Under the pieces are notes generated by a model. That model was not told the DNA's origin. It did not search any database and worked only from the letters and a program-made list of their open reading frames with translations. Shown here piece after piece: positions 1 to 47,841 of a stretch of DNA of 47,841 nt. How positions within the stretch are numbered: position 1 is the stretch's first letter; the number at the start of each line of letters is the position of its first letter. A program made the translations under genes and the position numbers. Source of the stretch: Rhodothermus sp. (GTDB lineage: Bacteria > Bacteroidota > Rhodothermia > Rhodothermales > Rhodothermaceae); NCBI GenBank assembly GCA_030950375.1, contig JAUZRN010000046.1, forward strand, positions 1 to 47,841, in the 5' to 3' direction.

Positions 1-162
1 CGGCTGCGTCAACGTACGCTCACCCACCCGAAGCACCACCACATAACGACCCGACGACCAGGCGCCCGTCGCCAGCTCCACCTCCTGCGCCGCCGGCAAC
101 CCAAAACGTGTGCTTCGCATGGCTCCTTCCGTTTTCGGTTAGGGAAAGGTTTTCTGCGCAAC
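1..162 (-). pseudogene. Decayed T9SS C-terminal sorting domain, cut by window edge
   Basis: Read on the minus strand, this stretch resembles a type IX secretion (Por) C-terminal sorting domain. An AQKTFP-stop-PKTEGA segment stands where such domains carry an N-x-P-N-P-F motif. It is followed by STRFGLPAAQEVEL and then WSSGRYVVVLRVGERT, which match the first and last strands of the domain. A stop codon lies inside the motif, another stop lies just upstream in the same frame, and the middle of the domain (the usual YDVLGR segment, roughly 25-30 residues) is missing. There is no coding sequence upstream. I read it as the tail of a former secreted protein, truncated and inactivated. It runs off the left edge, so its true end is unseen. 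Confidence 0.45.
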
Positions 163-404
163 CGAGAACGGCCGGTGACAGAAGGGGTCACCACTTCGCC
201 GTGGTTATGGCAAAAGAAAATACAAACAGAAGGGTCTGTCAAGCCCTGGTGGTGTCTCCATGGGGTGGTAGCTCAGGCGCTTGTTTTGGTTGGGAGATGG
301 AGTTGCTGTCGGTTATGGGTTGGGAGGAAGTCAGGGAAAAAACGCTTTGCTGCATGTTTGGCGTGAGTGCTGGGGAGTGCCTTGCCGTGGAGCCCAGCAA
401 TTCT

Positions 405-553
405 GCTCCCCCTTGGAGGGGGAGCAGGCCGAAGGGCCTGAGGGGGTGTCTGTTGGAAGGCAGCGTTGCCGTCAGAAACAGCGTAGCCGCTGGATCATGG
501 GTGAGATGGTTGGCCCCTCCCCATGTCCCTTTCTCCGGTGGGGAGGGGGAACG
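405..553 (+). repeat. Dispersed double-hairpin repeat, copy A
   Basis: Non-coding repeat of about 150 bp. It begins with a strong hairpin (CTCCCCCTT/GGAGGGGGAG) and a second small GGCC-type hairpin. A conserved core follows (GGGGGTGTCTGTTGGA, then GTTGCCGTCAGAAA), and it ends with another G/C-rich hairpin (CCCCTCCCC ... GGTGGGGAGGGG) near 514-553. The same order of parts recurs in opposite orientation at 10643-10788 and 10855-10988, and a shortened copy lies at 622-698. Open reading frames across it are artefacts. No transposase is linked to it here, so it resembles a REP/MITE-like non-autonomous element. Confidence 0.75.
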
Positions 554-621
554 CATCAATACCGGTCGGTCTGCTACCCAGCGGCCGCGTCAGATCCGCC
601 AGGGTCCAGCAACCAGAGCCT

Positions 622-698
622 CTCCTCCCCCTTCGAGGGAGAGCTGTCGCGAAGCAACTGAGGGGGTGCCTGTTGGAGGACAGCGTTGCCGTCAGAAG
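622..698 (+). repeat. Dispersed double-hairpin repeat, copy B (shortened)
   Basis: This second copy is in the same orientation as copy A. The leading hairpin (CTCCCCCTTCGAGGGAGAG) and the core (GGGGGTGCCTGTTGGAGG, GCGTTGCCGTCAGAA) are present. The distal half with the closing hairpin is absent or diverged. It sits only about 30 bp beyond the stop codon of the glutaryl-CoA dehydrogenase gene, so it may end up in that operon's 3' untranslated region. Confidence 0.7.
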
Positions 699-729
699 CT
701 GCCTTAGATGCTTACCGTTGCCGTTTCGG

Positions 730-1977
730 TCAGTGCGTTGCTGCTGGCGCTGGCTTTTTCTTCGGAGGCAGGTCGTTGCCGCGGGGGACGAAAGCCTGAA
801 TGCCGGTGATTTCGCGGCCGAGAATCAGGCCGTGAATGTCGTAGGTGCCCTCGTAGGTATTTACGCTTTCGAGGTTCACCATGTGGTGAATGACCCGGTA
901 GTCGCCCACGATCCCGTTGGCGCCGTGCATGTCGCGCGCCATGCGCGCAATTTCCAGCGCTTTGCCCGCATTGTTGCGTTTGGCCAGGGAGATCTGCGCA
1001 GGGGTTACCTTACCTTCATCGGCCAGTTGCCCCAGCCGGAAGGCCAGCAGTTGCATCTGGGTAATCTCGGTAAGCATATGGGCCAGCTTTGTCTGGATGA
1101 GCTGCATGGCTGCCAGCGGGTAGCCGAACTGGGTGCGTTCCATTACATAGCGCCGCGTGCGCTGGTAGCAGTCTTCAGCCGCCCCTACGGTTCCCCAGGC
1201 GATGCCGTAGCGGGCATTGCTCAGGCAGGAGAACGGTCCGCGCAGTCCCCGTACCCCCGGCAGTACGTTTGCATCAGGCACGAACACGTCTTCCATAACG
1301 ATCTCACCGGTTGACGAGGCGCGCAATGACATTTTGTTTTTGGTTTCCGGTGTTGAGAGGCCAGGCATGTCGCGCTCGAGGATGAAGCCCATGATGTCGC
1401 CCTCGTCGTCCGGATGTTCTCGGGCGCGGGCCCAGACCACGGCAATGTCGGCGATGGGTGCGTTCGTGATCCAGGCTTTTGTACCGTTGAGAATCCAGCC
1501 GCCGTCGACGCGTCGGGCCGTCGTTTCCATCGAGCCCGGATCGGAGCCGTGATCGGGTTCGGTCAATCCGAAGCAGCCGATCAGCTCTCCGGTAGCCAGC
1601 TTGGGCAGGTATTTGCGCTTTTGTTCTTCGGTGCCGTACTTCTCGATCGGAAACATGACGAGCGACGACTGGACCGACATGAACGAGCGGTACGCTGAAT
1701 CGACGCGTTCCAGCTCACGCGCAATCAGTCCGTAGGCCGTGTAACTGGTGCCACCGCCGCCATATCGGGGGTCGATCGTTGCGCCCAGCAGGCCCAGCTC
1801 GCCCATTTCGCGCGGAATCTCTCGGTGAAAGATGCCCTGCTGGTTGCCTTCGAGCGCTCGGGGTTCGAGGCAGCTCTGCGCGTACTCGCGTGCCGTCTCC
1901 ATGATCAGGCGGTCCTCTTCCTTCAGCATCGACTCGAAGAGGAACGCGTCATCCGGGTTGAAGGGGAACGAGCCCAT
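730..1977 (-). CDS. gcdH: Glutaryl-CoA dehydrogenase
   Basis: Cytoplasmic FAD enzyme that oxidises and decarboxylates glutaryl-CoA to crotonyl-CoA in lysine/tryptophan breakdown and hands its electrons to an electron-transfer flavoprotein. The protein (415 aa, normal for the family) has the acyl-CoA dehydrogenase domains throughout. Residues 136-149 carry [14 protein letters not shown], typical of this subfamily. [12 protein letters not shown] at about 95-106 supplies the arginine that binds the substrate carboxylate, and the TYEGTYDIH segment supplies the Tyr-Glu pair with the catalytic base at about Glu376. The start is the ATG at 1977; an upstream TTG at 2004, 4 nt after the fixX stop, would add nine residues, and neither has a good ribosome site. 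It is the last gene of the fixABCX operon, which fits it being the electron donor of that complex. Confidence 0.9.
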
Positions 1978-2007
1978 AGTGCTTTCAATCTTTTGGGTTG
2001 GCAAACC

Positions 2008-2301
2008 TTATCCGTAATTCCAGTTCACGCCACGGCCCTGTTCGGGATCCGGATAGTGCCAGGTAACGGCACCCTGATCGCAGGCGTACATGCAGGTGCC
2101 ACATTCGATACAGTCTTCGAACTGAAAGTGCACCTGCCCCTGCTCATCAATTGTATAGCAGTTGGCCGGGCACACATAGGTGGTCGCTTTGTGCGGGCAG
2201 CGTGTGTTGCAGATGTCGGTATCCACCAGGATGTGCGGCCGGGCGTCCCGGCGTTCCTGGTTACGGTAGTTGACTTTTCCGAGGCGTTCGGCAATGGTCA
2301 T
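2008..2301 (-). CDS. fixX: FixX ferredoxin-like protein
   Basis: Small iron-sulfur protein (97 aa) of the FixABCX complex that works with FixC to pass electrons to quinone or ferredoxin. Eight cysteines are visible: C31, C35, C44, C48 and then C64-x2-C67-x2-C70-x3-C74, enough for two [4Fe-4S] clusters. The order RPHI..D...C....C...TTYVCPANCY is characteristic of FixX. A GTG at 2325 would add eight residues and overlap the end of fixC. I prefer the ATG at 2301, which lies 4 nt after the fixC stop and gives the usual length. No nitrogenase genes are in this window, so a role in catabolic electron transfer is more likely than nitrogen fixation. Confidence 0.88.
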   Translation of the reverse strand: MTIAERLGKVNYRNQERRDARPHILVDTDICNTRCPHKATTYVCPANCYTIDEQGQVHFQFEDCIECGTCMYACDQGAVTWHYPDPEQGRGVNWNYG

Positions 2302-2305
2302 GACA

Positions 2306-3634
2306 TCAGAGAGATTTCCAGGCACGGTAGGTAAGTTTCAAGAGTTCCAGGGGAGAGCTATGGCGACGGACCACCTTGCGCAGGATCTGGTGCAGTTTCG
2401 GAGTCGGCCGGTTCTCCACGCGGAAGAATTCTCGGCCCAGCTCGCACACCAGGCGGGGCATGCGTTCGTACATCACCGGTTCATGAAGCAAACGGACAGC
2501 CGCCTGGAAGTTCCGCATGTTCTGGAGGACGTAGCTCTGTTCCAGGCGTTCGCGGTAGCGGCGGAGCATGGCGGCTGAAAAGTCGCCGGCCTGGCGAGCT
2601 TCAAGGACGGTTTCGGCAGCGAGGATGCCCGAATGCATCGCGAAATCCATGCCTTGAATGGCTTTGCCAGCGTTCAGCAGCAGGTTGGCCGCTTCGCCGG
2701 CTACCAGCACGCCATCGGCGTACACTTCGCGCGGCATGGCGCGCAGGTCGCCAGTGGAGACTACGTGTGCCGAGTACTCGACGACTTCACCGCCCCGGAT
2801 CATGTCGGCCACCACAGGATGCGCTTTGAAGCGGTCCAGCAGCTCGTAGGGTTTTTTACGCTTGCGGCGCAGGTCGGCCATGCCGAGCACCAGTCCGATC
2901 GACACGGTAGTCCGATTCGTATAGAGAAAGCCTCCGCCCTCAACGCCATCGGTGATGGCCCCGATGAACTCATTGGCCAGGCCGCTGCGCTCGGAGAGCT
3001 GGAAGCGGTCTTCCAGCACGTTGCGGTCGAAGCGGAGCACTTCTTTTACGCCGACCGCCATATGCTCATCGGGAACGTATTCGGCCTGCAGGCCGATCTG
3101 GCGCGTGAGCAGATTATTGACGCCTTCGGCCAGGATGACGCAGTCGGCGTAGAAGCGCTCACCGCCGGCCTCGACGCCCACGACGCGCCCGTCTTCGACC
3201 AGCAGGCGCTCGACGAGAACGTCGAAGGCCAGCAGGGACGCGTCGGCGCAGGCACTCTGGTCGATCACTTCCTGCACCTTGTCGGCCAACCATCGATCGA
3301 ATACAGCCCGCAGTATCGTGACGCCCATGTAGGGCGGTGTGTCGTAGTGCGTCGACTTGAAGTCGATTGAAAAGGCCGATTGCTCGTCGAGAAAGGTGAG
3401 CCGTCGGTGGTTCACGAAGCGTTCGAAGCCGGCGTTCGGGTCGTTCCAGTATTCAGGCACCAGGCGGGCCAGGTCGGTGCCCCAGAGCACGCCGCCCGAT
3501 ACATTTTTGGCGCCGCTATAAGCGCCCCGTTCGATGAGTAGGAAAGGCACTTCGTGGCGGGCCAGCACCATGGCCGCGCTCAGGCCGGCAATGCCGCCAC
3601 CGACGATGATACAACCAAAGCGTTCCGCTTCCAT
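2306..3634 (-). CDS. fixC: FixC, ETF-quinone oxidoreductase flavoprotein
   Basis: FAD-containing oxidoreductase (442 aa, expected size) related to ETF:ubiquinone oxidoreductase, membrane-associated and acting between the ETF (FixAB) and the quinone pool. An N-terminal Rossmann motif IIVGGGIAGLSAA is at residues 9-21, followed by an acidic Glu at the end of the second strand (LLIERG). YSGAKNVSGG at about 40-48 and the GEAANLLLNAGKAIQGMDFAM segment in the C-terminal half are typical of FixC. There is no own iron-sulfur domain; the separate FixX just downstream supplies it. The start codon overlaps the etfA stop by one base (TGATG), so the two are probably translationally coupled. Confidence 0.9.
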   Translation of the reverse strand: MEAERFGCIIVGGGIAGLSAAMVLARHEVPFLLIERGAYSGAKNVSGGVLWGTDLARLVPEYWNDPNAGFERFVNHRRLTFLDEQSAFSIDFKSTHYDTPPYMGVTILRAVFDRWLADKVQEVIDQSACADASLLAFDVLVERLLVEDGRVVGVEAGGERFYADCVILAEGVNNLLTRQIGLQAEYVPDEHMAVGVKEVLRFDRNVLEDRFQLSERSGLANEFIGAITDGVEGGGFLYTNRTTVSIGLVLGMADLRRKRKKPYELLDRFKAHPVVADMIRGGEVVEYSAHVVSTGDLRAMPREVYADGVLVAGEAANLLLNAGKAIQGMDFAMHSGILAAETVLEARQAGDFSAAMLRRYRERLEQSYVLQNMRNFQAAVRLLHEPVMYERMPRLVCELGREFFRVENRPTPKLHQILRKVVRRHSSPLELLKLTYRAWKSL

Positions 3635-4617
3635 CAGCTTTCGGCCTTGATTCGGCGTATTTCTTCGATGAGCAGGGGCAGGATCTGATAGAGGTCGCCC
3701 ACAATGCCGTAGGTAGCGATGTTGAAGATCGGGGCATCCGGATCTTTGTTGATCGCCACGATCACTTTGCTGCCAGCCATGCCCGCCACGTGCTGAATGG
3801 CACCGGAGATGCCGACAGCGATATAGAGCGTGGGGGAGACCACCTTACCGGTCTGGCCGACCTGCAATGAAGCGGGGAAGAGGCCTGCTTCGATAACCGC
3901 TCGTGAGGCGCCAATGGCCGCACCCAGTTCCCGAGCGAGTGCTTCTACCAGTTTTTTTCCTGCTTCGTCGCGTACGCCGCGTCCAGCCGCTACGATCACG
4001 TCGGCCTCGGAAAGATCCATCTGTCCGGTTGTACCGGTGATGATCTCACGCAGTGTAGCGCGCAGGGTGGCGGTGTCGAACGTGAAAGGTACCCGGACAA
4101 TTTCCGGCTCGGTGGGCGTCTCATCTGGCCGTGCGTCGTAGGAGCCGGCCCGAATCGATACCAGGACGGGGTGTTCGGCAGCCTCGGTATCGGCCAGCAC
4201 GCGGGCAGCCATGACAGGGCGCGTGGCTGTCACGGAAGCACCCGTCTCGAAGGCGGCTACGTCAGGTAAGGTCGCAGCGCCGACGCGTGCGGCCAGGGCT
4301 CCGAGCACGTCTTTGACCGATTCGGTAGAGGGGAAGGTCATCAGCGTTGGCCGGGCCGCATGAAAAACGGCTTCCAGCGCAGCCAGCACCGGGGCATTCA
4401 GGTGCTGGGACAGCACAGGATGCTGCACCAGATAAAGCTGATCGATGCCATAAGGCTGCAGGGCTTCGACAAAGCGTTCCGCCTCGGGATGCAGCACGCA
4501 GGCGGCCAGCCGGACGCCGTCGCGTCGGGCCAGTTCTCGGGTGCGTGTGAGCGCTTCGAGCGCAACGCGTGCCGGGCGGTCCTGCTGGATCGGAATATAG
4601 CAGAGGTAGATACTCAT
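3634..4617 (-). CDS. etfA: Electron transfer flavoprotein alpha subunit (FixB)
   Basis: Alpha subunit of the cytoplasmic electron-transfer flavoprotein, 327 aa, carrying FAD and accepting electrons from acyl-CoA dehydrogenases. The C-terminal FAD-binding domain is clear: VGQTGKVVSP from residue 253, ISGAIQH at 270-276 and NKDPDAPIF at about 290-298. The N-terminal domain is the usual adenine-nucleotide-hydrolase-like fold that pairs with the beta subunit. The gene starts 2 nt after the etfB stop and runs into fixC with a one-base overlap. The name FixB also fits because of the fixCX partners. Whether this ETF bifurcates electrons cannot be settled from the sequence alone. Confidence 0.92.
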   Translation of the reverse strand: MSIYLCYIPIQQDRPARVALEALTRTRELARRDGVRLAACVLHPEAERFVEALQPYGIDQLYLVQHPVLSQHLNAPVLAALEAVFHAARPTLMTFPSTESVKDVLGALAARVGAATLPDVAAFETGASVTATRPVMAARVLADTEAAEHPVLVSIRAGSYDARPDETPTEPEIVRVPFTFDTATLRATLREIITGTTGQMDLSEADVIVAAGRGVRDEAGKKLVEALARELGAAIGASRAVIEAGLFPASLQVGQTGKVVSPTLYIAVGISGAIQHVAGMAGSKVIVAINKDPDAPIFNIATYGIVGDLYQILPLLIEEIRRIKAES

Positions 4618-4619
4618 GG

Positions 4620-5387
4620 CTACAACACACGGGCTTCTTCACGAAGGAGACGAACCAGTTCGCGAACCTTTTCGGCCGGCTCCCCTTCCAGCTTGCGGCC
4701 GGGTGTTCGTGGAGGCATCGGCCGGTAGCCGGTCACGTGCGTGCGGGGCCGAAGCTGTTCGGGCGTCAGGCCCAGCGCCGAGAGGGTGAGCCGCTCGATA
4801 GGCTTGCGGCGGGCCTGCATGATGCCTCGAATCGATGGAATGCGGGGATCGTTCATGTCGTTGGAAATGGTCACCAGGCCGGGTAGTGCCAGCTCGATGA
4901 TTTCCCGGCCGGCATCCCCCTGGCGGGTGACTACCAGGCGGTCCGCTTCGTAGGCCAGTCCTACCGCGTTGCTCACGTAAGGCAATCCCAGGAGCTCGGC
5001 CAGCATCGTACCGGTCAGGCCGGCATCGGTATCCTGGGCCTGCTTACCGGTAAAGATAGCATCATAGCTACGTCCCCGAAAAAAGGCAGCCAGGACCGTT
5101 GCCACAGTGGCCGAGTCCCAGCCGGAGGCGTCGGCCTCGATGTGGTAGCCCCGTGCGGCGCCCATGGCCAGCGCCTTGCGAATCGTTTCTGCCACCGACG
5201 CCGGACCGATGGCAACGACCTCGACCGTACCGCCGTGCTGCTCGACCAGCTGCAGCGCGCCTTCGACGGCCGAAGCGTCATAGGCATTGAGCACGTGACG
5301 TTCCACATCAAACTGCAGACGCCCCTCCACAATGCGAAAAGGTGCCTGAATATCCGGTACCTGTTTGATGCAAACGCAGATGTTCAT
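4620..5387 (-). CDS. etfB: Electron transfer flavoprotein beta subunit (FixA)
   Basis: Beta subunit of the electron-transfer flavoprotein, 255 aa, first gene of the fixABCX-gcdH operon. It begins MNICVCIKQVPD as most members do. GKQAQDTDAGLTG (about 130-142) is the nucleotide-binding loop and NDMNDPRIPSIRGIM is the recognition-loop/arm region that docks with dehydrogenases. It acts as a heterodimer with EtfA in the cytoplasm. The 176 bp upstream separates it from a divergent lipoprotein gene and must hold the operon promoter, but I could not find a convincing TTTG/TAnnTTTG pair there. Confidence 0.92.
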   Translation of the reverse strand: MNICVCIKQVPDIQAPFRIVEGRLQFDVERHVLNAYDASAVEGALQLVEQHGGTVEVVAIGPASVAETIRKALAMGAARGYHIEADASGWDSATVATVLAAFFRGRSYDAIFTGKQAQDTDAGLTGTMLAELLGLPYVSNAVGLAYEADRLVVTRQGDAGREIIELALPGLVTISNDMNDPRIPSIRGIMQARRKPIERLTLSALGLTPEQLRPRTHVTGYRPMPPRTPGRKLEGEPAEKVRELVRLLREEARVL

Positions 5388-5563
5388 GGCAATTCGGACT
5401 GATTCAGTGCGGCTTACAGTTTACGAAATTCCAGGCTATGGAAAGAAAGCGCTTTTTGGATTCTTTGCAGAAGTTGCCCTCCGACCCGCTCAAAAATAAA
5501 CGACGCGACTCCCACGTTTCAAAAGCAGAAGGAGACTTTTCAGGAACACCATCACGTTGCGGT

Positions 5564-6694
5564 ATGAAGCACTGGCTTGTCTTCGGGCTGGGCAGTCTCT
5601 GGCTGGCCGCCTGCGGTGTCGAAGCGCCCCCAACCGTCCCTGCGCTTCCCAGGCCTCTGGAGACCTGGGACCTGGAGCCGGTGGAGGTACTGGGGGAAGA
5701 ATCCGATTCGCTGCTGCTGGGAGAGATCGGCAGTGTGGGCGTCGATTGCCAGGATCAGATCGTAATAGCAGACCAACAGGCCAATCAGGTCTATGTCTTT
5801 ACGCCATCGGGACGGCTGATCCGGAAGTTTGGCGCCACCGGTGAAGGGCCCGGAGAGTTTATGCGGCTCTACAAGGTAGTGGTGGGTGTCAACGACTCGC
5901 TGTACGCCTGGGACTGGCAGCTTGCGCGCGTCAGCGTTTTTCACGAGTCAAGCGGTTTTGTGCGTAGGCTGACCTTCACCTGGGAGGGAGCTGGGGCACC
6001 CCGATGGTTTCCTTTTGGCATCACGCCGCTGGCGGCTACGGAGCAAGGACTCTGGGTACACTACGTCCGGCCCTACAGCGCGGACGAAGACCTGAATCAG
6101 CCGCATCCCGTCCTCATCTTTCGCGCTGATTATCAGGGGCGCATTATACCGGATACGCTGCTGGAAGTGGAAGGCAAGGCACCCCTGGTACTCCAGGCAA
6201 ATGGGGGCATACTGGTTATGGATCGACCCTTTGCCATAGAAACGGTGATGCAGATAGATAAAAAGGGGCGGCTCTGGTGGGGGCGTACCGATTCGCTGAA
6301 AATCCTGCGCATGGATCCTGACGGCAAACTGTCCGTCATGTTGCATTATGCACTTGCGCCTGTCCCTGTTACGCAGGATGATCGAGATTCGGTGTTGCAG
6401 CGTGATTATGCGCGGCGCATTATCGAGGGGACGGGCTTTCAGTTTCCTCCTTACAAGCCGGTGTTCACCACGTTTGCCCTGGGGCCGGATGGGTCCATCT
6501 GGGTGCGGCTCAGTCCGTCTGCCGGAAGTGGCCAGACGCGCTGGCTGATCTTCGACGAACAGGGACGCCTGGTAGCCGACACCTATTTGCCCACCGAAGT
6601 TGTGGAGATTGCCGTCGGTGCCCATATTGTTGCCGGCCGCACGCACGATCGGGTACGGGTGCTTCTTTTCCGTCGGCCGGAGATAGCCGTCTGA
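5564..6694 (+). CDS. Six-bladed beta-propeller lipoprotein
   Basis: Predicted outer-membrane or periplasmic lipoprotein of 376 aa. The start at 5564 gives a signal peptide with lipobox LAAC, so the mature protein would begin at about Cys17. The rest reads as NHL-like blades: repeated I.D...N.V.VF...G....FG motifs, with GATGEGPGEF at about 90-100, the hallmark of the Bacteroidota six-bladed propeller family. Function is unknown; relatives are often cell-surface sensing or peptide-associated proteins. The same frame stays open 42 codons upstream but lacks a signal peptide there. A second family member lies at 37898-38977. The gene is divergent from the fixABCX operon. Confidence 0.75.
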   Translation: MKHWLVFGLGSLWLAACGVEAPPTVPALPRPLETWDLEPVEVLGEESDSLLLGEIGSVGVDCQDQIVIADQQANQVYVFTPSGRLIRKFGATGEGPGEFMRLYKVVVGVNDSLYAWDWQLARVSVFHESSGFVRRLTFTWEGAGAPRWFPFGITPLAATEQGLWVHYVRPYSADEDLNQPHPVLIFRADYQGRIIPDTLLEVEGKAPLVLQANGGILVMDRPFAIETVMQIDKKGRLWWGRTDSLKILRMDPDGKLSVMLHYALAPVPVTQDDRDSVLQRDYARRIIEGTGFQFPPYKPVFTTFALGPDGSIWVRLSPSAGSGQTRWLIFDEQGRLVADTYLPTEVVEIAVGAHIVAGRTHDRVRVLLFRRPEIAV

Positions 6695-6731
6695 TGCTGC
6701 AGCATGCGTTGCTACAGTAACAATACACGGG

Positions 6732-6782
6732 TACCCCGATAGGCTCTGGTTCTTTGACGTGTTACGTCGGGTATCAGGGGTA
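6732..6782. terminator. Nested inverted repeat between convergent genes
   Basis: TACCCCGATA at 6732-6741 pairs with TATCAGGGGTA at 6772-6782 with one bulge. A smaller GACG/CGTC hairpin lies inside the loop. It sits between the converging 3' ends of the two lipoprotein genes and could stop transcription from both sides. There is no clear run of T, so it is not a classic intrinsic terminator. Confidence 0.4.
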
Positions 6783-6796
6783 TGCTGTCGGCAGCT

Positions 6797-9700
6797 TCAA
6801 TACGATAGGGCCAGCTTCTGATCGAAGCGATCGGGGGCAACGTATCGTGTGTGAAAGCGCAGCCAGTCTTCAGGAAAACGACGGTAGACCGGATCGTCCC
6901 AGAGTCGTCCAGGTGGGGTGTCGTAGCTGGGTTGCCCGTGATAGGGAAGCGGGCGCACGGTGCGGGAGAACGTCGTGTTGTAGTCGCCGTCTTTGACCCA
7001 GCCATCGCCGATCAGTACAAAGTCACGCTTCCAGCCCCGGGGTGGATCGGGCAGGGCCGGAAAGTGAAGGATAAGCTCATCGCCGGCGTTCATGATCACG
7101 TAGCGGTCATCAATCCGAGCCAGGAGTTCGCGTACGTCGCCGAAGCGTGTGTAGTAGCCTTCCAGGTCGCGCCAGCGCTGGGCTGTAGCGGCCAGGGTGT
7201 CGTAGATCGGGATCTCGGGAGCAGAACGTTCAGGCTGTACGGTGGCCGAGTAGCCCCGGTAGCGTAGTAGCGCCTGCTCGGGTTGCAGGCGTGTGGTGCG
7301 GAGCAATGTGTCCGGATAGGCTTCAGCCCAGCCGATCCAGTCCCAGTAGATTTCCAGGTTGGTGTGGAGTCGTACACGGTAAGGGCCACCTTCAGGAAAC
7401 TGATCGGTCAGGTCGATCACGATCGTCTTCAGGCGTCCAGCCGGGAAACCCAGGTCCGGGTAGGCGACGCGCCAGCTGCCGTGGCTGTCGGGCACTTCGA
7501 CACGCAGGCCGCGGGGCCGAGGATGGTGGCCCTGACTGATGGCCACGTTGATGGAGCTGTCGGTGGGACGCAGCCAGCCATAGGCGATCAGGTAGAGGGG
7601 GCGATCGGCCGGTAGGGCGGGGCCCAGGTGTAGCTCGATAAAATGCGGCTCGGCAATACCCTGGTAAGCGCCGAGGGCAAAGCTGTCGAAATAGCGTCCG
7701 TCGCGGTGTTGCACCAGGGCGGTGACGTCACGTCCATGATGGTCGATGGCACGGGCGATGGGTTGCACCGGACCCGTGGTGTAGAGCCGAAGTGCGCGTG
7801 GAGGAAACGCGAACCGCTCATCTACCCAGATTTCGGTGTTTTCGGGATGATCGACCACCAGCAACGAGACGTGATCGAAAAAGTGCGTTTCCCACAGTTC
7901 GGCCGTAATGCGCACGTCGTAGACGCCGTTGCGGGGACGGAGCTGGTCTCCGCGGATTTTGATCCAGTCTTCCGTCTGAGCAATGTCTCCGGTTTCCTGC
8001 GCATTGATGCGCAGGCCCAGCGGTGAGCCCCAGATGAAATCGGTTACGAAGACCATGCGTTCGCCGTTGAAGGTAAAGACCCAGGGACAGGAGCCTTTCA
8101 GACGCTGGGTGGCCTGGACGGTCTGATTGGCAGCCAGGTTGAATTCGGCCTGTACGTTGCCGTTAGGCCAGATGATGCGGGCCAGGGGTACGCGTTCTTC
8201 CAGGCCAAGCCCGAAGTGGACGACCGGGGCCTGGATAACCTGTTTCTGATAGATTGTGCCGGCGCGGATATCGATGACCCCGCCGATGCCGAAGCTGTTG
8301 ATGCGCTGGTCGCCTACGACGACGGCCTGTGGGTGGAGCTGGGTCCATGCGTAGGGGGCATCGCTCTGGTTGAGCAGACGAATGGGGATTCCGTCCGGTT
8401 GGATAGCAACGAGATCCAGACGGCCATCCTGGTTGAGGTCGGCGGCATCGAAGGTCTGTGCGGTGAGGGGTAATGGCTCAGGGCGCAGGTGGCCATGGGC
8501 GTCAGTGAGCCAGATCCAGGTCTGTGTGGGGATTGTGGTGATCAGGTCCTGGGCACCGTTGTTATCAAGATCGGCGGTAAAAAGGTGGGCCTGACGGCAG
8601 GTGGGCTTCTGGAGGGTAGGTGTCCGGGAGGGCAGGGAAAATATTTGCCAGGAGCGGGTGCGTGGGTGGTAAGCAAGTTGCTGGAGGGAGCCGTTCGGAC
8701 GCCACAGAATCAGTTCGAGGCGGCCGTTGTGGTCAAGGTCGGCCGAGGTGATGGCGCAGCTTGTGGTGGGAGGCAGGGTGGTGTCGGGAATGAAAAGCCC
8801 CTGGCGTTCGTTGCGCCAGAGGTGCAGGGTACCGTTGAGGTCCAGCATGGCCAGATCGGGGTCGCCATCGCTGTCGAGGTCGCTCCAGGTGAGCTGGTGG
8901 GGGGCGATGTCGAAGGCGTGCTGGAGCTGGAAGGTGTGGTCTCCGTTATTGCGCATCCAGAAAAGACCGGAGGTTGTGCCGAGCAGCAGATCGAGGTCGC
9001 CTTCCAGATCGAAGTCGGCCACCCAGAGGCCGGTGAAATCGTCAACGGAGAACATGGGCAGAGGGACTTCGGTGAAGGCACCGTCAGCTTTCTGGTGGTA
9101 GAGCCGGACACCTTCGCGGCCCAGCAATGCTATGTCCATCCGAAAGTCGTTATCAAAATCAAGCAGGGCCATGGTGTTGACAGGGGCGGCGAATGAGGGG
9201 AGCGGTCCGGGGCGATGTAGTGTGATACCGTCGTCAAATTGTACGTCGCGTGCATGTATCAGCAGCACCGATGGGTTGGCTTCAGCGGTTTTCCAGATGA
9301 CACGAACGGCCTGCACCGCTTCGTCCACCAGTAGTTCGGTTCGAAAGGTCATCAGCGTATCGGGAAGCGCAAAAGTGGCTCGGGGAGGAGTAAGGCGTAG
9401 CGGTTCAAAAAGCGGTGGACTGAGCACGTCGGGTGGTGGTTGTAGCGCAGCCAGGTCGGTCCGGAAAGCCGGGTGTTGGAGCAGGGTGTTGCGCAGAAAA
9501 CGTACCTGTGTGGTCAGGGCGGCCCAGTCGGGTTGTTGCGTCAGGGGAAGCAGCTCCTGCCAGACGGTTTGCGCGTCTTCTGGCCAGGTGTTAACCAGCG
9601 GTTGCAGACGGGTGATCGTTTCCTGTAGCGTTTGGGCATCCTGCTGGATGATAGCACGGCGCAGGCGTTCCAACCAGAGCGCCTGGTTGTCAGGATGGCG

Positions 9701-10216
9701 GTGCAACATGCGGGCCAGCAGCGTATCGGGCGTCAGCGTGTCGGCCAGGGACGGATGGGCTTCAAGGAGCTGGAAAAGCAGATAAGCAGCTTCCAGATCA
9801 GACGGATCAAGCTGCAAGGCAGCCTCCAAATGGGCGCGGGCCGTTTCCAGCTGTTCTTCAGCCAGCGCCATTCGTGCCAGCAGCACCTGAATGCGGGCGC
9901 TTTCCGGGGCCAGGCGAGCCGCTTCGTTCAGGTAGCGGCGGGCGGCTTCCAGGTCGTTGCGGCGCAGGGCCAGCAGACCCAGGTTGGCCCAGGCAGCCGG
10001 CTCGCCAGGCGCCAGCTCGGTTACCCGTTCAAGCAGCGTGCGGGCTCCCCGGTCTTCGCCAGCCTGCAGCGCGGCCAGCCCTGTATAGAAGGCAGTGACA
10101 GTCTCCTGATAAGCGTCGGTGCCAGGTGACGGCACCAACGGCGTGCGGCGGCAAGCGGCCGTAATAAGGGTAAGTAGGAATAGGACTACGGGTACGGCAG
10201 GTCGGCCTGATAGCAT
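6797..10216 (-). CDS. Large TPR / FG-GAP (VCBS) / ASPIC-UnbV lipoprotein
   Basis: Lipoprotein of 1139 aa. The ATG at 10216 gives a signal peptide with lipobox ITAAC; an earlier in-frame ATG at 10297 would bury it. Residues about 35-150 are TPR repeats (the A.L.P....AW.NLG pattern). Residues about 345-610 are FG-GAP/VCBS repeats with DFDNDFRMDIA, DFDLEGDLDLLLG, DLDSDGDPDLAML and DLNQDGRLDLVAI, Ca-binding loops of integrin-like blades. Residues about 630-700 are an ASPIC/UnbV domain (NSFGIGG, VHFGLG, IIWPNG). The last 430 or so residues are a family-specific extension rich in Trp and aromatic residues. It belongs to the CRTAC1-like proteins; substrate and role are unknown, with surface binding of protein or carbohydrate likely. 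Confidence 0.75.
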   Translation of the reverse strand: MLSGRPAVPVVLFLLTLITAACRRTPLVPSPGTDAYQETVTAFYTGLAALQAGEDRGARTLLERVTELAPGEPAAWANLGLLALRRNDLEAARRYLNEAARLAPESARIQVLLARMALAEEQLETARAHLEAALQLDPSDLEAAYLLFQLLEAHPSLADTLTPDTLLARMLHRHPDNQALWLERLRRAIIQQDAQTLQETITRLQPLVNTWPEDAQTVWQELLPLTQQPDWAALTTQVRFLRNTLLQHPAFRTDLAALQPPPDVLSPPLFEPLRLTPPRATFALPDTLMTFRTELLVDEAVQAVRVIWKTAEANPSVLLIHARDVQFDDGITLHRPGPLPSFAAPVNTMALLDFDNDFRMDIALLGREGVRLYHQKADGAFTEVPLPMFSVDDFTGLWVADFDLEGDLDLLLGTTSGLFWMRNNGDHTFQLQHAFDIAPHQLTWSDLDSDGDPDLAMLDLNGTLHLWRNERQGLFIPDTTLPPTTSCAITSADLDHNGRLELILWRPNGSLQQLAYHPRTRSWQIFSLPSRTPTLQKPTCRQAHLFTADLDNNGAQDLITTIPTQTWIWLTDAHGHLRPEPLPLTAQTFDAADLNQDGRLDLVAIQPDGIPIRLLNQSDAPYAWTQLHPQAVVVGDQRINSFGIGGVIDIRAGTIYQKQVIQAPVVHFGLGLEERVPLARIIWPNGNVQAEFNLAANQTVQATQRLKGSCPWVFTFNGERMVFVTDFIWGSPLGLRINAQETGDIAQTEDWIKIRGDQLRPRNGVYDVRITAELWETHFFDHVSLLVVDHPENTEIWVDERFAFPPRALRLYTTGPVQPIARAIDHHGRDVTALVQHRDGRYFDSFALGAYQGIAEPHFIELHLGPALPADRPLYLIAYGWLRPTDSSINVAISQGHHPRPRGLRVEVPDSHGSWRVAYPDLGFPAGRLKTIVIDLTDQFPEGGPYRVRLHTNLEIYWDWIGWAEAYPDTLLRTTRLQPEQALLRYRGYSATVQPERSAPEIPIYDTLAATAQRWRDLEGYYTRFGDVRELLARIDDRYVIMNAGDELILHFPALPDPPRGWKRDFVLIGDGWVKDGDYNTTFSRTVRPLPYHGQPSYDTPPGRLWDDPVYRRFPEDWLRFHTRYVAPDRFDQKLALSY

Positions 10217-10642
10217 CGCTTCTGATAAACAGGAATCACAGAGATACTGCAAGTTAGCGTCCTCAGCAGGTTGGGGCAAGGCTTGTCTTGCAGGCAATGG
10301 CTGAAGGCAGTTGTTTTACATAGCGCAGTTAGTTTAGTGGTCAGGTCCCCATGAGTGATCCTCGATAGAAAGTGGCACTGGAAGCTAAAGCATTGGGGGG
10401 CGTGAGCAAGGTCCCTCCAGCGTTTCGCGACGACTTTTCCTGAAGAGGTTTCTAATGTATGCAGGACCCACCGCATGCAGGGGGCAGATCAAACGGCTTC
10501 CTGTTGCCGGGGAGGGAGAAAGAAGAGCCTCCACCGTTCTGGCTATCGTCCCAGGCCCAGATGTTTTTGTTCGGCGAGAGCTTCCTCAGGCCCTCTGGGC
10601 CGATTGTGGCAGAGCTGATGGATGGCTCTAACAACCCTTCTT

Positions 10643-10788
10643 TTCTTGACTTCCTCCTTCCCTCTGAGGAAGGGATTCCGACCATCTTCGCCAATCCAAC
10701 CGCCGAGCCGTTTCTGACGGCAACGTTGTCTTCCAACAGACACCCCCTCAGGCCCTTCGGGCCAGCTTCCCCTCAAAGGGGGAGCAGA
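10643..10788 (-). repeat. Dispersed double-hairpin repeat, copy C
   Basis: Reverse-orientation copy of the element at 405-553. The segment 10711-10787 matches copy A closely, including TTTCTGACGGCAACG, CCAACAGACACCCCCTCAGG and the CTCAAAGGGGGAG end hairpin. On its other side the match continues weakly to a closing hairpin (CCTTCCCTCTGAGGAAGGG) near 10655-10675. Confidence 0.72.
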
Positions 10789-10854
10789 TGTTCTGGATGA
10801 GCACATAACGCTTACGCTGGTATGAGGGCCAGCTTTCGGGCAAGCTTCTTCGTT

Positions 10855-10988
10855 ACGTCCCCCCTCTCCGCTGGGGGGGGGGCAACCCGCTCCGTCCGAT
10901 TGGGCTGCTGGCTTTTCTGATCCTTGAGCACGCAGCCAGAAAGACACCCCCTCAGTCCTTGGCCCAGCTTCCCCTTGAGGGGGAGCGG
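10855..10988 (-). repeat. Dispersed double-hairpin repeat, copy D
   Basis: Second reverse-orientation copy with the same architecture: a closing hairpin CCCCCCTCTCCGCTGGGGGG at 10858-10880, a diverged core with AGACACCCCCTCAG, and the terminal hairpin CTTCCCCTTGAGGGGGAG at 10968-10986. It lies about 80 bp past the stop codon of the acyl-CoA synthetase gene, as copy B does for gcdH, so copies may favour 3' ends of transcripts. Confidence 0.68.
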
Positions 10989-11066
10989 ATTTTTTGAGGT
11001 TTCAGGGAAAGGCAACCTCAGCGCTACACCAGAGAACGAGAAAGCTCTTTTCCTTTAGGACAGCGT

Positions 11067-13061
11067 TCAGATAGCCTTCCGGATGGCTTCGACGGCTGCC
11101 GGATCTTCGAGGCTGCTCAGGTCGCCCGGATCCTGACCCAGATAGGTTGCCCGGATCACACGGCGCATGATCTTGGCATTGCGTGTTTTGGGTAGTGCCG
11201 TCACGAATCGAATCTCACGGGGTTTCAGGGGTTTACCCAGCGCGGCGACCACGCGGTCGATGAGCTCCTGTCGGAGTGTTTCGGAGGGCTCCATGCCGGG
11301 TTTGAGCACGACGAAAGCAACCACCGCTTCGCCTTTGACCTCGTGTGGGACGCCGATAGCGGCACTTTCGGCTACGGCTTCGTGGGCATTCAGGATGGCC
11401 TCGACTTCGGCAGGTCCCAGGCGTTTGCCCGCCACTTTGATCGTATCGTCGGAGCGGCCCAGGATGTACCAGAGGCCATCGCGGTCGACGGCGGCAAAGT
11501 CACCATGGACCCAGAGGCCTTCAATGCGTCGCCAGTAGGTATCGAGGTAGCGCTGGCGATCGCGCCAGAAGCCGCGCGTCATGCCAATCCAGGGCTTGCG
11601 GATAACCAGTTCGCCAACGGCTTCGCGTACGGGACGTCCCTGTTCATCCACGACGTCGGCGGCCATGCCCGGTACCGGTCCCGAAAAAGCGCATGGCTTG
11701 AGTGGTCGGAAGAAATTCCCACAGAGAATGCCGCCAGAGATTTCCGTGCCGCCGGAGTAGTTGAGGATGGGTTTTTCGCGGTTGAGCACCTGTTCGAAGC
11801 ACCAACGCCAGGATTCCGGATCCCAGGGGCTGCCGGTCGAACCAACGGCTCGCAGGGTTGATAGATTGTGACGGCGGATGGGCGCTGGACCATGCGGCCG
11901 TAAAGCCCGGATCAGCGTGGGGGAGATGCCCAGATGAGTCACCCGGTGCTGTTCGACCAGGGCCCAGAGACGGTCGACGTCCGGATAGTCGGGCGCGCCG
12001 TCATAGAGTACCATGGTGGCGCCAATGAGCAGCGTGCCGAAGACCAGCCAGGGGCCCATCATCCAGCCCATGTCGGTGACCCAGTACATGGTTTCGCCGG
12101 GCTTGAGGTCCATGCACTGGTACATGTCCTGCGCAGCTTTGACGGGAAAGCCGCAATGGGTATGGACGGCTCCTTTGGGACGGCCCGTGGTCCCGCTCGT
12201 GTAGATCACCATAAGCACGTCTTCAGCGTCGGTGTGCACCGTTTCAGCTTCGGCCGGCTGGGGCCAGACGAGCTCATGCCACCAGTGGTCGCGTCCCGGC
12301 TGCATGGGTACCGGGGTACCGTCGGCTTCCATCCGGCGGTAGACGATCACGTGCTGCACGCTCGGACAATCAGCCAGCGCCTCGTCGGCCACCGGCTTCA
12401 GATAGACAGGACGGCCACGCCGGTAAAAGCCATCGGCTGTGAACAGCAGACGGGCTTCCGCGTCCTGGATCCGGGTGCGGACGGCCTCGGGTCCGTAGCC
12501 ACTGAAAAGTGGCAGAACGATACCACCCAGTTTGATGACCGCCAGAAAGGCGATCACCAGCTCCGGCGTCATGGGCATGAAGAGGGCAGCAACGTCGCCT
12601 TTCTGAAAGCCCAGCGTCTGCAGCGCCCGCGCGCAGCGACATACTTCGGTGTACAGGCCTGCATAGGTCAGCGTGCGTCGCGTTCCTTCTTCACCCTCCC
12701 AGCGTAGTGCAGTACGGTTGGCTACGTCTGTCTGCTGCCATTTGTCCAGCAGATTGTGCACGATGTTGAGCTGGCCGCCGACACACCAGCGGGGAAAGGC
12801 CGGTCCCTCGCTCAGATCCAGGATATGCGTGTAAGGGCGATAGAATCGAATGTCCAGGTCTTCCAGTACGGCCGGCCAGAACCACTCCGGGTCGTCGACC
12901 GAGCGTGCCAGCAGCTCGTCCAGCGAGCCAATGCCGTGGCGATTCATGAACCGCTGCAGGTTGCTGGCCGCGATCCACTCTGGCCGTGGCTCCCAGACTA
13001 CGGGCTGATTAAAAGGAAACGTTTCAGTAGTCGAATAAAAAGCGCTTCCGGTCTGCATCAT
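11067..13061 (-). CDS. Acyl-CoA synthetase (AMP-forming, acetyl-CoA-synthetase-like)
   Basis: Cytoplasmic ANL-family ligase of 664 aa that activates a short carboxylic acid with ATP and CoA. The motifs are complete: the phosphate loop YTSGTTGRPKGAVHTH, the adenine-binding NYSGGTE, WVHGDFA, the hinge region GRSDDTIKVAGKRLGPAEVE, and the C-terminal catalytic lysine in PKTRNAKIMRR. The N-terminal acetyl-CoA-synthetase cap is present. VTDMGWMMGP replaces the ADVGW of classical Acs, as in plant AAE17/18-like enzymes, so acetate is not assured as substrate; propionate, butyrate or an aromatic acid are alternatives. The start is one of two adjacent ATGs (13061 or 13058); neither has a strong ribosome site. 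It is divergent from msrB. Confidence 0.85.
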   Translation of the reverse strand: MMQTGSAFYSTTETFPFNQPVVWEPRPEWIAASNLQRFMNRHGIGSLDELLARSVDDPEWFWPAVLEDLDIRFYRPYTHILDLSEGPAFPRWCVGGQLNIVHNLLDKWQQTDVANRTALRWEGEEGTRRTLTYAGLYTEVCRCARALQTLGFQKGDVAALFMPMTPELVIAFLAVIKLGGIVLPLFSGYGPEAVRTRIQDAEARLLFTADGFYRRGRPVYLKPVADEALADCPSVQHVIVYRRMEADGTPVPMQPGRDHWWHELVWPQPAEAETVHTDAEDVLMVIYTSGTTGRPKGAVHTHCGFPVKAAQDMYQCMDLKPGETMYWVTDMGWMMGPWLVFGTLLIGATMVLYDGAPDYPDVDRLWALVEQHRVTHLGISPTLIRALRPHGPAPIRRHNLSTLRAVGSTGSPWDPESWRWCFEQVLNREKPILNYSGGTEISGGILCGNFFRPLKPCAFSGPVPGMAADVVDEQGRPVREAVGELVIRKPWIGMTRGFWRDRQRYLDTYWRRIEGLWVHGDFAAVDRDGLWYILGRSDDTIKVAGKRLGPAEVEAILNAHEAVAESAAIGVPHEVKGEAVVAFVVLKPGMEPSETLRQELIDRVVAALGKPLKPREIRFVTALPKTRNAKIMRRVIRATYLGQDPGDLSSLEDPAAVEAIRKAI

Positions 13062-13178
13062 GGGATTACAGAGGGTTGGATACGGAGCGTGTCTTTCACA
13101 ATGATACGGGGTGGAGCAAGGTCGACGCAAGATCGTTAGGATGACAGTTTCGCGCAGAAAGGTTAAGCTTGAGGTGCC

Positions 13179-13589
13179 ATGGCCGTTTCAAAGGTTACGC
13201 GTAGTGAGGAAGAATGGCGGCGGTTGCTGACGCCAGAGCAATATCACGTCTTGCGGGAGCATGGTACCGAGCCGGCTTTCACCGGCAAGTACTGGAATCA
13301 CAAAGCGCCCGGCATTTACCGGTGTGCTGGATGCGGATTGCCGCTGTTTTCCTCGGAGACCAAGTATGATTCCGGAACCGGTTGGCCAAGCTTTTACGCG
13401 CCGATTGATCCGGCGCACATAGAAACATCAGACGACTATCGCCTGGGGATGCATCGCACCGAAGTACACTGCGCAGCTTGTGGGGGCCATCTGGGCCATG
13501 TGTTTCCCGACGGTCCGCCGCCCACGGGATTGCGCTATTGCATCAACTCCGCTGCGCTGGTGTTTGAGCCGGCCGATCAGGCACGCTGA
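13179..13589 (+). CDS. msrB: Peptide-methionine (R)-S-oxide reductase
   Basis: Repair enzyme of 136 aa that reduces methionine-R-sulfoxide in oxidised proteins. Zinc ligands C49, C52, C98 and C101 (CAGC and CAAC) are in place, and the catalytic Cys121 lies in [19 protein letters not shown] and the [10 protein letters not shown] segment are diagnostic. The resolving cysteine found in some members is not evident, so the enzyme probably depends directly on thioredoxin or another thiol. A GAGGTG element lies just before the ATG. There is no signal peptide, so it is cytoplasmic. The last 13 bases overlap the end of the convergent DoxX gene. Confidence 0.95.
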
Positions 13590-14041
13590 GCTTCCAGGGG
13601 TTGTGCAGACGCTTTCGTTAGCATGTGGGCGTCGAGCGAGTACGGTCCGGCGCCAAAGATGCTGTACACAACCAGAAGAAACAACACCAGTGCCGATAGC
13701 TCCAGGGACTGGCTGGTGGACAGCAGCCCTTCCTGCAGATGCAGGAAGAAGGTCGCTACGAACAGGATGGGTACCTGGACCAGAGCAGCCAGGCGCGTCA
13801 GTAAGCCGACAGCCAGCATCAGACCGCCGGCCAGATGCGCCAGGGCCACATAGTGAACAGCCGCCATGGGTAGAAACCAGTCCAGCTTCTGGCCTTCAAC
13901 GAAGGCCATAATGCGGGAAGCGTCGGCCACAAATAGCCAGCCGCGCACGAAAAGCGCAATACCTAGGTACATGCGGATCAGATCGTAGCCCAGTAGTCGA
14001 TGTGCTTCGATCCAGGCGCGCAGCTCATTGGGCGTCCTCAT
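13577..14041 (-). CDS. DoxX family membrane protein
   Basis: Inner-membrane protein of 154 aa with four predicted hydrophobic segments (about 20-38, 60-80, 85-102 and 112-130). The spacing and the motifs [15 protein letters not shown] and [23 protein letters not shown] fit the DoxX/TQO small-subunit family. Members are variously tied to quinol oxidases, thiosulfate oxidation or redox stress. With msrB convergent next door a redox link is possible but unproven. A TACCTTTG box lies about 30 bp upstream of its ATG. Confidence 0.8.
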
Positions 14042-14069
14042 GGGGTCTCGGAGTTATGTTAAGATTTCT

Positions 14070-14077
14070 CAAAGGTA
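14070..14077 (-). promoter_or_regulatory. Candidate -7 promoter box of the DoxX gene
   Basis: The minus strand reads TACCTTTG here, an exact fit to the Bacteroidota -7 consensus TAnnTTTG and identical to the box upstream of pdhA. It lies about 30 bp before the DoxX start. The expected TTTG at about -33 is not clear; the region upstream is AT-rich. Confidence 0.45.
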
Positions 14078-14200
14078 AAATATGTAAATAGTCGTCAGGC
14101 GTTCCTGGGAGGCATCTTTTGATTTCAACAGGCGTTAGCGCCCGACGGTACGTCGTTTGAAGTGGTTTTCGGGTAGTAAGACGAATCTTTTGGCTATTCA

Positions 14201-14767
14201 ATGAAGCGCTGGCAAGTGCTGGAACAGGCGTATTTGTTGCGTCGCTGGTGGATGAACCTGCGGGTCGATCGCGTTCGGTTGCCCAGCGGCGAAGAGATTG
14301 AGGAGTTTCACGTTATTGAATATCCGGACTGGGTGTGCGTGCTATGTCTGACGGAGGACGAGCAGCTGGTGATGGTAGAGCAATACCGGCATGGGCTGGG
14401 TGTGGTCAGCCTGGAGTTACCGGCCGGTGGTATGGAGCCAGACGAAGATCCGCTGGAGGCAGCACGACGTGAGTTGCTGGAAGAAACGGGATACGTGGCA
14501 GACCGATGGGAGCCCCTGGGCCGGTGTGCTCCGGATCCCAGTAAACACACAAATCTGGCCCATATCTTTGTGGCACGGGAAGCGCGTCGAGTGGCTGCGC
14601 CGCGTCTGGAGCCGGGCGAAGATATGGAGGTGCGCCTGGTGTCCCCGGCCGAAGCACTTCGGTTGGCCGATAAGGGGCAAATCGTGCACGGGATCCATGC
14701 TGCCGCCTTATTCTGGGCGCACTTTCGCGGAATCTTGCCCGTGGGACATGCAAGCCGGGCTGCCTGA
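14201..14767 (+). CDS. Nudix hydrolase (ADP-ribose pyrophosphatase-like)
   Basis: Cytoplasmic hydrolase of 188 aa acting on nucleoside diphosphates linked to another moiety, most likely ADP-ribose or a nucleotide sugar. The Nudix box is complete: G76-x5-E82-x7-R90-E91-L-L-E94-E95-T-G97-Y98, which binds the Mg ions. Upstream, FHVIEYPDWVCVLCLTEDEQLVMVEQYRHG is the substrate-side sheet typical of NudF-type enzymes, and LELPAGG precedes the box. An unknown lipoprotein gene follows 44 bp downstream in the same direction. Confidence 0.88.
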   Translation: MKRWQVLEQAYLLRRWWMNLRVDRVRLPSGEEIEEFHVIEYPDWVCVLCLTEDEQLVMVEQYRHGLGVVSLELPAGGMEPDEDPLEAARRELLEETGYVADRWEPLGRCAPDPSKHTNLAHIFVAREARRVAAPRLEPGEDMEVRLVSPAEALRLADKGQIVHGIHAAALFWAHFRGILPVGHASRAA

Positions 14768-14811
14768 ATCGTTTTTCAGATAGCCCTGGCTGCGAAAACG
14801 TCTGTAGCGTC

Positions 14812-15942
14812 ATGCCGACCATACAATCCAGAAGAGCGGCCTGCTGGCCGGGCGGGCTGGCATTGATACTGCTGCTGGGTAGTTGTGGGTCGGAGACTTC
14901 GTATCGGGTTGCTCAGTTGCTGTTGCATCGCCAGAGCTGGGACTCGCTTCGGATCGAAGTGCAATTTGTGAGGCAGCAGTGGCTGGGAAGCGCCGAGCCA
15001 GTTGTGCCCGATTCGCTGCTGGTGATGCTGCTCAGCGCACGCTACGACACGCTGTACCTGGGTAGCTCACTGCTGGTTTCCATCCCGGATGCTCGACTGG
15101 GCGATCGTGAGCGGTTGTTGCTGGAGGTGTGCGGCTGGTTTGAAACCCGTCTGGTGTGCGATCAGCTTGGTCTGAATGCTTCACCCAAACGCATTGTCGT
15201 TGAACCCGAGGTGATCTATCCTTTTCGCGGCACAACCGCTCGTCTGTACTATCGGCTACATCCCCGGCTGGAGCGTCAGCGCTATGATGGTGCGGGCTGG
15301 GAGCCATTGCCTGTACACCGCTCGGTGCGGGGCTACCTGCTGATGCGCATCGCGGCCGACCCGCAACGTCAGCTCCGGGTGCCCCTCCAAAGCTGGGAAG
15401 GGGTGATCGAGCTGACTGCGCTGCCGGCTTTTTCTGACTTTTGGTATGCGTTGCAGCAGCAATTTCGTACCAGACGTCCAGCTATTGTGACGCTTGAGGT
15501 GTACGGCGGGTTGGAGCTACCTGAATTGCTGGCCACTGTGACGCGGCGACTGCGTCCCAAGACCGAAGCGGAGCGCAAAGCGGAGGTAGCTCATTTTGCG
15601 GGGGAGGCGCTTCGGCAGGTTGTCGAGCATCTCAGTGGCCAGGAGTATCCGATCTGGCTGCGCGTGGAAAGCTGGAGTTTCAATCCGCTGACGTTGCAGT
15701 ATGTGGTAGAAGTGTCGGCTCGTTGGCGGGAAGGCGGCTGGTTTCAGCCGTTCTATGAACTGTTCGGTGTGCTGACGGTAGCCGAAGATGGCACCCAGGC
15801 TGTTTTCCGGTGGGTGTCGGGCAACCAGAGGGCATGGGTGCGCTGGCAGCAACGTGTAGGGCAGGAGCAGGTATTGCCTCTGGTTTCTCTGCCGCCCAGC
15901 GCAAACCCGGCTTCCGACGTAGACTTCCCGCCACTGGGATGA
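14812..15942 (+). CDS. Unknown lipoprotein
   Basis: Protein of 376 aa that I do not recognise. The N-terminus has a basic stretch (residues 6-9), a hydrophobic core (ALILLLG) and a lipobox LLGSC, so it is probably lipid-modified at about Cys25. The mature part is soluble-looking, rich in Arg, Leu and Trp, with no repeats or membrane segments. A region near 155-175 (PVHRSVRGYLLMRIAADPQRQLRVPLQSWEG, in part) and a Trp-rich end (WVRWQQRVGQ) are the only distinctive parts. It follows the Nudix gene closely, and its 3' end faces the chemoreceptor gene. Confidence 0.65.
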   Translation: MPTIQSRRAACWPGGLALILLLGSCGSETSYRVAQLLLHRQSWDSLRIEVQFVRQQWLGSAEPVVPDSLLVMLLSARYDTLYLGSSLLVSIPDARLGDRERLLLEVCGWFETRLVCDQLGLNASPKRIVVEPEVIYPFRGTTARLYYRLHPRLERQRYDGAGWEPLPVHRSVRGYLLMRIAADPQRQLRVPLQSWEGVIELTALPAFSDFWYALQQQFRTRRPAIVTLEVYGGLELPELLATVTRRLRPKTEAERKAEVAHFAGEALRQVVEHLSGQEYPIWLRVESWSFNPLTLQYVVEVSARWREGGWFQPFYELFGVLTVAEDGTQAVFRWVSGNQRAWVRWQQRVGQEQVLPLVSLPPSANPASDVDFPPLG

Positions 15943-15997
15943 TCTGTCCGCTACGCCAGAGAATGCAGGTGCATCCTGCTGAACCTCTAAGAGGGGG

Positions 15998-17818
15998 TTA
16001 AGGGCGTTCCCCATCTTGGGAGAGGATGGCCGTGGACGCATCGGCCTGGGCGGGCGTCGGCTCCGGTCGGGTGGGGCGGGCCATCCCGAGGCGGAACCAG
16101 GCCACTGTGCGGCGGAGGCGGTCCGCCTTCTCCAGGAGGTCGCGGGCCAGGGAGGCGACGGACTCCGCCTGAACGTTCATTTCTTCTGCGGCGCCCCTTA
16201 CCGCTTGGACGGCGGATGCATTGGCCTGGCTGATGTGTGCCAGTTCCTCTACCACCTTGGCGATCTGTCCACTGCTGGTAGCAACCTGCTCGGCAGCTGC
16301 GGTGTTTTCCTGCACTACGGCGGAAATGCTCTCCACGGCGGAGGAAGCTACCTGGCTCAGCTCCGCCATGGTCCGGGAGGCCTGGACGATCGTCTGAACG
16401 CCCTCGTGAACTCGGCGGGAGGTGGTAAGGATGGCCTGGAGGGCCTGACCGGCCTCCTTCGCCATCTGAGCGCCCTGCTGGGTGCAGGCCAGGGCCTCCT
16501 GCATCGCCTGGACGGTGGAGCGGGTCCCCTCCTGCACCTCCTGGATGATACGGGCGATTTCCTTGGTGGCCTGGCCCGACCGCTCCGCCAGTTTCCGTAT
16601 TTCGTCCGCTACCACGGCAAAGCCTCGACCCTGCTCCCCTGCCTGGGCTGCTTCTATAGCCGCGTTGAGGGCCAGCAGGTTCGTTTGCTCGGCGATGTCG
16701 TCAATGGTCTCCACGATAGCTCCGATCTGGCTGGTGTGCTCTTCCAGTCGGTGGATGCGCTGGCTTACTTCTGCCACCATCTTCTGCACCGCCCGCATCA
16801 TCTCCAGGGCCTGCCTCACTGTGTGCGTACCGGCCTCAGCAGTTTCAGCAGCAGACCGGCCTGCGGAGGCGCCCTCTTCTGCGTTCTCAAGGACTGCCTG
16901 TACTGCCTCGTGTAAGCGTCCCACATTGACCGAGATCTCTTCCACTGCCCGTGCTTGCTCCCGCGCTCCTTTGGCAATGCCTTCTATGGCCTGGCTGATC
17001 TGGTCGACCTGAGAGGTCACCTGATCCAAAGCTTCTGTCTGTCGGCTTGTCCTCAAGACCACCTGCTGGATAACCTCAGCGATCTGACTGGTGGCCTGCT
17101 CCGTCTGCTCGGTGGCCGAGCGGAGGTGGGTCCCCGCATCCACCAGGTCCTCCGCCGTCTGCACCGTCTGGGCCAGGGCGTCCCGAACTGCCTGCTTCAG
17201 CACCTCGTACCGGTCCGAAAGGTCTTCCTCGGGCCGGTCCACCTCCACCGCCGAGAGGTCAAACCCCACCGAGTCCAGGTAGTCATAGAAGAACGCATCC
17301 GTGACCGCCTGAATGTCGTAGTTGAACACCGTGAAGATGGCCCGCTCCGCCCGCTCCCGGGCCCAGGGGCGGAATCGGAAGTGGCGCTTCAGGTGCTTGC
17401 GGACCAGGTCCTGGTAGAGGGTGTAACTCCCGATGTACCACTTGAGGGGCAGGTTGATCACATTGTGGACCTTACCGATGTGAAGGCGCTGCTCAAAGTA
17501 GGAGATGCCGAACTCTCCACCCCGTTCCGCCTCCTCAAAGATCTGGCGGAAGTAGTCCGCCTGGGTCTTCTCCAGACGCCGACGGAGGGCGTCCACCGAG
17601 AGGTTGTGACGGCGCGCGAAGGCCTCAAAGAAGGCACGGGTGGGCGGGAAGGAGAACTGCCAGTCGTAGAACTCCCGGGCCAGGGTGTCCGCCACTCGGT
17701 CCGCCCAGCCCCGCAACGCCCGCAGGACCTGGATGTCCTCACGCGTCAGCCGGATGAAGGCCCGTCGGCGCGAAAGGCTGGCCTCCCCGATCCGGTAGGT
17801 GGCTGTGAGGCTCCCCAT
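15998..17818 (-). CDS. Globin-coupled methyl-accepting chemotaxis protein (HemAT-like)
   Basis: Soluble chemoreceptor of 606 aa. Residues about 10-185 form a protoglobin sensor domain: [22 protein letters not shown] places the haem-ligating proximal histidine at His118. It would bind O2, CO or NO. Residues about 215-575 are an MCP signalling domain with long coiled coils; the tip ([20 protein letters not shown], then [19 protein letters not shown]) is the CheA/CheW-binding hairpin. No membrane segment is present. The last 30 residues are Pro/Ala-rich and carry no methyltransferase-tethering pentapeptide. Codon use is strikingly GC-ending, with long CTCC/GAGG-rich runs unlike its neighbours, which suggests acquisition by transfer. 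No chemotaxis partner genes are nearby. The leader is unusual: see the hairpin, direct repeats and small ORF upstream. Confidence 0.9.
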
Positions 17819-17850
17819 GGAGGATTCTTGTTGTTCTGGGATTATCCTCC
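17819..17850 (-). promoter_or_regulatory. Leader hairpin masking a ribosome-binding site
   Basis: Perfect 7-bp inverted repeat in the chemoreceptor leader: on the minus strand GGAGGAT (17850-17844) pairs with ATCCTCC (17825-17819), with an 18-nt loop. The right arm ends immediately before the ATG at 17818. GGAGGA is the only Shine-Dalgarno-like sequence near, and it would be hidden when the hairpin forms. The stop codon of the small upstream ORF lies within the left arm, so ribosomes finishing that ORF could open the hairpin. The role is inferred. Confidence 0.45.
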
Positions 17851-17946
17851 AAGTCCTTCTTTCATAAGCATTTTCTGTGCCAGATTGGTTGGTGAAGCTG
17901 CCAGTGCCATTGTCCTCTGTCCTCCAAGTCCTCCTTCTATGGGCAT
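17842..17946 (-). CDS. Possible 34-residue leader peptide of the chemoreceptor
   Basis: Small ORF just upstream of, and in the same direction as, the globin chemoreceptor. It starts at ATG 17946 after a GGGGAGCAGG stretch and ends with TAA at 17844-17842, 23 nt before the receptor start. The peptide begins [10 protein letters not shown] and ends MKEGLGG, so it carries two copies of an EG(G)LGG motif. These come from an imperfect direct repeat of about 31 bp at 17920-17950 and 17845-17875 that contains AAGGAGGACTTGGAGGA. It may be a regulatory leader, or simply two duplicated translation-initiation regions. No homologue is known to me. Confidence 0.3.
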
Positions 17947-17950
17947 TTTT
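17845..17950 (-). repeat. Imperfect direct repeat (2 x about 31 bp)
   Basis: Units at 17920-17950 and 17845-17875 (75 bp apart) share AAAATGC, then about ten variable bases, then GGACTTGGAGGA on the minus strand. Each unit holds an ATG and a strong ribosome-binding-like GGAGGA. They lie wholly inside the chemoreceptor leader. Confidence 0.6.
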
Positions 17951-18029
17951 TTCCTGCTCCCCGCCTTATGGGCTTTATGACTATCGACCAATAACGAGGT
18001 TGTCGTTTTTAGATGGGGAGTGCCTGGGA

Positions 18030-18743
18030 TTAGCTACTGTTGTCGTTGTTATTGGCCTGAACCGGGCTGGGCAGCAACCGAAAGCGCACAGGCAACTGCA
18101 TCCGGACGCGCACCGGACGTCCATTCTGCTTGCCGGGGATGAAACGCACCCGGCGGAGCGCTGCCACCGCCGCTGAGTCGAGCAACGGATGTAGTGGCTG
18201 AATCACCTGGATGCGTGAAGGACGCCCGTCGGTTTCCACAATAAAGCGCAACACCAGTCGTCCTTCGATACCTGCCCGAATGGCGGCTTCTGGATATTCA
18301 ATATGGATGTAATAGGCACCCAGACCGCCGATGATCTGGGGCGGCTGCTCTGGGTTTTCAAAAATAACCTCACGGGCCTGCAGGCGCGCAGGGGGCTCCA
18401 GGCGCTTACGAAGCTGTAAGGCTTGCAACGTTGAGGTGTCCCGGCTCTCTTTTTTCTGTTCGGGTTCAGGAGGCGCAAAGCGGGTAATAGGCACGCCCGC
18501 ATCCGCTTGTGCGCGGGCCTCAAGCTGTGTGGCCAGCAAGGCCAGTCTGCGATCTTCATCGACCAGCTGCCATCCTACCGGCCGCGGAGCCGGATACCAG
18601 GGCAGGCGGGTAAGCACCAGGAAGAGTGCAAGCGTGCTGGCCAGACAGGCAAGGAGGCGGATTGCATAGGCATGCTTATGCACCTGCAGCCGACGCTGAA
18701 GCCGACCCTGACGTCTCAGCCATTGCGAAGCGCCTCGCGCCAT
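18030..18743 (-). CDS. TonB family energy-transducing protein
   Basis: Inner-membrane-anchored protein of 237 aa that would couple proton-motive force to outer-membrane transporters. The ATG at 18743 is chosen because it leaves a basic N-terminus followed by one membrane segment (about 28-47, LLACLASTLALFLVL). An extended periplasmic linker rich in Arg, Glu and Pro follows (about 50-130). The C-terminal 95 residues form a TonB domain: YPEAAIRAGIEGRLVLRFIV, then LLDSAAVAALRRVRFIPGKQNGRPV. The usual Pro-Lys/Pro-Glu repeat is short. No ExbB/ExbD or receptor gene is in the window. It is divergent from the amidohydrolase pair. Confidence 0.88.
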   Translation of the reverse strand: MARGASQWLRRQGRLQRRLQVHKHAYAIRLLACLASTLALFLVLTRLPWYPAPRPVGWQLVDEDRRLALLATQLEARAQADAGVPITRFAPPEPEQKKESRDTSTLQALQLRKRLEPPARLQAREVIFENPEQPPQIIGGLGAYYIHIEYPEAAIRAGIEGRLVLRFIVETDGRPSRIQVIQPLHPLLDSAAVAALRRVRFIPGKQNGRPVRVRMQLPVRFRLLPSPVQANNNDNSS

Positions 18744-18889
18744 GACTGCTTTCTCTTTCGAGAAGTTTCTGTAAAAAACGGTAGATCGTCGAAAAAGTTG
18801 CCCGTGTGCCCAGACACTCGCATTTTGAGGGTGCTTTTGCCTAACTTTAGCGCTGCATGTAAGAACGTTCAACCTGACAGGTATCGGCG

Positions 18890-20176
18890 ATGCGCGTGTT
18901 CTGGTGGCTACTGTTGTTGATGCCCGGCCTGCTGTATGGTCAGGAGCAACCGCTTGTTTTTCGAGGTGCTCGTCTTTATCCGATCAGTCAGCCGCCCATT
19001 GAGCGTGGAGTGCTGGTCGTGCAGCACGGTAAGATTGTGGCCGTGGGGCAGGAGGGCGAGGTGGCCATTCCTGAGGCGGCTACGGTCTATGACGTGGAGG
19101 GAAAAGTGATCATGCCCGGGTTGGTGGATACGCACTCACATATCGGACGGGTTGAAGGCGGCGACCGTTCGGCGCCCATGCATCCGGCCGTGCGCACGCT
19201 GGATGCTATTGACGTACGTCACAGCTCCGTGCAGCGGGCACGTGCCGGAGGCATTACGACCGTGAACGTGATGTCTGGCTCCGGTCACCTGCTCAGTGGC
19301 CAGACGGTCTACCTGAAGCTTCGCAAAGGCAATACCATTGAGGATCTGCTCTACTGCAAGGATCCGCTCAAAGAGATCTGTGGTGGGTTGAAGATGGCCA
19401 ATGGCACCAATCCCCAGGGGGACCCACCTTTTCCCGGTACGCGGGCCCGGGCAGCGGCGCTGGTGCGTCAGCAGTTTCTGAAAGCTCTGGCCTACCGGCG
19501 TAAGCTTGAGCAGGCCAAAGGAGATCCCGAAAAGATGCCAGCGCGTGATTTGGACATGGAAGCCCTGCTGGAGGTGCTGGACGGCCGTCGGGTCGTGCAC
19601 TTCCACACGCACCGCCACGATGATATTCTGACCGTATTGCGACTAAAGCGGGAGTTTGGTTTCCGGGTCGTGCTGCATCACGTCAGCGAGGCCTGGAAGG
19701 TGGCCGATGAGATTGCGGCTGCGGGCGTGCCCTGTTCCATTATTATCCTGGATGCGCCGGGCGGGAAGCTGGAAGCCGTTGATCTGCGCATGGAAAACGG
19801 GGCCGCGCTGGAAAAGGCTGGAGTCGATGTGGCCATTCACACGGACGATCTGATCACAGACTCCCGCTGGTTTCTGCGAGCGGCTGCATTGGCCGTTCGG
19901 GCCGGCATGTCGCCCGCAAAGGCGCTTGAAGCACTCACGCTGGCCGGCGCTCGCATGCTGGATCTTGCCGACCGGATCGGTTCGCTGGAGCCCGGTAAAG
20001 ATGCGGATTTCATCATACTCTCAGGAGATCCACTCAGCGTCTACACACACGTAGAACAGACGTGGGTGGAAGGGCAGAAGGTGTTTGATCGAGCCGATCC
20101 AGAAGATCGGAAGTATGCCGTTGGCAGCATCGGTGTGTTTGACGATGGTGATGTGTTTGTCCATGAGGGCCATTGA
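18890..20176 (+). CDS. Secreted amidohydrolase (imidazolonepropionase-like)
   Basis: Exported metal-dependent hydrolase of 428 aa with a clear signal peptide (MRVFWWLLLLMPGLLYGQ). The TIM-barrel ligands are present: HSH in VDTHSHIG (about residues 82-84), His in VVHFHTHRHDD, His-His in VLHHVSEA, and the catalytic Asp in AIHTDDL. The C-terminal LADRIGSLEPGKDADFIIL closes the composite beta domain. The true substrate is unknown; the family covers imidazolonepropionase, prolidase-like and other cyclic amide hydrolases, and export argues against a histidine-breakdown role. A TAACTTTA box lies about 45 bp upstream of the ATG. A paralogue follows 16 nt downstream. Confidence 0.85.
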   Translation: MRVFWWLLLLMPGLLYGQEQPLVFRGARLYPISQPPIERGVLVVQHGKIVAVGQEGEVAIPEAATVYDVEGKVIMPGLVDTHSHIGRVEGGDRSAPMHPAVRTLDAIDVRHSSVQRARAGGITTVNVMSGSGHLLSGQTVYLKLRKGNTIEDLLYCKDPLKEICGGLKMANGTNPQGDPPFPGTRARAAALVRQQFLKALAYRRKLEQAKGDPEKMPARDLDMEALLEVLDGRRVVHFHTHRHDDILTVLRLKREFGFRVVLHHVSEAWKVADEIAAAGVPCSIIILDAPGGKLEAVDLRMENGAALEKAGVDVAIHTDDLITDSRWFLRAAALAVRAGMSPAKALEALTLAGARMLDLADRIGSLEPGKDADFIILSGDPLSVYTHVEQTWVEGQKVFDRADPEDRKYAVGSIGVFDDGDVFVHEGH

Positions 20177-20192
20177 AACCATGGAAGGCAAA

Positions 20193-21398
20193 ATGAAAGT
20201 CTGGAGTTTACTCATTGCGCTATGTCTGCTGGCCTCTTCGGTGCAGGCGCAGCTGGCCGTCCGGGCCGATACACTCTATACAATGGCCGGTGCTCCGATT
20301 CAGCACGGGGTTGTGCTGATTCGAAACGGGAAGATTGAGCAGGTGGGACCGGCCGAAGCGGTACGCATCCCGGAGGGCTATCGGGTGCTTGAAGCCTCGG
20401 TGGTAACCCCGGGGCTCATCGATGCGCATAGCGTAGTGGGTCTGGCGGGTATTTTCAACTACGATCACGATCAGGATCAGCTGGATACGTCCGATCCCAT
20501 TCAGCCCGAGTTGCGGGCGATGGATGCCTACAATGCTCGGGAGCAGCTGGTGGCATGGGTGCGTCGTTTTGGCGTAACCACGTTGCATACCGGACACGGA
20601 CCGGGCGCTGTCATCAGTGGCCAGACCATGCTGGTCAAGACGCACGGGGAGACGGTCGAGGAAGCCCTTGTCGATTCAGTGGCCGCGGTGGCCGCCACGC
20701 TGGGTCCGATGGTTAGACGCTATTTCCGAAGTCCAGGGACGCGGGCCAAGGCAGTGGCTATGCTTCGGGCTGCTTTACTCAAAGCGCAGGCTTACCGGCG
20801 CAAGCGGCAGGCTGCCGATCCGACGCGGCGTCCAGAGCCAGACCTGAAAATGGAGACGCTTGTGCGGGTACTGGACGGCGAGATTCCTCTGATGATCACA
20901 GCGCAGCGGGTGCCCGAAATTATGGCCGCACTGCGCTTGCAACGCGAATTTGGCTTTCGGCTGATGCTGGACGGGGCCGCTGAAGCATACCTGGTGCTGG
21001 ACGCAATCAAGGCTGCCGGTGTCCCGGTGATTCTACATCCGACTATGGTGCGGCCGCGCGGCGAAACGGTTAACGCGACGCTGGAAACGGCTGCGCAGTT
21101 GCATGCGGCCGGTATTCCCTTCGCCTTCCAGAGTGGTTTTGAAAGCTACGTGCCTAAGACGCGGGTCGTGCTCTTTGAGGCAGCCATGGCCGTAGCCAAC
21201 GGACTGCCCCGTATGGCCGCGCTGGAGGCGCTGACGATTCAGGCCGCCCGCATACTGGGAATCGACGATCGGGTGGGCTCGCTGGCTCCGGGCAAGGATG
21301 CCGATCTGGTGCTGTTCGACGGCGATCCCTTTGAGTATACCACGCGTGTATGCGGGGTGATCATTAATGGTGAACTTGTGCAACAAACCTGTCACTAA
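20193..21398 (+). CDS. Secreted amidohydrolase paralogue lacking metal ligands
   Basis: Paralogue (401 aa) of the preceding amidohydrolase, also with a signal peptide (MKVWSLLIALCLLASSVQAQ) and a good GGAAGG site before ATG 20193. The overall fold is kept, including GLIDAHS, LREFGF-type segments and VGSLAPGKDADLVLFDGDP. The metal site is gone: HSH has become HSV, the VHFHTHRHDD strand reads LMITAQRVPE, VLHHVSEA reads MLDGAAEA, and AIHTDDL reads FAFQSGFES. It is probably catalytically inactive and may act as a structural or regulatory partner of its neighbour, with which it is surely co-transcribed. The next gene starts 4 nt after its stop. Confidence 0.85.
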   Translation: MKVWSLLIALCLLASSVQAQLAVRADTLYTMAGAPIQHGVVLIRNGKIEQVGPAEAVRIPEGYRVLEASVVTPGLIDAHSVVGLAGIFNYDHDQDQLDTSDPIQPELRAMDAYNAREQLVAWVRRFGVTTLHTGHGPGAVISGQTMLVKTHGETVEEALVDSVAAVAATLGPMVRRYFRSPGTRAKAVAMLRAALLKAQAYRRKRQAADPTRRPEPDLKMETLVRVLDGEIPLMITAQRVPEIMAALRLQREFGFRLMLDGAAEAYLVLDAIKAAGVPVILHPTMVRPRGETVNATLETAAQLHAAGIPFAFQSGFESYVPKTRVVLFEAAMAVANGLPRMAALEALTIQAARILGIDDRVGSLAPGKDADLVLFDGDPFEYTTRVCGVIINGELVQQTCH

Positions 21399-21402
21399 AC
21401 CG

Positions 21403-22389
21403 ATGCGCGCGTTAGTACTGTATCACGAGGACAATAAGATTCAACCACGTATCGAAACGATACCGGAGGAACGACTCCCCGAAGGCGATGTGCTCTTGGA
21501 AGTGCACTACTCCAGCTTGAACTATAAGGATGCGCTGGCGGTTACGGGCAAGGGAAAGATCATCCGCGGGGCGTATCCTTTTGTGCCGGGGATCGATCTG
21601 GTGGGCACCGTGCTGGAGTCGGCCAGTCCAGCAATCAAGCCCGGTCAGACCGTGATCGTAACAGGCTGGGGAATTGGCGAAGCGCACTGGGGCGGTTATG
21701 CTACGCGGGCGCGGGTGCGCTCCGAATGGGTGATTCCGCTGCCGCGCCGCCTGACGCCGCTGGAAGCGATGGCTATTGGCACGGCTGGTTTTACAGCGAT
21801 GCTGTCGGTGATGGCGCTCGAAGCGCACGGATTAATACCTGACCAGGGTGAAGTTGTGGTAACCGGCGCCAGTGGCGGGGTAGGTAGCTTGGCGGTTGCC
21901 ATCCTGGCGCATCTGGGGTACGACGTGGTAGCCTCCACCGGCAAGGCTGCGGCGCACGGATTGTTGCAGGCGCTGGGAGCTGCCCGGGTGATCGATCGGC
22001 AGGAGTTGGGACAGGGACCCAGGCGGCCGCTCGACTCCGGACGCTGGGCAGCAGCCATCGATACGGTGGGCGGTCCGACGCTGGCGGCCCTGCTCAGCCA
22101 GATCAAACGCCATGGTAGTGTGGCCGCCTGTGGTCTGGCCCAGAGCCATGCATTTACAACGACTGTTTTTCCATTTATTCTGCGCGGCGTAAACCTGCTG
22201 GGCATCGACTCGAACACCTGTCCCCAGGAACAACGACGCCGGGCCTGGCATCGGCTGACCCACGACCTGCCTAAAGATGCCCTGCATCGGGTCACGCGTG
22301 TGATTCCTCTCTCGGAGGTGCCGAAATGGAGCGAAGCCATGCTGGCCGGCAAAACGCAGGGACGCCTTGTGGTGGACGTGCAGACATAG
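21403..22389 (+). CDS. MDR oxidoreductase, acrylyl-CoA reductase (YhdH/AcuI) type
   Basis: NADPH-dependent zinc-free medium-chain reductase, 328 aa. Members reduce acrylyl-CoA to propionyl-CoA or act on small quinones and enals. HYSSLNYKDALAVTGKGKI near residues 35-53 and PFVPGIDLVGTV just after are diagnostic of the YhdH/AcuI branch. The nucleotide-binding VTGASGGVGSLAVAIL lies in the middle, and GIDSNTCPQEQRRRAW near the end is also typical. The start at 21403 follows the amidohydrolase stop by 4 nt; an upstream ATG at 21367 would overlap it. It appears to be the third gene of a four-gene transcript. Confidence 0.88.
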   Translation: MRALVLYHEDNKIQPRIETIPEERLPEGDVLLEVHYSSLNYKDALAVTGKGKIIRGAYPFVPGIDLVGTVLESASPAIKPGQTVIVTGWGIGEAHWGGYATRARVRSEWVIPLPRRLTPLEAMAIGTAGFTAMLSVMALEAHGLIPDQGEVVVTGASGGVGSLAVAILAHLGYDVVASTGKAAAHGLLQALGAARVIDRQELGQGPRRPLDSGRWAAAIDTVGGPTLAALLSQIKRHGSVAACGLAQSHAFTTTVFPFILRGVNLLGIDSNTCPQEQRRRAWHRLTHDLPKDALHRVTRVIPLSEVPKWSEAMLAGKTQGRLVVDVQT

Positions 22390-22391
22390 CC

Positions 22392-23582
22392 GTGACGCGC
22401 TCGTTCTGGCAACGACGCCATCAAGCTGATCGGGTGGCCGACGTCGCGATTGTGGGTGGTGGCCTCATCGGAGGTGCCACGGCCTTCTGGTTGCACCGGC
22501 TTCGTCCTCATCTGCGACTGGTACTGCTCGAAGCCAAGGCCCTGGCTGAAGGGGCCAGCGGGCGCAATGCCGGCTTCATACTGCCCGGCGCTTCGGCAGA
22601 CTTTTTAAAGGACTGCAGCCGCTATGGCGAAGCGCGAACGCGCAGGCTCTGGCAGTTCACCCGGGAGAATCGCCACCTGCTGCTGCGCGAACTGGATCCG
22701 GAGGCTTTTGACTGGGAAGATAGCGGAGCCCTGATCGTAGCTGGTTCGGCCCAAGAAGAAAGGCGACTGCAGGAAGCTGTCGCGCCACTCCGAAGTGAAG
22801 GTATTCCGGTTATTTTTCTGACCGCGGCAGAGGTCAACCGACGCCTCCAGGCCCGGGGATACCGGGGTGGACTGTACCTGCCGGAAGGCGGTTGCCTGGA
22901 TCCTGTGGCGCTGGTGCGACACCTGGTTGCACGGAGCGAAGCGATAGTGCTGACGCACCATCCCGTGCTGGCCCTCTCCCCCTGTAACGGGGGCGTGTGT
23001 CTGGAGACCCCCTACGGAGTAGTACGGGCCGGACAGGTACTGCTGGCGCTAAATGCTTATCTACCCCAACTGCTGCCGGAGACGGCCGCCTATGTGCGCC
23101 CCGTGCGCGCGCAAATGCTGGCTACCGAGCCCACCAGGCCGCGCTGGGTGCCGTGTCCGGTCTATTCGCACGAAGGCTTCTTCTATCTGCGCCAGCTATC
23201 TGATGGTACTCTGCTGGTAGGGGGCGCACGGCACCTGCACCTCGAAGAGGAAGTAGGGTACAAAGATGAGACCACCGAAGCATTACAGGCCGATCTGGAG
23301 CGCTATCTGCATGCCTATTTTCCGCAAAGCAAAGGGTTGCAGGTGTGCTGCCGTTGGAGCGGTACGATGGGGTTCTCACCAGATGGGCTACCTGTCGTCG
23401 ATCAGATCCCGGGCCTGGACGGTAGTTACTGGGTGGCTGGCTTTACCGGACACGGTATGGGGTACGGCTTCCGCATGGGACGGTTGCTGGCTGAGCTTCT
23501 ACTGGGACATCCGTGTCCTGAAGCGTATGACCTGTTTGCCTCCAATGGAAGGCCTACCTTTCTGCCAGCAACGGGACCGTAA
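22392..23582 (+). CDS. FAD-dependent oxidoreductase (DAO family)
   Basis: Flavoprotein of 396 aa in the D-amino-acid oxidase/glycine oxidase superfamily. The dinucleotide-binding motif VAIVGGGLIGGATAFWL is near residues 18-34, followed by an acidic LLEAKALAEGASGRNAGFI. The C-terminal flavin contact is GFTGHGMGYGFRMGRLLAELL. Substrate is unknown; amino acids, sarcosine-like amines or gamma-glutamyl-putrescine are possible. The start is taken as GTG 22392, 3 nt after the previous stop; an ATG at 22326 would overlap the MDR gene by 64 nt and give a non-homologous N-terminus. It is the last gene of the run starting at 18890. Confidence 0.82.
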   Translation: MTRSFWQRRHQADRVADVAIVGGGLIGGATAFWLHRLRPHLRLVLLEAKALAEGASGRNAGFILPGASADFLKDCSRYGEARTRRLWQFTRENRHLLLRELDPEAFDWEDSGALIVAGSAQEERRLQEAVAPLRSEGIPVIFLTAAEVNRRLQARGYRGGLYLPEGGCLDPVALVRHLVARSEAIVLTHHPVLALSPCNGGVCLETPYGVVRAGQVLLALNAYLPQLLPETAAYVRPVRAQMLATEPTRPRWVPCPVYSHEGFFYLRQLSDGTLLVGGARHLHLEEEVGYKDETTEALQADLERYLHAYFPQSKGLQVCCRWSGTMGFSPDGLPVVDQIPGLDGSYWVAGFTGHGMGYGFRMGRLLAELLLGHPCPEAYDLFASNGRPTFLPATGP

Positions 23583-23618
23583 AGTGCGCCAATGACACCG
23601 GGTATTATGCGCTACTGG

Positions 23619-23654
23619 AATAAGCTGTTGGTCGCTCCAGTACTTATTTTTTTT
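23619..23654 (+). terminator. Probable intrinsic terminator
   Basis: AATAAG (with CTG) pairs with CTTATT (with CAG), separated by about 20 nt, and is followed by a run of T (23648-23654). It lies 36 bp after the flavoprotein stop and before the next gene's ribosome site. The stem is AT-rich and bulged, so strength is uncertain. Confidence 0.45.
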
Positions 23655-23690
23655 GAGTGACCGTTTCGCTTCACGCAAAACGGAGAATAT

Positions 23691-24377
23691 ATGCGTCCTT
23701 TCCTGATATTCTTGTGCTGGTTCGGCCTGAGTCTGACGACGCAAGCGCAGACAGCTTTTCAGGGGAGCGTCTATTTGCTGGCCGGAATTCCTCAGGGAGC
23801 CTTTCGGGAAAACGTCGACAATGCCGGCTTTGGACTGGACTTTGATGTTGGCTGGCGCTTGCTGAATGCACCGGTATTTCTGGGAGCAGAGGCCGGCTTT
23901 ATGATTTACGGCGTGGAGCGTCGGCGGGAACCCTTCAGCCTGACTATTCCGGATGTGACGGTAGACGTCGAAACCGTCAACAACATGGTCATGGGGCACC
24001 TGCTGATGCGTCTGCAGCCCAGCCTGGATCGACTCTGGCCTTTTGTGGAGGGACTTATCGGCGGTCGCTACTTTTACACGCGTACCACCATCAAAAGTGA
24101 GCAGCAACAGGAAATTGCGGCCTCCACCAATTATGAAGATGTGGCCCTCAGTTATGGCTATGGAGCTGGACTGGAAATTGAGCTTTATCGAAAGCCTGTG
24201 TCGAAGCGTATCCAGCGGTTTTTGATTCATCTGGGTGGCCGCTATCTCTATGGGTCAGAAGCCGAATATCTGCGCAGAGGGTCTATCCGGCGCGAAGGTG
24301 GGCAGGTAGTGTACGACGTATACCGGTCGCAGACGAATGTGCTGGTCTGGCGCTTCGGGGTGACGTTTCACTTCTGA
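23691..24377 (+). CDS. Outer-membrane beta-barrel protein
   Basis: Exported protein of 228 aa. A signal peptide (MRPFLIFLCWFGLSLTTQAQ) leads into alternating hydrophobic/polar strands rich in Gly, Tyr and Phe: VYLLAGIPQGAF, GLDFDVGWRLL, FLGAEAGFMIYG, FVEGLIGGRYFY, YGYGAGLEIEL, LIHLGGRYLYG. It ends with FGVTFHF, a C-terminal aromatic typical of outer-membrane barrels. It is likely an eight-strand OmpW/OmpA-like barrel of unknown role. A CGGAGAATAT ribosome site precedes the ATG. The gene converges on the DUF429 gene with a 4-nt gap. Confidence 0.75.
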   Translation: MRPFLIFLCWFGLSLTTQAQTAFQGSVYLLAGIPQGAFRENVDNAGFGLDFDVGWRLLNAPVFLGAEAGFMIYGVERRREPFSLTIPDVTVDVETVNNMVMGHLLMRLQPSLDRLWPFVEGLIGGRYFYTRTTIKSEQQQEIAASTNYEDVALSYGYGAGLEIELYRKPVSKRIQRFLIHLGGRYLYGSEAEYLRRGSIRREGGQVVYDVYRSQTNVLVWRFGVTFHF

Positions 24378-24381
24378 ACGT

Positions 24382-24990
24382 TCAGTACCAGATCAGCCCT
24401 TCTTCAGGGTCTCCCACGGACATTGCCTGGTGGTGGGTGTAGCGCCAGGCGGTCCACCAGGCCAGTAGTGCATCCACGTCGTGCCAGCTGGTAGGTGGTT
24501 CGGCACAGGGATGGGGCAGGAGCGGGAGTAGGTCATGGGCAAAGGATTCCGGGGGATCGCGTCGGTAGCGGGTCTGCAGATTTTCAGGCAGGCGGCGTTG
24601 GACGACCAGACGGGGATAGGTCTCCAGCACGGTACTGCCCCGGTGTTGCAGGTGATGGGCCAGGGTAATGGCGCGGGCAGTCAGGCCCCCCAGAAACAGG
24701 GGAGACATGGCTCCGGCCAGACGGTCAGCTGTGCGAAAGAAAAAATCGGGTGTTTCTTCGGAGTCCGGGTGGCAATAAGCACGGGGCAGGCTCAGGGGAG
24801 CATCGATGGCGATAAGGCGGGGTGGTTGTGACAGAAGCAACTGAGCCAGCCAGGCGTCGGCGTCGGTCAGGCGCGGGCAGGCGCGCAGATGTAGGCGGCC
24901 GTCGCGGCCATTCCAGGCGAGTACAGTGGTGCCGGCCGTGCGTGCCCCGAAGTCGAGGCCGCAGAGACTGTCGGGAGCTGGCGAAGGCAT
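24382..24990 (-). CDS. DUF429 family protein (RNase H-like fold)
   Basis: Protein of 202 aa. GLDFGARTAGTTVLA at residues 11-25, RLIAIDAPLSLP at about 58-69 and DVDALLAWWTAWRY near 170-183 are the three conserved acidic motifs of DUF429, which has an RNase H/actin-like fold and is thought to be a nuclease. The acidic residues (Asp13, Asp63, Asp170 region) are all present, so it could be active. No partner genes suggest a role. It is cytoplasmic and divergent from the M28 peptidase gene. Confidence 0.7.
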   Translation of the reverse strand: MPSPAPDSLCGLDFGARTAGTTVLAWNGRDGRLHLRACPRLTDADAWLAQLLLSQPPRLIAIDAPLSLPRAYCHPDSEETPDFFFRTADRLAGAMSPLFLGGLTARAITLAHHLQHRGSTVLETYPRLVVQRRLPENLQTRYRRDPPESFAHDLLPLLPHPCAEPPTSWHDVDALLAWWTAWRYTHHQAMSVGDPEEGLIWY

Positions 24991-25055
24991 GGCATTTCTG
25001 CAGTTGATTCTGTAAGCTACACAATAATTCTCAGCAACCTGTAGGTCAAGCTGCC

Positions 25056-26438
25056 ATGAAATCCGTTATTGCAATGCTCATACTGCTGGTAGGAAGTCCG
25101 ATACAGGCCCAGTTGCTACCGGATACGCTCTGGAAACGTTACGAGGCGGTTGCCCAACGCATTGTCGCGGCGGCGCTGGCGGATAGTAGTGCTTTCGAGC
25201 GTCTGGCCTACCTGGTTGACACTTTTGGTCCGCGCTTCAGCGGTACGCCACAACTGGAACGAGCGATCGACTGGATACTGGAAAGCATGCGACAGGATGG
25301 CCTGGAAAATGTTCGTGGCGATACGGTGATGGTGCCACGCTGGGTTCGGGGGCGCGAGGCGCTGGAATTGCGGCATCCCTACCGGAAAAAGCTGGCTGTG
25401 CTGGGATTGGGTGGCAGTATCGCCACACCGGCGGACGGCATTGAGGCCGAAGTACTGGTAGTGCGTTCGTTTGATGAGCTGGAAGCGCGTCGCGACGAGG
25501 CGCGTGGGCGTATCGTGGTCTTTAACGTACCGTTTACAACGTATGGGGAGACAGTACGCTACCGGGTACTGGGGGCCATAGCTGCTGCGCGAGCCGGTGC
25601 AGTTGCCAGTCTGGTGCGGTCGGTGACACCACATTCGCTCTATACGCCGCATACGGGTAATATGCGTTATGAACAGGGGGTACCGCATATACCACATGCC
25701 GCCCTTACCGTAGAAGATGCCGAGCTGCTTCAACGCTTGCAAAATCGGGGGCAGCGTCCCCGACTCTGGCTTTACATGGAAGCGCAGACGCTGCCCGATG
25801 TGCCCTCCCGCAACGTCGTTGCTGAACTGGTAGGGCGGGAGCGTCCGGAAGAGATTGTCGTGGTGGGCGGACACATCGACTCCTGGGATGTCGGGCAGGG
25901 AGCCATAGACGACGCAGGGGGATGCGTGGCCGCCTGGGAGGCCGTTCGGCTACTGAAGCAGTTGGGCCTGCGACCTCGTCGTACCATTCGGGTGGTACTC
26001 TGGACCAACGAAGAGAACGGTCTTCGGGGTGCACTGGCCTATCGGGATCGCTACCGTGAAGAACTGAACCGGCATGTGCTGGCGATTGAATCGGATGCCG
26101 GTGTATTCAAGCCCGAAGGATTCGGGTTTTCCGGATCCCCTGAGGCCCTGGCGATCATTCGTACAGTGGCTCGGCTGCTGCGACCTATTGGGGCCGATCG
26201 CATCTGGGAAGGTGGAGGAGGTGCCGACATTGCGCCGCTGATGCGTGCAGGGGTTCCCGGTATGGGCTTGCGCGTGGATGGCTCGCGCTATTTCTGGTAT
26301 CATCACACGGATGCTGACACAATCGATAAGCTGGATCCGCATGCATTAAACCTGTGCATTGCGGCGCTGGCCGTTATGGCCTACGTGGTAGCCGAGTTGC
26401 CCACGCCCCTGCCACGGCATGTAGAAAATGGAAGCTAA
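25056..26438 (+). CDS. Secreted M28 family zinc aminopeptidase/carboxypeptidase
   Basis: Exported metallopeptidase of 460 aa with a signal peptide (residues 1-18). It has a protease-associated (PA)-like insert at about 120-230. The catalytic domain follows with all di-zinc ligands: His in GGHIDSWD, bridging Asp in AIDDAGG, the Glu-Glu pair in WTNEENG, Asp in IESDAG and His in YHHTDADT. It fits the human PGCP (carboxypeptidase Q)-like branch. It would act in the periplasm or outside the cell on short peptides and supply amino acids. The gene stands alone. Confidence 0.9.
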   Translation: MKSVIAMLILLVGSPIQAQLLPDTLWKRYEAVAQRIVAAALADSSAFERLAYLVDTFGPRFSGTPQLERAIDWILESMRQDGLENVRGDTVMVPRWVRGREALELRHPYRKKLAVLGLGGSIATPADGIEAEVLVVRSFDELEARRDEARGRIVVFNVPFTTYGETVRYRVLGAIAAARAGAVASLVRSVTPHSLYTPHTGNMRYEQGVPHIPHAALTVEDAELLQRLQNRGQRPRLWLYMEAQTLPDVPSRNVVAELVGRERPEEIVVVGGHIDSWDVGQGAIDDAGGCVAAWEAVRLLKQLGLRPRRTIRVVLWTNEENGLRGALAYRDRYREELNRHVLAIESDAGVFKPEGFGFSGSPEALAIIRTVARLLRPIGADRIWEGGGGADIAPLMRAGVPGMGLRVDGSRYFWYHHTDADTIDKLDPHALNLCIAALAVMAYVVAELPTPLPRHVENGS

Positions 26439-26541
26439 AAGTTCAGTCAAAGGCATGGTGCTTGCTTCGCCGATTTAATCCTCGCCGCCTGGTAACCGAT
26501 ACTTGAGATACCGTTAGCGGACCTTCAAGCAGTTACGGACG

Positions 26542-27012
26542 ATGAGCGCACTCCAACAGCAGGCACCTGTCAGGAGCGATGAAGAGGCGGAGCCGATGCG
26601 CACGTTTTTGAACGAACTGCTGGCTGTACTTCAAAAGTTACAGCTGCAGTTGCAAAAACTGCCGCCAGCGGAAGAAAACACCGAGGCACCTCCGGTTGTG
26701 CAACGCATGCAGGTAGCCGATGCGCACTGGGTGGCGACGCTGGTGGAGATACAATCGATTTACACAGGACGCCTGCTGGTGATGGAGGCCCGCCATCGTC
26801 AGCCGGACTGGACCCGGCTGTTGCAATTGCGCCGCCATCCGTTGCTGGCCAACGTGCCTCTGCTGGTTGTTCTTGAAAAGGACGATCCCCGTGCCATTAC
26901 AGAAGCCTATCGGATGGGAGCCGATGCCTGCCTGATACGGCCTGTGCATCCGGCGCAACTACTGGGGATGGCCCTGTATCTGGTGCGCCAGGGGCGGCGT
27001 CGGGCGGCCTGA
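26542..27012 (+). CDS. Degenerate response-regulator receiver-like protein
   Basis: Protein of 156 aa. Residues about 18-45 form a Leu/Gln-rich coiled segment. From about 60 the pattern matches a receiver domain: LVEIQ..YTGRLLVMEA where the phospho-acceptor strand should lie, then HPLLANVPLLVVLEKDDPRAITEAYRMGADACLIRPVHPAQLL, which is strand 4 to helix 5 of CheY-like proteins. The conserved Lys-Pro is Arg-Pro, and the phosphorylatable Asp is not evident (the strand ends MEA). It is therefore probably a pseudo-receiver acting by protein contact. There is no kinase nearby. Confidence 0.55.
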   Translation: MSALQQQAPVRSDEEAEPMRTFLNELLAVLQKLQLQLQKLPPAEENTEAPPVVQRMQVADAHWVATLVEIQSIYTGRLLVMEARHRQPDWTRLLQLRRHPLLANVPLLVVLEKDDPRAITEAYRMGADACLIRPVHPAQLLGMALYLVRQGRRRAA

Positions 27013-27047
27013 GGGCTTGTCGGGTTTACGGGCAGGTGTGAGGGGTG

Positions 27048-29078
27048 TCAGTGTTCCAGGTAGGTAGAAGTGCGCAAGATGCGTCGGTAGAGCTCCAGCA
27101 ATTCTACCCCTTCGCGTGGACGTAGTGCGCCTGTACGGACTTTCTCCTGAATGAGGGAATTCATGCGCCGCGCTAACTCATTGGGATAGTATTGAACCTG
27201 GGCCAGCTCTTCTTCAACGGTGGCGCCCGGTAGGATCAGTTCAATATAAAAGTTGCCCGGTTCGTCCTCGTCGAGATAGATGTGCGCTTCGGCGACACGA
27301 CCGAACAGATTATGCTGGTCGCCCATGATGTCTTGATAGGCACCCATCAGGAAGAAACCCAGGTAGTATGGCTCGTTGGGGCGCAGCGGATGCAACTCCA
27401 GCGTGTGTTTTTCGCCCTGAGGTGTGACAAAATCGCGGACCTGTCCGTCGGAGTCGCAGGTCAGGTCGATCAGAATGCCGCGACGGGTAGGGGGCTCGTC
27501 CAGCCGATGAATGGGCATGATTGGAAAATGCTGGCCGATTGCCCAGTGATCGATCAGGGAACGGAAAACAGAGAAGTTGCACAGGTAATGGTCGGCAAGT
27601 TGGGTAGGGAGCTGGCGCAGTTTAGCGGGTAATTCTTCGGTGGTTTCGGCAAAGCGTTCGCAGAGGCGGGCACAGACGGCCCAGTAGAGCTGTTCGGCCT
27701 CCGCTTTTTGCTCCAGCGACAGAGCACCTTCACGAAAGGTACGGTTGATCTGATGGCGGACTGCTTCCAGGGTTTCGTACGTAGGCTGTAACGGCTCGGT
27801 GGCGGCTGCTTCGTAGAGCTGGCGCAGTTCCTCCAGCAGGGGATGCGGGTTGCCATTGGCCCAGGTGGGTAGTTCGTATTGGCGCGGGCGGGTGTCGAGC
27901 ACTTCGGTGATAAAAACTGAGTGATAGGCGGTCAGTGCCCGACCGCTTTCAGAGATCAGGACGGGCGGCGGTACCCCTTCTTCCTTGCAGATCTTTAGCA
28001 CTGTAGTCACGACGGTCCGGGCGTAGTCGAACAGCGTGTAGTCAATGCTACCCGGGGCATTCGGGTTACCTGCTTCGTAGGTGATGCCCAGGCCGCCACC
28101 GATATCCAGATAGGTGAGGCCCAGACCACGCTTGCGCAGGTGCGCATAGATGCGTGTGGCCTCAGCAACGGCTTCCTGAATGTGGACCAGATGGGCAATC
28201 TGACTGCCCAGGTGGAAATGCAGCAGCTGGAGGGATAATCCGGAATGGCCATCGCTGATATGATCCAGCAGGCCCAGCAGTTCTGAGAGCGACAGGCCAA
28301 ACTTGGACGTTTCTCCTCCGGACTCTGACCACAGCCCGGCACCCGTGGCCGAAAGGCGCAGGCGCACGCCAAAGATGGTCGGTAAGCTGGCCGAAGGCAG
28401 CTGGTAATCGTCCAACACCTCCAGCAATAGCCTGAATTCGGCCATACGCTCGATCACTGGGATCACCTTTTTACCGAGGCGTTGTCCGGCCAGGATGAGT
28501 TGCATCATAGACCGGTCTTTGCCCCCGTTGCAGATCAGCAGCATATCGTCCCGCTCCAGGTAGGGCAGGGTGGCCAGCAACTCCGACTTGGAGCCGCATT
28601 CCAGGCCAAATGCATAAGGCCGGCCGGCCTCAAGGATTTCTTCAACAACTTCGCGCAGCTGGTTTACCTTGATCGGATAGACGCCCCGATAGGTGTTGGC
28701 ATATCCCGTTTCAGCGATAGCTCGACGGAAGGCCCGGTTAAGCTGGGTAACTCGTGTGCGGAGTAAGTCTTGAAAGCGCACAAGAAATGGCGGATGTACA
28801 TCCTGGGCACGCAGACGCTCGACGACTTCAAACAGATCGATAGAAGGACCTTCCGGTCCCAGTGGGCGGACAGCCACGTGGCCGGCGTCGTTGACATGGA
28901 AGTAACCGGCGCCCCATGCCGGTACATGATAGAGCACTTCGGCTGCCTGTGGTGTCCAGGCTTCCGTGTCGATGGGCAGGTGCTGAACCTCGTTCAAGAG
29001 CGTCCTGAAGTTTTGGGTAAGAATCGTGGTCCGAACGCAGGGTATCTGGGGATAGTTTCGTGGTGGTGGATTCCGCAC
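27048..29078 (-). CDS. speA: Biosynthetic arginine decarboxylase
   Basis: PLP enzyme of 676 aa that converts arginine to agmatine, the first step of polyamine synthesis. PLP-binding lysine Lys137 lies in GVYPIKVNQ. ICNGGKDRSM and the glycine-rich GGLGITYE motif are in place, and LISESGRALTAYHS carries the active-site residues of the C-terminal half. Length is normal for SpeA. The start ATG lies 6 nt after the polB stop, so the two are co-transcribed; the first 20 or so residues look variable and a later start is possible. Polyamines are important for thermophiles, which may explain linkage with a DNA polymerase, but that is inference. Confidence 0.93.
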   Translation of the reverse strand: MRNPPPRNYPQIPCVRTTILTQNFRTLLNEVQHLPIDTEAWTPQAAEVLYHVPAWGAGYFHVNDAGHVAVRPLGPEGPSIDLFEVVERLRAQDVHPPFLVRFQDLLRTRVTQLNRAFRRAIAETGYANTYRGVYPIKVNQLREVVEEILEAGRPYAFGLECGSKSELLATLPYLERDDMLLICNGGKDRSMMQLILAGQRLGKKVIPVIERMAEFRLLLEVLDDYQLPSASLPTIFGVRLRLSATGAGLWSESGGETSKFGLSLSELLGLLDHISDGHSGLSLQLLHFHLGSQIAHLVHIQEAVAEATRIYAHLRKRGLGLTYLDIGGGLGITYEAGNPNAPGSIDYTLFDYARTVVTTVLKICKEEGVPPPVLISESGRALTAYHSVFITEVLDTRPRQYELPTWANGNPHPLLEELRQLYEAAATEPLQPTYETLEAVRHQINRTFREGALSLEQKAEAEQLYWAVCARLCERFAETTEELPAKLRQLPTQLADHYLCNFSVFRSLIDHWAIGQHFPIMPIHRLDEPPTRRGILIDLTCDSDGQVRDFVTPQGEKHTLELHPLRPNEPYYLGFFLMGAYQDIMGDQHNLFGRVAEAHIYLDEDEPGNFYIELILPGATVEEELAQVQYYPNELARRMNSLIQEKVRTGALRPREGVELLELYRRILRTSTYLEH

Positions 29079-29084
29079 GTTTTT

Positions 29085-31442
29085 TCAAAATGGCGTAGAT
29101 ATACGTACGTCCTCAGGGGTGCGGATTTTCCGGATGGGCCGAATACCCGCTGACGAAAAGCCAAATAGATCATCAGGCGAGAAGATACGTCGAAAATCGG
29201 CCGGGGTAAAGAAGGGCTCAAATTTGCGAGCAAATTCGTCCAGACGGCGCAGGTAGTAGGCTACGTTTTCATCCGGATGGGCTGGATCCCATTCTTCGGC
29301 CAGGCGGCAGTGTTCATAGGCGGCCACGTTGGGATGTGTTCCTGTAAGGTAGTAGCTGATCCGATCGCCCTTGCGCACAGGACGTCCGGCCTCGCGCAGA
29401 CGGCAGGCCAGTTCGTAGGCAGCGGCGCGGGGGCGACGGCCAGCGGCTACGTCCGCCAGGTAATTTTCAAGCGAATCTTTCAACGTTTCCGTACGGGCAA
29501 AGTCGTATACACTCTCCCAGGCATGTTGCAGAATACGCAGGCGATAGCGCAGGTAGAGCTCATGTAGGCCCTGAATATCTTCTTCCAGCAATCGTGCAAT
29601 GGCTTCTCGGACAAACTGGCGACCAAAGCGCTCCACGGAGCGAGAAATTAGCGAGGACCCTTTGAACCGCAGGCTCCCGTCGTATCCCAGCAGCGCATAG
29701 TTTTTCTTCTTATAGGAAAGCATTTTCTTAAAGCGTCCCTCGAAGCTTACGCGGATACCGGCGGGCAGGGCTGTGTTGAGTTGATCGACGAAAGCGCGTT
29801 CGGCAGCTTCTCCCTGGATGCTGGCTGGTGGTACAAAGAGGACTCCATCAGTATCTACCTCGACGACCTGGCCGCCTGCCTGTTGAATGGTATGGATGAG
29901 CCGACGCAGTACTTCCTGTCCGGAGGCCGCTACGCGATCGGCTGCCTCAAAATCGTTGAACGTGGCCCGTGAGAAGCCCAGCATGCCATAGAAAGAGTTG
30001 ATCAGGATCTTGTAAGAGCTCTGCCGGGCGTCAAGCTCACGACGCAGCGCTTCCGAGGAGGCTTCACGCATCTGTCGCTTGGTCTCCAGGCGCAGTTCGG
30101 TCAGTCGACGCAGCAACTGTTGGAACAGGCCCAGCCGATCGGTGCGCGGTTGAATGCCATAGGTGAGCATGATGGAGGGATAGAGGCTTTCAACATCGGC
30201 ATAAACGACAGGGCCAACTACACCGGTTACGAAGACGTCTGTGTAGCCGCCCAGCGCCTGGCTGCCCCACTGCGGGCACGGAATGCTGTGGCGCCGCCGC
30301 AAGTATTCGCGCACCATGAGTGCTTCAATTTTGGCCGCTGGTCCGGTGCGAGCCACCTGGCCATAAGGCATAGGCACCATCTGGGTCAGATAGAAGGCCG
30401 AGCCCGAGAGCATCCGGGCCAGGCGTTCTGTTTCGATTGCATCATCGCGTACGTAGGCGCGCACGCGATCCGGATCTTCGATCCAGCTGCGGGACAGCTC
30501 GGAGCCCGTAATGTAAGTGCGGTTGTGGACCGAAAGGCCAAAGTAACGGGCAACCGTCTTCAGCGTATAGTCAGGCAGATCCCGTTTGAATACATCGAAA
30601 GCCAGCACCTGAAAGTACACATCAATTACATGCCGACCCGCAATCTCAAAAGCTGTGTAATCCACTGTGCGCTCCGCGAAGCGGATGCTTGCTGGAAACG
30701 TGCGCGGCTCGCTGCCATCACGGCCCAGTTGCAGCGGAATGCCATAGCGCTGGCAACGTCGCTGCAGGTAGGGCAGATCGAAAGCAAGCAGATTGTAGCC
30801 TTCCAGTACGTCGGGGTCTCGCGTGCGCAGAATGTCCAGAAACTGGCGTAGCAGGGCTGCCTCGGAGCCGGCCTCACGTACGTCCAGCACGCGATGCCAG
30901 CCGCGATTATCGTGCAGAGCAATGAGTACGATCTGGTCCTCGGGGCGATCGGCGTTGGGAAAGCCTGCCGTGGTATAGACCTCAATGTCAAGCTGCAGGC
31001 GGTGGAGCTCATCGAGCGTCATGCCCTTGAAGCAGGTGCGACCGGACTGCATCAGATACTGCTGCGCCGGTGCATTGATCAGATAAAGGGGCGAAGGTTC
31101 GAGGCCGGATGCTGCTTGCTCGATGTGTCGAATGGCAGCCCGATAGGCCATCCAGCTTTCAAAGACAACGAGATAGCGAAAGTGTTCGTGGCCCTGTAGT
31201 GGCTGAAAGCGAAAGCGCTGGCGTGGATAGCCGGCCAGCAGCCGAATATCGGAAAGCAGGAAGAACGGATAGAACGGTTGTTCTTCAATGCGCAGCGAGC
31301 CGTCTTCGTTGCGCCAGTACAGGCGCACACGTGCAGGTGTGTCGACGTCACCGTCCAGCAGCGGTTGCACATCCAGTAACCGTGGAGCCGGATCGCGTCC
31401 GAACAGGGCAACATCTTCGTAGGGGAGGGTGGCCTCTGTCAT
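29085..31442 (-). CDS. polB: Family B DNA polymerase (Pol II type)
   Basis: DNA polymerase of 785 aa with both activities intact. 3'-5' exonuclease motifs: Asp152-x-Glu154 (Exo I), GYNLLAFD with Asp222 (Exo II), and Y330-x3-D334 (Exo III). Polymerase motifs: DVESLYPS from Asp416 (A), KILINSFYG from Lys478 (B) and DTDG at 530-533 (C). The ATG at 31442 is used because it has a CGGAGAAC ribosome site; the frame stays open a further 97 codons upstream with non-protein-like sequence. Role: translesion or repair synthesis, as for bacterial Pol II. No intein is present. It is followed immediately by speA. Confidence 0.93.
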   Translation of the reverse strand: MTEATLPYEDVALFGRDPAPRLLDVQPLLDGDVDTPARVRLYWRNEDGSLRIEEQPFYPFFLLSDIRLLAGYPRQRFRFQPLQGHEHFRYLVVFESWMAYRAAIRHIEQAASGLEPSPLYLINAPAQQYLMQSGRTCFKGMTLDELHRLQLDIEVYTTAGFPNADRPEDQIVLIALHDNRGWHRVLDVREAGSEAALLRQFLDILRTRDPDVLEGYNLLAFDLPYLQRRCQRYGIPLQLGRDGSEPRTFPASIRFAERTVDYTAFEIAGRHVIDVYFQVLAFDVFKRDLPDYTLKTVARYFGLSVHNRTYITGSELSRSWIEDPDRVRAYVRDDAIETERLARMLSGSAFYLTQMVPMPYGQVARTGPAAKIEALMVREYLRRRHSIPCPQWGSQALGGYTDVFVTGVVGPVVYADVESLYPSIMLTYGIQPRTDRLGLFQQLLRRLTELRLETKRQMREASSEALRRELDARQSSYKILINSFYGMLGFSRATFNDFEAADRVAASGQEVLRRLIHTIQQAGGQVVEVDTDGVLFVPPASIQGEAAERAFVDQLNTALPAGIRVSFEGRFKKMLSYKKKNYALLGYDGSLRFKGSSLISRSVERFGRQFVREAIARLLEEDIQGLHELYLRYRLRILQHAWESVYDFARTETLKDSLENYLADVAAGRRPRAAAYELACRLREAGRPVRKGDRISYYLTGTHPNVAAYEHCRLAEEWDPAHPDENVAYYLRRLDEFARKFEPFFTPADFRRIFSPDDLFGFSSAGIRPIRKIRTPEDVRISTPF

Positions 31443-31608
31443 GTTCTCCGGGTATTTGCTGACGGATCGACGCCCATCAGGTCCGGGGGCTGCCTGTACC
31501 CGGCGCGTAGCGGCCGCTATCCCGTCTTCTTGTAAAACTTGAACAAAAGGATATACCGCACGGATCAGGAGGCGGTTCTGGCCTGCAGGGATGCGTATCT
31601 TAAAAAGT

Positions 31609-32235
31609 ATGAATCGTCTTGAAGTCGTAGCGCTCAGTAAACGTTTCGGGTTCCGCCGACTGTTCGAGGGGCTTTCGTTTACGATTACGGCCGGACAGAC
31701 ACTGGCCGTAACGGGCCCGAACGGCGCCGGCAAGTCGACGCTGCTTCGGATACTGGCAGGCGTGCTGCGTCCGACAACGGGTGAGATTCGGTTGCAGGTT
31801 GATGGCCGCTGGATTGAGGCGGCCGATCGCCCGTTTCATGTGGGGCTGGCGGCTCCTTACCTGCAGCTCTACGAGGGGTTTACGGCACGTGAAAATCTGG
31901 CTTTTCTGGCCCGTGCACGTGGATTGGCGGATGGTGCTCGACGAGTAGCGTACTGGTTGGAGCGGATCGGGCTGCAGGCGTTTGCCGATGAGCCCGTGGC
32001 CATTTTTTCGTCCGGGATGCGTCAGCGACTTCGACTGGCTGCTGCCCTGCTGGCTGATCCGCCACTCTGGTTGCTGGACGAACCGCGTTCGAATCTGGAC
32101 GAGGCTGGCCGTCGCCTGGTTGAAGCGTTACTTGAAGAGGCCCGAGAAGAAGGCCGACTGGTTGTCGTAGCCACTAACGATGCCGACGAAGCAGCCGCTT
32201 GTATGCAGCAGGTAGATCTGCGGGCGTTTCGTTGA
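31609..32235 (+). CDS. ABC transporter ATP-binding protein (CcmA-like)
   Basis: Cytoplasmic ATPase of 208 aa. Walker A GPNGAGKST at 36-44, signature FSSGMRQR and Walker B LWLLDEP are all present. The length, the N-terminus (LEVVALSKRFGFRRLFEGLSF) and the RSNLD after Walker B resemble CcmA, the ATPase of the cytochrome c haem exporter, but generic efflux ATPases are similar. No membrane partner is adjacent; the genes either side run the other way, so it would have to work with a permease encoded elsewhere. An alternative ATG at 31591 would add six residues. Its end lies 3 nt from the comF stop. Confidence 0.75.
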   Translation: MNRLEVVALSKRFGFRRLFEGLSFTITAGQTLAVTGPNGAGKSTLLRILAGVLRPTTGEIRLQVDGRWIEAADRPFHVGLAAPYLQLYEGFTARENLAFLARARGLADGARRVAYWLERIGLQAFADEPVAIFSSGMRQRLRLAAALLADPPLWLLDEPRSNLDEAGRRLVEALLEEAREEGRLVVVATNDADEAAACMQQVDLRAFR

Positions 32236-32238
32236 CGT

Positions 32239-32952
32239 TCATGCAGCCAGCCCCAGTGTCACCAGCGTAACGCTACCAGCACGGGCGCTGTGAAGCGCCT
32301 GGGCAGCCCAGGTTGCCGTGGCCCCGGTGGTCAGCAGATCGTCCACGAGCAGTACATGGCGTCCGGCCACGCGCTTTGGATAAGGGGCCACAAAGGCCCG
32401 AGCTACATTGGCGCGTCGGGCTTCCCGTCCCAGGTGGGTCTGGCTCCTGGTTGGCCGTATCCGCATCAGTAATTCAGGGGCCACTGGACGTGCCAGCACG
32501 TCGCCGATGCCCCGGGCCAGCCAGGCACTCTGGTTGTAACCCCGCTCCAGATAACGACGGCGGTGCAGGGGAACGGGTACAATCACGTCAATCGCCAGCC
32601 ATTCCGTTCGAAAGGTTTCGCCGATCATGCGTCCCAGCCGTCGGCCGTAGATCGGCCGATTTCCGTACTTCAGGGCGTGGTGCAAGGGACGGAAGGGGCC
32701 CGTTGCGCTTTCGTACCACAGGCTGTAAGCGGCCCGGAAACAGCCTATCGCTTCGGGAAGCTGATGCAGACGGCGTAGCGCTTCGCCAGGTGGCACGCGC
32801 TGGAGCATACGCAGACAACGGGTGCAAAGGGGCAGTGTGGGATGTGTCGAACGAGCTCCGCAGTGCAGACAATACCAGGGGTATACCAGCGATCGCAAGG
32901 CATGCCCCAGGCGATACAGCATCCCCCTGTAAGAATCCAGTAAAACAGACAT
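32239..32952 (-). CDS. comF: ComF family protein (phosphoribosyltransferase-like)
   Basis: Protein of 237 aa. An N-terminal zinc finger is formed by C28-x2-C31 and C43-x2-C46. The C-terminal type I phosphoribosyltransferase domain has the PRPP-binding loop HVLLVDDLLTTGATA and the family motif RGYNQSAWLARGIG. ComF is needed for uptake of single-stranded DNA during natural transformation in several bacteria. The ATG at 32952 is preferred; 21 more codons upstream are open. It is divergent from the small 33060 gene, from which it is separated by 107 bp. Confidence 0.85.
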   Translation of the reverse strand: MSVLLDSYRGMLYRLGHALRSLVYPWYCLHCGARSTHPTLPLCTRCLRMLQRVPPGEALRRLHQLPEAIGCFRAAYSLWYESATGPFRPLHHALKYGNRPIYGRRLGRMIGETFRTEWLAIDVIVPVPLHRRRYLERGYNQSAWLARGIGDVLARPVAPELLMRIRPTRSQTHLGREARRANVARAFVAPYPKRVAGRHVLLVDDLLTTGATATWAAQALHSARAGSVTLVTLGLAA

Positions 32953-33059
32953 GGTCCTGGAAAAAGGGTTCGCATACGCCTCTAAAAAGTTGTATACTTT
33001 ACAGCACACGTGCAAGCGTGCGCCTACGATCGAACTGGAGAACCAACAGGAGGGGCAAT

Positions 33060-33302
33060 ATGGCCAGTCGTAAGCGTCGTGGTATGATTATCAAGAATAC
33101 GAACGATGTGCCCGTTGAAATTCCTATGAATACCCGTACGATTCAACTCAAGCCGGGCGAAGAGGCGCTGGTCACGGCTGAAGAGGTGCGCGATCCGGTG
33201 TTGCGTGAGAAGCTTCAGGTGCGGGCCGTATCGATTGTGCGGCCAACCACCGAGCAAGAAGAAGAGATGCTCCGACAGCAGCTGGCGCAGCAGAATAACT
33301 GA
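33060..33302 (+). CDS. Small conserved-looking protein, well translated
   Basis: Protein of 80 aa that I do not recognise. It has an excellent AGGAGG ribosome site 6-8 nt before the ATG, unusual for this genome and a sign of strong translation. The N-terminus is basic (MASRKRRGMI). The middle is a beta-rich module (VPVEIPMNTRTIQLKPGE), then an EEVRDPVLREKLQ segment and a Gln/Glu-rich tail. There is no membrane segment. The gene has a TATACTTTA stretch about 70 bp upstream and is followed 16 bp later by the QTMAN-like glycosyltransferase, probably on the same transcript. Confidence 0.7.
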   Translation: MASRKRRGMIIKNTNDVPVEIPMNTRTIQLKPGEEALVTAEEVRDPVLREKLQVRAVSIVRPTTEQEEEMLRQQLAQQNN

Positions 33303-33318
33303 AAAAATAATAGGGTAG

Positions 33319-34500
33319 ATGCTGAATATTCTGGCCCTGGAGCCCTGGTACGGAGGATCCCACCGAAATTTTCTGGACGGATTGATTCGCCATAGCCGGC
33401 ATCGGTTTCATGCAGTGACGATGGCGCCACGCTATCGGCGCTGGCGCATGCATGGCGGCGCCGTTACCATGGCCCGTAAGGCGTTGCAGGCCTGGGAAGA
33501 AGGCTTCCGGCCTGATGTAATTTTTGCCACGAACATGGTCAACCTGCCTGCCTTTCTCTCACTGACGCGAAGCCGGCTGGCCCATGTACCTGTCATTCTG
33601 TATTTTCATGAGAATGCATTGACCTATCCGTTGCCGGAAGGCAAAGAACGGGATCCGGCTTTCGGTTATATCAACTACCTGTCATGTCTGGCAGCTGATC
33701 GGGTCTTGTTTAACACGCGCTTCCATATGGAAGCATTTCTGGAGGCACTTCCACTGCTGCTACGGGCCTTTCCGGACTATACACACCTGGACGCCGTGCA
33801 GGAGATTCGGGCCAAGGCTTCGGTGCTTTATCCGGGCATTGATCTGTCGGCCCATGATCAGTACGCGGGTGATCGACGGCCCCGCTACTGGGGCCCCGGT
33901 ATGCCGCCCCCCATCATCCTGTGGAATCAGCGATGGGAATACGACAAGGCGCCGGAGGTCTTTCTGCGCGTGATGAATCGGCTGGATGACGCCGGTCATC
34001 GTTTCCGGCTTATTCTGGCCGGTGAGCGTTTCGAGGAGCAACCATATGAGCTGGATAAAGCCTTCGAACGCTACGCTGACCGCATTTTGCACTATGGCTA
34101 TGCCGAGGATTTCGAGGAATATAGCCGATTGCTTCACCGGGCTGATGTTATTGTCTCGACCGCTCGTCACGAATTTTTTGGCGTAGCGGTGCTGGAAGCG
34201 ATTTACTGCGGGTGTCATCCCCTGTTGCCCAATCGGCTGAGCTATCCGGAACTGATTCCAGAACCGCTGCACCGACCACTGCTGCATGCCCCCACGCTGT
34301 ACGAGGATGAAGAAGCGCTCTATCAGTTACTGGCAGCGTTGTTGAAAGGCGAGGAACGACCGCTTCCGCCAGAGCGGCTTCGGGAGGTCCCCGCCCACCT
34401 TGATTGGAAGCAGCACGTGACGGCTTACGATCAGCTTTTTGAATCGGTAGCTGGCGTAGAGCCTGCCCGTTCAGACGCCTCCGTGGTGGTTTCGGCTTAA
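33319..34500 (+). CDS. Glycosyltransferase, tRNA-queuosine mannosyltransferase (QTMAN/GTDC1)-like
   Basis: GT-B glycosyltransferase of 393 aa. The N-terminal DUF3524 domain is unmistakable: ALEPWYGGSHRNFLDGL at residues 6-22, ILYFHENALTYP at about 93-104 and LWNQRWEYDKAPE near 197-209. A GT4 C-terminal half with HEFFGVAVLEAIYCGCHPLLPNRLSYPEL follows. The animal member GTDC1/QTMAN adds mannose from GDP-mannose to queuosine at position 34 of tRNA-Asp. Whether the bacterial homologues do the same is inference; no queuosine-pathway gene is in the window. It is probably cytoplasmic. Confidence 0.82.
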   Translation: MLNILALEPWYGGSHRNFLDGLIRHSRHRFHAVTMAPRYRRWRMHGGAVTMARKALQAWEEGFRPDVIFATNMVNLPAFLSLTRSRLAHVPVILYFHENALTYPLPEGKERDPAFGYINYLSCLAADRVLFNTRFHMEAFLEALPLLLRAFPDYTHLDAVQEIRAKASVLYPGIDLSAHDQYAGDRRPRYWGPGMPPPIILWNQRWEYDKAPEVFLRVMNRLDDAGHRFRLILAGERFEEQPYELDKAFERYADRILHYGYAEDFEEYSRLLHRADVIVSTARHEFFGVAVLEAIYCGCHPLLPNRLSYPELIPEPLHRPLLHAPTLYEDEEALYQLLAALLKGEERPLPPERLREVPAHLDWKQHVTAYDQLFESVAGVEPARSDASVVVSA

Positions 34501-34527
34501 ACCGAAGTACAAAAAGGGGCGTTGGCT

Positions 34528-34977
34528 TTAGTTATTGGAGGCCTGCGCGACCAGAAGGGCCTCGGGAGGAGGGGGGTCCCCCTCGACGGCATAAGGGCGT
34601 GCATCCATGCCAGTGGTGAAAAGCAAAAGCACCGTCTGGCGAGGATCATAGTGATCGAGCTGGTCCAGCAACCATTGGAGCGAGGGCAGTTCCTGAGCCG
34701 GTGCCAGTACTTCCTGAGGGGCATAGGCCAGACGATGGATCATAAAGCCATGACGCAGGGCCTCGCTGCGGGGTGGTATCGCTTCGCCTATGATGAGCAC
34801 ACCTTTACCGGCCTGTCGGTAGCCACTCAGGGAAGCCGCCGCCAGCTCTTCCCAGTGCGTCAGGATAAACTGATGATGCGAGGCCTCCAGCGCTTCGTCC
34901 TGGTAGGCCTCGGCTGGCGTACGAATGACAAAGCGCCGGCCCGCTTCATCCAGATGTTCGGTAATGCGATCGGGCAT
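34528..34977 (-). CDS. Unknown protein downstream of icd
   Basis: Protein of 149 aa that I do not recognise. It begins MPDRITEHLDEAGRRF and is soluble, mildly acidic, with a central GKGVLIIGEAIPPRSEALRHGFMIHRLAY segment and a pattern of alternating strands and helices. There is no signal peptide or membrane span. The frame is open to 35052, overlapping the icd end, so a longer start is possible. Transcribed in the same direction as icd and likely with it. It converges on the QTMAN-like gene. Confidence 0.5.
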   Translation of the reverse strand: MPDRITEHLDEAGRRFVIRTPAEAYQDEALEASHHQFILTHWEELAAASLSGYRQAGKGVLIIGEAIPPRSEALRHGFMIHRLAYAPQEVLAPAQELPSLQWLLDQLDHYDPRQTVLLLFTTGMDARPYAVEGDPPPPEALLVAQASNN

Positions 34978-35032
34978 GTAGTAGGTATACGAGGAAAGGG
35001 CGGTAGGAAATATTCGCCCGGCGTGGCGTTCG

Positions 35033-36313
35033 TCAGTCCATATTTTCCACAATCGCCTGTCCGAACTCGCTGGTTCGGAGCAGCGTGGCGCCTTCCATGA
35101 GGCGGTGAAAGTCGTAGGTAACGCGCTTCTGGGCGATCGTTCGTTCGATCCCCCGGATAATCAGATCGGCTGCTTCGTGCCAGCCCATATAGCGGAGCAT
35201 CATTTCGCCCGAAAGAATCACCGAACTGGGGTTGACCTTATCCTGGCCGGCGTACTTGGGAGCCGTACCATGCGTGGCCTCGAAGACGGCATGTCCGGTT
35301 TCATAGTTGATATTGGCACCTGGTGCGATCCCAATACCGCCCACCTGGGCGGCCAGCGCATCGGAGATGTAGTCGCCGTTCAGGTTCATGGTGGCGATTA
35401 CGTCATATTCGGCCGGACGGGTCAGGATCTGCTGTAGAAACGCATCAGCAATGACATCTTTGATGACAATTTCTCGCCCGTTGTGCACCAACACGTGCCA
35501 GGGACCGCCGTCGAGCGGACGGGCGCCGAACTCCTCACGGGCCAGTTCATAACCCCACTCGCGAAAGGCCCCTTCTGTGAATTTCATGATGTTGCCCTTG
35601 TGTACGAGCGTGACACTTTTGCGGCCGCGCTCGATGGCATAGCGCAGGGCAGCGCGTACCAGCCGACGTGTCCCATCACGGGAGATCGGCTTGATGCCAA
35701 TGCCGCTGGTTTCTGGAAAGCGAATCTTTGTGATTCCTAGCTCCTCCTGAAGGAAGCGAATGAGCTTCTGGACTTCGGACGAGCCCGCCGGAAATTCAAT
35801 GCCCGCGTATACGTCTTCCGAGTTTTCTCGGAAGATCACCATGTCGACCAGCTCGGGATGCTTTACCGGCGAAGGAACGCCTGGAAAATAGCGTACGGGG
35901 CGCACGCAGGCGTACAGGTCGAGCTGCTGACGAAGCGCTACGTTCAGGGAGCGAATACCTCCTCCCACAGGAGTGGTCAGCGGTCCCTTGATGGCTACCA
36001 GGTAATAATCGATGGCTTTCAGCGTATCTTCGGGGAGCCAGGTGCCAAGCTGCCTGTGGGCTTTCTCCCCAGCAAAGACCTCAAACCAGACGATCCGACG
36101 GCGGCCACTATAGGCTTTTTCCACGGCAGCATCAAACACTAACTTGGCGGCCCGCCAGATGTCAGGGCCGGTGCCGTCTCCTTCAATGAAAGGAATGATC
36201 GGTTGGTCTGGCACCTCCAGCGCACCATCAGCGCGCTTTTGAATGCGTGCTCCTTCAGACGGAGGGGTCAGATGTTCAAACGCCGGCGCTTCTGCAGGTA
36301 TCGGTTGAGCCAT
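35033..36313 (-). CDS. icd: NADP-dependent isocitrate dehydrogenase
   Basis: TCA-cycle enzyme of 426 aa converting isocitrate to 2-oxoglutarate. The phosphorylatable-serine region is [23 protein letters not shown] with the Arg residues binding isocitrate. [18 protein letters not shown] and the metal-binding Asp of [26 protein letters not shown] are complete. [21 protein letters not shown] is the adenine-binding loop; the Lys and Tyr pattern is of the NADP type. Length and N-terminus match the long bacterial form. The region upstream, 36314-36412, should hold its promoter but shows no clear TTTG/TAnnTTTG pair. Confidence 0.95.
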
Positions 36314-36412
36314 GACGTCTGTGAGGCTGGGTTCCCGGGGAGTTCATGCTTAAGTTAACACAAACAGGTCCTTTTTATCTCATAAAAATAGCGAAAAACC
36401 CTGTCTGATCGG

Positions 36413-37789
36413 TTACGGCTGAGGAGGGCGCAACTCCTGCGCACGGATTGTATAGCGCCAGCGTTCCTGTCCCTGGGCATCATAGGCCGTAATAGTCAAT
36501 ACACGGTCGGTTCGGGGACCGGAGAAGGTGAGCAGGACCACATTGCGTTCCTGTAGGAGCGTTCCTTCGATACGTAAGGGATTGTCTTCGGTCAGGGTGG
36601 AAGGACCCGCTGTGAGGGGGGAGGCAGTGATCTCGTAAAGGGGATAAAAATTGTCGGGCTGGTAGCGCATCAGCTCGGTGTGATGGCGGTCGCCGCTGAG
36701 AAACACCACGCCCGCAATACGTCGGCGCACGATCTCCCGGAGCAGGCGCTCATAGTCTCTTGGGAAGAGGGCAGCTACCGACTCAAAGCGGGTGAACCGA
36801 TTGAGGATCTGATTGCCGTTGGCGATGATCTTAAACGGCGCGTCGCTGTAGGTGAGGGCATCGATGAGCCACTGGAGCTGGGCTTCACCCCACATGGTTT
36901 TGGTGGAGTCGTTCGGGGCGTCATTAGGGCTTCGATAGAAGCGATCGTCCAGCAGGAAAAAGTCTACGTCGCCCCAGGTGAACTGCGTAAAGACGCCCGG
37001 TGTGCCGGGCAGACCATAAGAGGGATTGGCCCAGTACTGTTGAAAAAGACGGAGCGCAATCCCTTTCAGCGTATAGCTTCGGTCCGCATTGTTGGGTCCA
37101 TAGTCATGGTCATCCCAGATGGCGTAGTGATGGGTCGTGGCCAGCAATTCCTGTAGCAGGGGATGGCTGCGGGTATGTGCATAGCGGTAAGACATCATAG
37201 GGGGACTGCCAAAGTCCGCCTCGCGCAGGTAGGTATTATCGCCCAGCCAGATCATGACATCGGGTTTAAGGCGCGTCAGGTGCGTAAGAATCTGAAAGTC
37301 GCCGCCGTAGGGACGGCCGGGGCGGTCGTAAGGGGCATCGTTTACATAGAAACAGGAGGCGGCTGCTACAGTGAATGTTGGGGGATCGGTGCGCCATTGC
37401 CAGAGCGGTTGGGTCTGAAAGCGCGGCTGGTAAGGAAGGGTCAGAATCGTGTCGTTCAGCACGACATCATAGACGTACCGACGCCCTGGCTCCAGGTAAG
37501 GGATGGAAATGTGCACCGTATAGTCGGTTTCCGGACCGGCAAAGTACGGTGGGGTGATGCGGGCACTGTCTTCGGGCTGGCCTTCTTCGCGGTAAAGGAG
37601 CTGTACCTGCGCAGGCGCCCGCGTTTGCAACCAGACCACCACCTCGCGCTGGGTGGCATAGCCGTTCATGGGACCCGAACGCAGCAACTCGGCCACAGGG
37701 AGGGTCTCGGCCAGGCGTGCAGGTACCTGGGCTGTGGCCGAAGCTGCCAGTAACAACAGGCCAATCCACCGACAGATTGTCGCTCGCAT
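36413..37789 (-). CDS. Secreted PhoD-like phosphatase
   Basis: Exported phosphodiesterase/phosphatase of 458 aa. A signal peptide (residues 1-20) is followed by an N-terminal beta-sandwich that carries the VHISIPYLEPGRRYVYDV strand motif. The metallophosphoesterase core follows: AAASCFYV, IWLGDNTYLREAD, IWDDHDYGPNNAD, FLLDDRFYR and GVVFLSGDRHHTELM. These supply the Asp, Asn and His ligands for the bimetal Fe/Ca site. It probably releases phosphate from phosphate diesters in the periplasm. The C-terminal domain is beta-rich. It lies just upstream of icd in the same direction and downstream of the beta-propeller gene. Confidence 0.88.
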   Translation of the reverse strand: MRATICRWIGLLLLAASATAQVPARLAETLPVAELLRSGPMNGYATQREVVVWLQTRAPAQVQLLYREEGQPEDSARITPPYFAGPETDYTVHISIPYLEPGRRYVYDVVLNDTILTLPYQPRFQTQPLWQWRTDPPTFTVAAASCFYVNDAPYDRPGRPYGGDFQILTHLTRLKPDVMIWLGDNTYLREADFGSPPMMSYRYAHTRSHPLLQELLATTHHYAIWDDHDYGPNNADRSYTLKGIALRLFQQYWANPSYGLPGTPGVFTQFTWGDVDFFLLDDRFYRSPNDAPNDSTKTMWGEAQLQWLIDALTYSDAPFKIIANGNQILNRFTRFESVAALFPRDYERLLREIVRRRIAGVVFLSGDRHHTELMRYQPDNFYPLYEITASPLTAGPSTLTEDNPLRIEGTLLQERNVVLLTFSGPRTDRVLTITAYDAQGQERWRYTIRAQELRPPQP

Positions 37790-37845
37790 TGTCTTTCGCT
37801 GGATTTGATGGTCAGACTCCCAGCAAAAGTACGAAAGCCAACAAT

Positions 37846-37871
37846 AAAAAACGGGGCATGCAACCGCCCCG
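37846..37871 (-). terminator. Intrinsic terminator after the beta-propeller gene
   Basis: On the minus strand CGGGGC and GCCCCG form a stem around an 8-nt loop, followed by TTTTTT. It lies 26 bp past the stop of the 37898-38977 gene and 57 bp before the PhoD-like start, so it ends the upstream transcript and insulates the PhoD-like gene. Confidence 0.75.
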
Positions 37872-37897
37872 CTTCGGCCTTTCCAGCTCCCTGCGCC

Positions 37898-38977
37898 TCA
37901 TTCAAGGTAGAAGCGTAGCGGCGTGAGCTGGTGGATCGGCTCGGTTTCGCGCTGTCCGTAGAAATAGAACGTTGCCGTTTCAGGATCCCACCCGACCAGG
38001 CCAATCAGCTTATGTTTCAGGATAAAGTCGGCGCCGAACTGCACATGGCCGATCTGCTGCATGGACTGAGGATCCACCAGCACAAAGTGCATTTTGCGTT
38101 TTTTCTGCTGGCGCCAGCTGATCGTGACCCGTGTCCCTTCGACAGTGGGGTCATAGGGCCCGGTTTCAAGAATGACCATCAGGCCGAGCCGGGTGCGCCA
38201 GACACCCCGATTGATGGACTGGGTAAAGACGTACGGTGCCACCTCGGGTGCATAGGGCGCCGGTCCGCCCTTGTAGGGCGCTACGGAAAACTCCGGCACC
38301 TTCAAGGGAAAAGTTTCAATCTCGAAGGTGCGTACATCCAGACGCGCAATGGCTGCTTCCGCCGGGGGCGCAAAGTAGACCCAGGGACCTTGAGCGGCTA
38401 AATGGAGGGTGTTGTCCCAAATTGAGAGCACCGCGTTTTCGTAGGCCCATTTGCCTACCGAGCGAACATACATGTTGCGGTCCAGATCAAAGAGGCTGAG
38501 AAAGTTCTCTTCACGGAGATTGTGGGTAAATACCACAAGATTGTAATCAGGAAGCCATTCGAAATCGTGTGCATTCAGGGAAAAGCCGGTGATAGTTCGC
38601 AATAAACGTCGAGAGGAAGCATGGAACACTTGAAACTTCAGAGCTCCCGTATCCCATATCCATACGGTATCTTGATACTCCCGTAGATTTTCGGGCTGTC
38701 TGAATTCTCCAGGTCCTTCACCACTCCTTCCTAAAATGTGTACTGGTTGACCGCGAAGATCAAACAGAAAAATAGTATCTGGAGATTTTGTAGATACCCA
38801 CAGAAGTGTGTCTATAAGTGTAACGTCATTTATTGCTCGGAAGTAAAAACCAGGGCGCTCTTGCAGCAAAATAGGTTGCTCGACGACAAAATGCAGACGC
38901 TCTTGCTGCTGGGCTCGAGCTGAAAAGCCCGAATCCAGCAACAAGAGCGTCATTGCTGATATGGTTATGTAGCGCAT
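37898..38977 (-). CDS. Six-bladed beta-propeller protein
   Basis: Exported protein of 359 aa with signal peptide (residues 1-22, ending SARAQ). Six-bladed NHL-like repeats follow: INDVTLIDTLLWVSTKSPDTIFLFDLRGQPV, then the hallmark LGRSGEGPGEFRQPENL at about 83-99. It is the same family as the lipoprotein at 5564-6694. The function is unknown. The start ATG lies 13 nt after the stop of a small cysteine-rich protein gene, so both are on one transcript ending in the terminator at 37846. The 5' half (38600-38980) is visibly richer in A+T than the surrounding sequence. Confidence 0.78.
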   Translation of the reverse strand: MRYITISAMTLLLLDSGFSARAQQQERLHFVVEQPILLQERPGFYFRAINDVTLIDTLLWVSTKSPDTIFLFDLRGQPVHILGRSGEGPGEFRQPENLREYQDTVWIWDTGALKFQVFHASSRRLLRTITGFSLNAHDFEWLPDYNLVVFTHNLREENFLSLFDLDRNMYVRSVGKWAYENAVLSIWDNTLHLAAQGPWVYFAPPAEAAIARLDVRTFEIETFPLKVPEFSVAPYKGGPAPYAPEVAPYVFTQSINRGVWRTRLGLMVILETGPYDPTVEGTRVTISWRQQKKRKMHFVLVDPQSMQQIGHVQFGADFILKHKLIGLVGWDPETATFYFYGQRETEPIHQLTPLRFYLE

Positions 38978-38990
38978 CTGATCTGTTTGA

Positions 38991-39278
38991 TTATTCTGGT
39001 TTCATGTTTTTAAGAAAAGACAACAGTCCCTGTGCAATACTGATCGGATCACATTTGTAGTCGCCTCCTGTTTGGCACGTTGCCTCGAGTTCAATATTGT
39101 CCAGTTTCAAAACGCCTTTATACGTGACCGTCCAGATGCTACAATCCAGTCTTGGAATGCCGTCGCTGCAGTCTTCGGCCAGCAGGGCGCACAGGGGTTG
39201 CTCGACAGAGACGCCCAGCATCGATTTTTCTGCCGGCTGTCCGCCGCCCAGAAGAAACGGCAGCAGACCAAGAAGCAT
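38991..39278 (-). CDS. Small cysteine-rich exported peptide
   Basis: Protein of 95 aa. The ATG at 39278 has an AAAGG site 5 nt away; a TTG at 39362 would also be open. A hydrophobic start (MLLGLLPFLLGG) is followed by a short spacer, SMLGVSVEQPLCALLAEDC, and a tail with five cysteines in all (LCA, DCS, DCS, TCQ, KCD). The VSVEQPLCALLAE stretch is reminiscent of the NVEALA motif of small Bacteroidota peptides, which often sit beside beta-propeller genes as here, but the match is weak. It is likely exported; function is unknown. Confidence 0.55.
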   Translation of the reverse strand: MLLGLLPFLLGGGQPAEKSMLGVSVEQPLCALLAEDCSDGIPRLDCSIWTVTYKGVLKLDNIELEATCQTGGDYKCDPISIAQGLLSFLKNMKPE

Positions 39279-39429
39279 CCAGCCTTTTATGGCGTAGACC
39301 TGGTTTTGTTGAACGGAAACGCTCGGGAAACGCGCTGGAGAACGGCCGTTCTCTGTCGACAACGGAATGCTAAAAAAAAAGCCGCTTTGTCAAGATGATC
39401 CTGCGCCGTTTTCCTGTTTTGCCATTTCT

Positions 39430-40182
39430 TTAAAGTCGGCCAAGCAAGGCGCGCAGGCGGAGCTCCCAGACCTTCCAGGCTGCTTCCCAGACGATTGCCT
39501 TACTCATCTTGGAAGAGCCTTCCTGACGGTCGGTGAAGATAATAGGTACCTCCAGCAGGCGGAAGCCTTTGCGCCAGGCGCGGTACTTCATTTCGATCTG
39601 GAACGAATAGCCATTGGAGCGGATGCGGTCTAGATCGATCGCTTCGAGCACGCGTCGATGGTAGCATTTGAAGCCTGAGGTAACATCTAAGATAGGGATG
39701 CAAGTGATCAACCGGGTGTACAGGCCGGCGAAGTAAGAGAGGATCAGGCGGGAAAGCGGCCAGTTGATGATGCGGATGCCCCCAATATAGCGGGAGCCGA
39801 TCACCAGATCTGCTTCGTTACGTCGCAGAGGGTCAAGCAACCGCGGCAGGTCCTCCGGGTCATGCGACAGGTCGGCATCCATTTCAGCCAGATAGGTGTA
39901 GCCTCGTTCCAGGCCGAATCGAAATCCTGTCAGGTAGGCCGAGCCCAGGCCCAGTTTGCCGGTGCGCTCAATGAGAAAGAGCCGGTCTGGATAACGGGCC
40001 TGCAGAGCAGCCACGCGTGCAGCTGTACCATCGGGCGACGCGTCGTCTACGACCAGGACAGAAACCTGACACGGAAGTTCCAGCACCTGTGGAAGCAGCC
40101 GCTCCACATTTTGCGCCTCGTTATAAGTTGGGATAATAACGAGCGTGTCCGAGGCGTGGTGAGATATGGACGATGCGGCCAC
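39430..40182 (-). CDS. Polyprenol-phosphate mannosyltransferase-like glycosyltransferase
   Basis: GT-A family 2 glycosyltransferase of 250 aa related to dolichol-phosphate mannose synthase. VIIPTYNEAQNVERLLP and VLVVDDASPDGTAARV form the nucleotide-sugar site; EMDADLSHDPEDLPRLL holds the metal-binding DxD-like motif. It would transfer mannose or glucose to undecaprenyl phosphate for cell-envelope glycans or protein glycosylation. There is no C-terminal membrane domain, as in the soluble Dpm1 type. The start is a GTG at 40182; no better codon is near. It is divergent from the pdh operon. Confidence 0.88.
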   Translation of the reverse strand: MAASSISHHASDTLVIIPTYNEAQNVERLLPQVLELPCQVSVLVVDDASPDGTAARVAALQARYPDRLFLIERTGKLGLGSAYLTGFRFGLERGYTYLAEMDADLSHDPEDLPRLLDPLRRNEADLVIGSRYIGGIRIINWPLSRLILSYFAGLYTRLITCIPILDVTSGFKCYHRRVLEAIDLDRIRSNGYSFQIEMKYRAWRKGFRLLEVPIIFTDRQEGSSKMSKAIVWEAAWKVWELRLRALLGRL

Positions 40183-40318
40183 CGCTTGACACCTGTTGCA
40201 ACCGTCGATGAAAAAAGCGACCTCTTAAACTACGACGGGCACAAAAAAGACCCAAGTACATTTCTTTTCACAGGCATCTTAAGAAAAAGCAAGCATACAT
40301 GTGGGCGCTCACAACGGC

Positions 40319-40347
40319 TTTTGTTGTATCTTTAAAAGCTACCTTTG
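40319..40347 (+). promoter_or_regulatory. Candidate promoter of pdhABC
   Basis: TTTTG at 40319-40323 and TACCTTTG at 40340-40347, separated by 16 nt, match the Bacteroidota consensus (TTTG, then TAnnTTTG). The start of pdhA is 55 bp further on. The same TACCTTTG box stands before the DoxX gene. Confidence 0.6.
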
Positions 40348-40401
40348 TCGACAGTTTGCCATCGGTTGCAAAATGGGCTTTCTATTTTAATCACGAACAA
40401 C

Positions 40402-41553
40402 ATGGTTGCTATGGCCAGCAAGACCAGAAAAAAGCGACAGGGGACCGCCGTAGATCAGGCGGCCGGCCAGCCCAATGGATTGGCCCTGCAGTTACAGGTG
40501 CCTGCTCAGCCCATTCATTTTGAGCAGACCTTTGAAACCTATCCGGCCGGTGCTTACACGCATGAGGAGCTTGGACTGAGCCGGGAGGATCTCCTGGCTA
40601 TTTACCGCAATATGCTGCTGCAGCGGCGTTTTGAGGAGCGAGCGGCCCAGATGTACGGAAAACAGAAGATCGCCGGATTCCTCCATTTGTATATCGGAGA
40701 AGAGGCAGTATCGACCGGATCCGCCTGGTCGATCAAGATTGGCCACGATTCGGTGATTACAGCCTATCGAGATCATGGCATTGCCCTGGCGTTAGGCATG
40801 ACGGCCAACGAGTGCATGGCTGAACTGTTTGGCAAGATTGATGGCTGCTCGCGCGGCAAAGGCGGCTCCATGCACTTTTTCAAGGCGGAAAAGAAATTTT
40901 TTGGAGGGCATGGTATTGTCGGCGGACATGTGGCGTTGGGGGTTGGGATTGCATTCGCCCACAAGTACCGAGAAGATGGGGGCGTGTGCCTGACTTTCTT
41001 TGGCGATGGGGCCATGGGGCAGGGCACCGTCCACGAATCGATGAACCTGGCCGCTCTTTACAGGTTGCCTATTGTCTTTATCATCGAAAACAACCAGTAT
41101 GCGATGGGAACGGCTGTGTGGCGCGCCTTTGCGAATACGGAATTCTACCGCTATGCGGCCAACTACAATATGCCGGGGGCGCTGGTTGACGGCATGGATG
41201 TATTCAGCGTAATCAAAGCGGTGCGTAAGTACGTAGCGCTGGCGCGAGAGTATCAGCCGTCCGTTCTGGAGATCCGCACTTATCGCTACCGCGGGCATTC
41301 GATGAGTGACCCGGCCAAGTACCGCACGAAGGAGGAGCTGGAGGCCAAGAAGAAAGAAGACCCGATCATTCGGCTCAAGGGCTATCTGCTCCAGCATGGC
41401 CTGTCGACGAATGAGGAGCTGGATGCCATTGATGCGGAGGTGAAGAAGGAGGTGCAGGCGTCCGTGGAGTTTTCCGAAAAGAGTCCGTATCCGCCGCTGG
41501 CGTCCATCTACGAGGACGTCTACGTTCAGTCAGATTATCCTTTTCTGGCCTGA
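40402..41553 (+). CDS. pdhA: Pyruvate dehydrogenase E1 component, alpha subunit
   Basis: TPP-dependent decarboxylase subunit, 383 aa, forming an alpha2-beta2 E1 with the next gene product. The TPP/Mg motif runs from FGDGAMGQGTVHESMN to FIIENNQYAMGT. The phosphorylation-loop region TYRYRGHSMSDPAKYR is conserved. The N-terminal 35 residues are basic then variable. The start is ATG 40402; an ATG nine bases later is equally possible. Substrate could also be a branched-chain 2-oxo acid, but the E1 sequence (HESMNLAALYRLPIVF) and the E2 partner fit pyruvate. First gene of the operon. Confidence 0.92.
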   Translation: MVAMASKTRKKRQGTAVDQAAGQPNGLALQLQVPAQPIHFEQTFETYPAGAYTHEELGLSREDLLAIYRNMLLQRRFEERAAQMYGKQKIAGFLHLYIGEEAVSTGSAWSIKIGHDSVITAYRDHGIALALGMTANECMAELFGKIDGCSRGKGGSMHFFKAEKKFFGGHGIVGGHVALGVGIAFAHKYREDGGVCLTFFGDGAMGQGTVHESMNLAALYRLPIVFIIENNQYAMGTAVWRAFANTEFYRYAANYNMPGALVDGMDVFSVIKAVRKYVALAREYQPSVLEIRTYRYRGHSMSDPAKYRTKEELEAKKKEDPIIRLKGYLLQHGLSTNEELDAIDAEVKKEVQASVEFSEKSPYPPLASIYEDVYVQSDYPFLA

Positions 41554-41591
41554 TCAGGGAGTTCCTTAGAACCTAACCGAGACGATAGACC

Positions 41592-42575
41592 ATGGCCATC
41601 ATGCAGTTTCGGGAGGCCATTCGGGCCGCCATGATTGAAGAAATGGAGCGCGATGAGCGCGTCTTTCTCATTGGTGAGGAAGTCGGGCAATACGATGGGG
41701 CTTACAAGGTGAGCGAAGGGATGTTGAAGCGTTTCGGTCCTAAACGCGTGATCGATACGCCAATCAGCGAGGCTGGCTTTGCCGGACTGGGTATCGGGGC
41801 CGCACTGAACGGCCTGCGTCCGATTGTAGAATTCATGACCTTTAATTTTTCCTTTGTAGCCTTTGACCAGCTCGTCAACAATGCGGCCAAGATCCGCTAC
41901 ATGTCGGGCGGTCAGTTTAAGATCCCGATCGTTTTTCGCGGCCCCAACGGTGCGGCGGGCCAGCTGGCGGCGACGCACAGCACCTCGACCGAGTCGATCT
42001 ATTCGTACTTCCCGGGGTTGAAAGTAGTCGCTCCTTCTAACCCGGATGATGCGAAAGGATTGTTGAAGTCGGCTATCCGGGACGACGATCCGGTGATTTT
42101 TCTGGAAAGCGAGCTGATGTACAGTATGCGGGGAGAGGTCAACGAAGATCCCGAATATCTTATCCCGCTTGGCAAGGCACGGATTGCCCGCGAAGGGGAA
42201 GATGTGACGATCGTAGCGCATTCGAAGAGTTACTGGATTGCCATGGAAGTGGCCGATCGCCTGGCTGCAGAAGGCTATAGTGCTGAAGTGATCGATCCGC
42301 GAACGATTCGGCCCTTCGACTTTGATACCGTTGTACAATCCATCAAGAAGACGAACCGCTGTGTGATCATTGATGAGAGCAACCCGTTTGCCAGCGTTTC
42401 GTCTGAAGTGGCCTTTCAGATTCAGCAGCGGGCTTTTGACTACCTGGATGCGCCTGTGTTGCGTGTGACGGCCAAAGATACGCCGGCACCTTATGCCAAG
42501 AACCTGATCGAATACTACATGCCCAGCGCCGACGCGGCTTACGAAGCCTGTAAGCAGGTCATGTACGTGGACTGA
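41592..42575 (+). CDS. pdhB: Pyruvate dehydrogenase E1 component, beta subunit
   Basis: Beta subunit of the TPP-dependent E1, 327 aa, of normal length. MQFREAIRAAMIEEMERDERVFLIGEEVG, ISEAGFAGLGIGAA and RGPNGAAGQLAATHSTSTES are characteristic, the last being the potassium/active-site loop with its His. DPRTIRPFD in the C-terminal domain is also typical. It lies 38 bp after pdhA and 30 bp before the E2 gene. It is encoded separately from E1 alpha, the Gram-positive/mitochondrial arrangement, not the fused homodimeric E1 of enteric bacteria. Confidence 0.94.
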   Translation: MAIMQFREAIRAAMIEEMERDERVFLIGEEVGQYDGAYKVSEGMLKRFGPKRVIDTPISEAGFAGLGIGAALNGLRPIVEFMTFNFSFVAFDQLVNNAAKIRYMSGGQFKIPIVFRGPNGAAGQLAATHSTSTESIYSYFPGLKVVAPSNPDDAKGLLKSAIRDDDPVIFLESELMYSMRGEVNEDPEYLIPLGKARIAREGEDVTIVAHSKSYWIAMEVADRLAAEGYSAEVIDPRTIRPFDFDTVVQSIKKTNRCVIIDESNPFASVSSEVAFQIQQRAFDYLDAPVLRVTAKDTPAPYAKNLIEYYMPSADAAYEACKQVMYVD

Positions 42576-42605
42576 TTCCTCCGCAACCAAGCCAACGAAA
42601 TAGCA

Positions 42606-43916
42606 ATGGCGATTCCTGTTGAAATGCCCAAAATGAGCGACACGATGGAGGAGGGGGTGTTGGTGGCATGGCTGGTAGAAGAGGGACAACGTGTGTCGGC
42701 GGGGGATGTGATCGCTCAGGTAGAGACAGACAAGGCAACCATGGACCTCGAAGTATATGACGATGGGGTCCTGCTGAAAAAGGTTGTACAGGAAGGCGAA
42801 TCCGTTCCCATTGGTGGGCTGATTGCCGTCCTGGGCGAAGAAGGCGAAGATATTTCCGAGATTCTGGCACGATACAGCGGTAAGCAGGAGGCAGCGGCTG
42901 AGCGAGAGCTGTCGGAGACGACGCCGGCTGAAACCACAGCGCCGCAGGCCAAGCCAGCCCAGGCCGGTGATGGTGCACCGGTACCGGCGGTGACCGCAGA
43001 GGATGGTGCCGAGACACGTATCAAGGCATCGCCTCTGGCACGCAAGCTGGCCAAAGAGTACGGGTTGGATCTGCGAACCATTCAGGGGACAGGGCCGGAA
43101 GGGCGCATCGTACGTCGCGATATCGAAGCAGCCCTGGCGCGTCAACGTCCGCCTGTCGAGGTGCCCGCTCCGACACCCGAGGCGCCACCGGCCCCGACGC
43201 CGGCTGCAGCGGTCGAATTGCCCTATGAGGTAGTGCCCATCACGCCCATGCGGCGTACAATCGCCCGGCGGCTGGCGCAGAGCAAGTTCACGGCGCCGCA
43301 TTTCTATCTAACCGTCGACGTAGATGTCGAAAAGGCTGTCGCTTTTCGCCAGCAGCTCAACGAGCTGGCTGAGGCGCAGGGACGTCCCAGGATTTCGTTC
43401 AACGATCTGATTACCAAGGCCTGTGCACTGGCACTACGCCAGCATCCCGAAATCAACGCATCCTATCTGGAACAGGAAGGCGAAATTCGACGCTGGAAAG
43501 AGATTCATATCGGTATTGCGGTGGCGCTGGAAGACGGACTGGTGACGCCAGTCATCCGCCATGCCGATCAGAAGGGGCTGGGGCAGATTGCCGAAGAAAC
43601 CCGGGCGCTGGCCGAAAAAGCACGTCAGCGCACGCTGCAGCTGCAGGAGATGGAAGGCGCTACCTTTACCACAAGCAACCTGGGAATGTACGGCATCGAA
43701 GAGTTTACGGCCATCATCAATCCGCCCAATGCCTGTATCCTGGCCATTGGGGCCATCCGCGAGGTGCCTGTGGTGAAAAATGGAATGATCGTACCCGGCA
43801 GACGCATGCGGCTGACGCTCTCGTGCGACCATCGAGTTGTCGACGGCGCCACCGGGGCTCGCTTTCTTAAGACGGTGCAACAGTATCTGGAAGAGCCGCT
43901 GAACCTGCTGCTTTAG
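42606..43916 (+). CDS. pdhC: Dihydrolipoamide acetyltransferase (E2)
   Basis: Core subunit of the pyruvate dehydrogenase complex, 436 aa. One lipoyl domain (1-80) has the lipoylated lysine Lys43 in ETDKAT. A Pro/Ala/Glu-rich linker (about 95-137) is followed by a peripheral-subunit-binding domain (about 139-177, SPLARKLAKEYGLDL) and a second Ala/Pro linker. The catalytic domain starts at about 205 and ends with His409 and Asp413 in DHRVVDG. E3 (dihydrolipoamide dehydrogenase) is not encoded here and must come from elsewhere. A strong terminator follows the stop codon. Confidence 0.94.
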   Translation: MAIPVEMPKMSDTMEEGVLVAWLVEEGQRVSAGDVIAQVETDKATMDLEVYDDGVLLKKVVQEGESVPIGGLIAVLGEEGEDISEILARYSGKQEAAAERELSETTPAETTAPQAKPAQAGDGAPVPAVTAEDGAETRIKASPLARKLAKEYGLDLRTIQGTGPEGRIVRRDIEAALARQRPPVEVPAPTPEAPPAPTPAAAVELPYEVVPITPMRRTIARRLAQSKFTAPHFYLTVDVDVEKAVAFRQQLNELAEAQGRPRISFNDLITKACALALRQHPEINASYLEQEGEIRRWKEIHIGIAVALEDGLVTPVIRHADQKGLGQIAEETRALAEKARQRTLQLQEMEGATFTTSNLGMYGIEEFTAIINPPNACILAIGAIREVPVVKNGMIVPGRRMRLTLSCDHRVVDGATGARFLKTVQQYLEEPLNLLL

Positions 43917-43946
43917 CGGGCACCTGGACATGTGACGGTGCGTTTA

Positions 43947-43979
43947 GGGCGGGCGGTCTACAGACCGTCCGCCCGTTTT
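43947..43979 (+). terminator. Intrinsic terminator of the pdhABC operon
   Basis: GGGCGG-GCGGTCT pairs with AGACCGT-CCGCCC around a 2-4 nt loop and runs into GTTTTG. It sits 30 bp after the pdhC stop and only 5 bp before the start codon of the next gene, so that gene's own mRNA would need to start inside or after the hairpin, or rely on read-through. Confidence 0.8.
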
Positions 43980-43984
43980 GGATC

Positions 43985-44806
43985 ATGGTCCTTATACATC
44001 TTTCAGACCTGCATTTCGGACGCCTGGCCTCCCGTGCCGTTGTTGAAGACCTGCAGGCAGAGGTTCTCCGCCAGGCGCCCGATCTGGTAGTGATCAGCGG
44101 CGATCTGACGCAGCGTGCGCGTCCGCGTCAGTTTCGAGCGGCCCGAGCGTTTCTGGAAACCCTGCCGGCACCTGTGCTGGTTGTGCCAGGCAATCACGAT
44201 GTCTATCCCTGGTGGCGTCCCCTCAATCGACTGGTGCGGCCGCTGGCCCGCTACCGCCGGTATATCTCTGATAACCTGCGCCCGTCGTTCGTCAACGATA
44301 AAGTGGCCGTGTTGGGGCTAAATACCGCCTATGGCGCAACCATTAAAGGGGGACGCCTGGCGGCCGAAGATCTGGCCTTCTTGCAGACGTTTTTTGCGGC
44401 AGTGCCACCGGCGACCGCGCGCATTCTGGTCGTTCACCATCACCTGATGCAACTACAGGCCGTAGGACCTCACGATGTCGCCAGAGGGGCGCGTCAGGCA
44501 CTGGAGGCAGCTGCTGAAGCTGGCGTCGAATTGATCCTGTGTGGCCATCTGCATGTAGCCCACGTGGAACCGGTAGTGGTACAACCCCGGGGACACCGTC
44601 TGGTAATTGTCAGTGCCGGCACAGCCACCAGCAGTCGCGGCCGTAGTCCTCACCGGAATAAAAATTTTTATAATGTGATACGTGTCGAACGGGAAGTGGT
44701 GCAAATTGAGGAACGGTGCTACGAACCGACATTTCGTCGGTTCGTTGGTTTCCGAAGACACCGATTTGAACGCACGTATCTTTCGCCTAAGTTCCGTTGT
44801 GCTTAA
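43985..44806 (+). CDS. Metallophosphoesterase (3',5'-cAMP phosphodiesterase-like)
   Basis: Cytoplasmic phosphoesterase of 273 aa. Metal ligands are all visible: LIHLSDLHFG (Asp, His), VVISGDLTQR (Asp), VVPGNHDVYP (Asn, His), VVHHHLM (His) and LCGHLHVAH (His-x-His). The fit is to the CpdA/Icc type that cleaves cyclic nucleotides or other phosphodiesters. The C-terminal quarter is basic and has the NKNFYNVIRVER strand. It begins within a few bases of the pdh terminator, which suggests a separate promoter or read-through. Confidence 0.82.
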   Translation: MVLIHLSDLHFGRLASRAVVEDLQAEVLRQAPDLVVISGDLTQRARPRQFRAARAFLETLPAPVLVVPGNHDVYPWWRPLNRLVRPLARYRRYISDNLRPSFVNDKVAVLGLNTAYGATIKGGRLAAEDLAFLQTFFAAVPPATARILVVHHHLMQLQAVGPHDVARGARQALEAAAEAGVELILCGHLHVAHVEPVVVQPRGHRLVIVSAGTATSSRGRSPHRNKNFYNVIRVEREVVQIEERCYEPTFRRFVGFRRHRFERTYLSPKFRCA

Positions 44807-44858
44807 ATTTGAGTAATCCTACGGTGGCAAAAGAATGCGCCGGAGCTTATTTTAAGAG

Positions 44859-44875
44859 ATGCGCCAATGGCGCAT
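44859..44875. promoter_or_regulatory. Perfect palindrome, possible operator
   Basis: ATGCGCCA-A-TGGCGCAT is a 17-bp palindrome with 8-bp arms and a single central base. A partial copy of its half site, ATGCGCC, occurs 24 bp upstream (44835-44841). The position, 53 bp past the phosphoesterase stop and before the coiled-coil gene, suits either an operator or a small terminator; there is no T-run. Confidence 0.4.
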
Positions 44876-45006
44876 ATTAAGTGAGCCAACAGTTTTTGTC
44901 AGTTAGATTGAACTTTTCAGACACTAGCTGTTAAGACGCCTGAATAATTCAGATGGCGCAGCGTCCGGATCTCGTACGTAGTAGTCCCGGAGGGGAAGTA
45001 CTGTCG

Positions 45007-45408
45007 ATGCCGTTGGACCCGAAAGACTTTATTGCCTATGTACAGGAGCGGTTGGCCTGGCTTCAGCGGGAGGTTGAGCGGTTGATAGACGAAAACGAGC
45101 GGCTTCGGGAAGAGAACCGCCGGCTTCGGGAAGAGGTGACATTGTACCGCCTGTTTCAGGAAGTTCAGCCATCCGCTGAGGAAGGGTTGCCGGAGTTATC
45201 GGCTGAACTGATTCAGCAGGCCATGGATTTCCTGGCGCAACTGCCTGATGAGATGAGCTTTGCCGAATTTTTCGATCGGGCGGAACAGGCAGGTATCGAA
45301 AGCCAGGTGGCTCGCGACTATCTGCTGATCTTTCTGCGGGAAGACTTGTTGCGGCAGCGTGGCGGACGCCTGCAAAAGACCACCAGAGCAGCGCGTTCGT
45401 CCTCATAG
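45007..45408 (+). CDS. Small coiled-coil protein of unknown function
   Basis: Protein of 133 aa. Residues about 15-45 form a strong coiled coil (LQREVERLIDENERLREE and similar heptads). A more globular part follows, with SAELIQQAMDFLAQLPDEMSFAEFFDRAEQAGIESQVARDYLLIFLRED. There is no membrane segment or signal peptide. The start at 45007 follows a GGAGGGGAAG stretch; an ATG at 44953 would add 18 residues. The heptad part resembles DivIVA-type or ZapB-type septum proteins only in pattern, so no function is assigned. A terminator follows it. Confidence 0.55.
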   Translation: MPLDPKDFIAYVQERLAWLQREVERLIDENERLREENRRLREEVTLYRLFQEVQPSAEEGLPELSAELIQQAMDFLAQLPDEMSFAEFFDRAEQAGIESQVARDYLLIFLREDLLRQRGGRLQKTTRAARSSS

Positions 45409-45510
45409 CGTAAAGCAGTCTTTCTCGATCGGAAGGGAACAGCGATACAGGACGTCCCCATGTCCTTTCTTGATCAAGGTTGCTGAAAGCGCCACTTCAA
45501 CGGGGTGTGC

Positions 45511-45546
45511 AAAAGGGGCGGCCTTTACACCGCCCCTTTCCTTTTT
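45511..45546. terminator. Bidirectional intrinsic terminator
   Basis: AAAAGGGGCGG pairs with CCGCCCCTTT around an 8-nt loop, with A-run on one side and TTTCCTTTTT on the other. It lies between the convergent coiled-coil and hpf genes and can end transcripts from both sides. Confidence 0.8.
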
Positions 45547-45874
45547 ACGGGCGTTTCCACCGCTCTCGAAGCTTTCGCCGCTGCTCGCGTACTTGTCGCT
45601 CCACAGAATCCAGTGCATTGAGTAGTGCTTCCTGGACCGTAGGAGCTACCTCGGTGGCCACCACATTTTCTGGTTTGTGATAGATGACCACGCGGGCACG
45701 ATAGGCATGGGGCGTGTGGCTGTGCTCCACCTGCTGCACGGCAACCGACACGCCAGTGATGTCCCGCTGCTTTTTGGCCAGCTTCTGGATGCGCTGCTCA
45801 ACCTTGGCCTTCAGCGCCTCCGTCAACTCGTGATTCTCGCTGTAGTACTCAAAGGTAATGTCGGGCGTCTCCAT
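45545..45874 (-). CDS. hpf: Ribosome hibernation-promoting factor (short HPF/RaiA)
   Basis: Protein of 109 aa that binds the 30S subunit decoding site in stationary phase and blocks translation. The beta-alpha-beta-beta-beta-alpha fold is apparent, with ITGVSVAVQQVEHSH and YRARVVIYHKPENVVATEV matching family strands. The basic end (RRKLRERWKRP) is typical of the short form; there is no C-terminal dimerisation domain, so a true long HPF is ruled out. It starts 27 nt after the M32 peptidase stop in the same direction and is followed by a bidirectional terminator, so they form a small operon. Confidence 0.9.
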   Translation of the reverse strand: METPDITFEYYSENHELTEALKAKVEQRIQKLAKKQRDITGVSVAVQQVEHSHTPHAYRARVVIYHKPENVVATEVAPTVQEALLNALDSVERQVREQRRKLRERWKRP

Positions 45875-45901
45875 AGAGATTTTCTCAGGCTGGTGAGTAA
45901 A

Positions 45902-47446
45902 CTACAACAAAGATACAGACGCTGTCGGGTACAACGTCTGATACTTTTCTCGTATATACGTCAACCAGGGTTCCGCTTCCGGCGGGCGCCCGGTTGCCTG
46001 TTGCAGCAAAACCGGTGCCTTCCACGCACGGCCATAGCGGTGAATCCGTTGCCGTAACCAGATGAGTATTGGCTGAAAATCTCCCTGTTGCATACAGGTA
46101 ACTGCTTCCGGGAGCGCAGCCGTAAGCGCCTCCCAGAGCTGGGCAGCCATCAGGTTCCCTAAGGTATAGGTCGGAAAGTACCCAAAAGCTCCCTGCGACC
46201 AGTGAATATCCTGCAACACTCCTTCACGCAGGGTTGTCGGTTGCAGGCCAAGGTAACGTTGCATTGCCTCGTCCCAGGCTGCCGGCAGATCCTGCACCGA
46301 AAGCGTTCCTTCGATCAGGGCCACTTCCAGCTCGAAGCGCAACAGGATGTGCAGGTTGTAAGTTACTTCGTCCGCTTCGACCCGAATCAGGGAGGGCTGT
46401 ACGCGATTGATGGCCCGATAGAAAGCCTCCAGCGGTACATCGTCCAGCACACCCGGTAGGTGCGCGCACAGTCTGGGGTAAAAATATTCCCAGAAGGGAA
46501 GACTGCGACCGATCAGGTTTTCCCAGAGGCGGGACTGCGACTCATGTAGGCCCAGCGAGGCCCCGTCGGCCAGTGGGGTGCGCTCCAGTATCGGATCAAT
46601 GCCCTGCTCATAGAGGCCGTGTCCGGCTTCATGCAATGTGGCAAACAGTCCGCTGGTAAAGTCGTGCGGATCGATCCGAGTGGTGAGACGCACGTCGGTA
46701 GGGGCAATGCCAGTGCTGAACGGATGCACCGACGCATCCAGACGCCCGCGTTGCAGGTCGAAGCCGATGGTTTCCAGGAGCATGCGGTTTAGCGTCCACT
46801 GTCGCTGAGGATCGACATGGCGCTTGAGAAAAGCATCCGCTGGCTGGGGCTGGGCACTGAATGCCTGAGTCAGTGGAACCAGATGAGCACGCAACTGCTC
46901 GAAGAGCGCCTGCACCGCTTCGGTGGTCATGCCCGGTTCGTACTGGTCCAGCAGCGCATCGTAGGGATGCTTCGTATATCCCAGCGCTTCGGCTTTTTCC
47001 CGATTGAGCGTGAGGAGCTGCTCCAGATAAGGGGCGAATAGCGCATAGGCGTTTTCCTGGCGGGCCCGCTTCCAGGCCTCAAGGGCTTCCGACCCGGTGC
47101 GGGCCAACGCGGCCACCAGCGCCGACGGGATGCGTCGGGCCTTATCGTAGTCTTCACGTACGACTTCGACCAAGCGAACGGCGAGGTGCTCTGAAGGTAA
47201 ACCCTTCAGGGCAGCAGCCGCAGCTTCCAGCAGCTCGCCGGTTTGTTCCGAGGTCAACCATTCATGGGCGAGCTGGTGCAGTGTAGCCAACTGTTCTGCT
47301 CGAACTGCGGCCGCTTCGGCGGGCATGTAGGTTTCCTGATCCCACTCCAGCAAAGCAGCGGCCGCGCGTACGTCCGCTATGCGTGCCAGATGCTTACACA
47401 ATGCGGACAGGGCAGGATGGAGCATAAATGGGTGGGTGTTGTCCAT
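45902..47446 (-). CDS. M32 family metallocarboxypeptidase (Taq type)
   Basis: Cytoplasmic zinc carboxypeptidase of 514 aa, family normal length. The HEXXH zinc motif is in [13 protein letters not shown], and DPHDFTSG and [15 protein letters not shown] are the other family signatures; [11 protein letters not shown] near residue 35 also belongs to M32. The ATG at 47446 is chosen because upstream codons, though open to 47659, have no homology-like sequence. It is the thermostable type best known from Thermus aquaticus and removes C-terminal residues from peptides. hpf follows 27 nt later on the same strand. Confidence 0.93.
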
Positions 47447-47780
47447 CTCGTCTTGCCTGGTTTTACGTTTTTCTGGGGTCAGGCCTGAAATGCTACCCTC
47501 CGGGGTTGAGCACACCACCAGACGTTCGGTGGTGTCATGCCCGAAGGAGGCCATCGGCTTTGGCCGAGGGTAGTTCACTGCTTTGATCTGGTATAAACGG
47601 CAACTTTTGATATGAACGCGCCAGGGCTTACGCTGAGCCTGCCTCTGGCCGTTTTTCAAAAAAACGATGGGGTAGATGCCTGCTAATGCTCCGAGAGGGC
47701 GGCGTGGGATGAATCCGGGCAGCGTAACTTGAAGAAATATTAAGGTCCGGGCGACTGTCGATGGTATGGGATCCTGTCAC
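47447..47780. other. Intergenic region before the tRNA promoter
   Basis: About 330 bp without a convincing gene. Short overlapping ORFs exist on both strands but have no ribosome site and no protein-like sequence. The peptidase promoter should lie near 47447-47600 on the minus strand. I see no repeat or known RNA motif here. Confidence 0.55.
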
Positions 47781-47810
47781 TTGACTGGGCATTAAAAACA
47801 CCGCTAAATT
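47781..47810 (+). promoter_or_regulatory. Candidate tRNA promoter
   Basis: TTGACT at 47781-47786 and TAAATT at 47805-47810 are 18 nt apart, a good housekeeping-type -35/-10 pair. The predicted transcript would start a few bases before the tRNA at 47827. Confidence 0.5.
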
Positions 47811-47826
47811 CAGCATCCACCATCGA

Positions 47827-47841
47827 GCCAACGTAGCTCAG
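47827..47841 (+). tRNA. tRNA 5' end, cut by window edge (probably tRNA-Thr)
   Basis: GCCAACG-TA-GCTC-AG has the exact layout of a tRNA start: 7-base acceptor strand, bases 8-9 (TA), D-stem GCTC and the start of the D-loop (AG). The GCCnnnGTAGCTCAG form is typical of tRNA-Thr. Only 15 bases are in the window, so the anticodon is unseen. A promoter-like pair lies just upstream. Confidence 0.55.

Follow-up and report, generated by a model that had tools for sequence, protein, structure and literature searches.

What does the short leader in front of a globin-coupled chemoreceptor gene do in Rhodothermus, and does a small ORF within it take part in the control of an oxygen sensor? The window analysed here, a stretch of 47,841 nt of Rhodothermus sp. 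DNA, carries this gene downstream of a tonB-like gene, and the leader occupies the interval between the two. The original prediction described a hairpin, direct repeats and a 34-codon ORF in this interval, and proposed that the hairpin conceals the ribosome site until translation of the ORF opens it. The three elements are present as described, all on the minus strand and upstream of the chemoreceptor gene (Table 1), where the order from 5' to 3' is the end of tonB, the leader, and then ...GGACTTGGAGGATAATCCCAGAACAACAAGAATCCTCCATGGGG... The functions assigned to them fared less well.

The chemoreceptor gene and its distribution in Rhodothermus

The gene product resembles HemAT-type globin-coupled chemoreceptors in that a Protoglobin domain is followed by an MCP signalling domain, and no unusual protein feature that would set it apart was found here. 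Among the seven Rhodothermus species compared, an orthologue with its leader occurs in this genome and in one congener (G006) only. In the other congeners, among them G005, a convergent gene of unknown family comes immediately after tonB, and homology with the window stops at about 17994 and restarts at about 15904. These two breaks indicate that leader and chemoreceptor gene form one segment that is present or absent as a whole, and that was either gained by the two species or lost in the others. The best matches outside the genus in a GTDB scan come from Anaerolineae and from another Chloroflexota bacterium, with 47-48% identity, so that horizontal gain is possible. A search for further orthologues that could show covariation, made in 60 relatives, in 245 genomes from the class and 394 from the phylum, and in the GTDB contig set, recovered the leader from the one congener only; upstream of distant homologues in Chloroflexota, Anaerolineae and other members of the order it is unrecognisable.

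An Rfam search of positions 15900-19000 gave no riboswitch or other RNA family, the only two matches being at chance level and elsewhere, and no terminator was found on this strand between tonB and the chemoreceptor gene. Elsewhere in the window, at 29085-31733, this bacterial genome encodes a family B DNA polymerase (PF00136, PF03104).

Table 1. Features of the chemoreceptor locus, in window coordinates.
Feature	Position	Strand	Remarks
Globin-coupled chemoreceptor gene, 606 aa	15998..17818	-	Protoglobin PF11563, E 1.5e-26; MCP signalling domain PF00015, E 2.2e-44
tonB-like gene	18030-18872		Upstream neighbour; the leader sits between it and the chemoreceptor gene
Leader plus chemoreceptor segment	15905..17993	-	Within the genus, in this genome and G006 only
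Direct repeat, copy 1	17920..17949	-	Eroded in G006 by a 7-nt deletion
34-codon ORF, probably not a gene	17842..17946	-	In G006 neither start, frame nor stop is kept
Candidate sigma-54 promoter TGGCACAGAAAATGCT	17867..17882	-	-24 GG, -12 GC, correct 10-nt spacing; identical in G006
Direct repeat, copy 2	17845..17874	-	Shares bases with the 5' arm and, on its -12 side, with the promoter
Predicted transcription start (G)	17856	-	12 nt after the -12 C (17868); inferred from the numbering in PMC3538637
Hairpin 5' arm TGGAGGAT	17844..17851	-	Identical in G006
Hairpin loop, 18 nt	17826..17843	-	5/18 substitutions against G006, equal length
Hairpin 3' arm ATCCTCCA	17818..17825	-	Last base is the A of the chemoreceptor ATG; identical in G006

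The hairpin and the start codon

The arms TGGAGGAT and ATCCTCCA pair perfectly over 8 bp around an 18-nt loop, and the final pair includes the A of the start codon, an ATG that is kept in G006. A perfect stem between GGAGGAT and ATCCTCC directly before the ATG thus exists as originally described, but it does not hold the only Shine-Dalgarno-like sequence, since further GGAGG copies lie upstream. A gap of 25 nt separates the GGAGGAT of the stem from the ATG, too great a distance for it to act as the Shine-Dalgarno sequence of this start; a usable site sequestered 5-10 nt before the start was not found in the leader. Nor does the genome appear to depend on such sites. A set of 114 genes with ATG starts was drawn from the window and from nine stretches sampled in this genome; GGAGG is present at -18..-4 in 3 of them, compared with 2 of 114 in each of two control stretches, and weaker motifs (GGAG, AAGG) show no more than a mild enrichment. 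The genome makes hardly any use of Shine-Dalgarno sites, which fits the pattern of the Bacteroidia, where they are poorly used and where low structure around the start is one known determinant of initiation (PMC9976891). Rhodothermus was not mentioned in the literature searched on this subject. In view of the distance and of the rarity of GGAGG before genes, the claim that the stem hides a ribosome site is not upheld.

What the stem would cover is the start-codon region itself: it pairs the seven bases directly before the AUG and its A, and is predicted to occlude this region and not a ribosome site of the usual kind. With a stable stem predicted over the initiation region, the leader resembles known start-codon-sequestering hairpins, from which it differs in having no used Shine-Dalgarno site. 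In the folding model the hairpin has an energy of -10.4 kcal/mol (-12.8 in G006) at 37 C, and one of -4.5 kcal/mol (-4.9 in G006) at 65 C. Rhodothermus grows near 65 C, and at this temperature the predicted probability that the 3' arm is unpaired is 0.12; at 65-70 C the arm is still mostly paired in the model.

How far the hairpin departs from chance depends on the comparison that is made. When the 176-nt leader was dinucleotide-shuffled 1000 times, 26 of the shuffles (2.6%) contained a perfect 8-bp inverted repeat whose loop was 20 nt or shorter. In the region -60..+12, 3 of the 114 sampled genes carry an 8-bp inverted repeat (0.8 expected), and in 2 of them, the chemoreceptor gene included, it ends near the ATG (0.2 expected); these genome statistics draw on the window and on about 177 kb of sequence sampled from the genome. 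Folding of the whole leader is not unusual relative to shuffles (z = +1.4), and a search for the same hairpin upstream of other genes in the genus gave no more hits than chance. A folding of the leader made on the plus strand was discarded as the wrong strand. Between the two species, changes number 0/16 in the stem, 5/18 in the loop, 20/132 in the leader before the stem and 31/213 in the first 213 nt of the gene. Stem and loop differ in conservation (Fisher p 0.046), whereas the difference between the stem and the whole leader is not significant (p 0.13); the comparison rests on two sequences, and no compensatory change was seen in the stem. The conservation of the stem is suggestive at this level. 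A start-proximal hairpin, kept in a congener and predicted to stay mostly folded at growth temperature, is what survives of the original proposal.

The small ORF and a candidate sigma-54 promoter

The 34-codon ORF was said to end with its stop inside the stem, which is correct for the T of its TAA only, the other two bases lying outside. In G006 the ATG has become ATA, a 7-nt deletion falls in the first repeat and the TAA reads TAC, so that of the elements looked for in homologous loci the stem is identical in the one congener and the ORF is not kept. In the codons that are shared with G006 (...LGG), differences at positions 1 and 2 exceed those at position 3, and substitution without a third-position bias is not the behaviour of a conserved peptide. 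The ORF is probably a chance frame across promoter DNA. The direct repeat is imperfect, with 30-nt copies that are 83% identical and 75 nt apart; GGACTTGGAGGA, this repeat taken as a regulator site, was not retained as a candidate, given the erosion of one copy in the congener. Both species have a shorter frame that begins ATGCTTATG and runs across the 5' arm. It has 9 codons here, where it stops with a TAA at the 5' arm, and 18 codons in the congener. In G006 this 18-codon frame (L033 1648-1704) crosses the hairpin and its TGA overlaps the chemoreceptor ATG (ATGA).

Within the ORF lies the sole promoter candidate that was found, a sequence of the sigma-54 type. Promoters dependent on sigma-54 (RpoN) follow the consensus TGGCACG-N4-TTGCW, with a G at -24 and a C at -12 (PMC3538637). 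The sequence TGGCACAGAAAATGCT matches TGGCAC-N5-TTGC at 9 of 10 positions, where 0.005 such matches are expected in the leader. It has in common with known -24/-12 promoters the TGGCAC, the invariant GG and GC, the 10-nt spacing and a W after the GC, and it differs in having A for the first T of TTGC and A, not G, after TGGCAC. With a hand-written scoring matrix, and for a motif noticed by eye before testing, the site reaches 15.6 bits. None of the 353,730 positions sampled from the genome scores as high, and a score as good came up in 1 of 3000 leader shuffles; a single other position of the window exceeds it (16.2 at 9717), inside a coding region. The longest run of the leader that is unchanged between the two species, 28 nt (AACCAATCTGGCACAGAAAATGCTTATG), contains TGGCAC-N5-ATGCT. 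The genus carries the machinery needed to read such a site, with rpoN (PF04552) in 7/7 congeners and about six sigma-54 activator domains (PF00158) per genome, at E < 1e-60. Doublets, spacing and context, the presence of rpoN together with AAA+ activators, and retention before the same gene in the only congener that has it all agree with membership in the sigma-54 class. A scan for sigma-70 promoters found none. Genome-wide, TGGCAC-N5-WTGCW shows no enrichment relative to its reversed control, and no sigma-54 sites were found before the other chemoreceptor genes examined.

For a sigma-54 promoter, an activator-binding site would be expected 80-150 nt upstream of the start. A perfect dyad, AGCCT-ATA-AGGCT, was seen in G006 (L033 1553-1565) and, in imperfect form, at 17974-17962 (minus strand) of the window, in both cases by eye only; it stands just downstream of the segment junction and about 110 nt before the predicted start, a position where an activator site could lie. 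A strong sigma-54-like site, TGGCACAAAGATTGCA, was also observed at another locus of the genus (L134, G001:C2:284964), 103 nt before a 471-aa ORF that resembles a polysaccharide chain-length determinant, a hint that such genes may belong to the RpoN set of the genus.

A reading of the leader and its alternatives

The reading that we favour, and to which we give an even chance, is that a sigma-54 promoter and a short structured leader precede the chemoreceptor gene, that the hairpin lowers basal translation, and that the 34-codon ORF is there by chance. The leader would then be a promoter region followed by a short 5' UTR. RNA polymerase with sigma-54 would bind TGGCAC-N5-ATGC at 17882-17867, an enhancer-binding protein would activate it, and transcription would start near 17856, five bases before the stem. 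The mRNA would begin with GGACU and continue at once into UGGAGGAU-N18-AUCCUCCA, whose last pair takes in the start-codon A, and would thus carry a 5'-terminal hairpin that runs into the AUG; the RNA of G006 is predicted to begin GAACU-UGGAGGAU... Since a ribosome must melt the stem to start, the hairpin most likely lowers basal translation, and from its place at the 5' end it may shield the mRNA as well. The stem, 5 nt from the predicted 5' end, is comparable to stabilising 5'-terminal hairpins such as that of ompA mRNA, but unlike these it runs into the start codon and should also hinder initiation. Promoter activity, start site and hairpin effect are here predictions from sequence.

Three alternatives have to be weighed against this. 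The coupling originally proposed would need a transcript from farther upstream, by read-through from tonB or from an unseen promoter, that carries the small ORF, so that its translation opens the hairpin and the chemoreceptor is made. The overlap of stem and ORF stop in the window, the lack of a detected terminator after tonB on the minus strand and the presence in both species of some frame beginning ATGCTTATG across the 5' arm are in its favour, and an ORF that overlaps the stem in this species is what leader-ORF coupling has in general. Coupling leaders differ from this one, however, in that the ORF here is not conserved and probably not transcribed: its start, frame and stop are lost in G006, its shared codons lack a third-position bias, and the sigma-54 site lies inside it. 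Because the predicted start at 17856 is 90 nt downstream of the start codon of the ORF, that start codon would be off the transcript, and the ATGCTTATG frame, with which a weaker version of the coupling idea survives, also begins upstream of the predicted start. The evidence gives no support to coupling through the 34-codon ORF, and we consider this explanation very improbable.

The other two alternatives concern the hairpin alone. The inverted repeat TGGAGGAT-N18-ATCCTCCA might instead serve as a DNA operator in the initially transcribed region, bound by a dimeric repressor, with RNA pairing incidental; the arms and their 18-nt spacing are the same in G006 and the loop is not, as one would expect of DNA half-sites no less than of an RNA stem. 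However, the pattern GGAGG-N8-32-CCTCCATG before start codons stands at chance level, with 5 matches in the genome and 5 for the reversed pattern, and no regulator gene adjoins the inverted repeat among the neighbours scanned, so that an operator seems unlikely. Alternatively, the hairpin may be functionless, a chance 8-bp inverted repeat that is kept since the two species are close. The frequency of such repeats in shuffled leaders, the non-significant conservation of the stem over the leader background and the ordinary folding of the whole leader all agree with this, while the exact placement on the start codon and the identity of the arms next to a diverged loop speak against it; we regard it as a minority possibility that deserves to be taken seriously.

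Returning to the sigma-54 promoter and structured leader, a more elaborate form of this reading can be put forward as a speculation of low probability: in a lineage that makes little use of Shine-Dalgarno sites, the oxygen chemoreceptor could be doubly gated. An activator would control its transcription, and a 5'-terminal stem that closes exactly on the start codon, and that might respond to temperature in this thermophile, would control its translation. A working hairpin would mean that a start codon is gated with no Shine-Dalgarno site involved, and an oxygen chemoreceptor of Rhodothermus would come under sigma-54 control. In view of one relative and a promoter scan, a leader that looks like a coupling device is more likely promoter DNA followed by a very short structured leader.
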